64,000 nt of DNA. Origin: Alphaproteobacteria bacterium (lineage in GTDB: Bacteria; Pseudomonadota; Alphaproteobacteria; UBA8366; Aestuariispiraceae). The DNA lies in NCBI GenBank assembly GCA_033344895.1, contig JAWPMN010000001.1, forward strand, positions 3,852,001-3,916,000, written 5' to 3'. Below the pieces are notes generated by a model. That model ran no database searches. It was not told where the DNA came from and saw only the letters and a list, made by a program, of their open reading frames with translations. Below, piece by piece: positions 1 through 64,000 of this stretch (its first letter is position 1; the number at the start of each line of letters is the position of its first letter). The position numbers were made by a program, and so were the translations under genes.

Positions 1-3000
1 TTCGCCGCCGGCGTGATGGTCAGACCTTCGAGCTGCGCCGGGGTGAGGGTCACCGACCCATCTTCGTTCACCGTCCCGGCCGAGAGCGTGGCACCCTCAG
101 GGATCCCGGAGATGGTGACGGCCAGGGTCTCGGATCCGTCGGTATCGGTGAGCGCCGAGGTGATATCGAGGGCGATGGCGCTGTCTTCGCTGCCGGCCGC
201 CGCGTCGACCGCGAGGCTCGGCGTATCGGCCACGGCGTCGACCGTGACGTCCAGGGTCTCGGTCACCGTCGCCGTATCACCGCTGTCGGCATCCGTCGTC
301 GTCACCGCCACCGTCAGCGTGAAATCCGCATCGCTGTCCGCCGCCGGCGTGATGGTCAGACCTTCCAGCTGCGCCGGGGTGAGGGTGACGGAGCCATCCT
401 CATTGACAGTTCCGGCGCTGAGCGTGGCGCCTTCCGGGATGCCGGAGATCGTCACACTGGCACTGTCGCCGGCATTGACGCCGGACACATCGATGTCGAG
501 AGCAATCGCCGAGTCCTCGTCGCCCGACGCCGAGGCTGTGCCAAGGGTTGCCTCATCCGCGACCCCGGTGACGGAGACGGGCAGGGAGGCGGTCTGCGTT
601 GCGGTATCGGTGCCGTCGGTCGAGGTTGCCGTCACGGTCAGCGTGAAGTCGTCGGCACTGTTCGCCGCCGGCGTGATGGTCAGACCTTCCAGCTGCGCCG
701 GGGTCAGGGTGACCGACCCGTCCTCGTTCACCGTGCCCGCACTGAGCGTCGCACCCTCGGGAATCCCGGAGATGGTGACGGCCAGGGTCTCCGACCCGTC
801 GGTATCGGTGAGAGCCGAGGTGATGTCGAGGGCGATGGCGCTGTCTTCGCTGCCGGCCGCCGCATCGACTGCGAGGCTCGGCGTATCGGCCACGGCGTCG
901 ACCGTGACGTCCAGGGTCTCGGTCACCGTCGCCGTATCGCCGCTGTCGGCATCCGTCGTCGTCACCGCCACCGTCAGCGTGAAATCCGCATCGCTGTTCG
1001 CCGCCGGCGTGATGGTCAGACCTTCCAGTTGCGCCGGGGTCAGGGTGACGCTGCCGTCCTCGTTCACCGTGCCAGCCGAGAGCGTGGCACCTTCCGGGAT
1101 GCCGGAGATCGTCACACTGGCGCTGTCGCCGGCATTGACGCCGGACACATCGATGTCTAGCGCGATCGCTGAGTCCTCGTCGCCCGACGCCGTGGCCGTC
1201 CCGAGTGTCGCCTCATCCGCGACCCCGGTGACCGTCACCGGCAGTTCCGCCGTCTGGGTTGCGGTATCGGTCCCGTCGGTCGAGGTCGCCGTGACGGTCA
1301 GCGTGAAGTCGTCGGCGCTGTTCGCCGCCGGCGTGATGGTCAGACCTTCGAGCTGTGCCGGCGTCAGGGTCACCGACCCATCCTCGTTCACCGTGCCCGC
1401 ACTGAGGGTGGCACCCTCAGGGATCCCGGAGATGGTGACGGCGAGCGTCTCGGATCCGTCGGTGTCGGTGAGAGCCGAGGTGATGTCGAGGGCGATGGCG
1501 CTGTCTTCGCTGCCGGCCGCCGCCTCGACCGCGAGGCTCGGCGTATCGGCCACGGCGTCCACCGTGACGTCCAGGGTCTCGGTCACCGTCGCCGTATCGC
1601 CGCTGTCGCCATCCGTCGTCGTCACCGCCACCGTCAGCGTGAAATCCGCATCGCTGTCCGCAGCCGGCGTGATCGTCAGCCCCTCGAGCTGTGCCGGGGT
1701 CAGCGTCACCGATCCGTCTTCATTGACGGTTCCGGCGGAGAGGGTCGCGCCACCGGGAATGCCCGAGATGGTTACCGACGCACTGTCGCCATCGGCCACA
1801 TTGCTGACATCGATGTCGAGCGCGATCGCTGAGTCCTCGTCGCCCGACGCCGCGGCCGTTCCGAGTGTCGCCTCGTCCGCGATCCCCGTGACCGTCACCG
1901 GCAGTTCCGCCGTCTGGGTTGCGGTATCGGTCCCGTCGGTCGAGGTTGCCGTGACGGTCAGCGTGAAGTCGTCGGCACTGTTCGCGGCCGGTGTGATGGT
2001 CAGACCTTCCAGCTGCGCCGGTGTCAGGGTGACGCTGCCATCTTCATTGACGGTCCCGGCCGAGAGCGTGGCACCTTCCGGGATCCCGGAGATGGTGACG
2101 GCCAGGGTCTCGGAGCCGTCGGTATCGGTGAGCGCCGAGGTGATGTCGAGGGCGATGGCGCTGTCTTCGCTGCCGGCGGCCGCATCGACCGCGAGGCTCG
2201 GCGTGTCGGCTACAGCGTCTACCGTGACGTCCAGGGTCTCGGTTACCGTCGCCGTATCGCCGCTGTCGGCATCCGTCGTCGTCACCGCCACCGTCAGCGT
2301 GAAATCCGCATCGCTGTCCGCAGCCGGCGTGATCGTCAGACCTTCCAGCTGCGCCGGCGTCAGAGTGACGGTACCGTCCTCGTTCACCGTGCCTGCGCTG
2401 AGGGTCGCGCCATCGGGAATGCCCGAGATCGTGACGCTGGCACTGTCGCCATCGGCCACATTGCTGACGTTGATATCGAGCGCGATGGCCGAGTCCTCGT
2501 CGCCCGAGTCCGCGGCCGTCCCGAGAGTTGCCTCATCGGCCACACCGGTGACCGTCACCGGCAGTTCCGCCGTCTGCGTCGCCGTATCGGTCCCGTCGGT
2601 CGAGGTTGCCGTGACGGTCAGCGTGAAGTCGTCGGCACTGTTCGCCGCCGGCGTGATGGTCAGACCTTCGAGCTGCGCCGGGGTGAGGGTCACCGACCCA
2701 TCTTCGTTCACCGTCCCGGCCGAGAGCGTGGCACCCTCAGGGATCCCGGAGATGGTGACGGCCAGGGTCTCGGATCCGTCGGTATCGGTGAGCGCCGAGG
2801 TGATATCGAGGGCGATGGCGCTGTCTTCGCTGCCGGCCGCCGCGTCGACCGCGAGGCTCGGCGTATCGGCCACGGCGTCGACCGTGACGTCCAGGGTCTC
2901 GGTCACCGTCGCCGTATCACCGCTGTCGGCATCCGTCGTCGTCACCGCCACCGTCAGCGTGAAATCCGCATCGCTGTCCGCCGCCGGCGTGATGGTCAGA

Positions 3001-3960
3001 CCTTCCAGCTGCGCCGGGGTGAGGGTGACGGAGCCATCCTCATTGACAGTTCCGGCGCTGAGCGTGGCGCCTTCCGGGATGCCGGAGATCGTCACACTGG
3101 CACTGTCGCCGGCATTGACGCCGGACACATCGATGTCGAGAGCAATCGCCGAGTCCTCGTCGCCCGACGCCGAGGCTGTGCCAAGGGTTGCCTCATCCGC
3201 GACCCCGGTGACGGAGACGGGCAGGGAGGCGGTCTGCGTTGCGGTATCGGTGCCGTCGGTCGAGGTTGCCGTCACGGTCAGCGTGAAGTCGTCGGCACTG
3301 TTCGCCGCCGGCGTGATGGTCAGACCTTCCAGCTGCGCCGGGGTCAGGGTGACCGACCCGTCCTCGTTCACCGTGCCCGCACTGAGCGTCGCACCCTCGG
3401 GAATCCCGGAGATGGTGACGGCCAGGGTCTCCGACCCGTCGGTATCGGTGAGAGCCGAGGTGATGTCGAGGGCGATGGCGCTGTCTTCGCTGCCGGCCGC
3501 CGCATCGACTGCGAGGCTCGGCGTATCGGCCACGGCGTCGACCGTGACGTCCAGGGTCTCGGTCACCGTCGCCGTATCGCCGCTGTCGGCATCCGTCGTC
3601 GTCACCGCCACCGTCAGCGTGAAATCCGCATCGCTGTCCGCGGCCGGCGTAATCGTCAGACCTTCCAGCTGCGCCGGGGTCAGGGTGACGGAGCCGTCCT
3701 CGTTCACCGTGCCCGCGGACAGGGTCGCCCCTTCAGGAATGCCCGAGATCGTGACGCTGGCACTGTCGCCGGCATTGACGCCGGACACATCGATATCCAA
3801 TGCAATGGCGCTGTCCTCGTCGCCGGAAGCCGCGGCCGTCCCGAGCGTCGCCTCGTCGGCCACACCGGTCACCGTCACCGGCAGTTCCGCCGTCTGCGTT
3901 GCGGTATCGGTTCCGTCGGTCGAGGTCGCCGTGACGGTCAGCGTGAAGTCATCCGCGCTG
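1..3960 (-). repeat. Coding tandem array: six copies of a 660-bp two-module repeat
   Basis: The array has an exact 660-bp period without indels (unit edges at 1, 661, 1321, 1981, 2641, 3301 and 3961 in plus coordinates). Each unit encodes two alternating 110-residue modules. One type carries a TDTDGSETLAVTISG stretch, the other a DVSGVNAGDSASVTISG stretch or a variant with VADGDSASVTISG. Because the period is a multiple of three, length changes by recombination would keep the adhesin in frame. Confidence 0.95.
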
Positions 3961-5177
3961 TTCGCCGCCGGCGTGATGGTCAGACCCTCGAGCTGTGCCG
4001 GCGTCAGGGTGACGGAGCCATCCTCGTTCACCGTGCCCGCACTGAGGGTCGCACCCTCAGGAATCCCGGAAATGGTGATCGAGAGTGTCTCCGACTCGTC
4101 AGACAAAACGGCTTGGATGTCGAGGTCGATTTCGGTGTCTTCCAGGCCCGAGGCGGGTGTGGAAAGGGTCAGGGTCGGGAGGTCGGCTTCAGGATCGATC
4201 TGGACCGAGACGGTATCCGATACAACGGTCCGTGCGCCGCCGTTACTTTCCACGGCAATGGCGCGCACGGTCAGGTCTATGGATCCGTCGAAATTTGTCG
4301 GGGGAGTCAACATGAGGCCCGCAAGATCCGATTCCGTCAGAACCCAGGCTTCGGAGACGGGGTCATGAACGCCGGCGCTCAATTGTGCGCCCTCCGGCAG
4401 TCCGGAAATGGTGATCGCCAGTGTTTCGGAACCGTCGAGATCCGTCAGAGCGGCCTCGATTGTGAGTGCTACGGACTGATCTTCCGATCCGGTGATGGCG
4501 TTCGATACAGCCAAATCCGGTGCACTGGCGCCGGTGTCGGCGCTTGCCGAACCCCCTGATGAGCCATTGCCGCCGGAAGCGCCGCCGCTTGCGGATTCGC
4601 TATCCGACCCGCCGCCGGATGCGTTATCGCCGCCGGCTTGAGAATTTCCGCTTTGCGATTGGCCACCGCCACCGCCGCCACCCCCAAGTGAGCCAAGCGG
4701 CGCATTCTGTGAGTCCTCGGAATCGGAGTTCAGTGCCTCGTTTTCGAACCGATTGGCTTCTGCCCGGTTCGTCGTCGATGACGGGATTGCCGTCTCGCCG
4801 GCCGCCGTCTCGATATCTGCAAGCGCCTCTGCAAGGCCCGATCCGAGCCCGTACTCCTCCAGAAAATCCGGTGCCTCCTGCAGAGACCCATCCGGCAGAG
4901 CGACAAGCTCAAGCATGCCCTCCGACACAGCCGGCACGAAATCCTTGAGGACGATGAATTCGCCGTCCTCGGTGATGATGGCCAGATCATCCTCGAAAAC
5001 GGCAATCAGCTGAGCGGTTTCCGGATCGAACACGATCCGCAACCTGCCGTCCTGGATCATGCCGTCTTCTTGGACGTTAATGACTTCAGCCGCCTCGATC
5101 AGGTGATCGGGCAGGGGCTTGTTGCCTCCACCGTTCAGCACCAGTTCCTGCAGCTCGACGAGATCCATTTCGGCCAT
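1..5177 (-). CDS. Giant repetitive surface adhesin (BapA/RTX-like), C-terminus outside window
   Basis: The reverse strand is open from an ATG at 5177 to the window edge, giving 1725 codons with no stop. The start has GGAG about 8 nt upstream; an in-frame ATG at 5192 lacks such a site. Residues 1 to about 125 form an acidic N-terminal domain. A Gly/Ser/Asn-rich linker follows (roughly 145-215), then at least fourteen beta-rich modules of about 110 residues, each carrying a motif like SGIPEGATLSAGTVNEDG. The first module is divergent (SGLPEGAQLSAG); the next thirteen are nearly identical. Acidic repeated modules of this kind are known from large type I-secreted adhesins of the BapA/LapA/RTX class, which act at the cell surface in attachment and biofilm formation. 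The secretion signal and any RTX nonapeptides would lie beyond position 1 and are not seen. No signal peptide is visible at the N-terminus, which fits type I secretion. Confidence 0.85.
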   Translation of the reverse strand, partial: MAEMDLVELQELVLNGGGNKPLPDHLIEAAEVINVQEDGMIQDGRLRIVFDPETAQLIAVFEDDLAIITEDGEFIVLKDFVPAVSEGMLELVALPDGSLQEAPDFLEEYGLGSGLAEALADIETAAGETAIPSSTTNRAEANRFENEALNSDSEDSQNAPLGSLGGGGGGGGQSQSGNSQAGGDNASGGGSDSESASGGASGGNGSSGGSASADTGASAPDLAVSNAITGSEDQSVALTIEAALTDLDGSETLAITISGLPEGAQLSAGVHDPVSEAWVLTESDLAGLMLTPPTNFDGSIDLTVRAIAVESNGGARTVVSDTVSVQIDPEADLPTLTLSTPASGLEDTEIDLDIQAVLSDESETLSITISGIPEGATLSAGTVNEDGSVTLTPAQLEGLTITPAANSADDFTLTVTATSTDGTDTATQTAELPVTVTGVADEATLGTAAASGDEDSAIALDIDVSGVNAGDSASVTISGIPEGATLSAGTVNEDGSVTLTPAQLEGLTITPAADSDADFTLTVAVTTTDADSGDTATVTETLDVTVDAVADTPSLAVDAAAGSEDSAIALDITSALTDTDGSETLAVTISGIPEGATLSAGTVNEDGSVTLTPAQLEGLTITPAANSADDFTLTVTATSTDGTDTATQTASLPVSVTGVADEATLGTASASGDEDSAIALDIDVSGVNAGDSASVTISGIPEGATLSAGTVNEDGSVTLTPAQLEGLTITPAADSDADFTLTVAVTTTDADSGDTATVTETLDVTVDAVADTPSLAVDAAAGSEDSAIALDITSALTDTDGSETLAVTISGIPEGATLSAGTVNEDGSVTLTPAQLEGLTITPAANSADDFTLTVTATSTDGTDTATQTAELPVTVTGVADEATLGTAADSGDEDSAIALDINVSNVADGDSASVTISGIPDGATLSAGTVNEDGTVTLTPAQLEGLTITPAADSDADFTLTVAVTTTDADSGDTATVTETLDVTVDAVADTPSLAVDAAAGSEDSAIALDITSALTDTDGSETLAVTISGIPEGATLSAGTVNEDGSVTLTPAQLEGLTITPAANSADDFTLTVTATSTDGTDTATQTAELPVTVTGIADEATLGTAAASGDEDSAIALDIDVSNVADGDSASVTISGIPGGATLSAGTVNEDGSVTLTPAQLEGLTITPAADSDADFTLTVAVTTTDGDSGDTATVTETLDVTVDAVADTPSLAVEAAAGSEDSAIALDITSALTDTDGSETLAVTISGIPEGATLSAGTVNEDGSVTLTPAQLEGLTITPAANSADDFTLTVTATSTDGTDTATQTAELPVTVTGVADEATLGTATASGDEDSAIALDIDVSGVNAGDSASVTISGIPEGATLSAGTVNEDGSVTLTPAQLEGLTITPAANSDADFTLTVAVTTTDADSGDTATVTETLDVTVDAVADTPSLAVDAAAGSEDSAIALDITSALTDTDGSETLAVTISGIPEGATLSAGTVNEDGSVTLTPAQLEGLTITPAANSADDFTLTVTATSTDGTDTATQTASLPVSVTGVADEATLGTASASGDEDSAIALDIDVSGVNAGDSASVTISGIPEGATLSAGTVNEDGSVTLTPAQLEGLTITPAADSDADFTLTVAVTTTDADSGDTATVTETLDVTVDAVADTPSLAVDAAAGSEDSAIALDITSALTDTDGSETLAVTISGIPEGATLSAGTVNEDGSVTLTPAQLEGLTITPAA
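2641..3637 (-). repeat. 997-bp exact direct repeat of 1-997
   Basis: Line-by-line comparison finds no difference between 1-997 and 2641-3637; the first mismatch is at 998 versus 3638. Other unit pairs in the same array differ at many third-codon positions. The offset is 2640 bp, which is four 660-bp units. The identical tract reaches the window edge, so its true length is unknown. Confidence 0.93.
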
Positions 5178-5392
5178 AACAGCTATCTCCATACCGCGCG
5201 CCACTTATTGCGCGGAGGCATCTTCAACAAACCGAGTCGCACACCATGTGCCGCGAGACGGCGATATCCGCACCGTAAGGGTGCCACAGGCAGGTTTAAA
5301 ACTCAGTGATGATCGTCACAGTTTTAACTAAATCTGCCAAAAAACCGTCGAAAACCTGTTCGATCCACGAACAATCCTCCGGACAAGGCGCG

Positions 5393-5983
5393 CTAGCCCC
5401 CAAAATCTGCCTCGTTTTCGGTAAACAAGCGATTAAGGGATGCGTCCCAATTGACCGTGATGTCTGAAAACCCTCGTGCCGGGGCCTCCGCGAGGTCAAG
5501 CGCCCGCGATTCACCGCCAACCAAGAAATCCAGGTCGGCCGCAGTCAGGTCGCGCATGTCGAGGATGCCGTCAGCGTCCATGTTCAAGTCGGGCTCCCCG
5601 ACGCTCGTATCGGAGGATGTTTCGATGGAATAAATCAATTGCTCGAGAACGTCCTGGCCGGCAAACGTCTCAAGGAAGTCAATCGGATCGTATTCCGGCC
5701 CGTCGGACAGAGCGATTATCTTGAGCGTGTCGGTTTCCAGCCAGGACCAGAAATTCGGCAGGACATAAACGGCAACAGGCGTCGAAACGAGCAACCCGTC
5801 CTCGGTCGGCAGGACGATAACGGCGTCGTCGTGCGAGACGGGGAGGGTGAGCCGCCCGTCTGAAAAGAATGCCCCGTCATCCAGCGAAAGAGTGATTTCG
5901 GGAAAGGAGGACTGAGCAGGGTCTGCGTCGGACTTTGATAGGTCGCGGACGGAGAACTCGGCGTTTACAGGGACTTCTGCCAT
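5393..5983 (-). CDS. Small acidic protein with a dockerin/EF-hand-like segment, upstream of the adhesin
   Basis: This 196-residue acidic protein has no signal peptide or membrane segment. GGAG sits about 8 nt before the ATG. It lies 215 bp upstream of the adhesin on the same strand and may share its transcription. Residues near 135-155 read DLNMDADGILDMRDL, resembling a dockerin or EF-hand calcium loop. The middle part (TEDG, then ALSDG, then DPIDFLETF) parallels the adhesin N-terminal domain (TEDGEF, VALPDG, APDFLEEYG), so the two may share a domain. I do not recognise a named family. A role with the adhesin is inferred from position and this weak similarity only. Confidence 0.6.
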   Translation of the reverse strand: MAEVPVNAEFSVRDLSKSDADPAQSSFPEITLSLDDGAFFSDGRLTLPVSHDDAVIVLPTEDGLLVSTPVAVYVLPNFWSWLETDTLKIIALSDGPEYDPIDFLETFAGQDVLEQLIYSIETSSDTSVGEPDLNMDADGILDMRDLTAADLDFLVGGESRALDLAEAPARGFSDITVNWDASLNRLFTENEADFGG

Positions 5984-6234
5984 GACGCGCCTCCAGAGAT
6001 ATGCCGGATGGAGGCTATTCTGCGCTCATCCACTCAGCGTTATCCAGTTGCGCAGTGCAGGCATCGCTTGTTGGCCCGAAGCAACACGACGACGAAGGGC
6101 GAAGCCGTGGCGCTCTATGCGCCGCCAAGCTGACGGGCCATTCCAAATCCGCAACCGGTCCATAGTGGGGTACCGCCGAAGATATCAGCGATCAACAGAA
6201 TTTACCTAAATTTTTATTAAAAAACGTATGGTAT

Positions 6235-7272
<1,038 letters not shown>

Positions 7273-7309
7273 CTAGTCGTCCGGTGCGAGGCGGGCAATT
7301 GCCCTTCGA

Positions 7310-9265
7310 CTAGTCGCCTGCCACGGCCGCCTTGGCGGGAAGTCGAGCCGACTTCCAGCAGGTGATGGCCCGTGTGCCGGCTCCCGGATTGCTGAAGATC
7401 TCAAACGCGCCTGCATTCAGGGACATCAGTTGCGACACGATGGCCAGTCCGAGGCCGGATCCTGTGGAGGTGCTTCTCACATGCGGGGAATGGGCGTGCG
7501 GGAAAGGCTGGCCGACCATGTCCATCAGATCGTCGGACATGCCCGGGCCTTCGTCGGAAATGACCACACGGGTGAAGCCGTCTTCCTGGCCGGGGCTGTC
7601 AGGCCGGTCAGTGTTCCGGGCGATTGTCTCGATGGTGACCGCCCCTCCGCCGTGGTGAATTCCGTTCGAAATCAGATTGATCATCACCTGGCGGAACGCG
7701 CGCCGGTCCGCCTGGACGTGAACCGGGCCGGGCGGGGCAACGAAACGAATGGATGCATCGGGTCCCTGGGAGCTTTGCATCGTCCGTGCGATTTCGGAAA
7801 TCGTCTTGACGATATCAAACGTCTCCGGGGTCATCTTCTGGCTGCCGCGCTCGATTGCGGCCATATCCAGCATATCGCTGACCAGCGTCAGAAGATGTTC
7901 ACCGCTTCCCTTGATGTCGTTTAGATATTCGTTCGACCGGATCGGGTCATTTCGAATCGACTCGACCGTGAGCAGCATCTCCGCGATACCGATGACGCCG
8001 TTCAACGGGGTTCTCAGTTCGTGGCTCATGCTGTGCAAAAACTCGGTCTTGGCCCGGTTCGCACGCTCGGCCTGCAGTTCCGCACGTTTGACGTCGGTGA
8101 TGTCGGTTGAAAGGAATACCGTACCGCCATCCGACGTGTGTCGCTGCCGAACCAGCGCCCATTGGTGTGGACGGGGCTGCCACAAAAGGGGGCTCTTGGG
8201 AGTCGCATGATGCTCCATGATTTCCCCGGCACGATCCAGGACATCGACATCCGGATCGGCGGCAAAGGCGCGGTTAAGATGGCCCCTCATGATCACTTCG
8301 AAATGCAGCCCGGAAGGGTCTGAATTTTCAGGGCAATAGGACTCTCGGAAGTGGCTGTTCCAGAAGACGAGCTTGTCCGACGCATCAAATATGGCGAAAT
8401 CGTCGGCCAAGGTTTCCATGGCTTCTGACAGACGTCGGTCGCTGACCATGGCGCGGCGGGACGCCTCTTCTCTGTGCAGGACTTCCCGGGCGAGTCTTCG
8501 GTCATATGCCAGGGCGCCGCCGGCGGCCGCCAGAATGGTCAGAGTAGCGACCCCGGTAACTGCAGCGAGAATGTCGGGATTGTATGGGCTGAGGCTGAAA
8601 TCATGGGCGGCGGATGTATAGCACAGGGTCGACGCCATCGCGGTATAATGCATGCCGGCCACCGCAATCCCGATAATGCCCGCGGCCACGACACTGGCGG
8701 AAATCTGAAGTTCGTCGCCGCGGCGTACAATCCATTTTGCAATAGACAGCGCCACAAGGCCGAGTGCGACGGCCACAGCGATTGATGCGCTGAACAGGAT
8801 CGCGTCGTATCGAACGATTGCGTTCACTTCCATGGCGGCCATGCCGCTGTAATGCATGGCCCCGATCCCGCCGCCGAATGCGATCGACCCGAGAATCAGA
8901 GCCCGCGTGCCATGGCTGCGGCTGCCGACCAGCCGAATGGCGGCGAACGACCCTGCAACTGCAGGAAGGGCGGAAACGGCGGTCAGTAGGACATCGTAAC
9001 CAATGGGTATCGGCAGGCGATAAGCGAGCATGCCAACAAAATGCATGGACCAGACGCCGAGGCCCATAATCACCGAGCCGATGACCTGCCAAGTCGTTTG
9101 CGCCGGACCTTTTGGTTGCTCGGCTACGTGAATGAGAAGCCGGATAAAGGCAAAGCCCGCCAGTCCGGCAATCAGATAGGATGTGGCTACAAGTGTGAGA
9201 TCGTACTGGGCTGTCAGCGCCCTTGACGAGTCCAATCCAATTGAGAAATACGACGCCAGATCCAT
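7310..9265 (-). CDS. MHYT-domain sensor histidine kinase with PAS domain
   Basis: This is a 651-residue inner-membrane sensor kinase. The N-terminal ~250 residues hold about seven hydrophobic segments with three MHYT-type motifs: SMHFVGM, AMHYSGM and GMHYTAM. MHYT domains are proposed to bind a metal and sense a diatomic gas. A PAS-like region follows (about 285-385), then a HisKA domain with the H-box MSHELRTPLNGVIG and a GHKL ATPase with N-box NLISNGIHHGGG, G1 DEGPGMS and G2 GSGLGLAI. It has no receiver domain and no adjacent response regulator, so the partner is encoded elsewhere. The ATG start at 9265 has only a weak ribosome-binding site. Confidence 0.88.
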   Translation of the reverse strand: MDLASYFSIGLDSSRALTAQYDLTLVATSYLIAGLAGFAFIRLLIHVAEQPKGPAQTTWQVIGSVIMGLGVWSMHFVGMLAYRLPIPIGYDVLLTAVSALPAVAGSFAAIRLVGSRSHGTRALILGSIAFGGGIGAMHYSGMAAMEVNAIVRYDAILFSASIAVAVALGLVALSIAKWIVRRGDELQISASVVAAGIIGIAVAGMHYTAMASTLCYTSAAHDFSLSPYNPDILAAVTGVATLTILAAAGGALAYDRRLAREVLHREEASRRAMVSDRRLSEAMETLADDFAIFDASDKLVFWNSHFRESYCPENSDPSGLHFEVIMRGHLNRAFAADPDVDVLDRAGEIMEHHATPKSPLLWQPRPHQWALVRQRHTSDGGTVFLSTDITDVKRAELQAERANRAKTEFLHSMSHELRTPLNGVIGIAEMLLTVESIRNDPIRSNEYLNDIKGSGEHLLTLVSDMLDMAAIERGSQKMTPETFDIVKTISEIARTMQSSQGPDASIRFVAPPGPVHVQADRRAFRQVMINLISNGIHHGGGAVTIETIARNTDRPDSPGQEDGFTRVVISDEGPGMSDDLMDMVGQPFPHAHSPHVRSTSTGSGLGLAIVSQLMSLNAGAFEIFSNPGAGTRAITCWKSARLPAKAAVAGD

Positions 9266-9410
9266 AAGGGCACTTTACTTAGGTCACGCCTGACGCATGC
9301 TTCTGCACCTGCTCAGGCTCGTCAGCACACCCAATTGGATAGCATAATATAGAACGCATCAATATTTCGAAACCGACAACTTACCGAAATCGCAAGTAAA
9401 GTGTTCGCGG

Positions 9411-9440
9411 AAAAGAAGAGGGGCGGACACAGTCCGCCCC
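9411..9440 (-). terminator. Intrinsic terminator after osmC-like gene
   Basis: A perfect 9-bp stem (9420-9428 with 9432-9440, GGGGCGGAC/GTCCGCCCC) with a 3-nt loop is followed on the minus strand by TCTTCTTTT. It lies 30-60 bp past the osmC-like stop and should end the metY-osmC transcript. Confidence 0.88.
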
Positions 9441-9470
9441 AAATGCACGCGACGATGGAATACTTTCGTG

Positions 9471-10055
9471 TTAGCCCGCCAGGCCTGCAAACAGAGCTGG
9501 ATCGGAATCGATCTCGTCTCCATCCGGCTGGCGACTGGTTCTGGCGGCAACCGGCGTAGCGTTCCGGATGACATCGAGAACCGGGCAATGGGCGTCCACG
9601 GCGCGTTTCAGGCGGTCCAGCTCTGCCGCCGATGCGTCGCTGTCGAGTTCGACCTGAATATCCAGGCCGCGGAAGCCGGGGCGGGCGCTCGGGTCGATGG
9701 CGAACATGCCGCGCAGGTCGATATCGCCCTTAACCGTTGCGGAGACGCCGCGCAGCGGAATGCCGAGCTTGTCCGCATACAGTCGATAGGTGATCTCCTG
9801 GCAGGATGCGATGGCAGCGAGGACCAGTTCAATGGGGTTGGGCCCCAGATCCTGGCCACCCAAGGCCTTCGGTTCGTCAACCGTGAGCAGATAGTCGCGA
9901 GCTTCAACCTCGCTGTGCAGACCAGAAATCTGGCGGGATTGGACTTCGAAACGCGCGACCGCCTTCGAGGCGTCTCCGCGGATCGTGTCGGCAATGCGGT
10001 CGAACGTGCCGGCAAAACCGACTTTCGCAGGGGCATCCTTGACTTGGAAAGACAT
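9471..10055 (-). CDS. OsmC family peroxiredoxin-like protein
   Basis: This 194-residue cytoplasmic protein carries both conserved cysteines of the OsmC/Ohr superfamily: C85 in AIASCQEITY and C157 in AHCPVLDVI. In that family they form the thiol peroxidase site for organic hydroperoxides. The sequence is closer to the general OsmC branch than to Ohr. The gene starts 30 bp after metY on the same strand and ahead of a strong terminator, so it is probably the second gene of a SAM-regulated metY-osmC operon. A link between sulfur amino-acid supply and thiol peroxidase activity is inferred from this context. Confidence 0.85.
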   Translation of the reverse strand: MSFQVKDAPAKVGFAGTFDRIADTIRGDASKAVARFEVQSRQISGLHSEVEARDYLLTVDEPKALGGQDLGPNPIELVLAAIASCQEITYRLYADKLGIPLRGVSATVKGDIDLRGMFAIDPSARPGFRGLDIQVELDSDASAAELDRLKRAVDAHCPVLDVIRNATPVAARTSRQPDGDEIDSDPALFAGLAG

Positions 10056-10085
10056 CGGATCGGTCCTTTCGTGAAACGACGGTTC

Positions 10086-11402
10086 TTAAGCGGCGGCCTG
10101 AACGGCCTTGGCGGCTTCGCCCAACGCCCTGGAGAGATCGGCCAGGATGTCGTCGATATGCTCGATCCCGATCGACAGCCGGACATAGCTGTCGGTGACG
10201 CCGGTCTTATGCTGTTCCTCGACCGTAAGCTGGGAATGCGTGGTCGTGGCCGGATGGATGGCCAGCGAGCGCGCATCGCCGATATTGGCAACGTGATAGA
10301 ACAACTGCAGCGCGTCGATAAAGGCTGCGCCGGCGGCAGCACCACCTTTGATGTGGAAACCGACCAGGCCCCCGTATCCGCCTTTCAGGGCTGCGTCGGC
10401 ACGCTCGCGGGCCTTTCCTGACTGGTGGCCGGGATAGATCACGCCGTCGACGAGATCGTGCTGCGACAGGAAGTCGGCGACTGCGGCAGCGTTTCGGGAG
10501 TGTTCCCGAATGCGCAGCGGCAGCGTTTCCAGTCCCTGAATGATCTGGAAAGCGTTGAACGGCGACAGTGCAGCCCCCAGGTCGCGCAGAAGGGTGACCC
10601 GCGCCTTGATGATATAGGCGATCGGACCCAACGGCTTGACCGCTTCCGTCCAGACCGCACCGTGATAGGACGGGTCCGGCTGGTTCAGATAGGGCTGGCG
10701 GTCCTTGAAATCCTCCCACGGGAAGTTGCCGCCATCGACGATCAGGCCCCCGATGGAGGTGCCATGGCCACCGATATACTTTGTCGTTGAATAGACAACG
10801 ACCGCGGCCCCCAGATCCAGCGGGCGGCACAGCACCGGTGCGGCGGTGTTGTCGACGATCAAGGGGATGCCGAGCTCTCGGCCGATCGATGCGACCTCGG
10901 CGATGGGAAAGACCTCCAGCTTCGGATTCGGCAGCGTTTCCGCATAATAGGCACGGGTGCGCTCGTCCGTCGCGGCCCGGAAGGCTTCCGGATCCTCCGG
11001 GTCAACGAAGCGAACTTCAATGCCCTGATCCTTCAGGGTGTTGGCGAAGAGATTCCAGGTGCCGCCATAGAGGTTGGTCGAACTGACGATGTTGTCGCCG
11101 GCCCGGGCGATGTTTTGGATGGCAAAGGCGCTTGCCGCCTGACCCGAAGCGACGCCCAGCGCAGCCACGCCGCCTTCCAGGGCTGAAACGCGCTTTTCCA
11201 GCACGTCGACGGTCGGATTCATGATCCGGGTATAGATGTTGCCGAGTTCCTGCAGCGAAAAGAGCTTCTGTGCATGTTCGGCATTCTCGAACTGGTAGGA
11301 GGTCGTCTGGTAGATCGGAACGGCCACCGAATTGGTCGCCGGATCCGCACGATAGCCCGCGTGAAGGGCCAGGGTTTCAGGGTTGGTCGTGTCGTTCGTC
11401 AT
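10086..11402 (-). CDS. metY: O-acetylhomoserine sulfhydrylase (PLP-dependent)
   Basis: MetY makes homocysteine (then methionine) from O-acetyl-L-homoserine and sulfide, using pyridoxal phosphate. The protein has 438 residues from the ATG at 11402. It shows the Cys/Met-metabolism PLP fold: YTRIMNPT (57-64), the phosphate-binding SGQAA (86-90) and the PLP lysine K208 in STTKYIGGHG. A longer frame extends back to 11546, but it would run through the leader hairpin and into the proximal SAM-II aptamer. GGAG 10-13 nt before 11402 supports the shorter start. Two SAM-II riboswitches upstream fit control by the pathway end product. The osmC-like gene follows after 30 bp. Confidence 0.93.
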   Translation of the reverse strand: MTNDTTNPETLALHAGYRADPATNSVAVPIYQTTSYQFENAEHAQKLFSLQELGNIYTRIMNPTVDVLEKRVSALEGGVAALGVASGQAASAFAIQNIARAGDNIVSSTNLYGGTWNLFANTLKDQGIEVRFVDPEDPEAFRAATDERTRAYYAETLPNPKLEVFPIAEVASIGRELGIPLIVDNTAAPVLCRPLDLGAAVVVYSTTKYIGGHGTSIGGLIVDGGNFPWEDFKDRQPYLNQPDPSYHGAVWTEAVKPLGPIAYIIKARVTLLRDLGAALSPFNAFQIIQGLETLPLRIREHSRNAAAVADFLSQHDLVDGVIYPGHQSGKARERADAALKGGYGGLVGFHIKGGAAAGAAFIDALQLFYHVANIGDARSLAIHPATTTHSQLTVEEQHKTGVTDSYVRLSIGIEHIDDILADLSRALGEAAKAVQAAA

Positions 11403-11435
11403 CGTCGCTTGCTCCGTTATCTTTTTCCGGGCGCG

Positions 11436-11463
11436 CCCGGAACCCGTCATGTCGGGTTCCGGG
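11436..11463 (-). promoter_or_regulatory. 11-bp perfect hairpin in the metY leader
   Basis: CCCGGAACCCG (11463-11453) and CGGGTTCCGGG (11446-11436) form an 11-bp stem with a 6-nt loop, 33 nt before the metY start and between the proximal SAM-II aptamer and the ribosome-binding site. It is followed by a GC-rich stretch and an A-run, not a U-run, so it is not a canonical terminator. It may expose or mask the ribosome-binding region, or pause RNA polymerase. Confidence 0.6.
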
Positions 11464-11531
11464 TGCTCCGGAGTGGCTCCAGCGAGGATCCGCGCCTCGA
11501 CCGTTGGTCCCGAATGAAAGGCCGACGGTTG

Positions 11532-11587
11532 GCGTCGCTTTAGCATTTGATGACGCGGTGCAAGCTGATCCTCAAATCACCGCGGGC
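11532..11587 (-). promoter_or_regulatory. SAM-II riboswitch, metY-proximal copy
   Basis: Read 5' to 3' on the minus strand, this matches the SAM-II (metA-type) aptamer. A perfect 7-bp P1 is formed by CGCGGTG (11584-11578) and CACCGCG (11560-11554). GATTTG follows the 5' strand, GCTTGC precedes the 3' strand, then come an A-rich CATCAAAT and the conserved GCTAAA (11544-11539). SAM-II aptamers bind S-adenosylmethionine through a pseudoknot and usually precede methionine genes in Alphaproteobacteria. It ends about 130 nt before the metY ATG. No U-tract terminator follows, so translational control or control through the 11436-11463 hairpin is inferred. Confidence 0.88.
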
Positions 11588-11710
11588 ATGTCTCTGGCCG
11601 AATGAAAGCCGTCGACTGCCGATCGCGCCGGTTCGATGAATGGATGACTTGCGGGAAAACAATGCCGGCCCCTGGGGGCAGGCGGCGGGCCAATGTCTCG
11701 ACAGGGATCG

Positions 11711-11745
11711 AAACAAAAAACCGCCGCAGCATGTGCCGGGCGGTT
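11711..11745 (-). terminator. Intrinsic terminator controlled by the distal SAM-II riboswitch
   Basis: AACCGCC (11745-11739) pairs with GGCGGTT (11725-11719), and TTTTTTG follows. It begins 10 nt after the distal SAM-II aptamer. The 5' arm contains CGCCCG (11742-11737), which can instead pair with CGGGCG (11784-11779) in the 3' strand of aptamer helix P1. That gives mutually exclusive terminator and antiterminator forms, as expected for SAM-dependent termination. Confidence 0.82.
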
Positions 11746-11753
11746 CTGGGCCG

Positions 11754-11810
11754 ACCCGCTTTAGCTGCATTTGTTAAGCGCCCGCAAGCTGAGCTTCAAA
11801 TCGGCGCTGA
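11754..11810 (-). promoter_or_regulatory. SAM-II riboswitch, metY-distal copy
   Basis: This second SAM-II aptamer lies about 170 nt upstream of the first on the same strand. P1 is AGCGCC (11808-11803) with GGCGCT (11782-11777). The conserved GATTTG, GCTTGC, AACAAAT and AGCTAAA elements follow in the right order. Its sequence outside the conserved elements differs from the proximal copy, so the pair is not a fresh duplication. It is followed directly by an intrinsic terminator and preceded by a plausible promoter, which makes a complete transcriptional SAM switch. Confidence 0.88.
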
Positions 11811-11814
11811 GGGA

Positions 11815-11844
11815 TTGGTACTTCGTGACGGTATCGGCCGTCAA
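11815..11844 (-). promoter_or_regulatory. Probable sigma70 promoter for the metY leader
   Basis: TTGACG (11844-11839) is a near-consensus -35 box. A weaker -10 box (TACCAA, 11820-11815) follows at 18 bp. Transcription would begin just before the distal SAM-II aptamer. The -10 element is poor, so the exact spacing is uncertain. Confidence 0.45.
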
Positions 11845-11872
11845 GAGGAAATTTTCTAACGCGATCGACCCC

Positions 11873-11906
11873 CTGGCAGGGGTAATAGACTGGCAGGGGC
11901 AATAGA
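11873..11906. repeat. Two tandem 17-bp repeats upstream of the metY promoter
   Basis: CTGGCAGGGGTAATAGA (11873-11889) is followed directly by CTGGCAGGGGCAATAGA (11890-11906), with one mismatch. The pair ends about 30 bp upstream of the -35 box of the metY leader, where an activator could bind. No known operator matches. Confidence 0.7.
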
Positions 11907-11932
11907 AAAGGGGGCGCCTCGCGGCTGCCCCC
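11904..11932 (-). terminator. Weak terminator-like hairpin
   Basis: GGGGGC (11910-11915) pairs with GCCCCC (11927-11932), extended by GCC/GGC with one bulge. On the minus strand it is followed by CTTTTCT. No gene directly upstream on that strand needs it, so it may only insulate the metY leader. Confidence 0.35.
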
Positions 11933-12228
11933 CGAAATCTCTTGTGCGAATTGTCCCCCATCAAGGTGACGAATTCTCAGCCCTCCCTAAACTTGGGCCC
12001 CGTCGACCGTATTCTTGCGGGTTCATTGCCGCCAGCCGTCCGGATTGGACCAGTCCGTACACCGGCGTTCACAAGACTTCGTAGGGCGAAGCAATCTGCG
12101 GCCGGTACACGCGGTCTCCGTGTGTATTTGTGAGTTTAAGGAAATACCTTTCGCAGGTCACGGCAAAAATAAAAAAATATGACACCCGGATGCTTGGAAA
12201 CTGCAAACACTCCGATTAAACACGATGC
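11933..12228. other. Gene-free stretch before the ABC transporter operon
   Basis: I see no coding region, tRNA or recognisable riboswitch here. It must contain the promoter of the importer operon, but no clear -35/-10 pair stands out. A short hairpin around 12100-12125 (ACACG...CGTGT) is the only visible structure. Confidence 0.5.
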
Positions 12229-13797
12229 ATGCAATCCGATCCGTCCGAACCAGTCTCCAGCACCGGAAACGGTTTCGAAATCCCCCGACTGCGGCTCAGG
12301 GGGATCACCAAGCGTTTTCCCGGTTGTCTCGCCAATGACGACGTTTCGCTCGCCCTGAATGGGGGAGAAATTCACGCACTGCTTGGAGAGAACGGTGCCG
12401 GCAAGTCTACGCTGGTCAAGATCCTGTATGGCGTACAGACCGCCGATTCAGGCACGATTGAGTGGGATGGCAAGCCGGTGGAAATCGCGAATCCCGCCGC
12501 GGCGCGCGATCTTGGGATCGGCATGATTTTTCAGCATTTCTCGCTCTTCGAGACGTTGAGCGTTGCGGACAATGTCGCCCTGTCCCTTGGTACCGGAACC
12601 GGTCGGGATCCGGATTTGAATCGGGAAATCGCGCGGCTCAGCGAGGAATACGGATTAGCACTGAACCCGCGCCGGATGGTGCACGAACTCTCGGTGGGGG
12701 AGCGGCAGCGCGTCGAGATTGTGCGGTGCCTGATGCAGAATCCCCGCCTGATTGTCATGGACGAGCCGACTTCAGTTCTGACGCCAAATGAGGTGGTTCG
12801 GCTGTTCGCGGTGCTCCGGCGACTTCGGGACGAAGGCAAAACGATCCTCTACATTTCCCACAAGCTTCAGGAAATTCGCGATCTCTGCGATCGGGCCACG
12901 ATCCTGCGCGGCGGCAAGGTTGTTGCGAGTTGCGACCCCCGGGAGGAGACACCCAACTCCCTTGCCGCCATGATGATCGGTCGCTCGTTCGATGCGCCCG
13001 TTTCCGGTAGGCGCGCGACCGCCGGGGACGGCGCCCACTTGCTGGAGGTTCGCGGGTTGAGCCAGGAAGCGACATCGCCGTTCGGGACCGCGCTCAAGAA
13101 TATCTCCCTGCATGTCCGGGCCGGTGAGATATTGGGAATTGCCGGGGTCGCCGGGAACGGACAGAGCACGCTGCTCGCCGCATTGAGCGGTGAATCGGTA
13201 TCGCCGCGGGATGAGTGGATCCGGTTCGAGGGGCGGCCGATCGGCAGGGTCGGCGCCCGGGGGCGCCGCGATCTGGGGATTGCGTTTGTGCCCGAAGAAC
13301 GGCTTGGGCATGGCTCTGTCCCGGACCTTTCGCTGGACGAGAATGCGCTGCTGAGCGGGTGGCGCCGATGGGGACTGGTACGTCGCGGCCTGGTGTCCCG
13401 CAGCAAGGCGCGGGAAAGGGCGGAGCATGTTATCCAGACCTTCAATGTGGTCAGTGCCGGATCCGCTGCGGCGGCGCGCAGTCTGTCGGGCGGCAATCTT
13501 CAAAAGTTCATCATCGGGCGCGAAATCCTGCAGGAACCCAAGTTGCTGATCGCGGCACAGCCGACATGGGGGGTCGATGCCGGATCGGCGGCCGCGATCC
13601 AGTCGGCGCTGATCAATCTTGCCCGGGCCGGCGCCGGCGTTATCGTCGTCAGCCAGGACCTGGATGAGCTGTTCACCATTTCGGATCGTGTCGCGGTCAT
13701 GTTCGACGGCAATCTTTCCGAAAGTCGGCCGACCCATGCGACAACAGCGGAGGAAGTCGGCTTGCTGATGGGCGGACTGTTCGAGGCGGCGTCATGA
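12229..13797 (+). CDS. BMP-type nucleoside ABC importer, duplicated ATPase subunit
   Basis: This 522-residue protein has two ABC ATPase domains in one chain, the arrangement of NupA/YufO/RbsA-type importers. Domain 1 (about 20-250) is complete: Walker A GENGAGKST (53-61), signature LSVGERQR and Walker B LIVMDEPTS. Domain 2 (about 270-515) is degenerate: its P-loop reads GVAGNGQST with Gln for the catalytic Lys, and Walker B reads LLIAAQPTW. That degeneracy is usual in the family. It energises the two permeases that follow; its stop overlaps the next start by 4 bp. The ATG at 12229 has no clear ribosome-binding site, so the start could be slightly different. Confidence 0.88.
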   Translation: MQSDPSEPVSSTGNGFEIPRLRLRGITKRFPGCLANDDVSLALNGGEIHALLGENGAGKSTLVKILYGVQTADSGTIEWDGKPVEIANPAAARDLGIGMIFQHFSLFETLSVADNVALSLGTGTGRDPDLNREIARLSEEYGLALNPRRMVHELSVGERQRVEIVRCLMQNPRLIVMDEPTSVLTPNEVVRLFAVLRRLRDEGKTILYISHKLQEIRDLCDRATILRGGKVVASCDPREETPNSLAAMMIGRSFDAPVSGRRATAGDGAHLLEVRGLSQEATSPFGTALKNISLHVRAGEILGIAGVAGNGQSTLLAALSGESVSPRDEWIRFEGRPIGRVGARGRRDLGIAFVPEERLGHGSVPDLSLDENALLSGWRRWGLVRRGLVSRSKARERAEHVIQTFNVVSAGSAAAARSLSGGNLQKFIIGREILQEPKLLIAAQPTWGVDAGSAAAIQSALINLARAGAGVIVVSQDLDELFTISDRVAVMFDGNLSESRPTHATTAEEVGLLMGGLFEAAS

Positions 13798-14870
13798 TTG
13801 CGGTTGAACGCCGTCCCGAGACGTCGCGCCTGTGGCTCTACGCGACGCCGGTTCTGGCCGTCGTACTGACGGTCTTGTGCGGCGCAATTATGTTCGCGGT
13901 CCTGGGATTCGATCCGTTGGATGCGCTGCATGCCTATTTCATACTCCCGCTATCCGACGTCTATGGGCTTGGCGAACTGACGGTCAAGGCGACGCCCCTG
14001 GCCATGATCGGCGTCGGGCTGGCACTCGGGTTCCGGGCCAATGTCTGGAATATCGGCGCGGAGGGTCAACTGACCCTTGGGGCGATATTCGGTGGCGGTC
14101 TGGCTCTTGCCTTCTATGGGCAGGAAGGGCCGCTGCTGCTGCCGGCGATGTTGCTGTCCGGCATGCTTGGCGGGGCACTCTGGGCAGCGATTCCGGCATT
14201 GTTGAAGACGCGGTACAATGCCAACGAAATTCTGGTCAGCCTGATGCTGACCTATGTTGCGGGGTTGTTGCTCAGCTATCTGGTGACGGGTCCGTGGAAG
14301 GATCCGATGGGGTTCGGTTTCCCGCAGACCCGGTTGTTCGGAGAGGGGGCGCTGCTGCCGATCCTGTTGGATGGCACGCGCATGCATGTCGGATTTCCGC
14401 TTGCCCTTGTCACGGTGGCCGCCGCCTGGTTCATCGTGTCGCGCAGTCTGTTCGGGTTTCAGATCAAGGTCGTCGGTCTGACGCCGCCCGCAGCCGGTTA
14501 TGCCGGTTTCAGTGGTCCGAAGATCGTTTGGGCGACTCTGATGATAGGCGGGGCCCTCGCCGGTCTGGCCGGCGCCATCGAGATTTCCGGCCCGATTGGG
14601 CAACTCACACCTTCGATCTCACCGGGATATGGCTTTACCGCCATCATCGTCGCGTTTCTTGGCCGGCTGCATCCGGTCGGAATTCTTCTCGCCGCATTGC
14701 TGATGGCCCTGAGCTATATCGGCGGGGAAACCGCCCAGATTGACCTTGGCCTGCCGGTTGCCGTCACTGGGGTGTTCCAGGGCATGCTGCTGTTCTTTCT
14801 GTTAGCGAGCGACATGCTGGTCCATTTCCGGGTCAGGTTGGGATCGAACCGTGCGGGCAGGGCGGTCTAG
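13794..14870 (+). CDS. BMP-type nucleoside ABC importer, permease 1
   Basis: This 358-residue inner-membrane permease of the branched-chain/ribose (BPD_transp_2) superfamily has about nine hydrophobic segments. It carries the family's WNIGAEGQL motif near residue 85 and YNANEILVSLMLTY near 145. It overlaps the ATPase stop by 4 bp (ATGA) and sits 3 bp before permease 2, so the subunits are translationally coupled. Together the permeases form the channel for nucleosides or a related purine ligand; the exact substrate cannot be read from the sequence. Confidence 0.88.
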   Translation: MIAVERRPETSRLWLYATPVLAVVLTVLCGAIMFAVLGFDPLDALHAYFILPLSDVYGLGELTVKATPLAMIGVGLALGFRANVWNIGAEGQLTLGAIFGGGLALAFYGQEGPLLLPAMLLSGMLGGALWAAIPALLKTRYNANEILVSLMLTYVAGLLLSYLVTGPWKDPMGFGFPQTRLFGEGALLPILLDGTRMHVGFPLALVTVAAAWFIVSRSLFGFQIKVVGLTPPAAGYAGFSGPKIVWATLMIGGALAGLAGAIEISGPIGQLTPSISPGYGFTAIIVAFLGRLHPVGILLAALLMALSYIGGETAQIDLGLPVAVTGVFQGMLLFFLLASDMLVHFRVRLGSNRAGRAV

Positions 14871-14873
14871 ATC

Positions 14874-15803
14874 ATGGATATTCTGATTGTCTCTTCGGTG
14901 ATCGTCTCCGTCTTGGCCGCGTCCACGCCGCTGCTGTTCGCGGCGATGGGCGAACTGGTTGCCGAAAAGTCGGGGGTTCTCAATCTCGGGGTCGAGGGAA
15001 TGATGCTGGCCGGTGCCGTCCTGGCCTTCATCGTCGGTCTGGAAACAGGGAGCGGAGTTCTGGCTGTCCTGGCCGGGGCGGCCATGGGGGCGCTGATGGC
15101 GGGTCTGTTTGCGCTTCTGACGCTCGGATTTCTCGCCAACCAGGTTGCGACCGGACTGGCTCTGACGTTGTTCGGCATTGGGTTGAGCGCCTTGTTGGGG
15201 CAGAGCTATGTCGGCACGCCGATCTCGCCCTTACCCAAACTGTCGCTCGGAGCGTTGTCGGAGGTTCCGATCCTCGGTCCGGTGATCTTCGGACAGGATG
15301 CATTGGTCTATCTGTCGTTCGCGATGACGGCGGCGGTTGCCTTGTTCCTGTATCGAAGCCGCGCCGGTTTGATACTGCGTTCCGTGGGTGAAAATCCACA
15401 TGCAGCCCATTCCATCGGGTTTCCGGTGATCCTGATCCGGCTGGCGGCGGTGCTGTTCGGTGGCGCCATGGCAGGGGTCGGCGGCGCCTACATGTCCCTG
15501 TCCTATACCCCGATGTGGGCCGAGGGCATGATCGCCGGTCGCGGCTGGATCGCGCTGGCACTGGTTGTCTTTGCGACCTGGCGCCCGGGGCGGGTTCTGC
15601 TGGGGGCCTATCTGTTCGGCGGCCTGACCATCGCCCAACTGCACATGCAGAGTTCGGGCATGATCGAGATCCCGGCACAGTTCCTGAACATGATCCCGTA
15701 TATCGCGACGATTGTCGTCCTGGTCCTGATATCGCGCGACGCGACCCGCATTCGGCTCAACGCGCCGGCCAGTATCGGTAAGGTGTTTCATCCGAACGGG
15801 TAA
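14874..15803 (+). CDS. BMP-type nucleoside ABC importer, permease 2
   Basis: This 309-residue permease is paralogous to permease 1, with about eight to nine membrane segments. It carries LNLGVEGMML near residue 37, the counterpart of the WNIGAEGQL loop that contacts the ATPase. The motif VGENPHAAHSIG is typical of the shorter permease of BMP systems. It lies 3 bp after permease 1 and 88 bp before the binding-protein gene. Confidence 0.88.
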   Translation: MDILIVSSVIVSVLAASTPLLFAAMGELVAEKSGVLNLGVEGMMLAGAVLAFIVGLETGSGVLAVLAGAAMGALMAGLFALLTLGFLANQVATGLALTLFGIGLSALLGQSYVGTPISPLPKLSLGALSEVPILGPVIFGQDALVYLSFAMTAAVALFLYRSRAGLILRSVGENPHAAHSIGFPVILIRLAAVLFGGAMAGVGGAYMSLSYTPMWAEGMIAGRGWIALALVVFATWRPGRVLLGAYLFGGLTIAQLHMQSSGMIEIPAQFLNMIPYIATIVVLVLISRDATRIRLNAPASIGKVFHPNG

Positions 15804-15891
15804 CGGGTTAGGATTTTTTGCATCGCACCATACGTTGGGCCGCATCCGGCCGTAATCCGCACAGTCTGAAACAAGAAACAGGGGGCTCCCG

Positions 15892-16974
15892 ATGATCAAG
15901 ATTTCCCGCCGTTCCTTCTCTGCCATGACGCTGGCCGCCGGTGCCAGCGCGGCGCTGCCAGCCCGTGCTGCCGATCCGTTCAAGGTCGGTTTCGTCTATG
16001 TCGGCCCGATCGGCGATCACGGCTGGTCCTACCAGCACGATCAGGGACGGCTGGCGATCGAAGCGGCCTTCGGCGACAAGGTTGAAACCAGCTATGTCGA
16101 GAGCGTGCCGGAAGGGGCCGATGCCGAGCGTGTCATCACGCAGTTGGCACGCAGCGGACATAAGCTGATCTTCACGACCTCCTTCGGTTACATGAACCCG
16201 ACGGCAAAGGTCGCGAAGAAGTTCCCCGACGTGAAGTTCGAGCATGCGACCGGCTTCACCCGTGCGCCGAATATGGCGACCTATGCCGCGCGCTTCTATG
16301 AAGGACGCTATGTGGTGGGGATTCTCGCCGGACATATGAGCAAGACCAACAAGGTCGGCTATATTGCCTCCATTCCGATTCCGGAGGTCATCCGGGGCAT
16401 CAATGCCTTCACCCTGTCGGCCCGCAAGATCAACCCGGCAATCGAAGTCACGCCGATCTGGGTCAATTCCTGGTACGATCCTGGCAAGGAAGCCGATTCC
16501 GCAAAGGCCCTCATCGACCAGGGTGCCGATATCATCCTGCAGCACACGGATTCTCCGGCGCCGGTTCAGACCGCCGAGGAACGCGGCGTATGGTCAGTCG
16601 GTCAGGCATCGGACATGTCCGCGTTTGGACCGAAATCGCATATGACGGCGATCGTCGACGATTGGGCCCCGTACTATGTAGAACGGACCCGCCAGGCGAT
16701 GGCCGGGACCTGGACGTCCGGCGACGTCTGGGGCGGTTTCGATTCCGGCATGGTCAAGATGAGCGACTACAATCCGGCCCTGCCTGAGAATGTGGTCGCC
16801 GAGGCTGTGGCCGCCCGGGATGCCATCGCGGCGGGCAACCTTCATCCCTTTACCGGTCCGATCAAGAACCAGGCCGGAGAGGTCGTTGTTGCGGAGGGGC
16901 AGTCGCTCGAAGACGGCGAACTGCTGGGCATGAACTGGTATGTCGAAGGCGTGAACGGCAAGGTGCCGAGCTGA
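15892..16974 (+). CDS. BMP family ABC transporter substrate-binding protein
   Basis: This 360-residue periplasmic binding protein resembles the PnrA/Med (basic membrane protein) family that binds purine nucleosides. The N-terminus has a Tat-like signal (SRRSFSAM, then a hydrophobic stretch and ARAA cleavage site) rather than a lipobox. The ligand-binding fold begins at KVGFVYVGPIGDHGWSYQHD, a family hallmark. GGGG lies about 6-8 nt before the ATG. It is the last gene of the importer operon and is followed by a strong terminator. Substrate identity is inferred from the family only. Confidence 0.87.
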   Translation: MIKISRRSFSAMTLAAGASAALPARAADPFKVGFVYVGPIGDHGWSYQHDQGRLAIEAAFGDKVETSYVESVPEGADAERVITQLARSGHKLIFTTSFGYMNPTAKVAKKFPDVKFEHATGFTRAPNMATYAARFYEGRYVVGILAGHMSKTNKVGYIASIPIPEVIRGINAFTLSARKINPAIEVTPIWVNSWYDPGKEADSAKALIDQGADIILQHTDSPAPVQTAEERGVWSVGQASDMSAFGPKSHMTAIVDDWAPYYVERTRQAMAGTWTSGDVWGGFDSGMVKMSDYNPALPENVVAEAVAARDAIAAGNLHPFTGPIKNQAGEVVVAEGQSLEDGELLGMNWYVEGVNGKVPS

Positions 16975-16999
16975 CCGCGACGTCAGGTTAGAGATTGAT

Positions 17000-17032
17000 A
17001 ATCCCCTGCGGCCGGCGCCGCGGGGGATTTTT
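17000..17032 (+). terminator. Strong intrinsic terminator, end of ABC importer operon
   Basis: A 12-bp stem (17001-17012 with 17017-17028) with one T-G pair and a 4-nt CGGC loop is followed by TTTT. It lies between the importer operon and the convergent TPR gene and ends 6 bp before that gene's stop, so it may also act on the opposite strand. Confidence 0.9.
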
Positions 17033-17038
17033 CCTGGA

Positions 17039-18313
17039 TCAGTCCACCAGCAGGACGCGGCCCTGTTCGGCAAAAGAGCGGATCGCCTCACGGGTGCGCG
17101 GCCCGTCTATTCCATCGAGTGCGCCGTCATAGAAGCCGTGTTCACTGAGGTATTCCTGATAGGTCAGAATTCGCTCGTCGCCGCCCAGTTCCATTGAACG
17201 TGCATAGTAGCGCGTGGCACTGTCCACATCACCGAGCAGGACATAGGCGGCCGCCGCCGTGTCGACATTGTCGGCGTTCTCATCCAGTTCGATTGAACGC
17301 TCGACATAGTCGAGGGCCGCGGCCGGGTCGCGAAAATCCTTGTCTTCGGCCGAAACAAGCAGCCAGGCGAGCGAATTGAGGTTGTCCGCCGTTGGGGAGA
17401 TCTGGGCCGCGACGTCCATGTCGTTGCGTGCCTCATCGAAGGATTTCAGTTCCATATGCAGCAGACCGCGCCCCTGCCAGGCGCCCGCTAGGGTCGGGTC
17501 GCCGTTAATGGCGGCGGTGTAATCCGCCATGGCTTCCTCATCGCGGTCAGCGTCCCGGTGCACCATGGCCCGCAGCATGTAGGCGTCCGGCAGGCCATTC
17601 TCCATCTCGATGGCGGCTGTCAGATCCTTCAGCGACTTGTCCCATTCGCCGGCCTTCATCTGCGCCAATCCGCGCCGCAGATACAAACGCCCGATTTCAG
17701 GTTGCAGGTCGATGGCTCGATCGAAAAGGCCGATTGCCTTCTCGAATTCTCCGACTTCGGTGTAGAGGCCGCCCATCAGCGCAAGCGTTTCAACATTCTT
17801 TGGTGCGATCGTGCGGGCCTTTTCAAGATCGCGAAAGGCGGCGTCCATATTGTCCAACTGCGCGTGGATCAGGGCGCGGCCGGTAAAGAGGGCAGCGTTC
17901 TTCGGCGAAATCTGGATGGCGGTGTCGTAATCCAACAGGGCCTTCTGATAATGACCCAACCGCTCAAGCGCCTGGGCCCGACCGTGCATCAGCCCGAAAT
18001 TGCTGGGTGCCATGTCCAGCGCGCGTGAAAAATCGGCAACGGCCCCGCTGAAGTCATAGGTATCCATCTTGGCCGTTGCGCGGAAGGCGAGGGCGGTCAC
18101 GCGCCCCTCCTTGTTCAGAATGGGGTTCTGAAGAAGATCGGAGCAATGCTGGACCCGGTCCGTGGCCGGGACATCCGTTGCCATGCAATTCCGGACGAGC
18201 CCGGGAAGGGTGCCGGGATCGACAGGCGCTTCGTCGTTGGATTGAGATAGGGCCGGCGCTGCGATGAAAACCGTGAGTGCTGCCGATACCAAATGCATTG
18301 CGATACGTGCCAT
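17039..18313 (-). CDS. Periplasmic TPR protein with C-terminal peptidoglycan-binding-like domain
   Basis: The 424-residue protein starts at the ATG at 18313, where GGGAA lies 6 nt upstream and a signal peptide follows (MARIAMHLVSAALTVF, cleavage near ALSQ). Roughly residues 70-370 are at least eight tetratricopeptide repeats, with regular patterns such as ALERLGHYQKALLDYDTAI. The last 45 residues (YLSEHGFYDGALDGIDGPRT) look like a PG_binding_1 half-domain. The combination points to a periplasmic scaffold near the cell wall; no enzymatic domain is seen. It is convergent with the importer operon and stands alone. Confidence 0.8.
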   Translation of the reverse strand: MARIAMHLVSAALTVFIAAPALSQSNDEAPVDPGTLPGLVRNCMATDVPATDRVQHCSDLLQNPILNKEGRVTALAFRATAKMDTYDFSGAVADFSRALDMAPSNFGLMHGRAQALERLGHYQKALLDYDTAIQISPKNAALFTGRALIHAQLDNMDAAFRDLEKARTIAPKNVETLALMGGLYTEVGEFEKAIGLFDRAIDLQPEIGRLYLRRGLAQMKAGEWDKSLKDLTAAIEMENGLPDAYMLRAMVHRDADRDEEAMADYTAAINGDPTLAGAWQGRGLLHMELKSFDEARNDMDVAAQISPTADNLNSLAWLLVSAEDKDFRDPAAALDYVERSIELDENADNVDTAAAAYVLLGDVDSATRYYARSMELGGDERILTYQEYLSEHGFYDGALDGIDGPRTREAIRSFAEQGRVLLVD

Positions 18314-18446
18314 GCGCGTTCCCGTCGTGCTAATCGGGTGACTGACCGGATCATACGGTAGCTCAGGTTTCTGCCGCGTCAAACTTCGGCTAGACTGTTC
18401 ATCGTTTCCTCAATGCGTTGGCCCGAGATTTGCTGATGGAACCGGC

Positions 18447-18983
18447 ATGTTGATGCGACTTCTCATGACCCTACTTATCGCGGCCATGCTGCCGGTACCG
18501 CTTCACGCCCAGGCACCGGAGAATCCGTTTTCCAATGCGGGCGAGGGGGCGACGCAGCCGAACAATGTGCCGCCCCAAAATCCGGGAGGCGCCCCGCCGC
18601 CGAAACCGGACAGCAAGCCGGATCTGCTGCTTCGGATGACGAAGAAGGACTGTGAGAAGGTACTGCGGAGACGGAATGTTGTCGGTGCCGACTATGTGGC
18701 CGGCGTCGATGTGCGCGGCAACAGTGTTACGGGTGCAGATCTCAAGGGTACGCTCACGGCGGCGGATGTCCTGCCGGAGGAAATTGCCTTTGAACTGTCA
18801 TTGAACCCGCTGACCTTTGCCGGCAATGAGGCCCTGGAAGAGCGCTTCTCGAACAGTTCATCCGGATTCGGCATGGTTCGCTTCAATCTGTCTTCCGGCG
18901 CGCTGACCCTCGACGGCAAACGGTTGAACGCCGAAACCGAACAGGAACTCGCTGAAATCTGCCGTCAGGCGCTCGGGCAATAG
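18447..18983 (+). CDS. Small secreted proline-rich protein, family not recognised
   Basis: This 178-residue protein has a clear signal peptide (MLMRLLMTLLIAAMLP, cleavage at HAQA), a Pro/Gly/Asn-rich linker (about 25-55) and a compact C-terminal domain (about 60-178). That domain contains DCEKVLRRRNVVGADYVAGV and NEALEERFSNSSSG. Its sole cysteine pair (KKDCEK and EICRQ) could form a disulfide. It lies 90 bp upstream of proS on the same strand, but nothing ties its function to translation. I do not recognise the family. Confidence 0.7.
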   Translation: MLMRLLMTLLIAAMLPVPLHAQAPENPFSNAGEGATQPNNVPPQNPGGAPPPKPDSKPDLLLRMTKKDCEKVLRRRNVVGADYVAGVDVRGNSVTGADLKGTLTAADVLPEEIAFELSLNPLTFAGNEALEERFSNSSSGFGMVRFNLSSGALTLDGKRLNAETEQELAEICRQALGQ

Positions 18984-19073
18984 GCTCGCCGGAATGTGGA
19001 GCTTCGGCTTTACGCGACCGGTCACTCCCCCTAGATTGCGCCGCAGTCGAAACCGGTATTGAAGGGTCGCCCA

Positions 19074-20417
19074 ATGCGCCTGTCCCCCGCGGTCCGCCTT
19101 AGTGAATATTTCATGCCCACCCTCCGGGAAACGCCGAGCGAGGCGGAAATCGTCTCGCACCGGCTGATGTTGCGTGCCGGGATGGTGCGGCAGGAATCGG
19201 CGGGCATCTATTCGTGGCTGCCGCTGGGCTATCGCGTTCTGCGCAAGATCGAGCAGATTGTTCGGGAGGAGATGGATCGCATCGGCTGCCATGAAGTGCT
19301 GATGCCGACGATTCAGTCTGCGGATCTGTGGCGCCGTTCCGGCCGGTACGACGATTACGGCAAGGAAATGCTGCGTCTCGAAGACCGCCACGAGCGGGAG
19401 ATGCTGTACGGCCCGACCAACGAGGAAATGATCACGGATATCTTCCGCGAGCACGCCAAGAGCTACAAGGACGTGCCGAGGATGATGTATCACATCCAGT
19501 GGAAATTCCGGGATGAGGTCAGACCGCGTTTCGGTGTCATGCGCGGTCGGGAGTTCCTGATGAAGGACGGCTATTCCTTCGATCTGACTGCGGAAGACGG
19601 CCGGATTTCGTACAACAAGCAGTTCGTCGCCTATCTTCGCCTCTATGCCCGTATGGGCCTGCAGGCGATCCCGATGGCGGCCGATACCGGACCGATCGGT
19701 GGTGACATGAGCCATGAATTCATCATTCTGGCCGAAACCGGAGAGAGCCAGGTCTGGTGCGACGCGGACCTGCTGAAACTGGATCTCCTGAACGCCGATA
19801 TCGACCATCGCGACGCGGCACAGATGAGCGAAGTGATCGGCAAGGTTACATCCTACTATGCGGCCACCGACGAACAGCACGATCAGGCGAAGTTCGAATC
19901 GGAAGTGGCTGAAGAGAAACGCCTTTCTGCCCGCGGTATCGAGGTCGGCCATATCTTCTTTTTCGGCGACAAATACTCGACCCCGCTTGGCGCGAAGGTT
20001 CAGACGAAGGACGGCCAGACCGTTCCGGTTCAAAGCGGGTCTTATGGCGTCGGCGTATCGCGATTGGTCGGTGCGATCATCGAAGCGAGCCATGACGAGA
20101 ACGGCATCGTCTGGCCGGAAGCGGTGGCGCCGTTCAAGGTCGGTCTGATCAACCTGCGCAGCGGCGACGACGCCTGCGATGCTGCCTGCGAAGACCTGTA
20201 CCGCAAGCTTCAGGATGCCGGTGTCGAGGTCATGTATGACGACCGTGAAGAGCGTGCGGGCGTCAAGTTCGCCGACATGGAGCTGATCGGGCTTCCCTGG
20301 CAACTGGTGGTGGGGCCAAAGGGCCTGGCCAATGGCGTCGTCGAGCTGAAATCCCGCGCGACCGGTGAGAAGGTGGAACTCTCCGCCGAGGCCGCGCTGG
20401 CGAAACTGGCAGGCTAA
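19074..20417 (+). CDS. proS: Prolyl-tRNA synthetase (short, insertion-less type)
   Basis: ProS attaches proline to tRNA-Pro. The class II core is visible: motif 1 region ([20 protein letters not shown]), motif 2 [21 protein letters not shown] and motif 3 [14 protein letters not shown]. The 447-residue length and direct passage from the catalytic core to the anticodon-binding domain (from about residue 345) show that the ~180-residue editing insertion of the E. coli-type enzyme is missing. This is normal for many Alphaproteobacteria, which use separate YbaK/ProX editing. The ATG at 19074 has GAAGGG 8 nt upstream; a TTG at 19059 would also be in frame. lolC/E and lolD follow directly, a common alphaproteobacterial order. 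Confidence 0.95.
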
Positions 20418-20424
20418 CGGCGGT

Positions 20425-21669
20425 ATGTTGTCCGCCGTAGAACGACTCGTCGCATTCCGGTATCTCCGGGCCAAGCGTCAGGAGGGCTTCATCTCCGTAG
20501 TCGCGTGGTTCTCGCTGCTCGGCATCATGCTGGGCGTGGCCACACTCATCATCGTGATGTCGGTCATGAACGGCTTTCGGGCCGAACTGCTGGGACGGAT
20601 CATCGGGTTGAACGGCCATGTCACGGTCGGAACGCTGGAACGCCGTATCGAAAACTACGACGATCTGGCACAGAGGCTGATGCAGAAAGAGGGCGTGGTC
20701 TATGCCACCCCGATGGTCGAGGGGCAGGTCATGGCCAGCAGCGGCGCCGGTGCCGGCGGGGCCCTGGTGCGCGGTCTTTCGGCCAAGGACTTTATCGCCC
20801 GCCCGATCCTGCGGAGCTCGATCGTGGTCGGAGATCTGGAGAAGTTCCGGGCCGGCGACGGCATTCTGATCGGCGTGCGGATGGCCGGACGCCTTGGGCT
20901 GAATGTCGGTGACAAGCTGACGCTGATTTCGCCGAATGGCACGGTTACGGCATTCGGGACTGTCCCGCGCATGAAGGCCTATACGATTTCCGGTCTGTTC
21001 GAAGTCGGCATGTACGAGTTCGACAACACCTATATCTACATGCCGCTGTCGGCCGCCCAGTCCTTCTTCAAGACGGGCGATGCCGTCGGGTCCATCGAGG
21101 TCATGCTGGAGAATCCGGACCTTGCCCGCACCACGGCCTTCGAGTTGCGCCAGGAGTTGGGGGCGGGCTATCACGCGACGGACTGGCAGCGCGTCAATGT
21201 GAGCTTTTTCAATGCGTTGGAAGTTGAACGTAACGTTATGGCCATGATTCTGTCCCTGATCGTGATTGTTGCCGCGTTCAATGTGATCTCGTCCCAGATC
21301 ATGCTGGTCCAGGACAAGTCACGCGGGATCGCGATCCTGCGCACCATGGGCGCGACACGGGGATCGGTTCTGCGCATCTTCTTCATGACCGGCAGTTCGG
21401 TCGGGGTGATCGGTACGGTTTTGGGCGCCGCCCTGGGGATCGCCTTTGCCGTCAATATCGAGACCATTCGCCAGTGGATCCAATCCCTGTCCGGTGCGAC
21501 CTTGTTCGACGCGGAAATCTATTTTCTGTCCCAGTTGCCGGCGAAGGTGGAGCCGCTGGAAGTTGCTCTGACCATTGTGTTCGCTCTGGCGATAAGCCTC
21601 CTGGCCTCGATCTATCCGGCCTGGCGCGCCGCGCGCCTCGATCCGGTGGAGGTGCTGCGTTATGAGTGA
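20425..21669 (+). CDS. lolC: Lipoprotein-releasing ABC transporter permease LolC/LolE
   Basis: The Lol transporter extracts outer-membrane lipoproteins from the inner membrane. This 414-residue permease has the MacB/FtsX layout: one N-terminal membrane helix (about 24-45, [20 protein letters not shown]), a periplasmic domain (about 50-265) and three C-terminal helices. The N-terminal [13 protein letters not shown] motif is typical of LolC/E. The ATG at 20425, 8 bp after proS, is preferred over a start overlapping proS. Only one permease is present, as in organisms with a LolF-like homodimer. The lolD start overlaps its end by 8 bp. Confidence 0.93.
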
Positions 21670-22357
21670 AGCAGAAGCTTTCGCCCTGGAACTGCGCGAC
21701 GTTGTCAGGACCTACAAGACGGCGGCTGGCCCGCTGACCGTTCTGGAAGGCGCCTCACTGTCTGTCGGCAAGGGGGAGCTGGTCGGACTGGTAGCCCCCA
21801 GCGGGACCGGCAAATCGACGCTGCTTCATGTGGCCGGACTGCTGGAACTGCCGGATGGCGGCGATGTCGCGATCGAGGGGCTGGCATGCGGTGCCCTGAA
21901 CGATGCGCGTCGTACATCGATCCGCCGGAACACTGTCGGTTTCGTCTATCAGTTCCATCACCTGCTGCCGGAATTCTCCGCTTTGGAGAATGTGGCCCTG
22001 CCACAGATGGTGGCGGGACGGGGCAAGGGTGCGGCGAAGAAGGCGGCGTCCGAACTGCTGGACCGCGTCGGTCTGACGGCGCGGGCCAGTCATCGTCCGG
22101 CCAAACTATCGGGGGGTGAGCAACAGCGCGTTGCGGTGGCCAGGGCGCTTTCGAACAATCCCGCCATCCTGCTGGCGGATGAGCCGACCGGTAATCTCGA
22201 CCCGGCGACCTCCGACACAGTCTTCAATCTGCTGGTTGAGATGGTCCGCGAACGCGGGATGAGTGCGCTGATCGCGACGCATAACATTGATCTGGCGGAA
22301 CGCATGGATCGGGTAGTCACCCTCCAGGACGGCAGGATAACGGATTTCCGGCGCTAG
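21662..22357 (+). CDS. lolD: Lipoprotein-releasing ABC transporter ATPase LolD
   Basis: This 231-residue ABC ATPase powers LolC/E. Walker A is APSGTGKST (Ala where most family members have Gly), the signature is LSGGEQQRV and Walker B is [11 protein letters not shown]; the Q-loop is in [12 protein letters not shown]. The first codons overlap the permease gene by 8 bp, so translation is coupled. Its TAG stop overlaps the TAG stop of the convergent HupE-like gene within a CTAG tetranucleotide. Confidence 0.95.
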
Positions 22358-22959
22358 CTCCCGCCGCGCAGGCTGAAGGCCAGCATCATCGCCGATGCGG
22401 CCGCGACCCAGCTTGCCAGAACACGCATCCCAATCCGCGTAATTGCGAAACGTTCGATCTTGCGTAGCGCGAGCGCCGCATTGACGACGATCAGCGAAAC
22501 GCCGAGCCAGGCGCCCGCCGCAAAGACTGCGCGATCCACCGGTCGCGCGGCATCAAGCCCGGTATCGAGCCCAATTGCCAGAAAGACCGGCGCCAGCAAA
22601 CCGATGCTATACGCATAGTCGCGATCCTGAGTTGCCGCGACGGCAAGTCCGAGAAGCAACGCACCGACCCAAAGTGCCGGTGCGGTCCAGATGGAACTTG
22701 TTGCGCCCACCCCGAAAACCGACAGAATCAACCCGGCCGCCAGCGGCAATACGACCGACAGAAAATGCCGCGGCATCTTCGCCTCGGGTTGATGCGCGAT
22801 CAGCAGGGAACCCGCCAGCAGGCAGACTGCGTGGACGGGCTCCAGCACCGGGTGCAGGAGCCCGTTCGGAAAGGCCCCGATTCCCTCCAGGCTGCTGTGA
22901 GCGTGGGCGGCTTCCGGTGACAGAATGAGGAAAGCGGTCGCCGGTATGACAGCCCGCAT
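22354..22959 (-). CDS. HupE/UreJ-like membrane protein, second of a pair
   Basis: This 201-residue membrane protein has a cleavable N-terminal segment ([17 protein letters not shown]) and about six hydrophobic helices. The region after the signal ([20 protein letters not shown]) resembles the HP...DH signature of HupE/UreJ but is divergent: it has EPVH where the companion has GLDH. HupE/UreJ proteins are thought to import nickel or cobalt. Its start overlaps the stop of the companion HupE gene (TGATG). No urease or hydrogenase gene is in the window. Confidence 0.7.
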
Positions 22960-23555
22960 CAGGCCATGCCGGTCAGGAAGGCTAGGCCCATGACGGCGAT
23001 CAGCCCGCCAAGGCCGCGCGCCGCAATCCGGCCGAACTTGCCCCGGCCGAGCTCACCCAGCCCGATACCGGCGAGGTGTAGCAGGCCGGTCGATAGGACA
23101 AAGCCCACCGAATAGGCGGCGGCGCTTGCGGAGTCCGGCAATTCCGTGCCGTGCGCGTGCCCGTGAAACACGGCGAATACACCAACAATGGCGGTTGCGA
23201 TTGGTACGGGCGCGCGGACAGCGAATGCGATCAAGAGCCCGAGCACGACCGCCGAGGTCGCAATTCCGGCTTCCACGGCGGGGATCGGGATCCCGAGGAC
23301 CCCCAGCGCGCCGCCAAACGCCATGATCAACGGAAACACGATCGGCAGAACGTAAATGGCCGGTCGTCCGAGGAAAACGCCCCAAAGCCCGACAGCGACC
23401 ATGGCGATGACGTGATCCAGGCCGAAGATCGGATGTGTCAGACCACTGACGAACCCGCCGCCATGGCCGGGGCCACCATGTGCCCAGGCAAGGGATATCG
23501 GCAACAGTGCCAGGATGGCGGATACCGTCAGTATACGGCTTACACGCAGGTTCAT
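22959..23555 (-). CDS. HupE/UreJ family metal transporter
   Basis: This 198-residue protein starts at the ATG at 23555 (GGAG 7 nt upstream). It has a signal peptide ending WAHGG, a His/Gly-rich N-terminus (GGPGHGGGF) and the family signature HPIFGLDHVIAMVAVGLWG. Several membrane helices and a second His cluster (FHGHAHG, near residue 138) follow. The histidines fit binding of Ni2+ or Co2+ at the inner membrane. It is the first gene of a two-gene unit. A much longer reading frame runs upstream over other genes and is not coding. Confidence 0.87.
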   Translation of the reverse strand: MNLRVSRILTVSAILALLPISLAWAHGGPGHGGGFVSGLTHPIFGLDHVIAMVAVGLWGVFLGRPAIYVLPIVFPLIMAFGGALGVLGIPIPAVEAGIATSAVVLGLLIAFAVRAPVPIATAIVGVFAVFHGHAHGTELPDSASAAAYSVGFVLSTGLLHLAGIGLGELGRGKFGRIAARGLGGLIAVMGLAFLTGMA

Positions 23556-23654
23556 TTTTTGACTCCGGCTTCCAGCGATTGGTGAGGCTTGTACTTGAAT
23601 GCGGCAAGGTGCGCGGTATGGTATCCGGGCCTTCAAATTGGGGAAAGGGCGGGT

Positions 23655-24443
23655 ATGAGCGACGCATCCATTGCGCGGAAACTGGATGCCTCCAGTGATG
23701 GAGAGGACATCATGCGTCAGCTGCTGCGTCGGGCGGAACCGCTGGACCCGCGCCGCCACGGGGCGTTGCGCATTGCCGCGGGCCGCGATTACAGCTTCGT
23801 TCGCAAGCTGCACACGGTGCCCTTGAGTGCGGTTGAGTTCATGCCGTCCGCCCGGCATTACCCGATCATCTTTGCCGGCGATACGGAGCCGCAGCCCGTC
23901 GCTCTGTTGGGCCTGCGTCCCGATCAGAACCTGTTCGTCGACGAAAAAGGGAACTGGAAGGAAGGCTGTTATGTGCCTGCCATTCTGCGTCGCGCCCCGT
24001 TCGTTCTGATGCAGGAAAGCAAGGACGGCAAGGAAGGCGTCAATCTGTGCCTGGACGTGGAATCGCCGCTGGTTTCCAAGAAGGCGGGCGCGGCGCTGTT
24101 CAAGGACGGGCGGCCGACGCCGCTCGTCGCGAAAATGGCGACTTTCGCGGCTTCCTTCTCGAAGGAACAGGCGCGGACCCGGCTGTTCGTCAATGCCTGC
24201 CGTCAGCAGAATCTGCTGGTGGAACGACAAATGGAGATAACGCTGGCATCCGGTCAGAAGATCGTCTTTTCCGGATTTCGGGTGATCGACGAAGAACGCC
24301 TGCGCAAACTGTCGGATGCGGATGCGGTCGAATGGTTCCGGCGCGGCTGGACCGCCCTGGCCTTCGCACATTTCCTGTCTCTCGGAAACATGGGGCGCTT
24401 GCACCACCGTGCAAACCGGGAGGTCAGTGGCGGCGGCGACTGA
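23655..24443 (+). CDS. SapC family protein
   Basis: This 262-residue protein without signal peptide starts at an ATG preceded by GGGGAAAGGGCGGGT. It shows the SapC pattern: HYPIIFAGD, ALLGLRPDQNLFVDEKGNW and CYVPAILRRAPFVLM (about 70-120). Towards the C-terminus there is LRKLSDADAVEWFRRGWTAL and a short run of polar residues. SapC was named from an S-layer-linked gene of Campylobacter, but its biochemical role is unknown. It is divergent from the HupE pair and convergent with the cyclic-nucleotide-binding pair. Confidence 0.85.
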   Translation: MSDASIARKLDASSDGEDIMRQLLRRAEPLDPRRHGALRIAAGRDYSFVRKLHTVPLSAVEFMPSARHYPIIFAGDTEPQPVALLGLRPDQNLFVDEKGNWKEGCYVPAILRRAPFVLMQESKDGKEGVNLCLDVESPLVSKKAGAALFKDGRPTPLVAKMATFAASFSKEQARTRLFVNACRQQNLLVERQMEITLASGQKIVFSGFRVIDEERLRKLSDADAVEWFRRGWTALAFAHFLSLGNMGRLHHRANREVSGGGD

Positions 24444-24462
24444 TCGGCCGGGGCAGGGGGCG

Positions 24463-24879
24463 TTACTCCGCTTCGGACGAGAGGGCGGCGAGATCCTCTT
24501 CTTTCGGCGCGGTTTCGATTTCCGTTTTTCGATCCATGACGGATAACAGGTTCTGCGCCAGAATCCGGAACAGGGCCCGGATGAAAGGGTCGGATTTTTC
24601 AAGCTTGGCGTCCAACTGACCGCGTTCTACAGCGATCAACAGACAATCGGTGGCGGCGCGTGCTCCGGCGGCTCGGGGACGGTCGGTCAGGAGGGCGACT
24701 TCCCCGAAAACCTGGCCGGGTCCGATGGTCGCGATCGTATCGAACAATCCGTCGGGCCCGCGTTTGATCAATTCCACCTTGCCGGACTGGACCAGATAGG
24801 TTGCGTCCCCGACATCGCCTTCCATGAAGATGATGTCGCCTGACTGGTAGGTGACCTTGGCCAGCGCGCTGTCAGCCAT
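24463..24879 (-). CDS. Cyclic nucleotide-binding domain protein (second of pair)
   Basis: This 138-residue protein is essentially one cNMP-binding beta-roll with a C-terminal helical tail. YQSGDIIFMEGD and the phosphate-binding cassette GQVFGEVALLTDRPRAAGA (about 65-85) are clear, with the conserved E and R. The tail (RALFRILAQNLLSVMDRKTE) resembles the dimer/C-helix region, with no HTH or enzyme domain. The ATG at 24879 overlaps the upstream paralogue by 8 bp, so the two are coupled. Confidence 0.82.
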   Translation of the reverse strand: MADSALAKVTYQSGDIIFMEGDVGDATYLVQSGKVELIKRGPDGLFDTIATIGPGQVFGEVALLTDRPRAAGARAATDCLLIAVERGQLDAKLEKSDPFIRALFRILAQNLLSVMDRKTEIETAPKEEDLAALSSEAE

Positions 24880-25351
24880 CGCCTTGTGCTTCCTGCCGTC
24901 TCTGTGCGGCGACGGTGCCGGCCTGATCATCCGCTTGCCGGGCCAGTGCCTCAAGGTCGTCCGGTGGGATCGGTGTATCGTCAGCGACGCGCCGCAGGAG
25001 CCGTATCAGCATCAGCATCAGCATGCGCAGAACCGGATCGGTCTTGGCCAGTTTGGCCTTCAGGGATTCCTCCGTGATCACGATGCAGACGCAGGATTGT
25101 TCGGCGATCGCACTGGCCATCCGCTCGGATTGGTCGATCAGTGCCATTTCGCCGAAAATCCCGCCAGGCTCAACGAATCCCAGGGTTCCCTGGCGGCCGC
25201 CCGCGACGTTTTTCGTTATCCGAACGCGCCCGCTCTGCAGAATAAACGCCTGACTTCCCAGATCACCCTCATTGAAAATGATATCGCCTGGAAAGAATGT
25301 TCGCCGATTGAGAACACGACCGCTGTCGCTCACGCCATGATTCCCGTGCAT
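24872..25351 (-). CDS. Cyclic nucleotide-binding domain protein (first of pair)
   Basis: This protein of about 159 residues is a stand-alone cNMP-binding domain. FFPGDIIFNEGD starts the beta-roll and GGIFGEMALIDQSERMASA is the phosphate-binding cassette. The C-terminus (KTDPVLRMLMLMLIRLLRRVADD) is a helical tail similar to that of the following gene; both have KTDPVLR/KSDPFIR before the helix, showing that they are paralogues. A GTG at 25333 with GGGAA upstream is an alternative start. It is divergent from the receiver-domain gene at 25537. Confidence 0.8.
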   Translation of the reverse strand: MHGNHGVSDSGRVLNRRTFFPGDIIFNEGDLGSQAFILQSGRVRITKNVAGGRQGTLGFVEPGGIFGEMALIDQSERMASAIAEQSCVCIVITEESLKAKLAKTDPVLRMLMLMLIRLLRRVADDTPIPPDDLEALARQADDQAGTVAAQRRQEAQGDG

Positions 25352-25536
25352 GGATGATCGTCTGCCTGCATTCCAGCGTAGGGCGCCCCATGCGGGGCCG
25401 CAAGGCACCAGTTGGCGAATCGAACAGAGAGGGGAAGACTTGTGAAACCAAGGCGCTTATTGTACCGGAATGATACGCTGTAGCGCTTGGGGAAGGGAGG
25501 GCCCAATCGTCGCCGGCGAAATGGTGGCGGGAGGTC

Positions 25537-26049
25537 ATGTCGAAGAGCTACGATTTCACGAACTTGCGGGTATTGGTCGTCGACGACTGCAAGTTCATGC
25601 GGAACATACTTGAGCGTATGTTGGAGGCCTTGGGGTGCGGTTTTGTCCGAACTGCGTCGGACGGGATTGATGCCTGGGATTATTTGGCGACCGACGATTT
25701 CGACCTGCTGATTACCGATTGGGAGATGGAACCGGAAGACGGTCCGGCCCTGGTGCGGCGTCTCCGAATGGACAGCGATAGCCCGGCCCGTTACATCCCG
25801 GTGATCATGCTGACCGGGTATACGGAAAAGTCGAAGGTCATGAGTGCGCGCGATTTCGGAATTACCGAGTTTCTGGCAAAGCCGCTGGCGGCCCGATCGC
25901 TTCATGCCAGGATCGTGAATATCATCGAGAATCCGCGTCCATTCGTGCGTACGGCATCCTTTTTCGGACCGTGCCGGCGGCGCCTGAACCTGCCGACCTT
26001 CGACGGCAGCGATCGTCGCGCCTCGATGGACGACGCGCTGGAGATCTAG
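25537..26049 (+). CDS. Single-domain response regulator with conserved C-terminal tail
   Basis: This 170-residue protein is a CheY-like receiver (about 9-130): acidic pair VVDD, phospho-acceptor Asp in LLITDWEMEP, Thr in MLTGYTEKS and Lys in FLAKPL. There is no output domain. A ~40-residue tail with RPFVRTASFFGPCRRR and a final ALEI follows. A second receiver protein at 52782-53288 has the same tail (RPFVRSSDYFGPDRRR, ending SIEI), so the tail is a shared element, perhaps a docking site. The next gene, 50 bp away, looks like an Hpt protein and may be its phosphate donor or sink. Confidence 0.85.
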   Translation: MSKSYDFTNLRVLVVDDCKFMRNILERMLEALGCGFVRTASDGIDAWDYLATDDFDLLITDWEMEPEDGPALVRRLRMDSDSPARYIPVIMLTGYTEKSKVMSARDFGITEFLAKPLAARSLHARIVNIIENPRPFVRTASFFGPCRRRLNLPTFDGSDRRASMDDALEI

Positions 26050-26099
26050 CCGACACCGCAAGACGGATTGGCGGCGGACATTGAGAGGACCATAGGGTG

Positions 26100-26612
26100 A
26101 TGGCGAAAGACGAACTTCCCGAAGTGCCCCCGAACCCGAACAAATCCTGGCACCAGGTGGTCGAGCGCCCGAACAATCTGGCGAAGAAGGTGCCCAAGGT
26201 CGGTGGCAAGAACCCTGAGAAGGCGTTTGCCGAGGCGGAAACCATCGTCAAGCGGATGGCCGCCGAATATGTCAGCAAGCTGGCAGGAGATATCGAGCAG
26301 ATGAAGGCGCTGGCGGCGGCTTATCGGGCCGACCCGTCCGAGCAAAACCTCGATAAGCTGTTCCGGCTGGTTCATAACATGCGCGGTCAGGGGGCGACGT
26401 TCGGATTTCCGCTGATTACGGAAATCGGCCGAACCTTCTGTCGTTACGTCCGTGAACGCCCGGCCAATGTCGAAGTCAAGCCAGCCTTGGTAGACCAGCA
26501 TCTGAAGGCGTTGCAGGTCGTCTACAGCCAGTCGATCAAGGGCAGCGGGGACGAGATTTCCCAGGCTGTCGTTCACGCCCTTTCTGAGGTCGTGGAGAAG
26601 GAAATCGGCTGA
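26100..26612 (+). CDS. Probable Hpt-type phosphotransfer protein
   Basis: This 170-residue soluble, helix-rich protein contains LFRLVHNMRGQGATFGFPLI (about 88-107). It matches the Hpt pattern H-x-x-K/R-G-x-(A/G), with H92 as candidate phospho-histidine. The N-terminal 40 residues are Pro/Lys/Asn-rich and probably disordered. It directly follows a receiver-only response regulator, so a relay between them is likely. A GTG at 26097 directly before the chosen ATG could also serve as start. Confidence 0.65.
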   Translation: MAKDELPEVPPNPNKSWHQVVERPNNLAKKVPKVGGKNPEKAFAEAETIVKRMAAEYVSKLAGDIEQMKALAAAYRADPSEQNLDKLFRLVHNMRGQGATFGFPLITEIGRTFCRYVRERPANVEVKPALVDQHLKALQVVYSQSIKGSGDEISQAVVHALSEVVEKEIG

Positions 26613-26751
26613 CCGGCGGTCGTCGAAGATCGTCTCCCCGGAACCGCCGTAACGCTTTCATCCACCCGGGGGATGGCTTAGACTTGCGCCCTCGATACGG
26701 CGGCGCATCGTCCTGCTGAATTTCTCAAGAAATCGTCCCAAGGGGGTATTA

Positions 26752-27285
26752 ATGTCGGGCAGTCTCAACAAGGTCATTCTGGTAGGCAATCTGGGCCAGG
26801 ATCCCGACGTCCGGTCGCTGCAGTCCGGTGACAAGGTGGCGAACCTGTCAGTCGCGACGAATGAACGTTGGCGCGACCGCGAAGGCAACAATCAGGAACG
26901 TACCGAGTGGCATCGTGTCGTGATTTTCGGCCGAACGGCGGAAGTTGCAGAACGCTTCCTGAAACGTGGTTCCAAGGTTCTGATCGAAGGGCAGCTTCAG
27001 ACCCGTAAATGGCAGGGTCAGGACGGACAGGACCGCTATACGACCGAAGTCGTCGTGCGCCCCTACAGCGGCAATATGACGATGCTGGACGGCCGTGAAG
27101 GCGGCGGCGGGTCCGGTGGCGGCGGATATGGCGGCGGTGGCCCGTCGGGCGGCGGTTATGACGACGGCGGCTATGGCGGGGGGTACGATGACCGCGGTGG
27201 CCGACCGTCCGGTGGTGGTTCCGGTGGCGGTGGCGGCGGTGGCCGTGATTACAGCGCCGATCTGGACGACGAAATTCCGTTCTAG
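26752..27285 (+). CDS. ssb: Single-stranded DNA-binding protein
   Basis: This 177-residue SSB has an OB-fold (about 1-110) starting [18 protein letters not shown] and containing [10 protein letters not shown] and [15 protein letters not shown] long Gly-rich linker with Asp/Tyr/Arg (about 112-168) follows. The acidic C-terminal tip DDEIPF docks replication and repair proteins. It is encoded alone and followed by a strong terminator. Confidence 0.96.
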
Positions 27286-27311
27286 GAACGAGTTACCGAA
27301 CAAACTTGAAG

Positions 27312-27338
27312 CCGAGGGGATTTCCCCTCGGTTTTTTG
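27312..27338 (+). terminator. Intrinsic terminator after ssb
   Basis: A perfect 8-bp stem, CCGAGGGG (27312-27319) with CCCCTCGG (27324-27331), a 4-nt loop and TTTTTT lie 25 bp past the ssb stop. Confidence 0.95.
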
Positions 27339-27521
27339 TTTGCCCGATCATTTCTGAGGGATGCTGCCTTGGCGTCACGGCATCTGGATGCGGGTGCCGA
27401 ATGCGATCCGGCCGGGCTTCCATTGCAGTCGGACGGAAAGAATCGCTCGCGTCACGTTGCGAATCGGCAGAAGGGAAGGCCACCGGGTCATAAAAACGAA
27501 ACGAATGAACAGGAGATCCAA

Positions 27522-28826
27522 ATGGTCGATCGGTCTGCGGTACTTGATGTAGAGGACCGTCCTTCGCCTCCGGCATGGGCGGCCCTGAGTTTACAGCATC
27601 TGTTTGCCATGTTCGGGGCGACCGTGTTGGTGCCCCTGATTACCGGTCTCAGCCCGGCGGTCGCGCTTGTGACCAGCGGCGCCGGGACACTGCTTTACAT
27701 CGTTATCACGAAGGGCAAGATCCCGGCCTATCTCGGGTCGAGTTTCGCGTTCATTGCCCCGATCCTGGCCGCAACTGCGTCCGGAGATTCCAATCTCGCC
27801 CTGGTTGGCTGTTTCTTCGCCGGACTGGTCTATGTCGTCATATCCATCTTGATTCGTCTGCTGGGCGTCGGCTGGCTGTTGCGAATTCTGCCGCCGGTCG
27901 TGGTCGGTCCCGTGATCATGGTGATCGGACTCGGGCTTGCAGGCGTCGCGGTCAATATGGCGACGACGGGGACCGGCGCGCCGGACGGCACCTATAGCGG
28001 AACCTATTTCGGGGTTGCCCTGTTCACCCTTGCGGTGACGGTCGGCTGTGCGGTTTACCTGAAGAATTTCTTCTCCATGGTGCCGGTGCTGATCGGCGTG
28101 GTCGTGGGGTATGTCGTTTCGGCGATGCTCGGTCTGGTGAATTTCGACGAGGTCGTGGCGGCGCCGGTCTTCGCCATGCCCGATTTCTCCGTGCCGTTCG
28201 TTTCCTATTCACCACAATTCAGCGGCGCGATCATCCTCGCCTTCATTGCCGCCGCCATTGTTCCAGTGGCCGAACATATCGGCGACCAGATGGTCTTGAG
28301 CAAGGTCGTCGGCCGCAACTTCCTGCGCAAGCCGGGCCTCGACCGATCCATCCTGGGGGACGGCGTCGCAACGATCCTGGCCTCCCTGCTGGGCGGGCCG
28401 CCGAACACCACCTACGGCGAAAACATCGGCGTGCTGGCCGTGACTCGGGTCTTCTCGATCTTTGTGATCGGCGGGGCCGCGGTTCTGGCGCTGTGCTTCG
28501 GTTTCATCGGCAAGGTCGCCGCTCTGATTTCGACCATTCCGGTGCCGGTCATGGGCGGTGTCGCGATCATGCTGTTCGGCATTATCGCAGCCAGCGGTCT
28601 GCGCATGATGGTGGAAAGCCGCGTTGATCTGGGCGCCAAGCGTAACCTGATTATCGCCTCGGTCATTCTTGTCATCGGGGTCGGCGGCGCGACCATTCAG
28701 GTTTCGGATAATCTGCAGATTGCCGGCATGGCCCTGGCCGCCATCGCGGGGATCGTCCTGAATCTCGTTCTTCCGGGTCGCCCGGCGACGGACGAAAGTG
28801 AGAAGATGTTCGAAACCCTGGATTGA
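27522..28826 (+). CDS. uraA: Uracil/xanthine permease (NCS2 family)
   Basis: This 434-residue nucleobase:cation symporter of the inner membrane has about 12-14 membrane segments. The N-terminal [19 protein letters not shown] is a UraA hallmark, and [12 protein letters not shown] and the [16 protein letters not shown] region (substrate-binding Glu) are present. [16 protein letters not shown] completes the family pattern. The ATG at 27522 has AGGAG 6 nt upstream; a longer frame would begin inside the ssb terminator and is not used. Uracil preference is inferred from overall similarity; xanthine cannot be excluded. Confidence 0.9.
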
Positions 28827-28869
28827 TCCACGGACGGGATCGGACCAAACCGATCCACTCGTCGGTTGT

Positions 28870-28924
28870 TCGGGGCCCTTTCGGTATCGTCGCATGACGC
28901 GGCGGTCCACCGGGAGGGCCCCGA
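28870..28924. repeat. 10-bp perfect inverted repeat between convergent genes
   Basis: TCGGGGCCCT (28870-28879) and AGGGCCCCGA (28915-28924) are perfectly complementary with 35 bp between them. They lie between the stops of uraA and the convergent amidotransferase gene. No U-tract follows on either strand, so this is at most a Rho-independent-like or RNA-stabilising structure. Confidence 0.5.
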
Positions 28925-28947
28925 GCCGTTTCGGAACCCGTCCCCGA

Positions 28948-29664
28948 CTACCAGGGAACGTTGCCGCGAATCCATTTGTCGAGGAAGTCGATGAACCAGT
29001 CCCTCATCGGCGCGTGATAGACATCCGCCAACTGGCGTTGCGTGAAGACGTCCTGTGCGCCGGGAATGGTCGTCATGTCGATCTGTGTTTCCAGCCACGC
29101 CTCGTGCTGTTCCATGGTGATCTCAGGGTGAAACTGAAACCCGAAGGCGTTCTCCGCATATCGGAAGGCCTGATTTGGAAATATTCCGGAGGTCGCAAGC
29201 TGGATCGCGCTGTCCGGGATTTCGAAGCCCAGGAAATGCCATTGTGCGACCGTCATGCGTGTCGGGAAGACCGAGAGGCCGTCCGGCGTCGGATCGATCG
29301 TATAATAGCCGATCTCGGACAAACCATCCGGGTGCGGGGAAAGGCCCGATCCCAGCTGGACGGCGAGAACCTGTGCGCCGGAACAGATACCCAGAAAGGG
29401 GCGCCCCGTGGCAAGCCATTGGCCGACCCAGTCGACCTCATCCGCCATGAAAGGGAAGCGGCGCGTCTCCGTGGCCGCGTACTCGCCGCCATAGACGATT
29501 GCACCGGCATGTGTCGGCTCGATTTCCGGCAATGGCTGCCCTGCGGCGGGGCAGACCCATTCAAGGCGATATCCAAGTTCGGAAAGACGTTGTGAAGCAC
29601 TATCCGGAAGTGGTCTCGGCTGATGCGTTACAAGGATAACGGATCGGGAGTTTGCATCTGTCAT
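28948..29664 (-). CDS. Class I glutamine amidotransferase-like protein
   Basis: This 238-residue protein has the GATase1 fold. The nucleophile elbow is FLGICSGAQVLA (Cys near 95), and the catalytic His-Glu is in FGFQFHPEITMEQ (near 185). GAIVYGGEYAA near residue 55 forms the oxyanion region. It is a free-standing amidotransferase like those next to GMP-synthase-type or gamma-glutamyl hydrolase-like enzymes. The partner or true substrate is unknown. It is convergent with uraA and divergent from gyrA. Confidence 0.83.
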   Translation of the reverse strand: MTDANSRSVILVTHQPRPLPDSASQRLSELGYRLEWVCPAAGQPLPEIEPTHAGAIVYGGEYAATETRRFPFMADEVDWVGQWLATGRPFLGICSGAQVLAVQLGSGLSPHPDGLSEIGYYTIDPTPDGLSVFPTRMTVAQWHFLGFEIPDSAIQLATSGIFPNQAFRYAENAFGFQFHPEITMEQHEAWLETQIDMTTIPGAQDVFTQRQLADVYHAPMRDWFIDFLDKWIRGNVPW

Positions 29665-29852
29665 GGGAGCCAGTTTACCCAGGCCTGGAACGGGTGCAAA
29701 GCGGCCTGAAAACGGCGCAAATTTCCCTTATTTGGTTGTTCAGAACCCGGTGCGCATGCTAGATATATGAGCCATCGCGTTCAGCGCGATTCCTGACAGA
29801 GACGGTCCGACGACCCTCCTTCGATCCCACAGCGAAAAGCGATCTTCCAGCC

Positions 29853-32660
29853 TTGTCCGACGATACAGCACCCCCTTCAGATTTTGACATTTCCTCCGTC
29901 CTGATCGAGGACGAAATGCGCCGCAGCTACCTCGATTACGCCATGAGCGTGATCGTGAGCCGCGCGCTGCCGGATGTTCGGGACGGTCTGAAACCGGTCC
30001 ATCGCCGCATCCTCTATACGATGAAGGAAAACGGCTACGATTCGACCAAACCGTATCGTAAATCCGCCCGTATCGTCGGTGATGTCATGGGTAAGTACCA
30101 CCCCCATGGCGACAGTGCGATTTACGACGCCATGGTTCGCATGGCGCAGAACTTCTCCCTGCGGGTGCCGCTGGTCGACGGGCAGGGGAATTTCGGGTCG
30201 ATGGACGGCGATGCCGCTGCGGCCATGCGATATACCGAGGCGCGCCTGTCCAAGGCGGCCGAGACGATGCTGGACGACATCGACAAGGATACCGTCGACT
30301 TCCAGCCGAACTACGACGAATCGGAAACCGAGCCCAGCGTCCTGCCGGCGCGCTTCCCGGCCCTGTTGGTGAATGGCGGCGGCGGTATCGCCGTCGGCAT
30401 GGCAACCAACATCCCGCCGCATAATCTCGGCGAGGTTCTGGATGGCTGCATCGCCTATGTCGCCAATCCCGATATCACCATGGAAGAACTCATGGAGATC
30501 GTGCCGGGTCCGGATTTCCCGACCGGTGGCGAAATCCTGGGGCGCGCCGGAATTCGGGCGGCCTATGCGACGGGGCGCGGCTCCGTCATCATGCGCTCCA
30601 AGGTCGACATCGAGGATGTCGGCAAGGATCGTCAGGCGTTGATCGTCACGGAAATTCCGTACCAGGTGAACAAGTCCCGCATGCTGGAACGCATCGCTGA
30701 AGTCGTGCGTGAGAAGCAGGTGGAAGGTGTCGGCGATCTGCGCGACGAATCCGATCGGGACGGCGTGCGTGTCGTGATCGAGTTGAAGCGCGGTGTCGAA
30801 CCCGAAGTCGTGAAGGCGCAGCTTTTCCGCCACACGCCGCTTCAGACCAGTTTCGGCGTCAACATGCTGGCGCTGCATGACGGGCAGCCCAAGACGCTGT
30901 CGCTCAAGGACATTATCGGCGCCTTCGTCTATTTCCGGGAGGACGTGATCAAGCGCCGGACGGCGTTCGAACTGGCCAAGGCCCGCGACCGGGCGCACAT
31001 CCTGGCCGGCCTGATGATCGCGATCCTGAACCTGGACCCCGTGATCGAGCTGATCCGCAAGGCGCCGGACCCGCAGTCGGCCCGCGAATCCCTGATGGCG
31101 AAGCCCTGGCCGGCCGCTGAAATCCTGCCCTACCTGAAGCTGATCGACGATCCGGAGAGCCGCGTCGACGGTGAGAATGCCTGGCTGAGCGAACGTCAGG
31201 CGCGTGCGATTCTCGACCTGCGGCTGCAGCGCCTCACGGGCATGGAGCGCGAGAAGCTGGAAGCTGAAGCGCGTGAAATCCAGATTCAGATTTCCGATTA
31301 TCTGGAGATTCTCGGCTCACGGCCGCGGCGTATGGAAGTTCTGACGGATGAACTGCGGGACATTCGGGACCGTTTCGCAGATCCCCGCCGGACGGTGATT
31401 CTGGAAAACGAGTTCGAGCACGACATCGAGGACCTGATTCAGCGCGAGGATATGGTCGTTACCGTCACCCATGGCGGCTACATCAAGCGCACGCCATTGG
31501 CGACCTATCGTGCACAGCGCCGCGGGGGCAAGGGGCGAACCGGCATGTCGATGAAGGATGAGGATGCGATTTCCAGCGTCTTCGTCACGTCGACCCATAC
31601 GCCGGTCCTGTTCTTCTCGTCGCGCGGCATGGTCTACATGATGAAGGTCTACCGTCTGCCGGCCGGATCGCCGCAGTCGCGCGGCAAAGCCATGGTGAAC
31701 GTCCTGCCGTTGCAGAAGGACGAATGGATCACGACGGTCATGCCGCTGCCGGAGGAAGAGGGAAGCTGGTCCGAACTGGATGCGGTTTTCGCAACCGCGA
31801 CCGGCAACGTCCGACGCAACAAGCTGTCCGACTTCACCAATGTGAAGGCCAATGGCAAGATTGCCATGAAACTGGACGAGGGCGACCGTCTGGTCTCCGT
31901 AAGCGTCTGCTCGGACGATCAGGATATTCTGTTGTCCACCCAGCAGGGGAAGTGCATTCGCTTCGAGGTCGGGGCGGTTCGTGTCTTCTCCGGCCGGACG
32001 TCAACCGGCGTGCGTGGTATCAAGCTGGCGAAGGGCGATCAGGTCATCGGCATGTCGATCCTGCGCCACAGCGATCATACGCCGGAGGATCGGGACGATT
32101 ATCTGCGCGCCCAGGCGGCGACGAAGCGTCTAACGTCGGGCGAATATGCCAATGGCGAAGATCGTGTCCGGGACGAGGAGCGCGCGGCGCTGTTACAGCA
32201 GGAAAAGTTCGCCGAAATGGCGGAAAGGGAAGAATTCATTCTCACCGTCTCGGACCGCGGCATGGGGCAGTTGGCCTCTGCCTATGACTATCGCGTCACC
32301 GGCCGCGGCGGGCAGGGGATCAACAACATGGATCTTCGTGGCGCCAGTGTGGCCGCGGCGTTCCTGTTTGATCCGACGCAGGATGAACTGATGATGGTCA
32401 GCGATGCGGGCCAGATCATCCGGATCCACGGCCAGGGTATCTCCTGGCGCCGCAGGGGCGGGAAGGGCGTCATCGTATTCGATGTCGGCAGCGAACAGCG
32501 TGTCGTGTCCGTGGCCCGGCTGCGAGAGGATGCAGAGGCGACGGACGAGGACGGGAACGTCATCGAAAGCGATGGTTCCGAAGAAGGGAACGTGCCGGAG
32601 CAGACCGGTTCCGACGAGCCGGAGCCGCTGACTTCCGATTCCGATGATTCCGGTCTATAA
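29853..32660 (+). CDS. gyrA: DNA gyrase subunit A
   Basis: GyrA is the breakage-reunion subunit of gyrase, which puts negative supercoils in DNA. The 935-residue protein has the winged-helix core with catalytic Tyr127 in [11 protein letters not shown]. The quinolone region [12 protein letters not shown] (84-95) has Ser88 and Asp92, the quinolone-sensitive residues. Coiled-coil residues and a six-bladed C-terminal domain follow, with the GyrA box region around RRGGKGRTG and an acidic tail of about 45 residues. The start is TTG at 29853: no in-frame ATG or GTG lies nearby upstream, and the next Met is inside the conserved [14 protein letters not shown]. It has no clear ribosome-binding site. 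coaD follows after a GC-rich hairpin. Confidence 0.96.
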
Positions 32661-32667
32661 CCGCAGT

Positions 32668-32690
32668 GCCGCCCCCGCAACGGGGGCGGC
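32668..32690 (+). terminator. GC-rich hairpin between gyrA and coaD, no U-tract
   Basis: A perfect 10-bp stem, GCCGCCCCCG (32668-32677) with CGGGGGCGGC (32681-32690), and a 3-nt loop are followed by CGCTTAAGG. Without a U-run it may cause partial termination or protect the gyrA mRNA 3' end. Confidence 0.5.
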
Positions 32691-32735
32691 CGCTTAAGGT
32701 CCAGTGTCGTAGCGGAAGCCAGGGAACCAGATCTC

Positions 32736-33242
32736 ATGGGGCAGACCGAACGGGTGGGGATTTATCCTGGCACCTTCGATCCGATTACCAATGGTCACTT
32801 TGACATCATCCGACGGGCTGCCACCCATATGGTGGACCGATTGATCGTTTCGGTTGCGATCAATGCCGGCAAGGGGCCGCTGTTCTCCCTCGAGGAACGC
32901 ACGGAACTGGTTCGGGCCGAGGTCGCGACCCTGCCGGAGGCGGTGCGCAATCGTGTCGACGTGATGCCCTTCGAGGGTCTGTTGATGCATCATGCCGTTT
33001 CCGTCGGCGCGGAACTCATCATTCGCGGTCTCCGAGCCGTGTCGGATTTCGAGTATGAGTTCCAGATGACGGGCATGAATGCGCGACTGAATCGTGATGT
33101 CGAAACCGTGTTTCTTATGGCCTCCGAGAGGCATCAGTTTATTTCGAGCAGATTTGTTAAAGAAATCAGGCAGTTGAACGGTGACATCTCCGAATTCGTC
33201 AGTCCCCGGGTGATGGCGAAGCTGGACGAAAAGATCGGCTGA
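32736..33242 (+). CDS. coaD: Phosphopantetheine adenylyltransferase
   Basis: CoaD transfers AMP from ATP to 4'-phosphopantetheine, the penultimate step of coenzyme A synthesis. The 168-residue length is standard. YPGTFDPITNGHFDII has the nucleotidyltransferase T/HxGH motif, IIRGLRAVSDFEYEFQM is the pantetheine-contact stretch and FISSRFVKEI is the ISSTxVKE motif with Arg for Thr. It lies 75 bp after gyrA on the same strand. Confidence 0.95.
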   Translation: MGQTERVGIYPGTFDPITNGHFDIIRRAATHMVDRLIVSVAINAGKGPLFSLEERTELVRAEVATLPEAVRNRVDVMPFEGLLMHHAVSVGAELIIRGLRAVSDFEYEFQMTGMNARLNRDVETVFLMASERHQFISSRFVKEIRQLNGDISEFVSPRVMAKLDEKIG

Positions 33243-33406
33243 TTGCAATTTTGCGTTTCGAGGGTCGATTTTTCCTCCCATCCGCAACATTCTGTTAACG
33301 CGTTGTCCGATACGCTCCGTTATGCGCGAGCGTTGTAATGAAATTTTTGTGCTTGGGCGGCTTCTGCCGGTGACAGCCAGGATCCGTCCGGATGAGGAGT
33401 GGGGAA

Positions 33407-35011
33407 GTGCGTTCCGCGACTGCCTCAGCGTCGACTGAGGCGCCGGTGGCCACTGGAGGGGGGCGGCCGGCAGACACCCAGGAAGAGTTTGGCGGGTTCG
33501 GGCGTGGCCTGGCCTATCGGCTGGCGCGCGCCGGCGTTCTGGTGGCCATTACCGTCGGCATCATTCTGTCCTCGTTCCAGGTCTATCTCGATTATGGCAG
33601 CCAGAAAGCCGCATTGGATCGACAGATCGAGGAGTTGCTCGGTGTGGCTGCAAAACCGGCTGCTCGGGCGGTCTTCACAATCGACTACGCTCTGGCTGAT
33701 CAGGTGGCTCAAAGCCTTCTGATCTATGATTTCGTAATCGAGGCAAAGATTATAGGCGATCATGGTGAACTTCTGGGGTCGGCGAAGAAATCATTGGAGG
33801 GTCGGCCGGATCACGCCCTGAAAGGTCTGCTGGAAGAACAGGTCGAACTGCATCGCTCCCTGGCGCCGCCGATCGCGCAGAGCCAGGCCGTCGGGCAGGG
33901 TGAGATGATCGTGCGGGTCAGCCGGGCGGAGGCACTGTCCGGATTCCTGGATCGCGCGGTCGTGGTTTTCCTGGTCGGTATGGCGCGAAATGTCTTTCTG
34001 ACTTTGGTTCTCTTGTTCGTGTTCCATTATATCGCGTCCAAACCGCTGAGAAGCTTGCTCGAATCGTTTCGGGCCATTGATTCCTCGGATCCGGGTTCTT
34101 CCCGAATACAATCGCCCAAAGGGCATGAGAATGACGAACTGGGCGCCCTGGCCCGGACCGGTGATCGATTCGTGACCGAAGTCGCCGAACAGATTGCGAT
34201 CCGGCGGGCGACCGAACGTCAGCTTGAGGAGCAGATTGCATCGACCAAGGCGGCGCTGAATGCCTCAAATGTGGCAAGCGAGGCGAAATCGACGTTTCTG
34301 GCCCATATGAGCCATGAACTGAGAACGCCGTTGAATGCGATCATCGGCTATTCGGAACTGGTGACCTCAAAAGACAATACGTTCTCACTCGAGAAGAACG
34401 TCGAGTTCGTCCGGCAGATTCACCGCGCCGGAAAGATCCTGCATGCCCATATCGATGATATTCTGAATTTCTCTGAACTGGAGCGTGGTGGCCGCGCGCT
34501 CGAACTTAAGCCGCAATCCCTGTATCGCGCATTGAATGATGCGATGAGCCTGCTGCGGCTGACTGTCCGCTCCCGCGGTATCGTGGTCCAGATCGATGAT
34601 CCCTCCGGCGACCCGACCGTTCTCGCTGACAAGCGCGCGCTCCATCAGGTCATTGTGAATGTCCTGGCAAATGCCGTCAAATTCTCCCCGGACAAATCGG
34701 AAATTCGGATTGAACTGTCGGAAGTGCAAGGGTTCGGCGTTTTGTCGATTCGAGACAAGGGACCCGGTATTGCGCCGGAAGAACTGGACCGAATGCTGGA
34801 GCCGTTTACGCGGTCCGCCAATCCCATGGTCGCCAGTCAGCCGGGAACCGGCCTCGGCCTCCCGATTTCATTGAAACTGGTCGAAAAGATGAACGGGGCC
34901 TTGCTTCTCACGCCAAGAGATCCGGTCGGCCTGGAAGTCACCGTCAAGATTCCCCTCGCCGCCGGAACGGGAAACCCCGATGGGCCGACCGGGCACAAGC
35001 CGGTTTCCTGA
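33407..35011 (+). CDS. Membrane sensor histidine kinase (two-transmembrane, HisKA)
   Basis: This inner-membrane sensor kinase has about 534 residues. One helix near 45-65 (VLVAITVGIILSSFQVYL) and one near 185-210 (FLTLVLLFVFHYIASKP) flank a ~120-residue periplasmic region with no named fold. A HAMP-like linker, HisKA (H-box MSHELRTPLNAIIGYSEL) and GHKL ATPase with NVLANAVKF, DKGPGI and GTGLGLPIS follow. GTG at 33407 is preferred because AGGAG lies 7 nt upstream; ATG at 33392, five codons earlier, is the alternative. No response regulator is adjacent. Confidence 0.86.
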   Translation: MRSATASASTEAPVATGGGRPADTQEEFGGFGRGLAYRLARAGVLVAITVGIILSSFQVYLDYGSQKAALDRQIEELLGVAAKPAARAVFTIDYALADQVAQSLLIYDFVIEAKIIGDHGELLGSAKKSLEGRPDHALKGLLEEQVELHRSLAPPIAQSQAVGQGEMIVRVSRAEALSGFLDRAVVVFLVGMARNVFLTLVLLFVFHYIASKPLRSLLESFRAIDSSDPGSSRIQSPKGHENDELGALARTGDRFVTEVAEQIAIRRATERQLEEQIASTKAALNASNVASEAKSTFLAHMSHELRTPLNAIIGYSELVTSKDNTFSLEKNVEFVRQIHRAGKILHAHIDDILNFSELERGGRALELKPQSLYRALNDAMSLLRLTVRSRGIVVQIDDPSGDPTVLADKRALHQVIVNVLANAVKFSPDKSEIRIELSEVQGFGVLSIRDKGPGIAPEELDRMLEPFTRSANPMVASQPGTGLGLPISLKLVEKMNGALLLTPRDPVGLEVTVKIPLAAGTGNPDGPTGHKPVS

Positions 35012-35060
35012 AACCCCTGCAGTGAGGTCCATTATCTAACTATTTGATTATCAGGGAAAA

Positions 35061-35106
35061 TGGTGGGCACTACAGGATTCGAACCTGTGACCGTTCGATT
35101 AAAAGT
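35061..35106 (-). repeat. Copy of the 3' half of tRNA-Lys (46 bp), integration scar
   Basis: The 46 bases at 35061-35106 are identical to 35261-35306 inside the tRNA-Lys gene, from the CCA end through the T-arm to the anticodon loop. The copy lacks the 5' half of a tRNA. Such 3'-end duplications arise when an element integrates in a tRNA gene. Here the two copies are exactly 200 bp apart, so the element has been lost. Confidence 0.85.
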
Positions 35107-35177
35107 TGGGCGGCAACCTTTGGTGGCTAAATAATTTGAATATCTATCTGATATTATTCACCAAAATCCGTACTAGC

Positions 35178-35199
35178 GTTCCCCAAGAGTTCCCCAAGG
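35178..35199. repeat. Two 11-bp direct repeats like integrase arm-type sites
   Basis: GTTCCCCAAGA and GTTCCCCAAGG follow each other at an 11-bp period between the two tRNA-Lys copies. Tandem short direct repeats beside a tRNA attachment core are typical of tyrosine-integrase arm sites, which supports the scar interpretation. Confidence 0.6.
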
Positions 35200-35210
35200 T
35201 CAAAAACCAC

Positions 35211-35234
35211 AAAAAAGCCGCCTCGGGTGGCGGC
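35211..35234 (-). terminator. Intrinsic terminator after tRNA-Lys
   Basis: GCCGCC (35222-35217 as GGCGGC on the other arm, 35229-35234) forms a 6-bp stem with a 6-nt loop, followed on the minus strand by TTTTTTG. It lies about 27 bp past the tRNA-Lys 3' end. Confidence 0.85.
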
Positions 35235-35260
35235 CTATCGTATTGATTTTTAGGGGATTT

Positions 35261-35336
35261 TGGTGGGCACTACAGGATTCGAACCTGTGACCGTTCGATT
35301 AAAAGTCGAATGCTCTACCAACTGAGCTAAGTGCCC
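35261..35336 (-). tRNA. tRNA-Lys (anticodon UUU)
   Basis: The 76-nt gene includes an encoded CCA. Acceptor strands GGGCACT and AGTGCCC pair fully. The D-arm has AGCTCAGTTGGTAGAGC, the anticodon stem TTCGA/TCGAA encloses loop CTTTTAA (anticodon TTT), and the T-loop is GGTTCGAATCC. The 3' half is also present 200 bp away, which marks this gene as an integration site. Confidence 0.97.
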
Positions 35337-35445
35337 GGGAAGGGCGGCACCGGATCGGTCCGCCCGTCGACCGGGGCGGAACATAGGGAAGGCCGCCCGA
35401 AGGGTCAATCACTAGAACGCATTCATCGGTCGTTTTTCGAACGGC

Positions 35446-35541
35446 TCAGAAAACGGCGAGCAGCCAGCGATCTGAAGCACTCAGAATGAGCGCCAGCATG
35501 GTCAGCGGAACCGTCAAAATCAGCGTCTTGATCTCCACCAT
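35446..35541 (-). CDS. Candidate 31-residue single-helix membrane protein
   Basis: A 31-codon frame starts at an ATG with GAGGAG 9 nt upstream. It encodes MVEIKTLILTVPLTML followed by ALILSASDRWLLAVF and a stop. About residues 5-21 form one hydrophobic helix with a short polar tail. It lies between tRNA-Lys and the crp/fnr-type gene with no overlap. The good ribosome-binding site and membrane character suggest a real small protein of the kind that tunes a larger membrane complex; the partner is unknown. Confidence 0.5.
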   Translation of the reverse strand: MVEIKTLILTVPLTMLALILSASDRWLLAVF

Positions 35542-35663
35542 GTCTCGATACTCCTCTGATAGATGAAGTATCCCTCCCACGGTTGGAGGATGCAGTGACT
35601 TCGGTCACAGGACGCGGCCGAAATTTGACAATTTCAGGGCATTCATAGCGGCTGGAGACGGAA

Positions 35664-36362
35664 TCAGTCGCCGCGGAACTGCTCGACCATGTCGCGCAGG
35701 CGGTTGGTGTCGGTCAGTTGAAGGACGTTGCCGGCCCGCTTTACCAATCCCTTGCGCGACAGGTCACTGAGCACGCGCGCCACGGTCTCGCGGGTCGTGG
35801 AAACGCGGCTGGCCAGTTCGGAATGAATCGGGATCGGGTCAATCTTGGCCGTACCGTCGTCCTGAACCGTCGGCTTGGCGAGGCGAAGCAATTCGGCATA
35901 GACGCGGTTGTTGGCGCCCAGAGTGCTCAAATCCATGATCCGTTCCACCGACATCCGCACCATCTGGGTGAGGCGCTTCATCAGGGTAAAGGCGATTTCG
36001 GGATGCTCCTCCAGGACGCTGCGAAACGTCTGGGGGTGCATCAGACCGACCGTGGTCGGCGCGACCGCGACGACATTCGCGGAACGGGGCTCTCCGTCCA
36101 CCGCGGCCAGTTCTCCGAAGACCGCTCCTTCCTTCAGATCGTCGAAGGCGATCTCGCGGCCGGAGATGGAGTAGTTCACGACGCGGGCAACGCCCCGGGT
36201 TATGAAATAGACGTCCTGACTATCGTCCTGGAAATCGATGATCTGTTCCTGTGGCGCAAAGTCCCGCCAGCGGCAGCGTGCTTCAACACGCGCACGATCT
36301 TCCTCAGACAAATCTTTGAAAAGAAAAACATTCGCCAGCGTCCTGGCGCTTTCCCCCGTCAT
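35664..36362 (-). CDS. Crp/Fnr family transcriptional regulator
   Basis: This 232-residue regulator has an N-terminal cNMP-type effector domain (about 15-125; GAVFGELAAVDGEPRSANV is the cassette region), the dimer helix (TLMKRLTQMVRMSVERIMDL) and a C-terminal winged HTH (SELASRVSTTRETVARVL). No cysteine cluster for an Fe-S centre is seen, so it is not FNR. The cassette keeps E and RS, so it may bind a cyclic nucleotide. The ATG at 36362 has AGGG 8 nt upstream. It is divergent from the histidine kinase at 36521, with 158 bp between them. Confidence 0.9.
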   Translation of the reverse strand: MTGESARTLANVFLFKDLSEEDRARVEARCRWRDFAPQEQIIDFQDDSQDVYFITRGVARVVNYSISGREIAFDDLKEGAVFGELAAVDGEPRSANVVAVAPTTVGLMHPQTFRSVLEEHPEIAFTLMKRLTQMVRMSVERIMDLSTLGANNRVYAELLRLAKPTVQDDGTAKIDPIPIHSELASRVSTTRETVARVLSDLSRKGLVKRAGNVLQLTDTNRLRDMVEQFRGD

Positions 36363-36520
36363 CGTAACGGCCCTATCCCCTCCGATTATGCATCTCAAGT
36401 TACCGCATGGCCAAGACGATGGCGAGAGGGTTGTCGCCATCCGGATTGTTAGCGGTTAGTTTTTACAAACTGGCGCTTTTCCAGAATGATGCTTGCGGTC
36501 GACCGAGGGTGATTTTGGTG

Positions 36521-38242
36521 ATGGACGGACTGTCGAACTGGCTCCCGTGGAGGCCGGGCGGATACTCGCTCGGTACGGCGGCGATCGCTGTCTGCATCAT
36601 CCTGTTTGGCGTTGCGACCAGCTTCTACGCGGCAAGCAGCCTTGAGCAGCGGGAGTTCGATGACTGGACAGACCGCGCCCGAAGCGATGCCTATCGTCTG
36701 ACCGAGTTTGCGACGCTTGCCCTCAATCAGGGAGAGGTGTCGGTCAGCGTGATGTCGGAGCGCGTGCATGGCACGGTTTCGCCCCTGACGGAGGAGGCCC
36801 TGTCCGCCGTGATCCGAAAGTCACTGCGACATACCGATTCCGTCCGGTTCGACTCCGTGATCTATGCGGTTCGGCACCATGATGCCGGGGCGCTGCCTTC
36901 CGAACAGTTCATTGTCACAGCGGCCAGCGGCACGGATGTCCCGCTGCAAACGGGTATGGCACTGTCGGAGATTCCGGCGGTGCACCAAGCTGCTTCCAGT
37001 GCATTTCGGCTCGTCGGGCGGGTCGTGCTGGGCTCGCCCTTCGAAAGCGCGGATGGCTGGCCAACCCTGACGCTGGCGGCGCGGACGGATGTCAACGGCA
37101 AGGAGGGGGTGCTGATCGCCGTCTTTGATCTGTTGACCTTCTTTGAGTCCTTCCTGACTTCGGTCGCTCCCGACGGGTTGGTGTTGCGCCTGGGCGTGAA
37201 GATTGCTGGCCGGGACGGGGAGGAGCCGCTGATCGGGCATGGGCTGCCCCTGCCGAATGCCGTGCAGACCTTCGAGGTGCCGATTGCCTATGGCGAAACG
37301 GTCTGGCGGTACAGTTGGGACATGCTGCCCGGCTATGAAGGGGGCCGCGACGAGTCGTTGGGGACGATCGTGCGGTACGGCGGTGCCGGCCTGTTTGTTG
37401 TGGTCGGTCTGCTGATTGCGTTGCTGCTGCAGGTCAACCGGCGGATTACCCTGGCGGTTCGCAGCCGGACCGAAGAACTGGCCCGTGCGCGGGATCAGGC
37501 GGAAATTGCCAACCGCACCAAGTCCGAGTTTCTGGCCAATATGAGCCATGAACTGCGTACACCGCTCAACTCCGTCATCGGTTTCGCCGAGATCCTGGAA
37601 TCCCAGGTCATGGGTCCGGAATCGTGGCAGCAATATCGGGAGTATGCCGCCGACATTCGGCAGAGCGGTCGGCACCTGCTGTCCCTGATCAACGATATTC
37701 TCGATCTTTCCAAGGCCGAGGCCGGCCATCTGGAACTCGATGAATCCTACATCGAACCGGAGGCGGCGATCGAAGGGGCGGTCCGACTGGTCCATGAACG
37801 GGCGCGAAACAATGGACTGGAAATCGAAACCGAGATTGAAAACGGCATTGCGCTGGTGCGGTGCGACGAGCGCCGTGTGAAGCAAATCCTCCTGAATCTG
37901 CTCTCCAACGCGATCAAGTTCACGCCCCGCGGCGGTATGGTGACCGTTCGGGCGGATACGACGGCGGAGGGCGGCGTCCGCTTTCAGGTTTGCGATACGG
38001 GAATCGGCATGCGCCCGAGCGACATTCCGCTGGCGATGACGAAGTTTCAGCAACTGGACAATGCACCCCAGGAGGAACTGCCGGGTACCGGTCTGGGACT
38101 ACCCCTGGCGGATAATCTGGCCCGGCTTCACGATGCGAAGCTCGAGATTTCTTCGGAATTGGGTCGTGGCACAGTGGTTTCTCTGATATTCGGGCCGGAT
38201 CGTGTCGGACATGCCGATGACGTCCTCGGGCGGGCCGGATGA
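36521..38242 (+). CDS. Membrane sensor histidine kinase with periplasmic sensor domain
   Basis: This 573-residue protein has one helix near 20-40 (AIAVCIILFGVATSFYA), a ~250-residue periplasmic CHASE-like region and a second helix near 295-315 (GLFVVVGLLIALLLQV). A coiled linker, HisKA with H-box MSHELRTPLNSVIGFAEI and a GHKL ATPase with NLLSNAIKF, DTGIGM and GTGLGLPLA follow. It has no receiver. The ATG at 36521 is used; GTG codons at 36509 and 36518 are alternatives. The divergent Crp/Fnr-type gene may share its control region. Confidence 0.85.
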   Translation: MDGLSNWLPWRPGGYSLGTAAIAVCIILFGVATSFYAASSLEQREFDDWTDRARSDAYRLTEFATLALNQGEVSVSVMSERVHGTVSPLTEEALSAVIRKSLRHTDSVRFDSVIYAVRHHDAGALPSEQFIVTAASGTDVPLQTGMALSEIPAVHQAASSAFRLVGRVVLGSPFESADGWPTLTLAARTDVNGKEGVLIAVFDLLTFFESFLTSVAPDGLVLRLGVKIAGRDGEEPLIGHGLPLPNAVQTFEVPIAYGETVWRYSWDMLPGYEGGRDESLGTIVRYGGAGLFVVVGLLIALLLQVNRRITLAVRSRTEELARARDQAEIANRTKSEFLANMSHELRTPLNSVIGFAEILESQVMGPESWQQYREYAADIRQSGRHLLSLINDILDLSKAEAGHLELDESYIEPEAAIEGAVRLVHERARNNGLEIETEIENGIALVRCDERRVKQILLNLLSNAIKFTPRGGMVTVRADTTAEGGVRFQVCDTGIGMRPSDIPLAMTKFQQLDNAPQEELPGTGLGLPLADNLARLHDAKLEISSELGRGTVVSLIFGPDRVGHADDVLGRAG

Positions 38243-38367
38243 ACCATCCATGTGCCGTTTGATCCGTCGCCGATTGGCCCTATAGTGGGGCTGCCGTTTA
38301 TTGCGGTGCAATATCGACCAGATTTCGCCCATTCGAAGGGCAGCAAACGCAAGGGGCCTCTGATATA

Positions 38368-39084
38368 ATGCGTACGCCCGAAGACGATCAGCAATCGCAT
38401 CATCATCCGCGCGGCGGATTGTTTGCCAAGCTCCGGGCTTACTTCCTGGCGGGGGTTCTGGTTACCGCGCCGGTCGCGATCACAATCGCCCTAGCGGTAT
38501 GGATCGTCACCTATATCGACGACACCATCATGCCGTTGATTCCGGCACGCTATAACCCCGACACCTATTTCCAGCAGTATCTGGGGGTCGACTTCGGTGT
38601 TCCAGGCCTGGGCGTTCTGGTCCTGATGATTGTCATCACGCTGATCGGCGCCTTTACCGCGGGCCTTGTCGGTCGCTGGGTCGTTGGACTGGGCGAGAAG
38701 ATCCTGGACCGGATGCCAGTCATTCGCAGCCTCTACAAGCTGACGAAGCAGATCTTTCAGACCGTGCTGCAGAACCAGTCCAACGCCTTTCGCCAGGCGG
38801 TGCTGGTCGAATATCCCCGCAAGGGACTGTGGGCTGTGGCCTTCGTGACAGCTTCGACCGAAGGCGAATTGCGTGAGAAACTGGCCCGGGACACGGTCAA
38901 TGTCTTCCTTCCGACAACGCCGAACCCGACCTCCGGTTTCCTGCTCTTCGTGCCGCGGGAAGACCTGATCGTGCTGAGTATGTCGGTCGAAGACGCCGTG
39001 AAGCTGGTGATCTCCGCCGGGATCGTGCATCCGGGCGTGCATCTGGTCGGCGAAGACGAAAACGGCAAGAAGGACACCGGCTAA
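38368..39084 (+). CDS. DUF502 family inner-membrane protein
   Basis: This 238-residue membrane protein has two strong helices, about 24-48 (YFLAGVLVTAPVAITIALAV) and 78-102 (VPGLGVLVLMIVITLIGAFT). A cytosolic domain with DRMPVIRSLYKLTKQIFQTV and PTTPNPTSGFLLFVPREDL is characteristic of DUF502. The family's function is not known. Its stop TAA overlaps the recG stop on the other strand. Confidence 0.88.
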   Translation: MRTPEDDQQSHHHPRGGLFAKLRAYFLAGVLVTAPVAITIALAVWIVTYIDDTIMPLIPARYNPDTYFQQYLGVDFGVPGLGVLVLMIVITLIGAFTAGLVGRWVVGLGEKILDRMPVIRSLYKLTKQIFQTVLQNQSNAFRQAVLVEYPRKGLWAVAFVTASTEGELREKLARDTVNVFLPTTPNPTSGFLLFVPREDLIVLSMSVEDAVKLVISAGIVHPGVHLVGEDENGKKDTG

Positions 39085-41165
39085 CCGGATTTCAGGTTGG
39101 CAATCGCCGCGTCGCGTTCGAAGAGATACAGCAGATAGCGCAGCTTGCGGCCCCTGTCGCCGGTCAGGTCCGGGTCGCGTTCCAGGACCAGGCGCGCGTC
39201 GTCATTCGCGATCCGCATCAGGTCGCCATGCAGCCCGATATCCGCCAGACGGAACTCCGGCAGGCCACTCTGTCGTGTACCCAGTATTTCCCCGGCTCCG
39301 CGCAATTCCAGGTCCTTTTCCGCGATGACGAACCCGTCTTCGGTCTCGGCCATCGTGCGCAACCGTTCCCGGGCGGTCTCGCTCAATTGTTCTGCCCGCA
39401 CGAGAATACAGGTCGAGGCAGCGTCGCCGCGCCCGACGCGCCCGCGCAACTGGTGCAACTGTGCCAGACCGAACCGCTCTGCCTGTTCGATGACCATGAC
39501 TGTCGCTGCGGGCACATTCACGCCGACCTCGATCACCGTCGTTGCTACCAGGATATCCGCCGGACCGTCGACGAAACGGGACATGGCGGCATCCTTCTCC
39601 TTGGCCTTCATCCGGCCGTGCACCAGGGCGACCTTTGCCTCTCCGAAGGCCCGGCACAGATCTGCGTAGCGTCCCTCCGCATTGGCAAGATCGCTGGTTT
39701 CGGACTCCTCGACCAACGGACAGACCCAATAGACCTTTGCGCCTTCCTTGAGCTTGCGCCCGATGCCGTCCACGACCTCATGCAGGCGACTGTCCGAGAT
39801 GACGACGGTCTTGATGGGCTGCCGGCCCGGCGGCTTGTCGGTCAGGCGGGACGAATCGAGATCCCCGTAGGCAGTCATGGTCAGGGTTCTGGGGATCGGC
39901 GTTGCCGTCATGACCAGAACATCGGCCCGCTGCCCCTTGGATCCCAGGGACAGCCGCTGATGGACCCCGAAACGATGTTGTTCGTCGATGATCGCGAGTT
40001 TCAAGTCGCGGAAGGTAACGTCGTCCTGGAAAAGGGCATGGGTTCCGATGGCGATCGGCGCGCGCCCTTCCGCCAGTGCTGCAAGGGCGTCTCGCCGTGC
40101 CGCCCCCTTGTCACGGCCCGTCAGGACGATGCATTTGAGACCCAGCTTGGCGACAAGCGGTGCGATCGTTTCGTAATGCTGCCGGGCCAAGATCTCGGTC
40201 GGCGCCATCAGGGCCGCCTGTCCGCCGCATTCGACGGCGTTCAGCATGGCCATGAGGGCAACGACGGTCTTGCCGCTGCCGACGTCGCCCTGCAGCAACC
40301 GCAGCATCCGGTTGCCGGAGGCCATGTCGGCGAAGATTTCGGCCAGGGCCATCTCCTGACTGCCGGTGAGGGCAAATGGAAGGGCCCCGCGAGCCTTGTC
40401 GCGCAGCGATCCATCTCCCTGGATGGCCTGCCCGCCCTGACGCTTTGCCTTTCGGCGTACGACCGTCAATGCCAACTGATTGGCCAGCAGTTCGTCATAG
40501 GCCAGCCGTTGGCGGAGCGGCGACAGAGGCGACAGATCCGCAGTTCCGCGCGGATTGTGCGCATCCCGGATCGCCTCGTGCCATGTCGGCCATTTCATGC
40601 GCTCCAGATGTGCAGGATCCAGCCATTCCGGCAGATCCGGCACCCGGTCCAGGGCAGCGGTCAGAGCTTTTGCCAGAACTTTCGGTGTGACGCCTTGCGT
40701 CAGGGGGTAAACCGGTTCGATCTCCGGGATCTCGGAGGCTTTATCCAGCGGTTGAATGTGGTCCGGATGGGCCATCTGCTTGATGCCGTTATAAAGATCC
40801 AGTCGGCCGGACACGAGGCGTTGGGAGCCTTCCGGCAACTGCTGCTCCAGATACTTCCGATCCCCGCGAAAGAAGGTCAGGGTCAGCGTGCCGGTAGCAT
40901 CCGAGGTCTGTACTCGGTAGGGACGACGCCGGTCGGACGGGGCATCATGCCGCCCGACCGTGACAGTCAGGGTGACGATCTTGCCGGGAACCGCGTCGGC
41001 GATGGTCGGGCGTGCCCGGCGATCTATAATCTCCCTTGGCAAGTGCCAAAGAAGGTCAATGACATGCGGCCCCGCCGCCTTTTCCAGTAGGGTAGCAATC
41101 CGCGGCCCGACGCCTTTCAGGCTGTCCAGCTTGGCAAAGAGCGGAAAGAGGATTTCGGGACGCAT
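39081..41165 (-). CDS. recG: ATP-dependent DNA helicase RecG
   Basis: RecG remodels stalled replication forks and branch-migrates Holliday junctions. The 694-residue protein has an N-terminal wedge domain (OB-fold, about 60-170) and two helicase lobes: Walker A GDVGSGKTV (near 290), IDEQHRFGV, VMTATPIPRTL and the C-terminal QLRGRVGRGD. The TRG region near the end (AGEILGTRQSGLPEFRLADI) is conserved. It is divergent from sdhE and convergent with the DUF502 gene. Confidence 0.96.
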   Translation of the reverse strand: MRPEILFPLFAKLDSLKGVGPRIATLLEKAAGPHVIDLLWHLPREIIDRRARPTIADAVPGKIVTLTVTVGRHDAPSDRRRPYRVQTSDATGTLTLTFFRGDRKYLEQQLPEGSQRLVSGRLDLYNGIKQMAHPDHIQPLDKASEIPEIEPVYPLTQGVTPKVLAKALTAALDRVPDLPEWLDPAHLERMKWPTWHEAIRDAHNPRGTADLSPLSPLRQRLAYDELLANQLALTVVRRKAKRQGGQAIQGDGSLRDKARGALPFALTGSQEMALAEIFADMASGNRMLRLLQGDVGSGKTVVALMAMLNAVECGGQAALMAPTEILARQHYETIAPLVAKLGLKCIVLTGRDKGAARRDALAALAEGRAPIAIGTHALFQDDVTFRDLKLAIIDEQHRFGVHQRLSLGSKGQRADVLVMTATPIPRTLTMTAYGDLDSSRLTDKPPGRQPIKTVVISDSRLHEVVDGIGRKLKEGAKVYWVCPLVEESETSDLANAEGRYADLCRAFGEAKVALVHGRMKAKEKDAAMSRFVDGPADILVATTVIEVGVNVPAATVMVIEQAERFGLAQLHQLRGRVGRGDAASTCILVRAEQLSETARERLRTMAETEDGFVIAEKDLELRGAGEILGTRQSGLPEFRLADIGLHGDLMRIANDDARLVLERDPDLTGDRGRKLRYLLYLFERDAAIANLKSG

Positions 41166-41326
41166 GGACCTGCAAACTGTAAATCACGGCGGGAAACAGA
41201 GTGTACCGGCCCGATGCCGGAACGAAAATCAACGATTCAAACTGACGGGTTTGCGGTGGCGGGATCAGGGCGGTAAAACGCGCCTCATGACAGCCCGGCG
41301 GCTGCGTCACCGTCCCCGGACAAGGA

Positions 41327-41623
41327 ATGATGGAACCTGACAACGACAACGCTTTGCCTCTTGAGATACGCCGAAAGAAGCTGAAGTTTCGGGCGTGGCA
41401 TCGGGGCATGAAGGAGATGGATATCATCCTCGGCAACTTCGCCGACCGGAACCTCGATTCGTTCGAACCGGCGCAGCTCGACGATTTCGAGGCGTTGCTG
41501 CATGTCCCCGATCAGGCCTTCTATTCCATGCTGGTTCATGGTGCCGAGGTCCCGGAGCAGATTGAGGGCCCGATGTTCCGCCGGATATTCGAATTCGCCA
41601 AATCACCGTTGAGCCAGTCTTGA
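41327..41623 (+). CDS. sdhE: Succinate dehydrogenase flavin assembly factor
   Basis: SdhE helps attach FAD covalently to SdhA. This 98-residue protein has the signature RGMKEMD (about 26-32, the RGxxE motif) and the helical bundle ending in FEALLHVPDQAFYSML. Two ATG codons stand in tandem at 41327 and 41330, preceded by AAGGA. The mfd start codon overlaps its stop, an order common in Alphaproteobacteria (recG divergent, then sdhE-mfd). Confidence 0.93.
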   Translation: MMEPDNDNALPLEIRRKKLKFRAWHRGMKEMDIILGNFADRNLDSFEPAQLDDFEALLHVPDQAFYSMLVHGAEVPEQIEGPMFRRIFEFAKSPLSQS

Positions 41624-44600
41624 GCCTGCCTGATTCACTTGCGACCGGACCCGGCCGAACCGTTGTCGCCGGCGCGCCAGAAGGCGCCGATACCCTGGCC
41701 CTGGCCCAGATCGTGCGCCGCAGCGGCGGTCCCGTTCTGGCCGTCATGCGCGATGAGGGGCGGATGCGGCAGGCCGCCGCGCGCCTTTCCTTCGTGGACC
41801 CTGATCTGGAAATGATTCTGCTGCCGGCCTGGGACTGTCTTCCCTATGACCGTGTGTCGCCGAATGCGGAAAGCGTTGCAGGAAGGCTCGACGCGCTATC
41901 GGAACTGGCCGCCGGTATCGACGGTCGCATGGTCGTCGTCCTGACAACGGTTGCATCCGTACTTCAGAAGGTTCCGCCGGTGCAGTCGTTCCAGGAATCG
42001 ACGCTGACGGTTGATAAGGGCGAACGCTGCGCTGTCGAGACACTGCAAACCTTCTTTGAGCGAAACGGATATCGCCGCGCGAATACGGTGCGGGAGCCCG
42101 GGGAATACGCCGTGCGTGGCGGTATTCTGGATGTTTTTCCGCCTGGCGAGCCGGATCCGCTGCGACTGGATTTTTTCGGTGACGAACTGGAATCCATCCG
42201 CCGGTTTGATGCCATGTCCCAGCGCACTCTGGGCCAGGCGGACAGCCTGATTCTGCGTCCGGTCAGCGAAATCATGCTGGATCGTGAGCATATCGATCGG
42301 TTTCGGCAATCCTACAGGCAATTGTTCGGCGGGGACGCTACCGGGGACCCGCTATTCGAGGCTGTGAGCGAGGGGCGGCGCGCGCCGGGTGTCGAACACT
42401 GGCTGCCCCTGTTCCACGATCACATGGAATGCATCCCGGACTGGATGCCGGAAGACTCACCGATCGTACTGGACATCCAGGCCGATGAGGCGATCGCGGC
42501 GCGGCTTGAGACCGTCCAGGATCACTATGCTGCCCGCAAGGACGAAGAGGCCATCCGTCAGAAACGGCGTCGGACCGATGATGACGGGCCACCGCCGTAC
42601 AAACCCATCGCGCCGGAAATGTTGTATTTCACCGCGAAGGAATGGTCGGAGCGGATCGCCTTGTCCCGCGTCTTCGCGCTGAATGCCTATCCCTTGCCGG
42701 ATGTCGGGTCCGAGGGCGGCGTGGAGTTCGGGGCGCGACGGATTCCGGATTTTGCAGCGGCGCGGAAATCCCCCGATGTCGATCTGTTCGAGGCCGTTGC
42801 CGAACGTGTCAAAACCACAGATCAGAGACGCAGTCTGATTGCCGCGTCGGGAGAAGGCGCTCGAGAGCGTCTGAAGCTGCTGCTGCGGGACGGTGGGTTG
42901 ACGGATCTGGCGGATGTCCGGTCCTGGTCGGAGCTGGATGGTGTTCCGATGGGCAAGGCCGCCATCGGTGTCCTTCCGGTCGATGCGGGTTTTGAAACAG
43001 ACGATATCCAGGTCATCAGCGAACCGGATATTCTCGGCGAGAGGCTGTCCCGGCCGGCGCGTCGGCGGCGGCGCGGCGAAGAGTTCATTACCGAACTTTC
43101 CGCGATCGAGACCGGTGATCTGGTGGTGCATGTCGAACACGGCATCGCGCGGTATGACGGATTGGAAACCCTGACCGTCGATGGGGCGCCGCACGATTGC
43201 CTGCGGCTTGTGTATTCCGGGGACGATCGGCTCTATCTGCCCGTTGAGAACCTGGAAGTGCTGTCCCGCTATGGCTCTGAAGAGGCCGGAGTGCAGCTCG
43301 ACAAGCTGGGCGGGGTTGCCTGGCAGGCCCGCAAGGCAAAGCTTAAACAGCGCGTACGTGAGATTGCGGAATCGCTGATGAAAATCGCGGCTGAGCGCGC
43401 CCTGCGCAAGGGTGAGCCCGTCGTGCCGCAGCAGGGCGCCTATGACGAGTTCTGCGCACGCTTCGCCTTCAGCGAGACCGAGGATCAGCTGAAGGCGATC
43501 GAAGACGTCTTCACCGATCTGGCATCGGGCAAGCCGATGGACCGGCTGGTCTGCGGCGATGTCGGATTCGGCAAGACCGAAGTCGCCCTGCGCGCCGCCT
43601 TCGCCGTGGCGATGACCGGAAAGCAGGTCGCCGTTGTCGTACCGACGACACTGTTGGCGCGCCAGCATTTCCGTATTTTTGAGGAACGTTTCCAGGGCCT
43701 GCCGGTGCGCGTGCGCCAGTTGTCGCGCCTTGTGACGGGCAAAGCGGCGGAAGAGGTCAAGGCGGGACTGGCCGATGGGACGGTCGACATCGTTGTCGGA
43801 ACCCATGCATTGCTGGCGAAATCCGTGAAGGTGCGGGATCTTGGGCTGCTGATCGTGGACGAGGAGCAGCATTTCGGGGTTCAGCAGAAGGAACGGCTGA
43901 AACAGCTGCGGGCCAACGTGCATGTCCTGACCCTGACGGCGACGCCTATTCCGCGGACTTTGCAGATGGCGTTGGCCGGTGTTCGGGAAATGTCGATCAT
44001 CGCAAGTCCGCCGGTGGATCGTCTGGCCGTCCGTACCTTCGTTCTGCCTTACGATCCGGTGGTGCTGCGAGAGGCGATCCGGCGGGAGCGCTATCGCGGC
44101 GGCCAGATCTTCTATGTCTGCCCGCGAGTGTCCGATCTCGACCGCGTTCGTGAGCGGATTCGGGAACTGACCCCCAACTCATCCGTAGCCGTGGCGCACG
44201 GTCGGATGGGCGCGCGGGAGTTGGAAACCGTGATGACGGATTTCGTTGCCGGCAAATACGACGTGCTGTTGGCCACCAACATTGTCGAAAGCGGTCTGGA
44301 TATTCCCAACGCCAACACGATGATCATTCATCGGTCCGACATGTTCGGTCTGGCGCAGCTCTATCAGTTGCGGGGCCGGATCGGGCGCGGGAAACAGCGC
44401 GCGTATTGTTATCTGACCCTGCCGCCGGGGAAGGTCCTGACCGAAACCGCGCGGAAGCGACTGGATGTCATGCAGACCCTGGACAGTCTTGGTGCCGGAT
44501 TCACCCTGGCCAGCCACGACCTGGATATCCGAGGCGCGGGTAACCTGGTCGGGGAAGAGCAGTCCGGTCATATCAAGGAAGTCGGTGTCGAGCTGTATCA

Positions 44601-45114
44601 ACGGATGCTGGAGGAGGCCGTCGCCGCCGCCCGTGATCATGTCGCCGCGGAGGAAATTGAAGAGACCTGGACGCCGACGATCAATGTCGGGATCGCCGTT
44701 CTCATCCCCGAAAAATATGTTCCGGACCTGTCGGTACGGCTCGGCCTGTATCGCCGCTTGTCCGACCTGAAATCCGCCAAGGAAATTGACCAGTTCGCCG
44801 TGGAGGTCGTCGACCGTTTCGGCCCAATGCCGGAGGAAGTCGAGAATCTGATGGCCGTGGTGGCGATCAAGCAGGCCTGCAAGGCGGCGGGGATTGAAAA
44901 GGTCGATGCCGGTCCGAAAGGCGCCCTGATCTCCTTCCGGAATGACGCATTCTCCAATCCCGCGGGTTTGATCGGCTTCATTCAGCGGATGGCCGGCACA
45001 ACCAAACTGCGGCCGGACCACAAATTGGTGATCATGCGGCCCTGGACGGACTCGAAGCGCCGTCTGAAAGGCGTTCGAAAGGTTGCTGAGGCCCTGGCAA
45101 AGGTCGCCGGCTAA
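41620..45114 (+). CDS. mfd: Transcription-repair coupling factor
   Basis: Mfd displaces RNA polymerase stalled at DNA lesions and recruits UvrA. This 1164-residue protein has the UvrB-like N-terminal module (PAWDCLPYDRVSPN near 70, VREPGEYAVRGGILDVFPPG near 158), the CarD-like RNA-polymerase-interacting domain (DLVVHVEHGIARYDGL near 500), RecG-like translocase lobes (CGDVGFGKTEVALRAAF near 645, VDEEQHFGV, TLTATPIPRTL) and the C-terminal inhibitory domain. The start is TTG at 41620, which overlaps the sdhE stop. Confidence 0.96.
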   Translation: MSLPDSLATGPGRTVVAGAPEGADTLALAQIVRRSGGPVLAVMRDEGRMRQAAARLSFVDPDLEMILLPAWDCLPYDRVSPNAESVAGRLDALSELAAGIDGRMVVVLTTVASVLQKVPPVQSFQESTLTVDKGERCAVETLQTFFERNGYRRANTVREPGEYAVRGGILDVFPPGEPDPLRLDFFGDELESIRRFDAMSQRTLGQADSLILRPVSEIMLDREHIDRFRQSYRQLFGGDATGDPLFEAVSEGRRAPGVEHWLPLFHDHMECIPDWMPEDSPIVLDIQADEAIAARLETVQDHYAARKDEEAIRQKRRRTDDDGPPPYKPIAPEMLYFTAKEWSERIALSRVFALNAYPLPDVGSEGGVEFGARRIPDFAAARKSPDVDLFEAVAERVKTTDQRRSLIAASGEGARERLKLLLRDGGLTDLADVRSWSELDGVPMGKAAIGVLPVDAGFETDDIQVISEPDILGERLSRPARRRRRGEEFITELSAIETGDLVVHVEHGIARYDGLETLTVDGAPHDCLRLVYSGDDRLYLPVENLEVLSRYGSEEAGVQLDKLGGVAWQARKAKLKQRVREIAESLMKIAAERALRKGEPVVPQQGAYDEFCARFAFSETEDQLKAIEDVFTDLASGKPMDRLVCGDVGFGKTEVALRAAFAVAMTGKQVAVVVPTTLLARQHFRIFEERFQGLPVRVRQLSRLVTGKAAEEVKAGLADGTVDIVVGTHALLAKSVKVRDLGLLIVDEEQHFGVQQKERLKQLRANVHVLTLTATPIPRTLQMALAGVREMSIIASPPVDRLAVRTFVLPYDPVVLREAIRRERYRGGQIFYVCPRVSDLDRVRERIRELTPNSSVAVAHGRMGARELETVMTDFVAGKYDVLLATNIVESGLDIPNANTMIIHRSDMFGLAQLYQLRGRIGRGKQRAYCYLTLPPGKVLTETARKRLDVMQTLDSLGAGFTLASHDLDIRGAGNLVGEEQSGHIKEVGVELYQRMLEEAVAAARDHVAAEEIEETWTPTINVGIAVLIPEKYVPDLSVRLGLYRRLSDLKSAKEIDQFAVEVVDRFGPMPEEVENLMAVVAIKQACKAAGIEKVDAGPKGALISFRNDAFSNPAGLIGFIQRMAGTTKLRPDHKLVIMRPWTDSKRRLKGVRKVAEALAKVAG

Positions 45115-45144
45115 GACCCGGGACCAGGGGAGGGGCGTTCGGAC

Positions 45145-45810
45145 CTATTCGGAGGCACTGGATGCCGCGTCCGAACTTTCCTGAAGCGCCATGTCCAGGA
45201 TCGGCAGAAACGCTTCCGGTTCCTGAGCCCCGGACAGGGCGTACTTCCCGTCGACGATGAAGCACGGTACGCCGCCTATACCAAGCCGGCGGGCATAGAC
45301 GTCTTCGGCCTGGACTTCGTTTTCGTCCTCATCGGTTGCCAGATACGCGGCCAGATCGGCCCGTTGCATGCCGACGCCTTCCGCGATGTCCAGCAAGGTC
45401 TCGTCGTCGCCGATATCCCGGCCGTCCAGGAAATAGGCCTGAAACAGGGCCGGAACGAGGTCATTCGCCTTGTCGATGTCGGGGCGGTGGGCGTAGCGGA
45501 TCAGGCGGTGCGCCTTCAGGGTGCTGGGCGTTCTCGGGATACGATCGAACTGGAAGTCGATGCCGACCTGGCTGCCGACCCTGCGAATATGGCCATAGAC
45601 CTCGCCGGCACGGTCGGCCCCGCCGAATTTGGCGGAAAGATAGGCCTGGCGGTCCATCCCGCTGCGCGGCATGTCCGGATTGAGCTGAAACGCCCGCCAG
45701 CGCACCGTAACCGGAATATCCGGTCGCGCGGCAAGCGCTTCATCCAGGCGCTTCTTGCCGATGTAGCACCACGGGCAGATGGGGTCGGAAAAGACGTCGA
45801 TCGTGATCAT
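45145..45810 (-). CDS. DsbA family (FrnE-like) oxidoreductase
   Basis: This 221-residue thioredoxin-fold protein has the active site CPWC at residues 12-15 (DPICPWCYIGKKRL), a long helical insertion and GGVPCFIVDGKYALSGAQ with the cis-Pro. It lacks a signal peptide, so it acts in the cytoplasm. FrnE-like members are linked to polyketide synthesis or oxidative-stress tolerance; the substrate here is unknown. It is convergent with mfd. Confidence 0.88.
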   Translation of the reverse strand: MITIDVFSDPICPWCYIGKKRLDEALAARPDIPVTVRWRAFQLNPDMPRSGMDRQAYLSAKFGGADRAGEVYGHIRRVGSQVGIDFQFDRIPRTPSTLKAHRLIRYAHRPDIDKANDLVPALFQAYFLDGRDIGDDETLLDIAEGVGMQRADLAAYLATDEDENEVQAEDVYARRLGIGGVPCFIVDGKYALSGAQEPEAFLPILDMALQESSDAASSASE

Positions 45811-45864
45811 GCCCGGACATATAGGATCAAAGGACGGCCGTGGCCATAGGACCTCACCAACTTG

Positions 45865-47210
45865 TCAGGTCGCAATCTGCCTTGCGCGTTCTAGCAGGCT
45901 CTCCGCCGTGTCGCCGGATTGCAATCCGGCAACCCCGCCTTCCGCCCAGGCATGGATGACCTGCATGACCTCTTCGCCGAGATGAAATTCGGAACTGTGG
46001 AGAATGCCGATGATTCGTTGCACGACGCGGTTTGCTTCGCTTTCCGGCGTGTCGGGCAGCAGGATCGCGAAAGTATCCGGGCCGATGCGGGCCACGGTGT
46101 CTTCGATGCGGGTCATACCGGTGATCCAATCCGCCAGTTGATGCGCCAGGATCTCCGCATTCTCTTCGCCATACTCCTCCCGAATGCGGGGCAGGGTCGG
46201 GACCTCGATGTAGCCGAGCGCGAGGTTAGCGCCCCGGTCCTGCGCGGCGCGGACACATCGCGGCAGATGCGCGTTCCAGAATTCAGCAGAATAGGCGACG
46301 CCGGTCTGATCCGCTGTCTTGTTCGACAGGGTCGCCTTGTACGGGTCGCGCATGGTCCAGCGCAGACGCTGCCGGTTGACCAGCATATGGATGTAGGTGC
46401 TCAACAGGGCCTGATCGGCCTTGCCTGAAAGCACGATGGCAGCACCCCCACGATACAGATCCATGTCGACATGGTTCGCCCGGCCGTTGGAGAGGACCAG
46501 GGTCGGCAGATTGAACAGTCGCGGATTGTTGCGGATGTGAGAGCACAGATACTGTACCCGGCCCAGATCATCGCCTTCGTCAATGGCGATGATGGCCGCG
46601 TCAAACCGGCCCTCGTCGAGACGGTCCGCCGCCCGGAAGGGGCTTACCTCCGGAATGCAGTGAAGTCCCGAAGCGTTCAGCGTTTTGCCGAGGGATGTCA
46701 GGTGGCCCCATTCTGTGCGACGGCAATGACCTGAGGCTCATTTGGATATCCGCGGTGGAACTGGCGCGGGTCCACGTCGATGCCGAATTCGGCGGCCGTC
46801 TGAACGCGCCGCTGCAATTCCGAGAACATCACGGAGGACCGGCTGAGGCGCGGCAGTCGCGCCAGAAGCTCATCCAGCGTGTCATCCGGCGGCAGCAGGT
46901 CGTCCGCGCCCGCGTCGCGATATTGCGCCAAAGCCGGACCGTCCAGCGGTGCATCGATCAACACGATCGGAATATTCTGCGTGGCGTCCGCGGATTTCAG
47001 GGCACTGACGATACTGGCGGTATCGACCGGCGCCGCGAACGTGCCGAGAAGGATCACATCGGGTTTTCGGGAATCCGCCAGCGAGAGAAGTGTATGGCCA
47101 TCCGATGCCTGAATGCAGCGATAGCCCTTGGCCGTCAGGGCTTCAGATCTGGACAGGGCGGAATCGGGATCGGGGTCGCCAATCAGTAGATATGCCAAAT
47201 GCCGCATCAC
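45865..47210 (-). pseudogene. Frameshifted receiver / degenerate GGDEF regulator
   Basis: Two frames read as one protein. The first (47210-46698, 170 residues) is a receiver-like domain beginning HLAYLLIGDPDPDSALSRSE and ends at a TGA directly after VIAVAQNGAT. The second continues without stop from 46706 to 45865, starting GHLTSLGKTLNASGLHC. It holds a second receiver-like part and a GGDEF-like domain whose signature reads RIGPDTFAILLP instead of GGDEF, so it would not make cyclic di-GMP. One extra G in the run of four at 46706-46709 would restore a single ~448-residue protein (NGGHLTSL). This is either a true inactivating deletion or a sequencing error. No slippery heptamer favouring programmed -1 shifting is seen. 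Confidence 0.8.
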
Positions 47211-47383
47211 GTCCCTCGTCCTGAAAGAACCGGTGAAGCCGTCGGGCTTCGGAAGTCATTGAACGGCGATGGTTCTTGACCTCCCCGTTTACCTCTACAA
47301 CAAAGATAACAAAACCGTCCGGGGTGGCGAGAGAAAAAGCCGAGGGGGTTCCCCGCCGTCGCAAATGCATGGGAGGCCGATCA

Positions 47384-49024
47384 GTGACGCAAGTTGGTAT
47401 TTACGACCGGGATCTGGACAAGGGCGTCGCCAATTACGTGCCGCTTTCGCCCGTCAGTTTTCTGAAACGAGCGGCCGGCGTGTTTCCGCATCGCACGGCG
47501 GTGATCCATGGCGAACTGCGGTTCACCTATGCTCAGTTCTACGAACGGGTCCGTCGCTTTGCTTCCGCCCTCAAGGCGCGGGGAATAGGCAAGGGCGACA
47601 CGGTAACCATCCTGTCGCCGAACATTCCGGCTCTGCTGGAGGCGCATTATGCGGTGCCGATGCTGGGGGCCGTACTGAACGCGCTGAACACCAGGCTGGA
47701 CGCGGCGACTGTCGCCTTCATCCTGGAACATGGGGAATCCAAGGCTGTTCTGTCCGAATGTTCGATGAACGCGGTTATGGCCGAGGCATTGGAGAAGACG
47801 GCAAACCGCCCGGATATCCTGATCGATATTGTCGATCCGGTCGAACCGGATGGTCCGCGAATCGGTACGACGGATTATGAGACGATGCTGTCCGAAGAAG
47901 GCGACCCGACCTTCGTTCACAGCCTGCCGCCTGACGAATGGGATGCGTTGGCGCTCAACTACACGTCCGGGACGACCGGCAACCCCAAAGGGGTGGTCTA
48001 TCATCATCGCGGCGCGTATCTGAACGCCATGTCGAACGCCCTGACTTTTGGGGTCAACAATCGGTCCGTCTATCTGTGGACCCTGCCGATGTTTCACTGC
48101 AACGGCTGGACCTATACGTGGGCTGTCACGGCGGCCTGCGGTACGCATGTCTGCCTGCGGCGTGTCGATCCGGCGCTGATCTTTCCGATGATCCGAGACC
48201 ACGGTGTCACGCATATGTGCGGTGCCCCGATAGTGCTGACCATGTTGATTCATGCGCCGGCAGAGCAGAAGGTCGAGTTTCCGCAGCGGGTTGAAGTTTG
48301 TACCGGGGGCGCCGCGCCGCCGTCGGCCGTGATCGCAAAGATGGAAGGCATGGGGTTCAACGTCACCCATATGTACGGCATGACGGAATGCTACGGCCCG
48401 TCGACGGTCTGTGAGTGGCAGCCGGAGTGGGACGACATGGAACTGTCCGAACGGGCGCCACTGATGGCCCGCCAGGGCGTTGCCATGGTCGCATTGGAAG
48501 ACCAGCGTGTTGCCGATCCGGAGACCCTGCAGGACGTACCGCGCGATGGTGAGACGATTGGCATGCTGATGTTGCGTTCCAACACCGTCATGCGCGGTTA
48601 TCTGAAGAATCCCGACGCAACCCGAGAGGCACTTGGAACCGGCTGGCTGAATACCGGTGATCTGGCCGTGATGCATGAAGACGGCTATGTCGAGATCAAG
48701 GATCGCGCCAAGGACATCATCATCTCCGGGGGTGAGAACATCTCGTCGCTCGAGGTCGAAGAGGTCCTGTTCAAGCATCCGGACATCATGGAAGCGGCCG
48801 TCGTCGCAGCCCCGGACGAAAAATGGGGGGAGACGCCCTGTGCCTTCGTCACCATGGCGCCCGGGCGCGAGAATGCCGTCGATGCGGCCGCAGTGATTGC
48901 CTACTGCAAGGAAAACATGGCCCGGTTCAAGGCGCCGACAAAGGTTGTCTTCGGTCCGCTGCCCAAGACTGCGACCGGAAAGATCCAGAAATTCGTGCTG
49001 CGCAGCCGGGCGAAGGAACTTTAA
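47384..49024 (+). CDS. AMP-forming acyl-CoA synthetase, lvaE-like
   Basis: This 546-residue enzyme activates a carboxylic acid to its CoA thioester with ATP. Motifs are YTSGTTGNPKGVVYHH (P-loop), YGMTECYGP, GWLNTGDLAV, ISGGENISSLEVEE and the catalytic Lys in KTATGKIQKF. GTG at 47384 is preferred for its GGGAGG at 7 nt; an ATG lies 15 bp upstream. It opens a six-gene operon with an SDR, a NIPSNAP protein, an acyl-CoA dehydrogenase, an APH-type kinase and a DUF6285 protein. The ligase, reductase, dehydrogenase, kinase and small-protein set matches the levulinate operon lvaABCDE of Pseudomonas putida, which suggests a 4-keto or 4-hydroxy acid substrate. Confidence 0.85.
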   Translation: MTQVGIYDRDLDKGVANYVPLSPVSFLKRAAGVFPHRTAVIHGELRFTYAQFYERVRRFASALKARGIGKGDTVTILSPNIPALLEAHYAVPMLGAVLNALNTRLDAATVAFILEHGESKAVLSECSMNAVMAEALEKTANRPDILIDIVDPVEPDGPRIGTTDYETMLSEEGDPTFVHSLPPDEWDALALNYTSGTTGNPKGVVYHHRGAYLNAMSNALTFGVNNRSVYLWTLPMFHCNGWTYTWAVTAACGTHVCLRRVDPALIFPMIRDHGVTHMCGAPIVLTMLIHAPAEQKVEFPQRVEVCTGGAAPPSAVIAKMEGMGFNVTHMYGMTECYGPSTVCEWQPEWDDMELSERAPLMARQGVAMVALEDQRVADPETLQDVPRDGETIGMLMLRSNTVMRGYLKNPDATREALGTGWLNTGDLAVMHEDGYVEIKDRAKDIIISGGENISSLEVEEVLFKHPDIMEAAVVAAPDEKWGETPCAFVTMAPGRENAVDAAAVIAYCKENMARFKAPTKVVFGPLPKTATGKIQKFVLRSRAKEL

Positions 49025-49027
49025 GCC

Positions 49028-49789
49028 ATGGATTTAAGACTGGACGGGCGCAAAGCGCTCATTACCGGCGCTTCCAGCGGATTTGGGCGCCATTTCGCCG
49101 GTACGCTTGCCCGGGCGGGTGCGGATGTCGTCCTTGCGGCGCGACGGGTCGATCGCCTGCAGGATGAAGCGACGGCGATCACCCAGGAGACAGGGCGGCG
49201 AGCGGTTGCCGTGGCGATGGATGTTGCGGACGTGCCATCCATTGAAAGCGGTGTGACCGCGGCGGCAGAGGCGCTCGGCGGCCTGGATTTGCTGGTCAAC
49301 AATGCCGGAACCGTGGTGCCGAAACCGTCCCTTCAGCAGAGCGAAGCGGACTGGGATGCGGTGGTCGATGTCAATCTCAAGGGCGCCTTCTTCGTTGCGA
49401 AGGCCTGTGCCGCGGCAATGGCTGAAGGGCAGGGGGGCGCGATCGTGAATATCTCCAGCCTACTGGCGGAACGGGTGTCCAAGACGGAGATATCCTATTG
49501 TGTCTCCAAGGCAGGGCTGTCGCACATGACCAGGGCGCTTGCCTATGAGTGGGCGAAGCACGGCATCCGCGTGAACGCCATCGCTCCGGGTTATGTCGAA
49601 ACCGACCTCAATCGATCGTTCCTGCAAAGCGATCTGGGCGCCAGAATGATGAAACAGATTCCGATCCGCCGATTTGGCCGGCCGGAAGACCTGGATGGAG
49701 CGCTGCTGTATCTGCTCAGTGACCTCGCGTCCTGGACCACAGGGCATGTTCTGACCGTCGATGGCGGGCACGCGCTCGCCACACCGTAA
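49028..49789 (+). CDS. Short-chain dehydrogenase/reductase, lvaD-like
   Basis: This 253-residue classical SDR has the cofactor motif TGASSGFG (14-21) and NNAG (90s). The catalytic Ser and Tyr-x-x-x-Lys are in VNISSLL and ISYCVSKAG, and the C-terminal ends VDGGHALA. ARR after beta-2 favours NADPH. It starts 3 bp after the ligase stop. In the lva scheme this step reduces a 4-ketoacyl-CoA to the 4-hydroxyacyl-CoA; a 3-oxoacyl reductase role is the alternative. Confidence 0.85.
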   Translation: MDLRLDGRKALITGASSGFGRHFAGTLARAGADVVLAARRVDRLQDEATAITQETGRRAVAVAMDVADVPSIESGVTAAAEALGGLDLLVNNAGTVVPKPSLQQSEADWDAVVDVNLKGAFFVAKACAAAMAEGQGGAIVNISSLLAERVSKTEISYCVSKAGLSHMTRALAYEWAKHGIRVNAIAPGYVETDLNRSFLQSDLGARMMKQIPIRRFGRPEDLDGALLYLLSDLASWTTGHVLTVDGGHALATP

Positions 49790-49827
49790 TCGAACCGACA
49801 GAATCCAGAAAATCAGGAGACCAGTTC

Positions 49828-50142
49828 ATGATCATCGACCATCGCACCTATTCCGTTATCCCGGGGAAACTGCCCGAACTGTTGAAGATCTATGAAGAAA
49901 AGGGACTGCCTCTGCAGCGCAAATACCTGGGAGAGCCGGTCGGTTGGTATGTTTCCATGGATATCGGCGAACTGAATCAGGTCGTTCATATGTGGCAGTA
50001 TGAGGATCTTGCCGATCGCGCGGCGCGACGGGCGAAACTGGCCGCCGACCCGGGCTGGCAGGACTATCTGAAGCTGGGTATGCCGCTGCTGCAGAAGATG
50101 GAAAACAAGATTCTGTCGCCCGCGCCCTTCTTTAAACCCTGA
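49828..50142 (+). CDS. NIPSNAP family protein
   Basis: This 104-residue dimeric alpha/beta-barrel protein starts IDHRTYSVIPGKLPELLKIY and contains LNQVVHMWQYEDLADRAARR, both NIPSNAP marks. AGGAG lies 8 nt before the ATG. The family fold resembles small monooxygenases and chaperone-like proteins but has no settled activity. It sits between the SDR and the dehydrogenase genes, and I know of no equivalent in the described lva operon. Confidence 0.85.
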   Translation: MIIDHRTYSVIPGKLPELLKIYEEKGLPLQRKYLGEPVGWYVSMDIGELNQVVHMWQYEDLADRAARRAKLAADPGWQDYLKLGMPLLQKMENKILSPAPFFKP

Positions 50143-50159
50143 TGTGAGCCGAGGCCGCC

Positions 50160-51359
50160 ATGGACTTCACCCTTTCGCCGGATGTCGATGCCCTGCGCCT
50201 GAAGGTGCGTGCCTTTGTGGACGAACAGCTGATCCCGCTGGAATCCGATCCTGCGTGCTTTGATGCGCATGAAAACATCGCCGAGGAGCCCTTGGCCCGC
50301 ATGCGCGAGAAGGCGAAGTCCAGCGGCCTGTGGGCGCCGCAGATGCCTCGGGACAGGGGTGGTCTAGGTCTCGATACGCAGGGGATGGCCGCGTTCTATG
50401 AAGAGGCCAACCGGTCGATCTTCGGGCCGGTCGTGTTCAACTGTGCCGCGCCGGACGACGGCAATATGTTCATCCTGAACCGGGTCGCCCGTGAGGATCA
50501 GAAGCAGACCTGGTTGCAGCCGATTATCGACGGGACCGTACGCTCATCCTTCGTGATGACGGAGCCGGCACCGGGCGGGGGATCGGATCCTTCGATGATC
50601 CGGACACGTGCCGAAAGGCGGGGCGACAAGTGGATCGTGAACGGGCACAAATGGTTCATCACCGGGGCGGGGGTCGCCAGCCACTTTATCCTGATCGCCA
50701 AGACGTCGGACGATCCGCGCAAGGGCCTCACCGCATTCCTGTTTCATAAGGATCAGCCCGGCTGGCGCATTGGGCGGCGTATTCCCATCATGGGGCCCGA
50801 GGAACATGGCGGCCATTGCGAGCTGCATTTCGAGGGGTTGGAGATTCCCGACGAGAACCGGCTGATGGAAGTCGGGGACGGCTTGAAACTGACACAGATT
50901 CGCCTCGGCACCGCGCGGCTGACCCACTGCATGCGCTGGCTCGGCCTGTCGCAGCGTGCCTTGTCCATTGCCCGCACCTATGTCGAGAACCGCGAAGGGT
51001 TCGGCGTCAAACTGGGCGACAGGGAGTCCGTTCAGTTGCTGCTGGGGGATGCGGCGATGCAGGTGGATATCGGCCGGCTGCTAACGATGCGGGCTGCCTG
51101 GGCGCTCGACCAGGGCGACAAAGCCCGCAAACAGGTCTCCATGGCGAAAATTCAGGTCGCCGATGCGCTGCATCAGGCCGTGGACACGGCTATTCAACTG
51201 AACGGCGCGCGGGGCTATTCCAAGGACACCGTCCTTGAATGGATCTACCGCTACGCGCGGCAGGCGCGCCTGGTCGATGGCGCGTCCGAAGTCCACAAGA
51301 TGGTTCTCAATCGGTTTCTGTCGCAGGAAGGCGACGATTTCTGGCGATGGGGCGTTTGA
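50160..51359 (+). CDS. Acyl-CoA dehydrogenase family protein, lvaC/ACAD11-like
   Basis: This 399-residue FAD enzyme has FVMTEPAPGGGSDPSMIRT (flavin-contact region), KWFITGAGVASHFILIAKTS and a C-terminal helical bundle. At the place where most acyl-CoA dehydrogenases have the catalytic YEGT, it reads LVDGASEVHKM. A VDG/DGPDEVH-type sequence is found in ACAD10/11- and LvaC-like members, which act on phosphorylated 4-hydroxyacyl-CoA. The adjacent kinase gene supports this. The gene lies 17 bp after the NIPSNAP gene. Confidence 0.86.
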   Translation: MDFTLSPDVDALRLKVRAFVDEQLIPLESDPACFDAHENIAEEPLARMREKAKSSGLWAPQMPRDRGGLGLDTQGMAAFYEEANRSIFGPVVFNCAAPDDGNMFILNRVAREDQKQTWLQPIIDGTVRSSFVMTEPAPGGGSDPSMIRTRAERRGDKWIVNGHKWFITGAGVASHFILIAKTSDDPRKGLTAFLFHKDQPGWRIGRRIPIMGPEEHGGHCELHFEGLEIPDENRLMEVGDGLKLTQIRLGTARLTHCMRWLGLSQRALSIARTYVENREGFGVKLGDRESVQLLLGDAAMQVDIGRLLTMRAAWALDQGDKARKQVSMAKIQVADALHQAVDTAIQLNGARGYSKDTVLEWIYRYARQARLVDGASEVHKMVLNRFLSQEGDDFWRWGV

Positions 51360-51365
51360 TCCGGA

Positions 51366-52406
51366 ATGTTGGATTTGTCGGGGGATAGCGCGGCGCGCGA
51401 CCGTCTGGCTCGGCGCTTGGCAGAGGAACTGGAGGCGCATTCGGTCGAAATTGGCCGAATGGAGCGCCTGTCCGGTGGCGCAATCCAGGAGAACTGGGCT
51501 GTCGACCTGACCGTCGAAGGCGGACCGAAGGCCGGATCGCTTTCCGCTGTTCTGCGGACGGACAGCCCGACCGGTGTGGCCGTCAGCCTGTCACGGGCCC
51601 AGGAATTCGAACTTCTTTCCGCGGCTTGGCACGCCGGTGTCACAGTGCCGGAGCCGTTGGCCTGCGTGACGGACAAGTCGGTCATCGGAAAGGAATTTTG
51701 CCTGATGCGGCGGGTTGCCGGCACGGCGCTTGGGCAAAAGATCACCCGGGACATGGCACTTGGCGGCGATAGAGAGACCCTGACCGAAAGGATGGGGGCC
51801 GAAATGGCCCGCATTCACAGCATCACCCCTGAGACCCATCGCTTCGACTTTCTGCCTGATCCGCCGGCGAATGCGGCGCAGGCGGAACTCTCGACAATGT
51901 GCCGTTTCCTGGACGAGATGGACCGACCACGCCCGGTTCTCGACTGGACGATTCGTTGGTTGGAGCGGCATCAACCGGCGCCCGCAGATATCGTACTGGC
52001 GCATCATGATTTCCGCACCGGTAACTACATGGTCGATGAAGGCGGGCTGACTGCCATTCTCGATTGGGAGTTCGCCGGCTGGTCGGACCGGCATGAGGAT
52101 ATCGGCTGGTTCCACGCCATGTGCTGGCGGTTTTCAGGCCGGGACAAGCCGGCCGGTGGGATCGGCAGCCGGGCCGCCTTCCTGCGCGGCTACGAGGCGG
52201 TATCGGGTGTCCGGGTTGATCCAGAACGGGTCTATTATTGGGAAGTCTATGCCCATCTGCGCTGGGCGGTGATCGCCATGCAGCAGGGGGACCGTTATCT
52301 GGTCGGCGGCGAACGCACGCTGGACCTGGGGCTGACCGGCCGGCGACCGGCGGAGATGGAACTGGAACTTCTGCGCATGACAGCACCGAAGGAAGCAACC
52401 GCATGA
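51366..52406 (+). CDS. APH-type phosphotransferase, lvaA/ACAD11-kinase-like
   Basis: This 346-residue kinase-fold protein has the catalytic loop HHDFRTGNYMVD (HxDxxxxN, near 215) and the metal-binding ILDWEFAGWSDRHEDIGWF. The N-terminal lobe has MERLSGGAIQENWAVDL. Although the family includes aminoglycoside kinases, members beside acyl-CoA dehydrogenases (and the kinase domain of ACAD10/11) phosphorylate 4-hydroxyacyl-CoA. It starts 6 bp after the dehydrogenase stop and overlaps the next gene by 4 bp, so an antibiotic-resistance role is unlikely. Confidence 0.85.
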   Translation: MLDLSGDSAARDRLARRLAEELEAHSVEIGRMERLSGGAIQENWAVDLTVEGGPKAGSLSAVLRTDSPTGVAVSLSRAQEFELLSAAWHAGVTVPEPLACVTDKSVIGKEFCLMRRVAGTALGQKITRDMALGGDRETLTERMGAEMARIHSITPETHRFDFLPDPPANAAQAELSTMCRFLDEMDRPRPVLDWTIRWLERHQPAPADIVLAHHDFRTGNYMVDEGGLTAILDWEFAGWSDRHEDIGWFHAMCWRFSGRDKPAGGIGSRAAFLRGYEAVSGVRVDPERVYYWEVYAHLRWAVIAMQQGDRYLVGGERTLDLGLTGRRPAEMELELLRMTAPKEATA

Positions 52407-52768
52407 CCCCTGACAGACCGGATAGCGCGGATCTGCTGCGCACCGCGGCGGACGTGCTGAAATCTGAAATCATGCCGGTTCTCCCTGAGGAGAAAACCCT
52501 CGACATGCTCATGATTCTGGCAATCCTGGGGGCTGCGGAGCGCGACCTCGCGGATGCCGGAGGCTTGGCGGCCCGTCAGGAGCAGCGGCTGGACAAGATC
52601 ATGCCCGGCGGCGATGTCCGACAACTCAGTGCCGCAATTCGGGCAGGAGATTTCGACGAGGGCGATGCCGCATCGCGTCTGCATGCGCTGCTGATGGAGG
52701 ATGTGCGCGACCGCCTGTCGCTGGTGAACCCGAAATATCTGGCTGCGGCGGACGAAACGCCTTCCTGA
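52403..52768 (+). CDS. DUF6285-like small protein, lvaB-like
   Basis: This 121-residue helical protein starts with an ATG that overlaps the kinase stop (ATGA). Landmarks are RPDSADLLRTAADVLKSEIM, EKTLDMLMILAILGAAERDL and KYLAAAD. It has no catalytic motif. A small protein of this size is translated with the kinase in lva-type operons and, as LvaB, stimulates the kinase. I assign DUF6285 from memory of that family, so the assignment should be checked. Confidence 0.72.
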   Translation: MTPDRPDSADLLRTAADVLKSEIMPVLPEEKTLDMLMILAILGAAERDLADAGGLAARQEQRLDKIMPGGDVRQLSAAIRAGDFDEGDAASRLHALLMEDVRDRLSLVNPKYLAAADETPS

Positions 52769-52781
52769 CCGGTGGGCGTAT

Positions 52782-53288
52782 CTAGATTTCGATACTGTCT
52801 TCCGGGTCGCCGCGTCGTTCCGGTCCGCTGTAGTTAGGGTCGTCGATGCGGCGGCGGTCGGGGCCGAAATAGTCGCTCGACCGGACGAAGGGGCGGGGCC
52901 TTTCGATGACGGACACGATGCGCTGATACATGGACCGCACCGTCATCGGCTTGGCCAGAAATTCCGTCACGCCGGCATCCCTTGCCTTCAGCACAATCGA
53001 CATCTCGGTATGGCCGGTCATGATGATAACCGGAAGGTATCGGTTCGGACTGTCAGGATGCATCCGGATAAATCGGGTCAGTTCGATCCCGTTCATCGGC
53101 TCCATGTCCCAATCAACCATCAGGACATCGACCGTCGATGTCTGCAATTCGTCCAGCACGATGTTGGAATCGGTGACGGTTCGGACCTTCGTGATTCCGA
53201 AGCCGTTCAGAAGGGATCGGGTCAGCGACAGAATGAAACTGTCGTCATCCGCGACCAGGATCGAAAGTTGACTGAGGTCGTACGCCAT
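52782..53288 (-). CDS. Single-domain response regulator with conserved C-terminal tail
   Basis: This 168-residue receiver protein has VADDDSF (acidic pocket), phospho-Asp in LMVDWDMEP, Thr in IMTGHTEMS and Lys in FLAKPM. It ends in a ~40-residue tail, RPFVRSSDYFGPDRRR then SGPERRG and SIEI. The tail matches that of the receiver protein at 25537-26049. It is convergent with the lva-like operon. The ATG at 53288 is the first codon that begins the receiver fold; codons upstream in frame look non-coding. Confidence 0.86.
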   Translation of the reverse strand: MAYDLSQLSILVADDDSFILSLTRSLLNGFGITKVRTVTDSNIVLDELQTSTVDVLMVDWDMEPMNGIELTRFIRMHPDSPNRYLPVIIMTGHTEMSIVLKARDAGVTEFLAKPMTVRSMYQRIVSVIERPRPFVRSSDYFGPDRRRIDDPNYSGPERRGDPEDSIEI

Positions 53289-53621
53289 CCCCAAGGGCAC
53301 CCCAACACGCGACCAGCGCCGCGATACGAAACGAATTCCCGATAAAGCAAAGAACACCTGTCCCGGAAAAACACCGGTGCCCTCCCGACAGGTTGTTGCA
53401 TTGCCCACGCTTGTTACCCACTTGATAGCAGGCACACGGTAACCGTGGAACGATATTTTTGAGCCCTATTGCCATTTCCGGCACGAATTGTGTCGGTCAG
53501 CGGCGGGGCTTGTCTTTCCGGGCCGAATGGCTCATATCCTACGCGCCCGTTTATGGGGCGGCGGAAGGCGACAGGCTTTCCGCCGTTTGATCGTTTAGAA
53601 GAAGGTTCGGATAACGCGTCT
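53289..53621. other. Gene-free stretch between divergent receiver and infA genes
   Basis: No gene is supported in this 333-bp gap. It should contain promoters for both neighbours; I see no convincing -35/-10 pair or known operator. Confidence 0.5.
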
Positions 53622-53840
53622 ATGTCGAAAGAAGAACTGATTGAATTTCAGGGCACCGTGGTCGAAAAGCTGCCCAACGCCACCTTCCGCGTGGAGCTGG
53701 AGAATGGCCACGAGATCATTGCCCATACCGCCGGTAAGATGCGCAAGTTCCGCATCCGCGTCATGGTTGGCGACAAGGTCGACGTGGAAATGACGCCTTA
53801 CGACCTGACCAAGGGTCGCATCACCTTCCGCCACAAATAA
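53622..53840 (+). CDS. infA: Translation initiation factor IF-1
   Basis: This 72-residue S1/OB-fold protein binds the 30S A site during initiation. The sequence [20 protein letters not shown] and its ending RITFRHK are canonical. Length and composition match the bacterial family fully. A longer frame upstream has no support. It stands alone. Confidence 0.97.
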
Positions 53841-53911
53841 CAGCCGATGGCCGTCGCGGGTCCAGGGACCCGCCTTATTCGCAATGGGCGGCCGGTACGG
53901 CGGAGAGTTTC

Positions 53912-54577
53912 CTAACGGAACTCAATCGAGGCATAGGCCTCATCGATCGCTTCCTGTTCCCAGATGTTAGCAGGCGTCGGCGCGGCTCCGCCGACCATGG
54001 GCAGGAAGGTGCCTTCGTTTTCCTCGTCCAGCGTGACCGATCCCTGCAGTGTCGAAACCTCGATGGCGCCGGAAATGCTCATGAAGCCATAGTGCAGTTC
54101 ACCGGGCGGCATTCCGGATGCCAGCGGTCCACCGAAGAAATCCGTGCCGCGAATGCCGATTGTCGCAACGGGCGTCGCGATGCGCACCGCGTTTTGGTCC
54201 TCTCGTCCGACCGCCCCTGTAATGAACCGAAAGGTCCCGGCAAACACTTCAAAGGCTTGGGAAACCGCACCGGCTTCCGATGCGGCGACGTTGTAGACGA
54301 GTTCGTCCATCACCAGCCGGGCCTCTGCACCAAGCGTCATCTGGGACCCGTCGATGAACACGATTTGCAAGCGGGAGTCCGCGCCGGTTTCGACAACGCC
54401 TCCGGCCCGGATCAGCGATCCGGCTTCAAGCGGTTGCGCCGCGTTTTCCAGCGTCTGGGTCGCGCCGCCTTGAAGCCGGGTCACTTTGCCGATCTCGTCT
54501 TGCGCCGCTGCAGTGCCCGCCGCAAACAGCAGCCACAGCCCGACGATGGTTGAGATCCAGCCTGAGAGTTTCCGCAT
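53912..54577 (-). CDS. Secreted FecR-domain protein
   Basis: This 221-residue periplasmic or secreted protein has a signal peptide (WISTIVGLWLLFAAGTAAAQ). The FecR domain (about 28-150) shows GSLIRAGGVVETGADSRLQI, FIDGSQMTLGAEARLVMDEL and ATPVATIGIRGTDFF. Unlike the FecR sigma regulator it has no cytoplasmic anti-sigma part or membrane helix, so it is one of the stand-alone secreted FecR proteins. It has no obvious partner gene. Confidence 0.83.
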   Translation of the reverse strand: MRKLSGWISTIVGLWLLFAAGTAAAQDEIGKVTRLQGGATQTLENAAQPLEAGSLIRAGGVVETGADSRLQIVFIDGSQMTLGAEARLVMDELVYNVAASEAGAVSQAFEVFAGTFRFITGAVGREDQNAVRIATPVATIGIRGTDFFGGPLASGMPPGELHYGFMSISGAIEVSTLQGSVTLDEENEGTFLPMVGGAAPTPANIWEQEAIDEAYASIEFR

Positions 54578-54659
54578 GGTGCATGTCCTTCCCGTGTCCT
54601 GAGATGAACTTGGCGTCCATCGCAGGGGCAGACAAGGGGCTATGCGGATGGAAGATGCT

Positions 54660-55172
54660 TCAGGGAAGGATTGAATTCGGAATCATGGCCCAGGCCAGCC
54701 CGGAGAGGTAGAGGCCCAGTCCGAAAGAGGCATGCGCGATCAGGCTCCGAACGCGGCTTTCGGCGGGGCGGGGAGTCTTTGAGGCGGCAATTCCGAGGCC
54801 GAAGGCAGGTTGCATCACCAGAAACGGAAGCAGCACTGTTCCCACACCAATGGCGACGGCCGGCAGCAGGGTAGGGGCGGACAGCCATCCGGCACCGGCG
54901 GTCCCGACCAGGAGCGCTGCAAACAGCACGCCGGTCAGGTAGTGACTGATCCAGCCGACAAGGCGCTCGCCTCTTGCCGGACAGGTCTTGGCGATACTCG
55001 GATGCGTGAAACGGCCCTCCGCCATATGGCAAACCCAGCGCCCGACCAGGGCAAAATTCAAGGATGGGATGCCGAAGGCGACGCGCTGAGCCACCGCCCA
55101 GAGATCCATGAATGCCGTAGCCCCCAGCCCGACAAGTGCCGTTCCGGTCGCAATTTCCAACGCACCAGTCAT
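54660..55172 (-). CDS. DUF2938 family membrane protein
   Basis: This 170-residue membrane protein has about four helices. The N-terminus GLGATAFMDLWAVAQRVAFG, then NFALVGRWVCHMAEGRFTH and RLVGWISHYLTGVLFA, are typical of DUF2938. Its function is unknown. It is divergent from a merR-type gene, and its promoter has the 19-bp spacer and palindrome of MerR-activated promoters, so it is probably the direct target of that regulator. Confidence 0.8.
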   Translation of the reverse strand: MTGALEIATGTALVGLGATAFMDLWAVAQRVAFGIPSLNFALVGRWVCHMAEGRFTHPSIAKTCPARGERLVGWISHYLTGVLFAALLVGTAGAGWLSAPTLLPAVAIGVGTVLLPFLVMQPAFGLGIAASKTPRPAESRVRSLIAHASFGLGLYLSGLAWAMIPNSILP

Positions 55173-55219
55173 ACCCTGATCCCTCTCTCCTTGTGAATGC
55201 GTGACGCGATCATGGGCGG

Positions 55220-55250
55220 ATGCTACAAGTTAAAGTGAACTTTAGGTCAA
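55220..55250 (-). promoter_or_regulatory. MerR-type promoter with 19-bp spacer and palindromic operator
   Basis: On the minus strand TTGACC (55250-55245) and TAGCAT (55225-55220) are separated by 19 bp. The spacer holds the palindrome TAAAGTGAACTTTA (55231-55244, 6-2-6). An overlong spacer with a dyad is the hallmark of promoters untwisted by MerR-family activators. It drives the DUF2938 gene, and the regulator gene is divergent at 55263. Confidence 0.78.
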
Positions 55251-55262
55251 GAGGGATAGATC

Positions 55263-55697
55263 ATGCCCGTCGATATCGCTGTCCTGGCACGCGCTTCGGG
55301 ATTGCCGGCGTCGACATTGCGGTTTTATGAAGAAAAGGGGCTGATCGAATCCATCGGCCGCCGGGGCCTGCGAAGGGTGTTCGACGACGACACGCTGGAG
55401 CGCCTGTCTCTGATTGCCCTTGGTCGGATTGCCGGTTTCAGCCTGGATGAAATACGCGCCATGTTCGGGCCGGATGGGGCGCCTCGGATCGACCGCACCA
55501 GACTGTCCGACAGGGCCGACGAATTGGACAGGCACATTGAGGATCTGACGTCATTGCGCGACGGCCTGAGACACGCGGCGGCGTGCCCGGCACCGAACCA
55601 CATGGCCTGTCCGACATTCCGGCGGATGGTAAGGCGGGCCGGGGCCGCGCAGGCGCGCGGGCTGGACATGCCACGTGCAGGTCGCCCGACCTTCTGA
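55263..55697 (+). CDS. MerR family transcriptional regulator
   Basis: This 144-residue regulator has an N-terminal winged HTH (DIAVLARASGLPASTLRFYEE, then RRGLRRVFDDDTLERLSLIA), a coiled-coil dimer helix (about 80-110) and a short effector region ending CPAPNHMACPTFRRMV. Two cysteines there (CPAPNHMAC) could sense a metal, oxidant or thiol-reactive compound. It is divergent from the DUF2938 gene whose promoter carries a MerR-type operator. The inducer is not predictable. Confidence 0.88.
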   Translation: MPVDIAVLARASGLPASTLRFYEEKGLIESIGRRGLRRVFDDDTLERLSLIALGRIAGFSLDEIRAMFGPDGAPRIDRTRLSDRADELDRHIEDLTSLRDGLRHAAACPAPNHMACPTFRRMVRRAGAAQARGLDMPRAGRPTF

Positions 55698-55799
55698 CAG
55701 GCGAACCAGTTCAAGGATTTGTGGCGGGCTAACACGGCCGCGGCAGCGTACCGGAACGATGGTCGCCATTTGGGCCGGGACGACATTTCACCTCATATC

Positions 55800-56046
55800 G
55801 ACCCGCCCGAACCCCCTGTCCTTTCGACTGCGACAGCGATCGGGCACAATGTGCTACATCGGCATGAATTGGGCGAAGCAATGAATGCGGCGCATCGCGC
55901 CCGTGCCGAGGTTGCCAAGGCGCCACAGGACACCTTCTGCGGCGGCTACGCCGGATACTTCCGGGCTCCTGACGGCGATTGTGTGGAACCCCCAATTGCT
56001 GCCAGTGGAGCCTGATCCGAGATTGTTCGGCATCAATGGTGAACCG
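55800..56046 (+). pseudogene. Remnant of a VOC (glyoxalase-like) gene
   Basis: One frame reads IGHNVLHRHELGEAMNAAH, then APQDTFCGGYAGYFRAPDGD. This is the second half of a VOC/glyoxalase-fold protein (family pattern QDTFWGGYAGYFxDPDGH). The expected continuation VWNPQLLPVEPD follows in another frame, so there is a frameshift near 55978. The N-terminal half is missing. It lies beside the tRNA-Ser island and was probably broken during nearby rearrangement. Confidence 0.65.
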
Positions 56047-56067
56047 TGGGGCCATTCGGTGGTCAAA

Positions 56068-56125
56068 TGGCGGACAGGGTGGGATTCGAACCCACGTTAC
56101 GGTTTCCCGTACGCCGGTTTTCAAG
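56068..56125 (-). pseudogene. 3' half of a split tRNA-Ser(UGA) gene
   Basis: On the minus strand the sequence runs from anticodon loop CTTGAAA (56125-56119) through ACCGG, the long variable arm, T-arm GGGTTCGAATCCC, acceptor CCTGTCC, discriminator G and CCA (56070-56068). No 5' half precedes it. The matching 5' half (acceptor GGACAGG) is at 58353-58391, and the acceptor strands of the two halves pair perfectly. They therefore come from one gene cut at the anticodon loop. Confidence 0.88.
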
Positions 56126-56247
56126 TTTACAATCAATGAACTTTATACATCTTGGTTCTTTTCGATGTAACTGAAGTATTTTCAAAAATCAGTTTCTTGT
56201 CTTGACCGATAAGCCGTAGGAAAATATGCGTAGCTCTAGCACTGCTA

Positions 56248-56269
56248 CTTACGAATTGCTTACGGAGAC
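56248..56269. repeat. Two 11-bp direct repeats, probable integrase arm sites
   Basis: CTTACGAATTG and CTTACGGAGAC follow each other at an 11-bp period, directly upstream of the integrase relic and 120 bp from the left core. A related copy (CTTACGACTTG) lies near the right end at 58229-58239. This arrangement is typical of arm-type binding sites on both sides of an attachment core. Confidence 0.6.
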
Positions 56270-56273
56270 TGCC

Positions 56274-56405
56274 ATGAGCGGCAAACCGAATCGAGCAAAA
56301 CTCGCCAAAGGCTAGATGGATCGGATCAAAGCTAGGGCCAAGGTCGATTTCTATTGGGATGGCTGAGTGAAGCGGTTTGGCTTGAGAAGCACTCCTACCG
56401 GCAGC
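56274..56405 (+). pseudogene. Relic of a P4-type tyrosine integrase (N-terminal arm-binding domain)
   Basis: Starting at an ATG with GGAGA upstream, the frame reads MSGKPNRAKLAKG-stop-MDRIKARAKVDFYWDG-stop-VKRFGLRSTPTGS. The part KVDFYWDG..VKRFGLRSTPTGS matches the DUF4102 arm-binding domain of P4-like integrases (pattern FxWDxxLKGFGLRVxPxG). Two in-frame stops and loss of the catalytic part show that it is dead. No further integrase sequence is recognisable up to 56700. Confidence 0.68.
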
Positions 56406-56703
56406 CTAGCCGCATACAATCGTGACAAGATGTCGAGCATTGATCGAGCAAGTTTCCGACCGCCGCATCGGCGCACCTGGAGCTACTCTTCTCGATACAG
56501 CTGCCTCAGCTACTTTTGATTCATTGCAATTCCCACACGTGCCAACTGCGGATGCAGACGCCGATGACAAAAACGCCGTTCTCCCCGTGGCACGGCGCGG
56601 GGGCTGAGTCTTCTCCCTACCTTGCGCAACTGACGCTTGTAGATCGACAAGATTTACCTCAAAATTTCATGCACCGTAAACTTATGCAGCGGAGGGGATA
56701 GAC

Positions 56704-57453
56704 GTGGCCACTGAATTCAATTTGCCAGGCTCGTCTTTTGAAGAGATTCAAAAGATACTTAAGGGATACAACAATGCTCCGGAGCAAGCGTCTCTCGACC
56801 AGCTATCGAAACTGACAGGGCTTCACGGAACGGTAATCAGTAGGAACAACAAATTCCTCTCGGACATCGGACTCATCGCGGGTGGGATGAAAAAAACTGC
56901 GACCGAGTTGGGCAAGAAGCTCGGACGTGCCCTCGAACATAAGCAGATTGCCGATGCCGAAGGCTATTGGAAGGAGGCCGTTCAGACCAACGAAAAGGTT
57001 GCCGGACTTGTTACGACAGTGCGCATCAAAGACGGCATGACGGAAGGCGATTTCTCCGCACACGTGCTGTACGTCTCCGGCCAAAAGAACAACTCAGGAA
57101 ACAAGACCGGTGCTCGCTGTGTTGTTGATGTCTTGCTCGCCGCCAAACTACTTCAGGAGGAAAATGGTAAGCTGGTTGTGTCTTCGGCACCGGCGAAGGA
57201 GATATCCGAGGGGCTCAACCCCACTATTCCAGCAGCAACGCAACCGGGCGCATCGGATAACGGATATAGCAACGGAGTTGGGGCCCAATCGCCGCTTCCT
57301 CTACCATCCCTGCCGTCGGTTCCGCAGACGGGAGCCTTGACGCCGCAAATCGCAATCAACATTCAACTACACCTCCCGGAAACAGACAATGCAGAGGTGT
57401 ACGAGAAGCTGTTCAAAGCTCTACGCGAACACCTCCTTAGGCCGCAGGCGTGA
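56704..57453 (+). CDS. Winged-helix-like protein of island module (function unknown)
   Basis: This 249-residue cytoplasmic protein starts at GTG with GGAGGGG 6 nt upstream. Residues about 5-85 look like a winged-helix domain (LDQLSKLTGLHGTVISRNNK, then GMKKTATELGKKLGRALEHK). A second folded part (about 90-165) contains TVRIKDGMTEGDFSAHVLYV and TGARCVVDVLLAAKLL. A Pro/Ser-rich linker (about 180-215) leads to a conserved-looking tail, INIQLHLPETDNAEVYEKLF. The layout resembles DUF5343-type proteins, but I am not sure of the family. The HEPN-like gene starts 4 bp after its stop, so they act as a pair. Confidence 0.7.
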   Translation: MATEFNLPGSSFEEIQKILKGYNNAPEQASLDQLSKLTGLHGTVISRNNKFLSDIGLIAGGMKKTATELGKKLGRALEHKQIADAEGYWKEAVQTNEKVAGLVTTVRIKDGMTEGDFSAHVLYVSGQKNNSGNKTGARCVVDVLLAAKLLQEENGKLVVSSAPAKEISEGLNPTIPAATQPGASDNGYSNGVGAQSPLPLPSLPSVPQTGALTPQIAINIQLHLPETDNAEVYEKLFKALREHLLRPQA

Positions 57454-57456
57454 GCG

Positions 57457-57975
57457 ATGAGTTTGGAAGACTGGACTACGCGGGCAAGTAAGGCGCGCCG
57501 CGCGGCGCATCAAGCCTTGTCGAAGCACGAAAGCGCCGCCTCGCGTGTCGTACTGTTGGAGGATTTGACCAAAAGCTTGTCGGGCACACCCGTTGACGTG
57601 CAGGATTACTTCAGTGAAGCAATCGCGTGTCTCGAAGGTGAGTTATATCGATCGGGTATCGTACTTGCTTGGGCGGGACACTTCCACGTGTTCTCGGAGC
57701 GGTGCTATCAGAAGCATGAATCTGGCATTCGAGCCGCCCGCCCAAAGTGGACTTTCAAAGACCTGCCAGAGCTGAAAGAATCCGTTGCAGAATCCCACTT
57801 TCTTATCGTCGCCAAGGATGTGAAGTTTACGACCAAGGCCCAGCTTCGAATACTCGATGGGCAGCTATCTCTGCGAAATCAATGCGCTCATCCGACGCTC
57901 TACCGCCCGAGCATGAATGCCGCCATCGGGTACGTTGACGACATGATCCGGCAGACACTCTCATATATCCCGTGA
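57457..57975 (+). CDS. HEPN-like protein with Rx4H motif (putative RNase/toxin)
   Basis: This 172-residue all-helical protein carries R-NQCA-H (R140 to H145) in LSLRNQCAHPTLYR. Rx4-6H is the catalytic signature of HEPN ribonucleases found in toxins, Abi systems and CRISPR Csm6/Csx1. Helices around 46-85 (DVQDYFSEAIACLEGELY) and 120-165 fit the four-helix HEPN bundle. It is the second gene of the island pair. Together with a DNA-binding-like first protein this suggests a toxin-antitoxin or abortive-infection unit; that function is inferred, not shown. Confidence 0.68.
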   Translation: MSLEDWTTRASKARRAAHQALSKHESAASRVVLLEDLTKSLSGTPVDVQDYFSEAIACLEGELYRSGIVLAWAGHFHVFSERCYQKHESGIRAARPKWTFKDLPELKESVAESHFLIVAKDVKFTTKAQLRILDGQLSLRNQCAHPTLYRPSMNAAIGYVDDMIRQTLSYIP

Positions 57976-58127
57976 TCGTCCTTAGCAAAATTTAAGTCGC
58001 CCGAGGGTGGCATTCTTCATGCGTCACACGCCTTTGACACAAGGCATCCCAGCACTTCCGGAAAGGCAGACGTATTGGCCGGTATGCCCTCACAATCCCG
58101 CAGGAAGGCAAGTAAGGCTGGCAATAC

Positions 58128-58217
58128 TGGCGGAAGCGGTGGGATTCGAACCCACGAACGGGTTTCCCCGTTGCTGGTTTTCAAGACCAGTGCCTTCAAC
58201 CACTCGGCCACGCTTCC
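58128..58217 (-). tRNA. tRNA-Ser (anticodon UGA), intact copy inside the island
   Basis: This 90-nt gene includes encoded CCA. Acceptor strands GGAAGCG and CGCTTCC pair. Anticodon stem CTGGT/ACCAG encloses loop CTTGAAA (anticodon TGA), a long class II variable arm follows and the T-arm has GGGTTCGAATCCC. Its 5' portion (33 bp, 58179-58211) is identical to the 5' half of the split gene at 58353-58385. It lies about 135 bp from the right island border and probably supplies the UCA-reading tRNA that the split gene no longer makes. Confidence 0.96.
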
Positions 58218-58352
58218 GTCTTTTGCCGCTTACGACTTGCTTGTCAGTGAGAAAATACCTGAAAGCTGAGTCTGTATGGCGTACCTAGAACCCTCTGTAA
58301 AAAATAGCAATATTCTTGCTTCAAAATTGACTGCAGACTTTAGCGCTTAAGC

Positions 58353-58391
58353 TTTCAAGACCAGTGCCTTCAACCACTCGGCCACCTGTCC
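58353..58391 (-). pseudogene. 5' half of the split tRNA-Ser(UGA) gene
   Basis: On the minus strand it starts GGACAGG (58391-58385), runs through the D-arm (TGGCCGAGTGGTTGAAGGC) and ends with the anticodon loop CTTGAAA (58359-58353). Unrelated AT-rich sequence follows. The acceptor strand pairs with the 3' half at 56068-56125. The anticodon stem made by joining the halves would have one G-U pair, so the 5' half may have exchanged a few bases with the intact copy. Confidence 0.88.
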
Positions 58392-58455
58392 GCATGCCGT
58401 ATCGGGCGCGGGTGATTACCATCATTGCGCAGCGGCAAGCAAGTCCAAGCGGCTC

Positions 58456-60051
58456 CTATTTGCCCTGGACCGGCAGTTTAAGCTGCTCAAGGGATTCCAC
58501 CGGCTCACCGAAGTAGGGGCCGTTGCAAAGGGCACCCTCGATCTTGGACAGCAGCCGTGCCCCGGCCGCCTCAAGAACGCCTTCGAACACGATGCGAATT
58601 CCGTATTCCCGGCAGCGTGCCACCATATTCGCCATCATGGGCAGGCCACGCTTCAACTGGTCCAGATTGACCACGAAACTGGGGTCCAGAAGGATGTAAT
58701 CGGCGGGAATGGCTTCCAGCTTCTCCGCCGTCACGGCACCGACATCTCGGCCGTACAGTGCGATGGCAAAGCCTGCGCGGCGCAGAATGTCGAGTGCCTG
58801 CACCTTCTCCCATGGAATCCGGTCCAGACCGTTGAGGCGCAGGATGACCATGCGCTGTGGCGCCTTGTGGCGGAAATCCAGCAGCATCCGGATCACTTCC
58901 GGCTCCAGCAGGGACCGGATCGCCACGTTGACCGATACGCCGACATCGTCCAGCGCCTCATGGGTCAGGATATAGCGGCACTGGGCGGTATCGACCTTGG
59001 TGCGCAGGTCGTCGTCGCCATCCGTCAGCTTCAGAATCTCTGCTGCGCCCAGCCCGTCATCGTCCAGATTGGCCCGGAACTCCGATGTCAGGTGATGCGT
59101 GGTCCACTTTGCAATGTCGCAGACCGGTGAGAAGGCGCAGGTCAGCACGTCATCTTCGAGGCAGCGCATCAGCAGGGCCGTGCGCGTCTCCTTGCGGTCG
59201 AGATAGGAGGCCTGGCTGTCCGCCAGCGTATCGAAGATGACCGCATCGATGCCGGTATCCGCAAACTCGTCGACCGCGTGTTCCAGCGCAGTGCGAACGT
59301 CGCCGATATCCATCGTCTCGGCGTCAAGAGCGACCGTCGAGGCATCGACTTTCAGGGCCTGTCCGCCCGGATCCACATCCTTGGCGTAGCTTTCAAGCTC
59401 GGTGCGCAGTCCTGACATGTCGGCGTTGCGATCGTGGACAAGCCCGTATTTGCCGCGATCAACCCGCCCCAGGGAGTCGCCGCCGACGCTTTCCGCCTTC
59501 AGGCGGCTTTCGACACGGTCCGTGAACCGGCGAACGTCCTCCGGACTCAGCCCCGGGATCGACCCCAGGCGTCCGACATCGCCGATATCCAGGAAGGTCA
59601 TGTCGATATCGCGATCGTTCTCGGCGGCATCCTGGATTGCGCGTTCCACCGCGCCGACGAAGCCCTCACGGGAGTTCTTCGATTGCGGCCCGTACTCCAT
59701 GTCCGGGTCCTGGACGAAGTTCAGGCGATACAACTCGTTGAAGGTCTGCGGCTTGCCGGTGACCTCGAACCCGCTGACAGACCCCGTCCGTCCGTCGCGC
59801 ATGAAGAACAGGCTTTTCGGCAGAAACTCGCGCAGGGCCGCCTGGACCAGGATTTCACTGATGGCGAACTGGGATTCCTCGGCGGCGAATTCTGCAACGG
59901 AGCGGCCCTCCAGGTCGGACAGATTGGTACCGAGCCAACGGTCCGCATTGCCCCGTGCCATGGCGATGCGACCGCTCTCGTCGATGTAAAGCTGAAACGT
60001 CCGACGTTCCGCTTCGCTATCGCCATCCTGTCCGCTCATCCGCGGGTCCAT
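58456..60051 (-). CDS. PAS-domain protein with probable degenerate GGDEF/EAL-like region
   Basis: This 531-residue soluble protein has an N-terminal PAS-like domain (about 18-130; FQLYIDESGRIAMARGNADR). A middle region (DMTFLDIGDVGRLGSIPG, RGKYGLV) has the layout of a GGDEF domain without the motif. The C-terminal region (about 315-525) has SVNVAIRSLLEPEV, RMVILRLNGLDRIPW and YILLDPSFVV like an EAL barrel. No EAL catalytic triad or metal residues are visible, so it would be a sensor or binding protein rather than an enzyme. The ATG at 60051 is chosen over a TTG further upstream. Confidence 0.68.
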   Translation of the reverse strand: MDPRMSGQDGDSEAERRTFQLYIDESGRIAMARGNADRWLGTNLSDLEGRSVAEFAAEESQFAISEILVQAALREFLPKSLFFMRDGRTGSVSGFEVTGKPQTFNELYRLNFVQDPDMEYGPQSKNSREGFVGAVERAIQDAAENDRDIDMTFLDIGDVGRLGSIPGLSPEDVRRFTDRVESRLKAESVGGDSLGRVDRGKYGLVHDRNADMSGLRTELESYAKDVDPGGQALKVDASTVALDAETMDIGDVRTALEHAVDEFADTGIDAVIFDTLADSQASYLDRKETRTALLMRCLEDDVLTCAFSPVCDIAKWTTHHLTSEFRANLDDDGLGAAEILKLTDGDDDLRTKVDTAQCRYILTHEALDDVGVSVNVAIRSLLEPEVIRMLLDFRHKAPQRMVILRLNGLDRIPWEKVQALDILRRAGFAIALYGRDVGAVTAEKLEAIPADYILLDPSFVVNLDQLKRGLPMMANMVARCREYGIRIVFEGVLEAAGARLLSKIEGALCNGPYFGEPVESLEQLKLPVQGK

Positions 60052-60268
60052 GCCTAGGAAGTTATCACCCTGCCGTCCTATAGCTGAGTTACACCAGACC
60101 GTAGCGTCAGGCAAATGCCCCGGCCGCGATTCGCGTGCCTTTGTTGCCGCCGTCTGGGAATTGCGGCCAAAAAAGGATGTTTTTCAGAAGGATGTAGACA
60201 TCCCTTGTGGTGAGGTTCCGGATTGGCGTAAGCCTGTCTGTCGGCAACTCAATCGAAAAAATCCGGTG

Positions 60269-61465
60269 ATGCGAAATCTTCTCCTGGCTGTAACCGCAAT
60301 GGCGAGTGTTTGGGCAAGCCCGACCGTCGCTTCCGCCCAATCCAACGACTTCGCAACCTGGCTCGACGGGGTCCGTAGCGAGGCGCTCGCCAAGGGGCTC
60401 AAAGGGTCAACTCTGGATTTGGCGCTGAATGATCTGCAGCCGATCGAGCGTGTTCTGGAACTGGACCGTCGCCAGCCGGAATTCACCCGGACGTTCTGGG
60501 GCTATCTGGATTCCTTCGTGACCGAAGACCGGATTACCCGCGGGCGCGCGCTGCTGCAGCAGCATGCAGGATTGCTGCGCGACGTGGCAGACAAATACGG
60601 GGTTCAGCCACGCTTTCTTGTCGCCTTCTGGGGGATGGAGACCAATTTCGGGGATTATACGGGCGGCTTCCCGGTGATCGGCGCGGTTGCCACGCTCGCC
60701 CATGATGCGCGGCGTTCGGAGTTTTTCCGTGCCGAGTTGTTCCATGCCCTGACGATTCTCGATCAGGGCCATATTGCCGCTTCGAACATGAAGGGCAGCT
60801 GGGCGGGGGCCATGGGGCAGCCGCAGTTCATGCCGTCGACCTTCACCGGCTACGCCACGGACGGCGACGGGGACGGCCGCAAGGACATCTGGAACAGCTT
60901 GCCGGATGTGTTTGCTTCGGCGGCGAACTATCTGTCCCAGATCGGCTGGGACGACACCGAAACCTGGGGCCGGGAAGTCCGACTTCCCGACGGCTTCGAT
61001 CTGGAGGCCGCGGACTTGTCGGTCCGAAAGCATATTTCCGAGTGGCAGTCGCTCGGTGTGCGGCGGGCCAACGGGGCGGATTTACCGGTAGCCGATATCG
61101 AAGGCGCCATCGTTCTGCCGGCCGGCGTCAACGGACCCGCCTTTCTGGTCTATGGCAATTTCGAAGCCATCATGACCTGGAACCGCTCCGTCTACTACGC
61201 CCTGGCCGTCGGTCATCTGTCGGACCGGTTGATTGGGCTGGGGAACCTGGTGGCGAAGCGGCCGGCGAACGAAAAACCTTTGCACCGGGACGACATCATC
61301 GACCTGCAGGAGCGCCTTACGGCGGCGGGATTCGATACCGGGGAGCCGGACGGCATGGTCGGACCGATGACACGCGGCGCGGTGAAGGCCTATCAGAAGT
61401 CCCGTGGTCTTCCGCCGGACGGGTATCCGACCCATGAGTTGCTGAATACCCTGAGGGGAGGGTGA
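60269..61465 (+). CDS. Lytic murein transglycosylase (MltB-like) with peptidoglycan-binding domain
   Basis: This 398-residue periplasmic enzyme cleaves glycan strands of peptidoglycan with formation of 1,6-anhydro-MurNAc. A signal peptide (LLLAVTAMASVWASPTVASA) precedes the SLT_2/MltB-like domain. The catalytic Glu is in AFWGMETNFGDYTGGFPVIG (near 130), and GAMGQPQFMPSTF and DIWNSLPDVFASAANYL are typical of this branch. A C-terminal PG_binding_1 domain (RDDIIDLQERLTAAGFDTG) ends the protein. The ATG at 60269 is the one that yields a signal peptide. rlpA starts 6 bp later. Confidence 0.92.
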   Translation: MRNLLLAVTAMASVWASPTVASAQSNDFATWLDGVRSEALAKGLKGSTLDLALNDLQPIERVLELDRRQPEFTRTFWGYLDSFVTEDRITRGRALLQQHAGLLRDVADKYGVQPRFLVAFWGMETNFGDYTGGFPVIGAVATLAHDARRSEFFRAELFHALTILDQGHIAASNMKGSWAGAMGQPQFMPSTFTGYATDGDGDGRKDIWNSLPDVFASAANYLSQIGWDDTETWGREVRLPDGFDLEAADLSVRKHISEWQSLGVRRANGADLPVADIEGAIVLPAGVNGPAFLVYGNFEAIMTWNRSVYYALAVGHLSDRLIGLGNLVAKRPANEKPLHRDDIIDLQERLTAAGFDTGEPDGMVGPMTRGAVKAYQKSRGLPPDGYPTHELLNTLRGG

Positions 61466-61471
61466 GTCTGA

Positions 61472-62464
61472 ATGCCCAATGCCATCGCACGGTTCGCGCT
61501 GCTACTGGTCCTGCTGCTCCCTGGCGCGTGTGCGGAACTGTCCTTCCTGTCCCAGGCGTCCAAATCCGTCGGTAATGCCGTGGTGCCGCCATCCGCCGAC
61601 CCGCAGATGCCGGAGCTCGGTGCGGCGTACAAGGTCGGAAAGCCGTATCAGATCAAGAATATATGGTATTATCCTAAAGAAGATTTCAGCTATGTCGAAG
61701 AAGGCATTGCTTCCTGGTATGGTCCCGGATTTCACGGCAAGCACACTGCCAACGGCGCCATTTTCGACGAAAATCGGGTGTCCGCCGCCCACCGCACCCT
61801 GCCGCTGCCTTCCATGGTGCGCGTCACCAATCTGGAAAACGGGCGGTCGCTGAAGATCATCGTCAATGACCGGGGGCCCTTCGCCCACAGCCGGATCATC
61901 GATGTGTCGCGCCGTGCGGCCCAGCTTCTGGGGTTCGAAGTGAAGGGAACCGCCCTGGTCCGGGTTGAGGTGCTGGAGGCGGAGAGCCGCAAGCTGGCCG
62001 CCGCCGTTTCCGGTGGCCCGGCCTTCGTTCAGGCGTCCAGGCCTGAACCGCCGCCGCCGCAATCGGCGCCCACCGGCGCGGTGGCTGGAGAAGACTTGTC
62101 CGCGCCGCCAGGGACGGCTTCATCGACGGTGCAGCAGGCGGAACTGCCGCGCGAAGAAGTGCCGATCGAGCGCCCGGAGGCCGACGCGCGCATCGAATCC
62201 GATCTGGAGGTGGTGCCGGTGACACCCGACCCCTCGGTCTACATCCAGGCCGGTGCCTTCGGACAGTTTCACAATGCCGACCGCGCGCGGGTCTCGCTCA
62301 GCTATCTCGGGCCGATCATCGTGGAAGAGATTACGCGATCGTCCACCCCGCTATACCGTGTCCGACTAGGCCCGCTGAAGGATGACGAAAGACTGGAATC
62401 GCTGCTGGTCGCGGTGATCGAGGCGGGCTATACGGACGCGCAGATCGTGGTCAACAAGAATTAG
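61472..62464 (+). CDS. rlpA: Septal ring lytic transglycosylase RlpA with SPOR domain
   Basis: RlpA cleaves peptidoglycan lacking stem peptides at the septum. This 330-residue protein has an N-terminal signal with LLLLPGAC, a non-canonical lipobox in front of a Cys, so it may be a lipoprotein. The double-psi beta-barrel (about 75-170) shows ASWYGPGFHGKHTANGAIFD and VNDRGPFAHSRIIDVSRRAA, with the catalytic Asp and His. A Pro/Glu-rich linker and a C-terminal SPOR domain (VYIQAGAFGQFHNADRAR) follow; the latter binds denuded glycan. It is the middle gene of a cell-wall cluster. Confidence 0.93.
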   Translation: MPNAIARFALLLVLLLPGACAELSFLSQASKSVGNAVVPPSADPQMPELGAAYKVGKPYQIKNIWYYPKEDFSYVEEGIASWYGPGFHGKHTANGAIFDENRVSAAHRTLPLPSMVRVTNLENGRSLKIIVNDRGPFAHSRIIDVSRRAAQLLGFEVKGTALVRVEVLEAESRKLAAAVSGGPAFVQASRPEPPPPQSAPTGAVAGEDLSAPPGTASSTVQQAELPREEVPIERPEADARIESDLEVVPVTPDPSVYIQAGAFGQFHNADRARVSLSYLGPIIVEEITRSSTPLYRVRLGPLKDDERLESLLVAVIEAGYTDAQIVVNKN

Positions 62465-62567
62465 CCCCAATCGGACCGCGATCCTGCCTGGATTTCACAC
62501 GATACGATGGGGCAAACTGGCGACCGTCGCCACCCGAACGATCAGACTCGCCGAATTTGGAGGAAGG

Positions 62568-63722
62568 ATGCTCGCAACCCTCGCCAGAAAGTCGCTTCTT
62601 GCCATCGCCTTCATCGGATTGGCGACCGTCCCAGCAGCGGCGCAGGATGTCAGCGGCCTGGAGACCAAGGCCCTTCAGGCTGTCCTGGTGGACTACGATA
62701 CCGGGACGGTTCTGCTGTCCAAGAATGCCGATGAGCGGATGTACCCGGCGTCTATGACCAAACTCATGACCGCCTATCTGGTCTTCGAGCGCCTGAAAAA
62801 CGGCACCCTCTCTCTGGATGATACCTTCCCGGTCAGCGAAAAGGCCTGGCGGAAGGGTGGATCCAAGATGTTCGTCGAAGTCGGCGCCCGTGTCCGGGTC
62901 GAGGACCTGCTGCGGGGGATCATCATTCAATCCGGCAACGACGCCACGATTGTCGTCGCGGAGGGCCTGTCCGGCAGCGAGGAAGCCTTTGCCCGGGAAA
63001 TGACCGCAAAGGCCCGGGAAATCGGCATGACCGGCACCCAGTTCCGGAATGCCAGCGGATGGCCGGATGACGAGCACTACACGACGGCGCACGATCTGGC
63101 CGTGCTGGCCGAGCGCATCATTCGGGAATTCCCGGAATACTACCATTTCTACGCCGAGACGGAGTTCACCTATTCCGAGATTACGCAGCGCAACCGGAAT
63201 CCGCTGCTGTACCGGAACATTGGCGCCGATGGCCTGAAGACGGGCCATACCGAGGCATCCGGCTACGGGCTCACCGCGTCGGCCGTTCGGAACGACCAGC
63301 GCCTGATCCTGGTGGTCAACGGTCTGACCTCGTCGAAAGAGCGGGCGCTTGAGGCCGAGCGGGTCCTTGACTGGGGCTTCCGGGAGTTTGGAACATACCG
63401 TCTGTTCGAAGCGGGGGAGACAGTGTCCGAAGCACCGGTCTGGCTGGGCAAGGAAGGGCGCGTTCCGCTGATTGTCCAGGAGCCAGTCGACATTGTGCTG
63501 CGCCGATCCGTCCGCGACGATCTGAAGGTGGTGCTGCATACCGAGGAGCCGATTGCCGCGCCGATCACACCCGGCACGCCCTACGGCGAAGTGGTCGTCA
63601 GCGCCCCCGGCCTCGATACGGTCCGAATTCCCGTCGTTGCCGGTGAACCGGTGGAACGGCTCGGCTCCTTCGGTCGCTTGCGCGCCGCCCTGGAATACCT
63701 GGTCTTTGGCGAGTCCGGCTGA
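62568..63722 (+). CDS. dacC: D-alanyl-D-alanine carboxypeptidase (PBP5/6 family)
   Basis: This 384-residue enzyme removes the terminal D-Ala of peptidoglycan pentapeptides. A signal peptide (SLLAIAFIGLATVPAAAQ) is followed by the SxxK motif SMTK (near 64), SGN (near 124) and KTG (near 226). A C-terminal beta domain and a short final segment (FGRLRAALEYLVFG) that may be an amphipathic membrane anchor follow. GGAGGAAGG lies before the ATG. Its TGA overlaps the tmk start (TGATG), so the two are coupled. The symbol is given for the family, not a proven orthologue. Confidence 0.92.
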   Translation: MLATLARKSLLAIAFIGLATVPAAAQDVSGLETKALQAVLVDYDTGTVLLSKNADERMYPASMTKLMTAYLVFERLKNGTLSLDDTFPVSEKAWRKGGSKMFVEVGARVRVEDLLRGIIIQSGNDATIVVAEGLSGSEEAFAREMTAKAREIGMTGTQFRNASGWPDDEHYTTAHDLAVLAERIIREFPEYYHFYAETEFTYSEITQRNRNPLLYRNIGADGLKTGHTEASGYGLTASAVRNDQRLILVVNGLTSSKERALEAERVLDWGFREFGTYRLFEAGETVSEAPVWLGKEGRVPLIVQEPVDIVLRRSVRDDLKVVLHTEEPIAAPITPGTPYGEVVVSAPGLDTVRIPVVAGEPVERLGSFGRLRAALEYLVFGESG

Positions 63723-64000
63723 TGGCGGAAGTTGGCCGGTTCATCACCTTTGAAGGCGGTGAAGGCAGCGGAAAATCCACACAATGCGCGCGGCTGGCCG
63801 AATTCCTGACGCAAGCCGGAATCGAGACGGTCGTCACCCGAGAGCCCGGCGGCACCGAAGGGGCGCAGGCAATTCGGGACCTCGTTGTTTCAGGCGCCGG
63901 GGATCGTTGGGGACCCGTCAGCGAAGCGCTGCTGATGTATGCCGCGCGACGCGACCATGTCGATCGCGTCATCAAGCCAGCCCTGTCGAACGGCAAATGG
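63722..64000 (+). CDS. tmk: Thymidylate kinase, C-terminus outside window
   Basis: Tmk phosphorylates dTMP to dTDP. The first 93 residues are in the window. The P-loop FEGGEGSGKST (9-19), TREPGGTEGAQAIR (the DR/E-P-G-G motif contacting dTMP) and EALLMYAARRDHVDRVIKPA are canonical. It overlaps the carboxypeptidase stop by one base. holB often follows tmk in this group but lies beyond the window. Confidence 0.95.
   Translation, partial: MAEVGRFITFEGGEGSGKSTQCARLAEFLTQAGIETVVTREPGGTEGAQAIRDLVVSGAGDRWGPVSEALLMYAARRDHVDRVIKPALSNGKW

Follow-up and report, generated by a model that had tools for sequence, protein, structure and literature searches.

Crossover at the anticodon loop is one of the standard ways in which mobile DNA exploits tRNA genes, and the accessible part of the Islander work counts 2,083 anticodon-centred islands (PMC4383910; PMC8371274). 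The described elements closest in layout to the locus analysed here are ICEs of Pasteurellaceae, in which tRNA-Leu is broken at the anticodon loop and accompanied by an intact copy. In the ICEPmu1/ICEMh1 type, as given in the available sections of PMC6028734, the tRNA is disrupted at both ends and the intact copy at one end replaces the broken gene. The available portion of PMC6861422 adds that a third disrupted copy lies upstream of the full-length tRNA, and takes the outcome to be, as a rule, one tRNA copy restored and another partial; the truncated plus intact copies given there and in the accessible part of PMC7438473 could be ordinary restoration. Tycheposons, as far as the available text of PMC10872708 describes them, combine a border tRNA, a tyrosine recombinase and cargo within 4-200 kb, and split-tRNA replacement is not stated for them there. 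The excerpt of PMC9262613 offers no precedent for the layout, and those of PMC4908127 and PMC9897764 deal with tRNA-borne elements and fragments without describing it.

The window, a 64,000-nucleotide stretch of the one-contig 4.64-Mb genome of an alphaproteobacterium of the Aestuariispiraceae, contains a host tRNA-Ser(UGA) gene that an insertion of 2,234 bp has severed; the break falls precisely on the 7-bp anticodon loop, TTTCAAG. The 3' half, from the anticodon loop to CCA, lies on the minus strand at 56068-56125, and its final 7 bp (56119-56125) are the attL-side core; the 5' half lies on the same strand at 58353-58391, its initial 7 bp (58353-58359) being the attR-side core. The first-pass annotation, made from the letters of the window, had placed the split at 56119-58359 and reported the shared loop and the complementary acceptor stems. 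Both loop copies were indeed present, with the small correction that the core repeats occupy the two 7-bp intervals given above, and the acceptor stems paired at 7/7 positions (GGACAGG/CCTGTCC). The direct repeats at the two junctions coincide with a known tRNA crossover site.

When the flanks were joined at one TTTCAAG, a 90-nt tRNA-Ser(tga) cloverleaf was obtained in the computed fold. An intact 90-nt tRNA-Ser(tga) was found beside the same EAL-domain gene in all five same-genus genomes searched (G001-G005), demonstrating that the attB site lies in a tRNA gene which is whole at the orthologous, unsplit locus of the relatives; none of the genomes searched carried both halves with no island between them. 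In the alignment to the nearest relative (G004), the match on the right (81%) runs through the flank and enters the core. The left-hand match (61 bp, 95%) ends 3 bp past the tRNA half and resumes only at 55660, since the two genomes carry different genes beyond the tRNA on this side. The intact orthologues, the complementary halves and the cloverleaf formed on joining together indicate that the halves derive from one gene and not from different tRNA genes by chance. ARAGORN and Rfam (gathering threshold) called neither half and detected in this part of the window only the intact copy within the island; the first-pass view that the target is left broken rather than rebuilt was therefore borne out. 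The halves stay separate, the target was not restored by an attP fragment, and a whole copy is carried instead.

This complete tRNA-Ser(UGA) lies at 58128-58217 on the minus strand (ARAGORN, Rfam), in the same orientation as the host tRNA and 135 bp inside the attR-side junction. As previously annotated, its acceptor stem (GGAAGCG/CGCTTCC) differs from that of the host gene, while the anticodon loops of the two are identical. The T arm resembles those of alphaproteobacterial relatives. Transcription, presumably taking place, would probably start either at the promoter of the host tRNA, which lies past the 5' half and could drive reading into the island tRNA, or at a promoter of its own; a consensus scan found no sigma-70-like promoter. 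Read-through from the host promoter would traverse the 135-bp right end. No donor of the island tRNA was found, the best matches in the class being 89-90%, and the exact tRNA had no match in viral contigs.

The island tRNA was the only intact tRNA-Ser(UGA) found in the genome. All 43 listed tRNAs could be typed, the serine anticodons being tga (the island copy), gct, gga and cga; the list must be incomplete, as tRNA-Ile(GAU) is missing from it. When the genome was scanned separately with a pattern for 3' halves of the Ser(UGA) type, two places came up, one being the broken half and the other the tRNA of the island, and DNA searches of the genome with the island and 5'-half sequences were in agreement. 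The several other tRNA-Ser(UGA) genes that would have spoken against the first-pass proposal thus did not appear in these searches. As UCA accounts for 13 of 3,547 codons in nine host genes of the window, the codon is in use, and, as far as searched, the island tRNA looks like the cell's sole tRNA gene for it and is presumably essential.

Compared with the described systems, the locus shares with the Pasteurellaceae ICEs, whose layout is taken here from the papers alone, the anticodon-loop crossover, the target broken at both ends and the intact copy inside. Those elements, in the available text, are large gammaproteobacterial ones at tRNA-Leu that carry resistance genes, with transfer shown for some, whereas the present one is a 2.2-kb remnant at tRNA-Ser(UGA) of an alphaproteobacterium and lacks conjugation genes and an ICE core, only ORF1 and ORF2 exceeding 93 aa. 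With ordinary tRNA-targeting islands, as the accessible part of PMC4383910 presents them, it has in common the tRNA target, short direct repeats at the standard crossover site, a whole empty site in relatives, a displaced 3' fragment and an integrase-like remnant; the difference is that its attP lacks the tRNA-rebuilding fragment and a whole substitute gene is present. Tycheposons, taken in the first-pass annotation as the nearest known idea, share a border tRNA, a tyrosine recombinase and cargo, but the 2.2-kb island is below their size range, and its integrase-like frame, where a member of their own recombinase family would be expected, is broken. The arrangement, of which the first-pass annotation knew no described element class, seems uncommon but, in the Pasteurellaceae ICEs, to have a reported precedent. 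A broken-half pattern applied to 385 genomes of the class, including this one, gave 13 matches in 12 genomes, among which only that of the window resembled a tRNA half by eye. A search of other genomes, proposed earlier, thus provided no second element with the exact layout in this set, the precedent coming from the partly available papers. What is new is an alphaproteobacterial tRNA-Ser case that is apparently sole-copy and probably immobile.

The GC content of the island outside its tRNA is 0.41-0.55, against 0.62 in the flanks. The left end (56126-56703) has a GC content of 0.49, compared with 0.61 for the window, and the 135-bp right end (58218-58352), which separates the island tRNA from the 5' half of the host gene, one of 0.415. 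At 56274-56420 on the plus strand, reading away from attL, similarity searches detected a fragment, broken by stops, that is similar to the N-terminal arm-binding domain of tyrosine integrases, with best E-values of 2.4e-4 and 3.4e-4 outside its own genome. Nine of 19 loci aligned at this interval; these loci had been selected by the same fragment, and their small E-values are not independent. Two of the aligned ORFs were examined and both were integrases with Arm-DNA-bind_3, and plasmid sequences that matched weakly (E 0.3 and 4) were annotated as site-specific integrase or Arm DNA-binding domain. Pfam gave nothing on the short fragment, a comparison with 15 integrase frames (one a duplicate) of this genome and that of Pseudomonas thermotolerans stayed at chance level (best E 0.053), and two phage records at E 4-5 were of no use. 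These similarities support, though more weakly than the junctions, an integrase remnant at the left end. No intact integrase was seen on the island, and with the enzyme reduced to a fragment, precise excision would need an integrase supplied in trans. Neither a free attP nor a terminal inverted repeat between the left and right ends (by eye) was seen. The inferred attP arms showed no clear likeness to attB by eye. An 18-mer of the inferred attP had one match in viral contigs, which overlaps the end of a 298-aa frame with neighbours of phage type; that locus has no tRNA and the match is about what chance would give by our estimate, and it was dropped.

Between the left end and the tRNA lie ORF1 (56704-57453, 249 aa) and ORF2 (57457-57975, 172 aa), both on the plus strand. 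The C-terminal 34 residues of ORF1 (211-244) alone match PDC-M34A, the DUF5343 partner of a PADLOC candidate defence pair (E 1.6e-8), with no Pfam DUF5343 match, and ORF1 is accordingly termed DUF5343-like. ORF2 is perhaps a HEPN ribonuclease-like partner, as the motif RNQCAH was read by eye and the RNxxxH form recurs, again by eye, in two distant relatives; Pfam HEPN had no match. Two-gene order, the M34A C-terminal motif and, as read by eye, the HEPN-type motif are common to the cassette and PDC-M34, but neither ORF matched full-length M34A or M34B; the candidate defence role is putative. The predicted structure of ORF1 (pLDDT 60) had no PDB match at E 0.001, and that of ORF2 (pLDDT 46) was too poor for searching and set aside. 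No ORF1 homologues were found in plasmids or phages or confirmed in viral contigs; protein searches with ORF2 found none in plasmids and confirmed none in viral contigs. With the whole island DNA, the best 15 of 493 phage records and the best 15 of 80 plasmid records matched the tRNA only.

The cassette also adjoins an intact tRNA-Ser in P. thermotolerans (L072) and in another alphaproteobacterium (G011), where the tRNA is not split, and its position on the 3' side of a tRNA-Ser is common to all three. In P. thermotolerans, both genes (84% and 94% aa identity) are found in the same order and orientation beside tRNA-Ser(UGA), within a 10.8-kb integrase island whose integrase lies at the far end, adjoining a displaced tRNA fragment. 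This island differs in having its crossover at the tRNA 3' end (14-bp repeat) instead of the anticodon loop, a whole tRNA, a complete integrase and further phage-like frames. The dN/dS values between the two loci (0.17 for ORF1, 0.055 for ORF2) demonstrated purifying selection on the cassette. The idea that a HEPN enzyme cleaves this tRNA and the island copy is a resistant variant was dropped, because host and island tRNA do not differ in the anticodon loop and the cassette is found beside native tRNAs as well.

We consider it highly probable that the element is the remnant of a tyrosine-integrase genomic island in host tRNA-Ser(UGA), which retained a replacement tRNA and the cassette after decay. 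A tyrosine integrase would have recombined the attP core TTTCAAG with the identical host anticodon loop; because attP carried no tRNA half, the host gene would have been cut and not rebuilt, with a whole tRNA-Ser(UGA) brought by the island as compensation. The integrase and other contents of a presumably larger element would later have been lost, the tRNA, now the only known UCA reader in the genome, and the two genes being kept. A transposon whose 7-bp target-site duplication struck the loop by chance, with the tRNA as captured cargo, would fit the fact that only 7 bp are shared and that outside them the ends bear no relation to the tRNA. This is improbable, as the duplication is exactly the 7-nt loop used by tyrosine integrases, an integrase-like fragment stands at the island end, the inverted repeats of a transposon were not seen by eye, and neither of the two ORFs above 93 aa is a transposase in Pfam. 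tRNA introns lie at the anticodon loop, where this break also falls, but a self-splicing intron or trans-spliced split tRNA gene can hardly be entertained: a full tRNA lies in the insert, as do two ORFs read from the other strand, and the five Rfam matches at E up to 1 over 56000-58450 were tRNA, a tmRNA scrap and plastid UTR families on tRNA letters, with no intron family. A group I intron or split tRNA was thus rejected.

A refinement of the remnant-island account more than an alternative to it is that a donor with an island like that of P. thermotolerans, at the 3' end of a native tRNA-Ser(UGA), first joined tRNA and cassette, and a second, anticodon-loop element then moved the block. The similarity, which starts shortly before ORF1 and ends at the 5' end of the tRNA, is colinear (blastn, 82% over 1,589 columns), both tRNAs end in CGCTTCCGCCA, and the ORF2-to-tRNA stretch shows similarity that is weak but present, reached by 5 of 500 shuffles; with a T arm of alphaproteobacterial type, unlike that of P. 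thermotolerans, and no donor among class matches of at most 89-90%, this origin is plausible at somewhat under even chances. The tRNA had also been proposed as an addiction-like device making island loss lethal. Half of this holds: the sole intact copy found is inside the island, the codon it reads is used, and it stayed intact though the integrase-like frame decayed. The rejoined host halves, however, fold as tRNA-Ser(UGA), so precise excision over the two TTTCAAG copies should heal the host gene and dependence would act against imprecise deletion alone. An element that was still active would have had no addictive hold against its precise loss, and the lock-in seen today can have arisen as a side effect of decay; selection of the island through its hold on UCA decoding appears doubtful.

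For most tRNA-targeting islands the telltale sign is a restored tRNA accompanied by a fragment, and finders using this signature could miss islands that leave two halves and a whole foreign copy whose acceptor stem is different. Through this locus, a little-known cassette of two genes is now found next to tRNA-Ser genes in three genomes. The layout suggests that a core translation gene was replaced by a mobile-element copy. A bolder reading, rather less likely than not, is that severing an essential single-copy tRNA while bringing a whole replacement is a recurrent, independently evolved strategy, seen with tRNA-Leu in the ICEs and tRNA-Ser here, and that after integrase decay the replacement tRNA may anchor defence cargo against deletion, a question for which this locus is a clean case. 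If so, the host's reading of one codon would be permanently dependent on foreign DNA.

Inspection of the sequence located the two halves of the host tRNA-Ser(UGA) gene on the minus strand, the 5' half at 58353-58391 and the 3' half at 56068-56125, both terminating in the 7-base anticodon loop (plus-strand sequence TTTCAAG). The host acceptor strands GGACAGG and CCTGTCC showed full pairing, the two TTTCAAG core copies were separated by 2,234 bp, and joining the flanks at one core copy gave a 90-nt tRNA-Ser(tga) in ARAGORN. A complete tRNA-Ser(tga) with the acceptor GGAAGCG/CGCTTCC was present inside the island (58128-58217, minus strand), in agreement with the first-pass annotation, which had described a gene cut at the anticodon loop and a whole tRNA-Ser(UGA) with a different acceptor within the insertion. 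The intact attB expected in island-free relatives was also found. A DNA search that used the right flank together with the 5' half as query (29 genomes, the own genome included), followed by tRNA prediction and inspection, detected an intact 90-nt tRNA-Ser(tga) adjoining the same EAL-domain gene as in the window in all five same-genus genomes, and the tRNA was intact in four more same-family genomes examined. In the nearest relative, G004, a stretch of 81% similarity to the window began in the right flank and reached into the core; the left-hand similarity comprised only the tRNA half and 3 bp (61 bp) and resumed at 55660, the interval holding other genes in G004. The host halves differed from G004 at a few positions, of which one turned an anticodon-stem pair into G-U and another introduced a G.A mismatch into the variable arm; these differences would be compatible with mild relaxation rather than proof of it. 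The split-tRNA island is real, well supported and unusual.

The Rfam tRNA search of the one-contig own genome listed 43 genes, all typed, although the absence of tRNA-Ile(GAU) indicated that this list was incomplete. The serine anticodons were tga (that of the island), gct, gga and cga. A pattern scan of the genome for Ser(UGA)-type 3' halves matched nothing beyond the island tRNA and the broken half, and DNA searches agreed on a single intact tRNA-Ser(UGA). By the tRNA list and the pattern scan, the island copy was the sole intact one found. By the wobble rules, UCA is read by neither the GGA nor the CGA anticodon, and UCA accounted for 13 of the 3,547 codons across nine host genes of the window; we therefore infer that the island tRNA-Ser(UGA) is essential to the host.

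The GC content was 0.49 at the left end of the island, 0.54-0.55 in the cassette and 0.415 at the right end, compared with about 0.62 in the flanks. Within the left end, an integrase-like peptide with two in-frame stops (56274-56420) matched the N-termini of long open frames in relatives. Matches to this fragment with E up to 1 came from 28 of 59 genomes, counting the own genome; the best values outside it were 2.4e-4 and 3.4e-4. Nine of the 19 loci read by eye had an N-terminus of the kind KLTKRTVDxLxPxEKDxFxWDxxLxGFGLRVxPTGRK and aligned to the fragment with E-values between 0.001 and 2e-6 when that stretch alone was searched, values not independent of the original choice of these loci with the same query; for the other 10, the frames taken for comparison were unrelated ones. 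Both of the relatives' frames submitted to Pfam were identified as integrases with an Arm-DNA-bind_3 domain. Two results speak against an integrase fragment: the Pfam scan of the fragment gave no match, and its comparison with 15 integrase frames of the own and Pseudomonas thermotolerans genomes (including one duplicate; no frame was obtained from 4 of 18 loci) reached chance level only (best E 0.053). The remainder of the island consisted of two tandem genes and the tRNA, with no other ORF above 93 aa. The own genome had eleven Phage_integrase matches, some no farther than about 2.5 kb from a tRNA gene (Ala-GGC, Gly-GCC, Glu-TTC, Met), suggesting further tRNA-borne elements. In seven records (H1-H7) of Ruegeria/Silicibacter phages, which are N4-like, there was a tRNA-Ser that shared about 85% identity with that of the island.

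Relatives of ORF1 were found in 3 of 98 related genomes, the own included and one matching only in the last 30 residues, and at three loci in the genome collection; ORF2 had relatives in 3 of the 398 genomes searched from the phylum, again including the own (E up to 1e-6). Complete pairs outside the window occurred in P. thermotolerans (L072; identity 84% for ORF1 and 94% for ORF2) and in the alphaproteobacterial MAG G011 (L073; 64% and 66%). The dN/dS ratios against L072 were 0.17 for ORF1 and 0.055 for ORF2; synonymous sites were saturated against G011. In Methylovorus menthalis (L074, 10001-12500), the ORF1 relative stopped after about 148 residues, and by eye the frames behind it resembled the HsdS and HsdR subunits of type I restriction systems. 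The C-terminal end of ORF1 corresponded to the PDC-M34A motif, shared with a full DUF5343-HEPN_Swt1 pair (PDC-M34A/B) of similar plan in the same-class genome G070 (L033, 952-2177), and ORF2, read by eye, had an RNxxxH motif in common with two distant relatives. To propose a role in defence or abortive infection is a guess based on these names.

In all three complete pairs found, the cassette adjoined a tRNA-Ser on its 3' side, with the same orientation each time (anticodons tga, tga and gga). Such a position could be due to integration at tRNA genes, and the window and L072 do not count as independent cases. In L072, the cassette ended a 10.8-kb island (618-11425) at tRNA-Ser(UGA), with a complete 427-aa Arm-DNA-bind_3 integrase adjoining a 14-bp repeat that duplicates the end of the tRNA (3' side); VapE/primase-like, resolvase-like and terminase-like frames were also named by eye. 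The window and L072 shared the order of displaced 3' part, integrase or integrase-like fragment, cassette and tRNA. Whereas the crossover at the tRNA 3' end left the L072 tRNA whole, that in the window fell in the anticodon loop, and the island carried the whole tRNA. In G011 (L062, 9587-11153), the cassette adjoined an intact tRNA-Ser(GGA) without other recognised island genes, and local alignment detected no duplicated tRNA piece on its far side. This tRNA looks native, since a flanking frame was also present at the tRNA-Ser(GGA) locus of the own genome.

A search for the broken-half pattern in 385 genomes of the class (taken to be Alphaproteobacteria), the own included, found only the case in the window. 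This rarity is indicative only, since a half that is followed by A, or whose T loop or anticodon loop has different letters, escapes the pattern. The layout, which the first-pass annotation could not assign to a described element class, seems to have a precedent in papers that do not fully agree. PMC6028734, on ICE insertion in P. multocida and a second species (genus M.), reports that the tRNA is disrupted at either end of the ICE and that an intact copy at one end takes the place of the broken one. PMC6861422 describes three copies, one full-length and two disrupted, with one of the disrupted copies upstream of the full-length one, and also takes one complete plus one partial tRNA as the commonest outcome; for a related ICE, PMC7438473 mentions one intact copy and one that is truncated. 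The one-complete/one-partial outcome and the copies of PMC7438473 could represent ordinary restoration. The island most probably represents a variant of an integration style already known.

The most likely course of events is that an integrase recombined an attP bearing the core TTTCAAG with the anticodon loop of the host tRNA. As this attP would have had no tRNA half, the host gene would have been severed and its role taken over by the copy on the island. Transcription of the island tRNA could come from the host promoter, as this tRNA is oriented like the host gene and its start lies 135 bp downstream of that gene's 5' half; scanning for a sigma-70-like consensus gave no site, a result little informative in this bacterial group. 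The proposal that the tRNA stabilises the island as an addiction-like device was weakened, as the rejoined halves still fold and precise excision would probably have done no harm. Once the integrase was lost, the island would probably have become fixed, and its tRNA could no longer be deleted without harm to the host.
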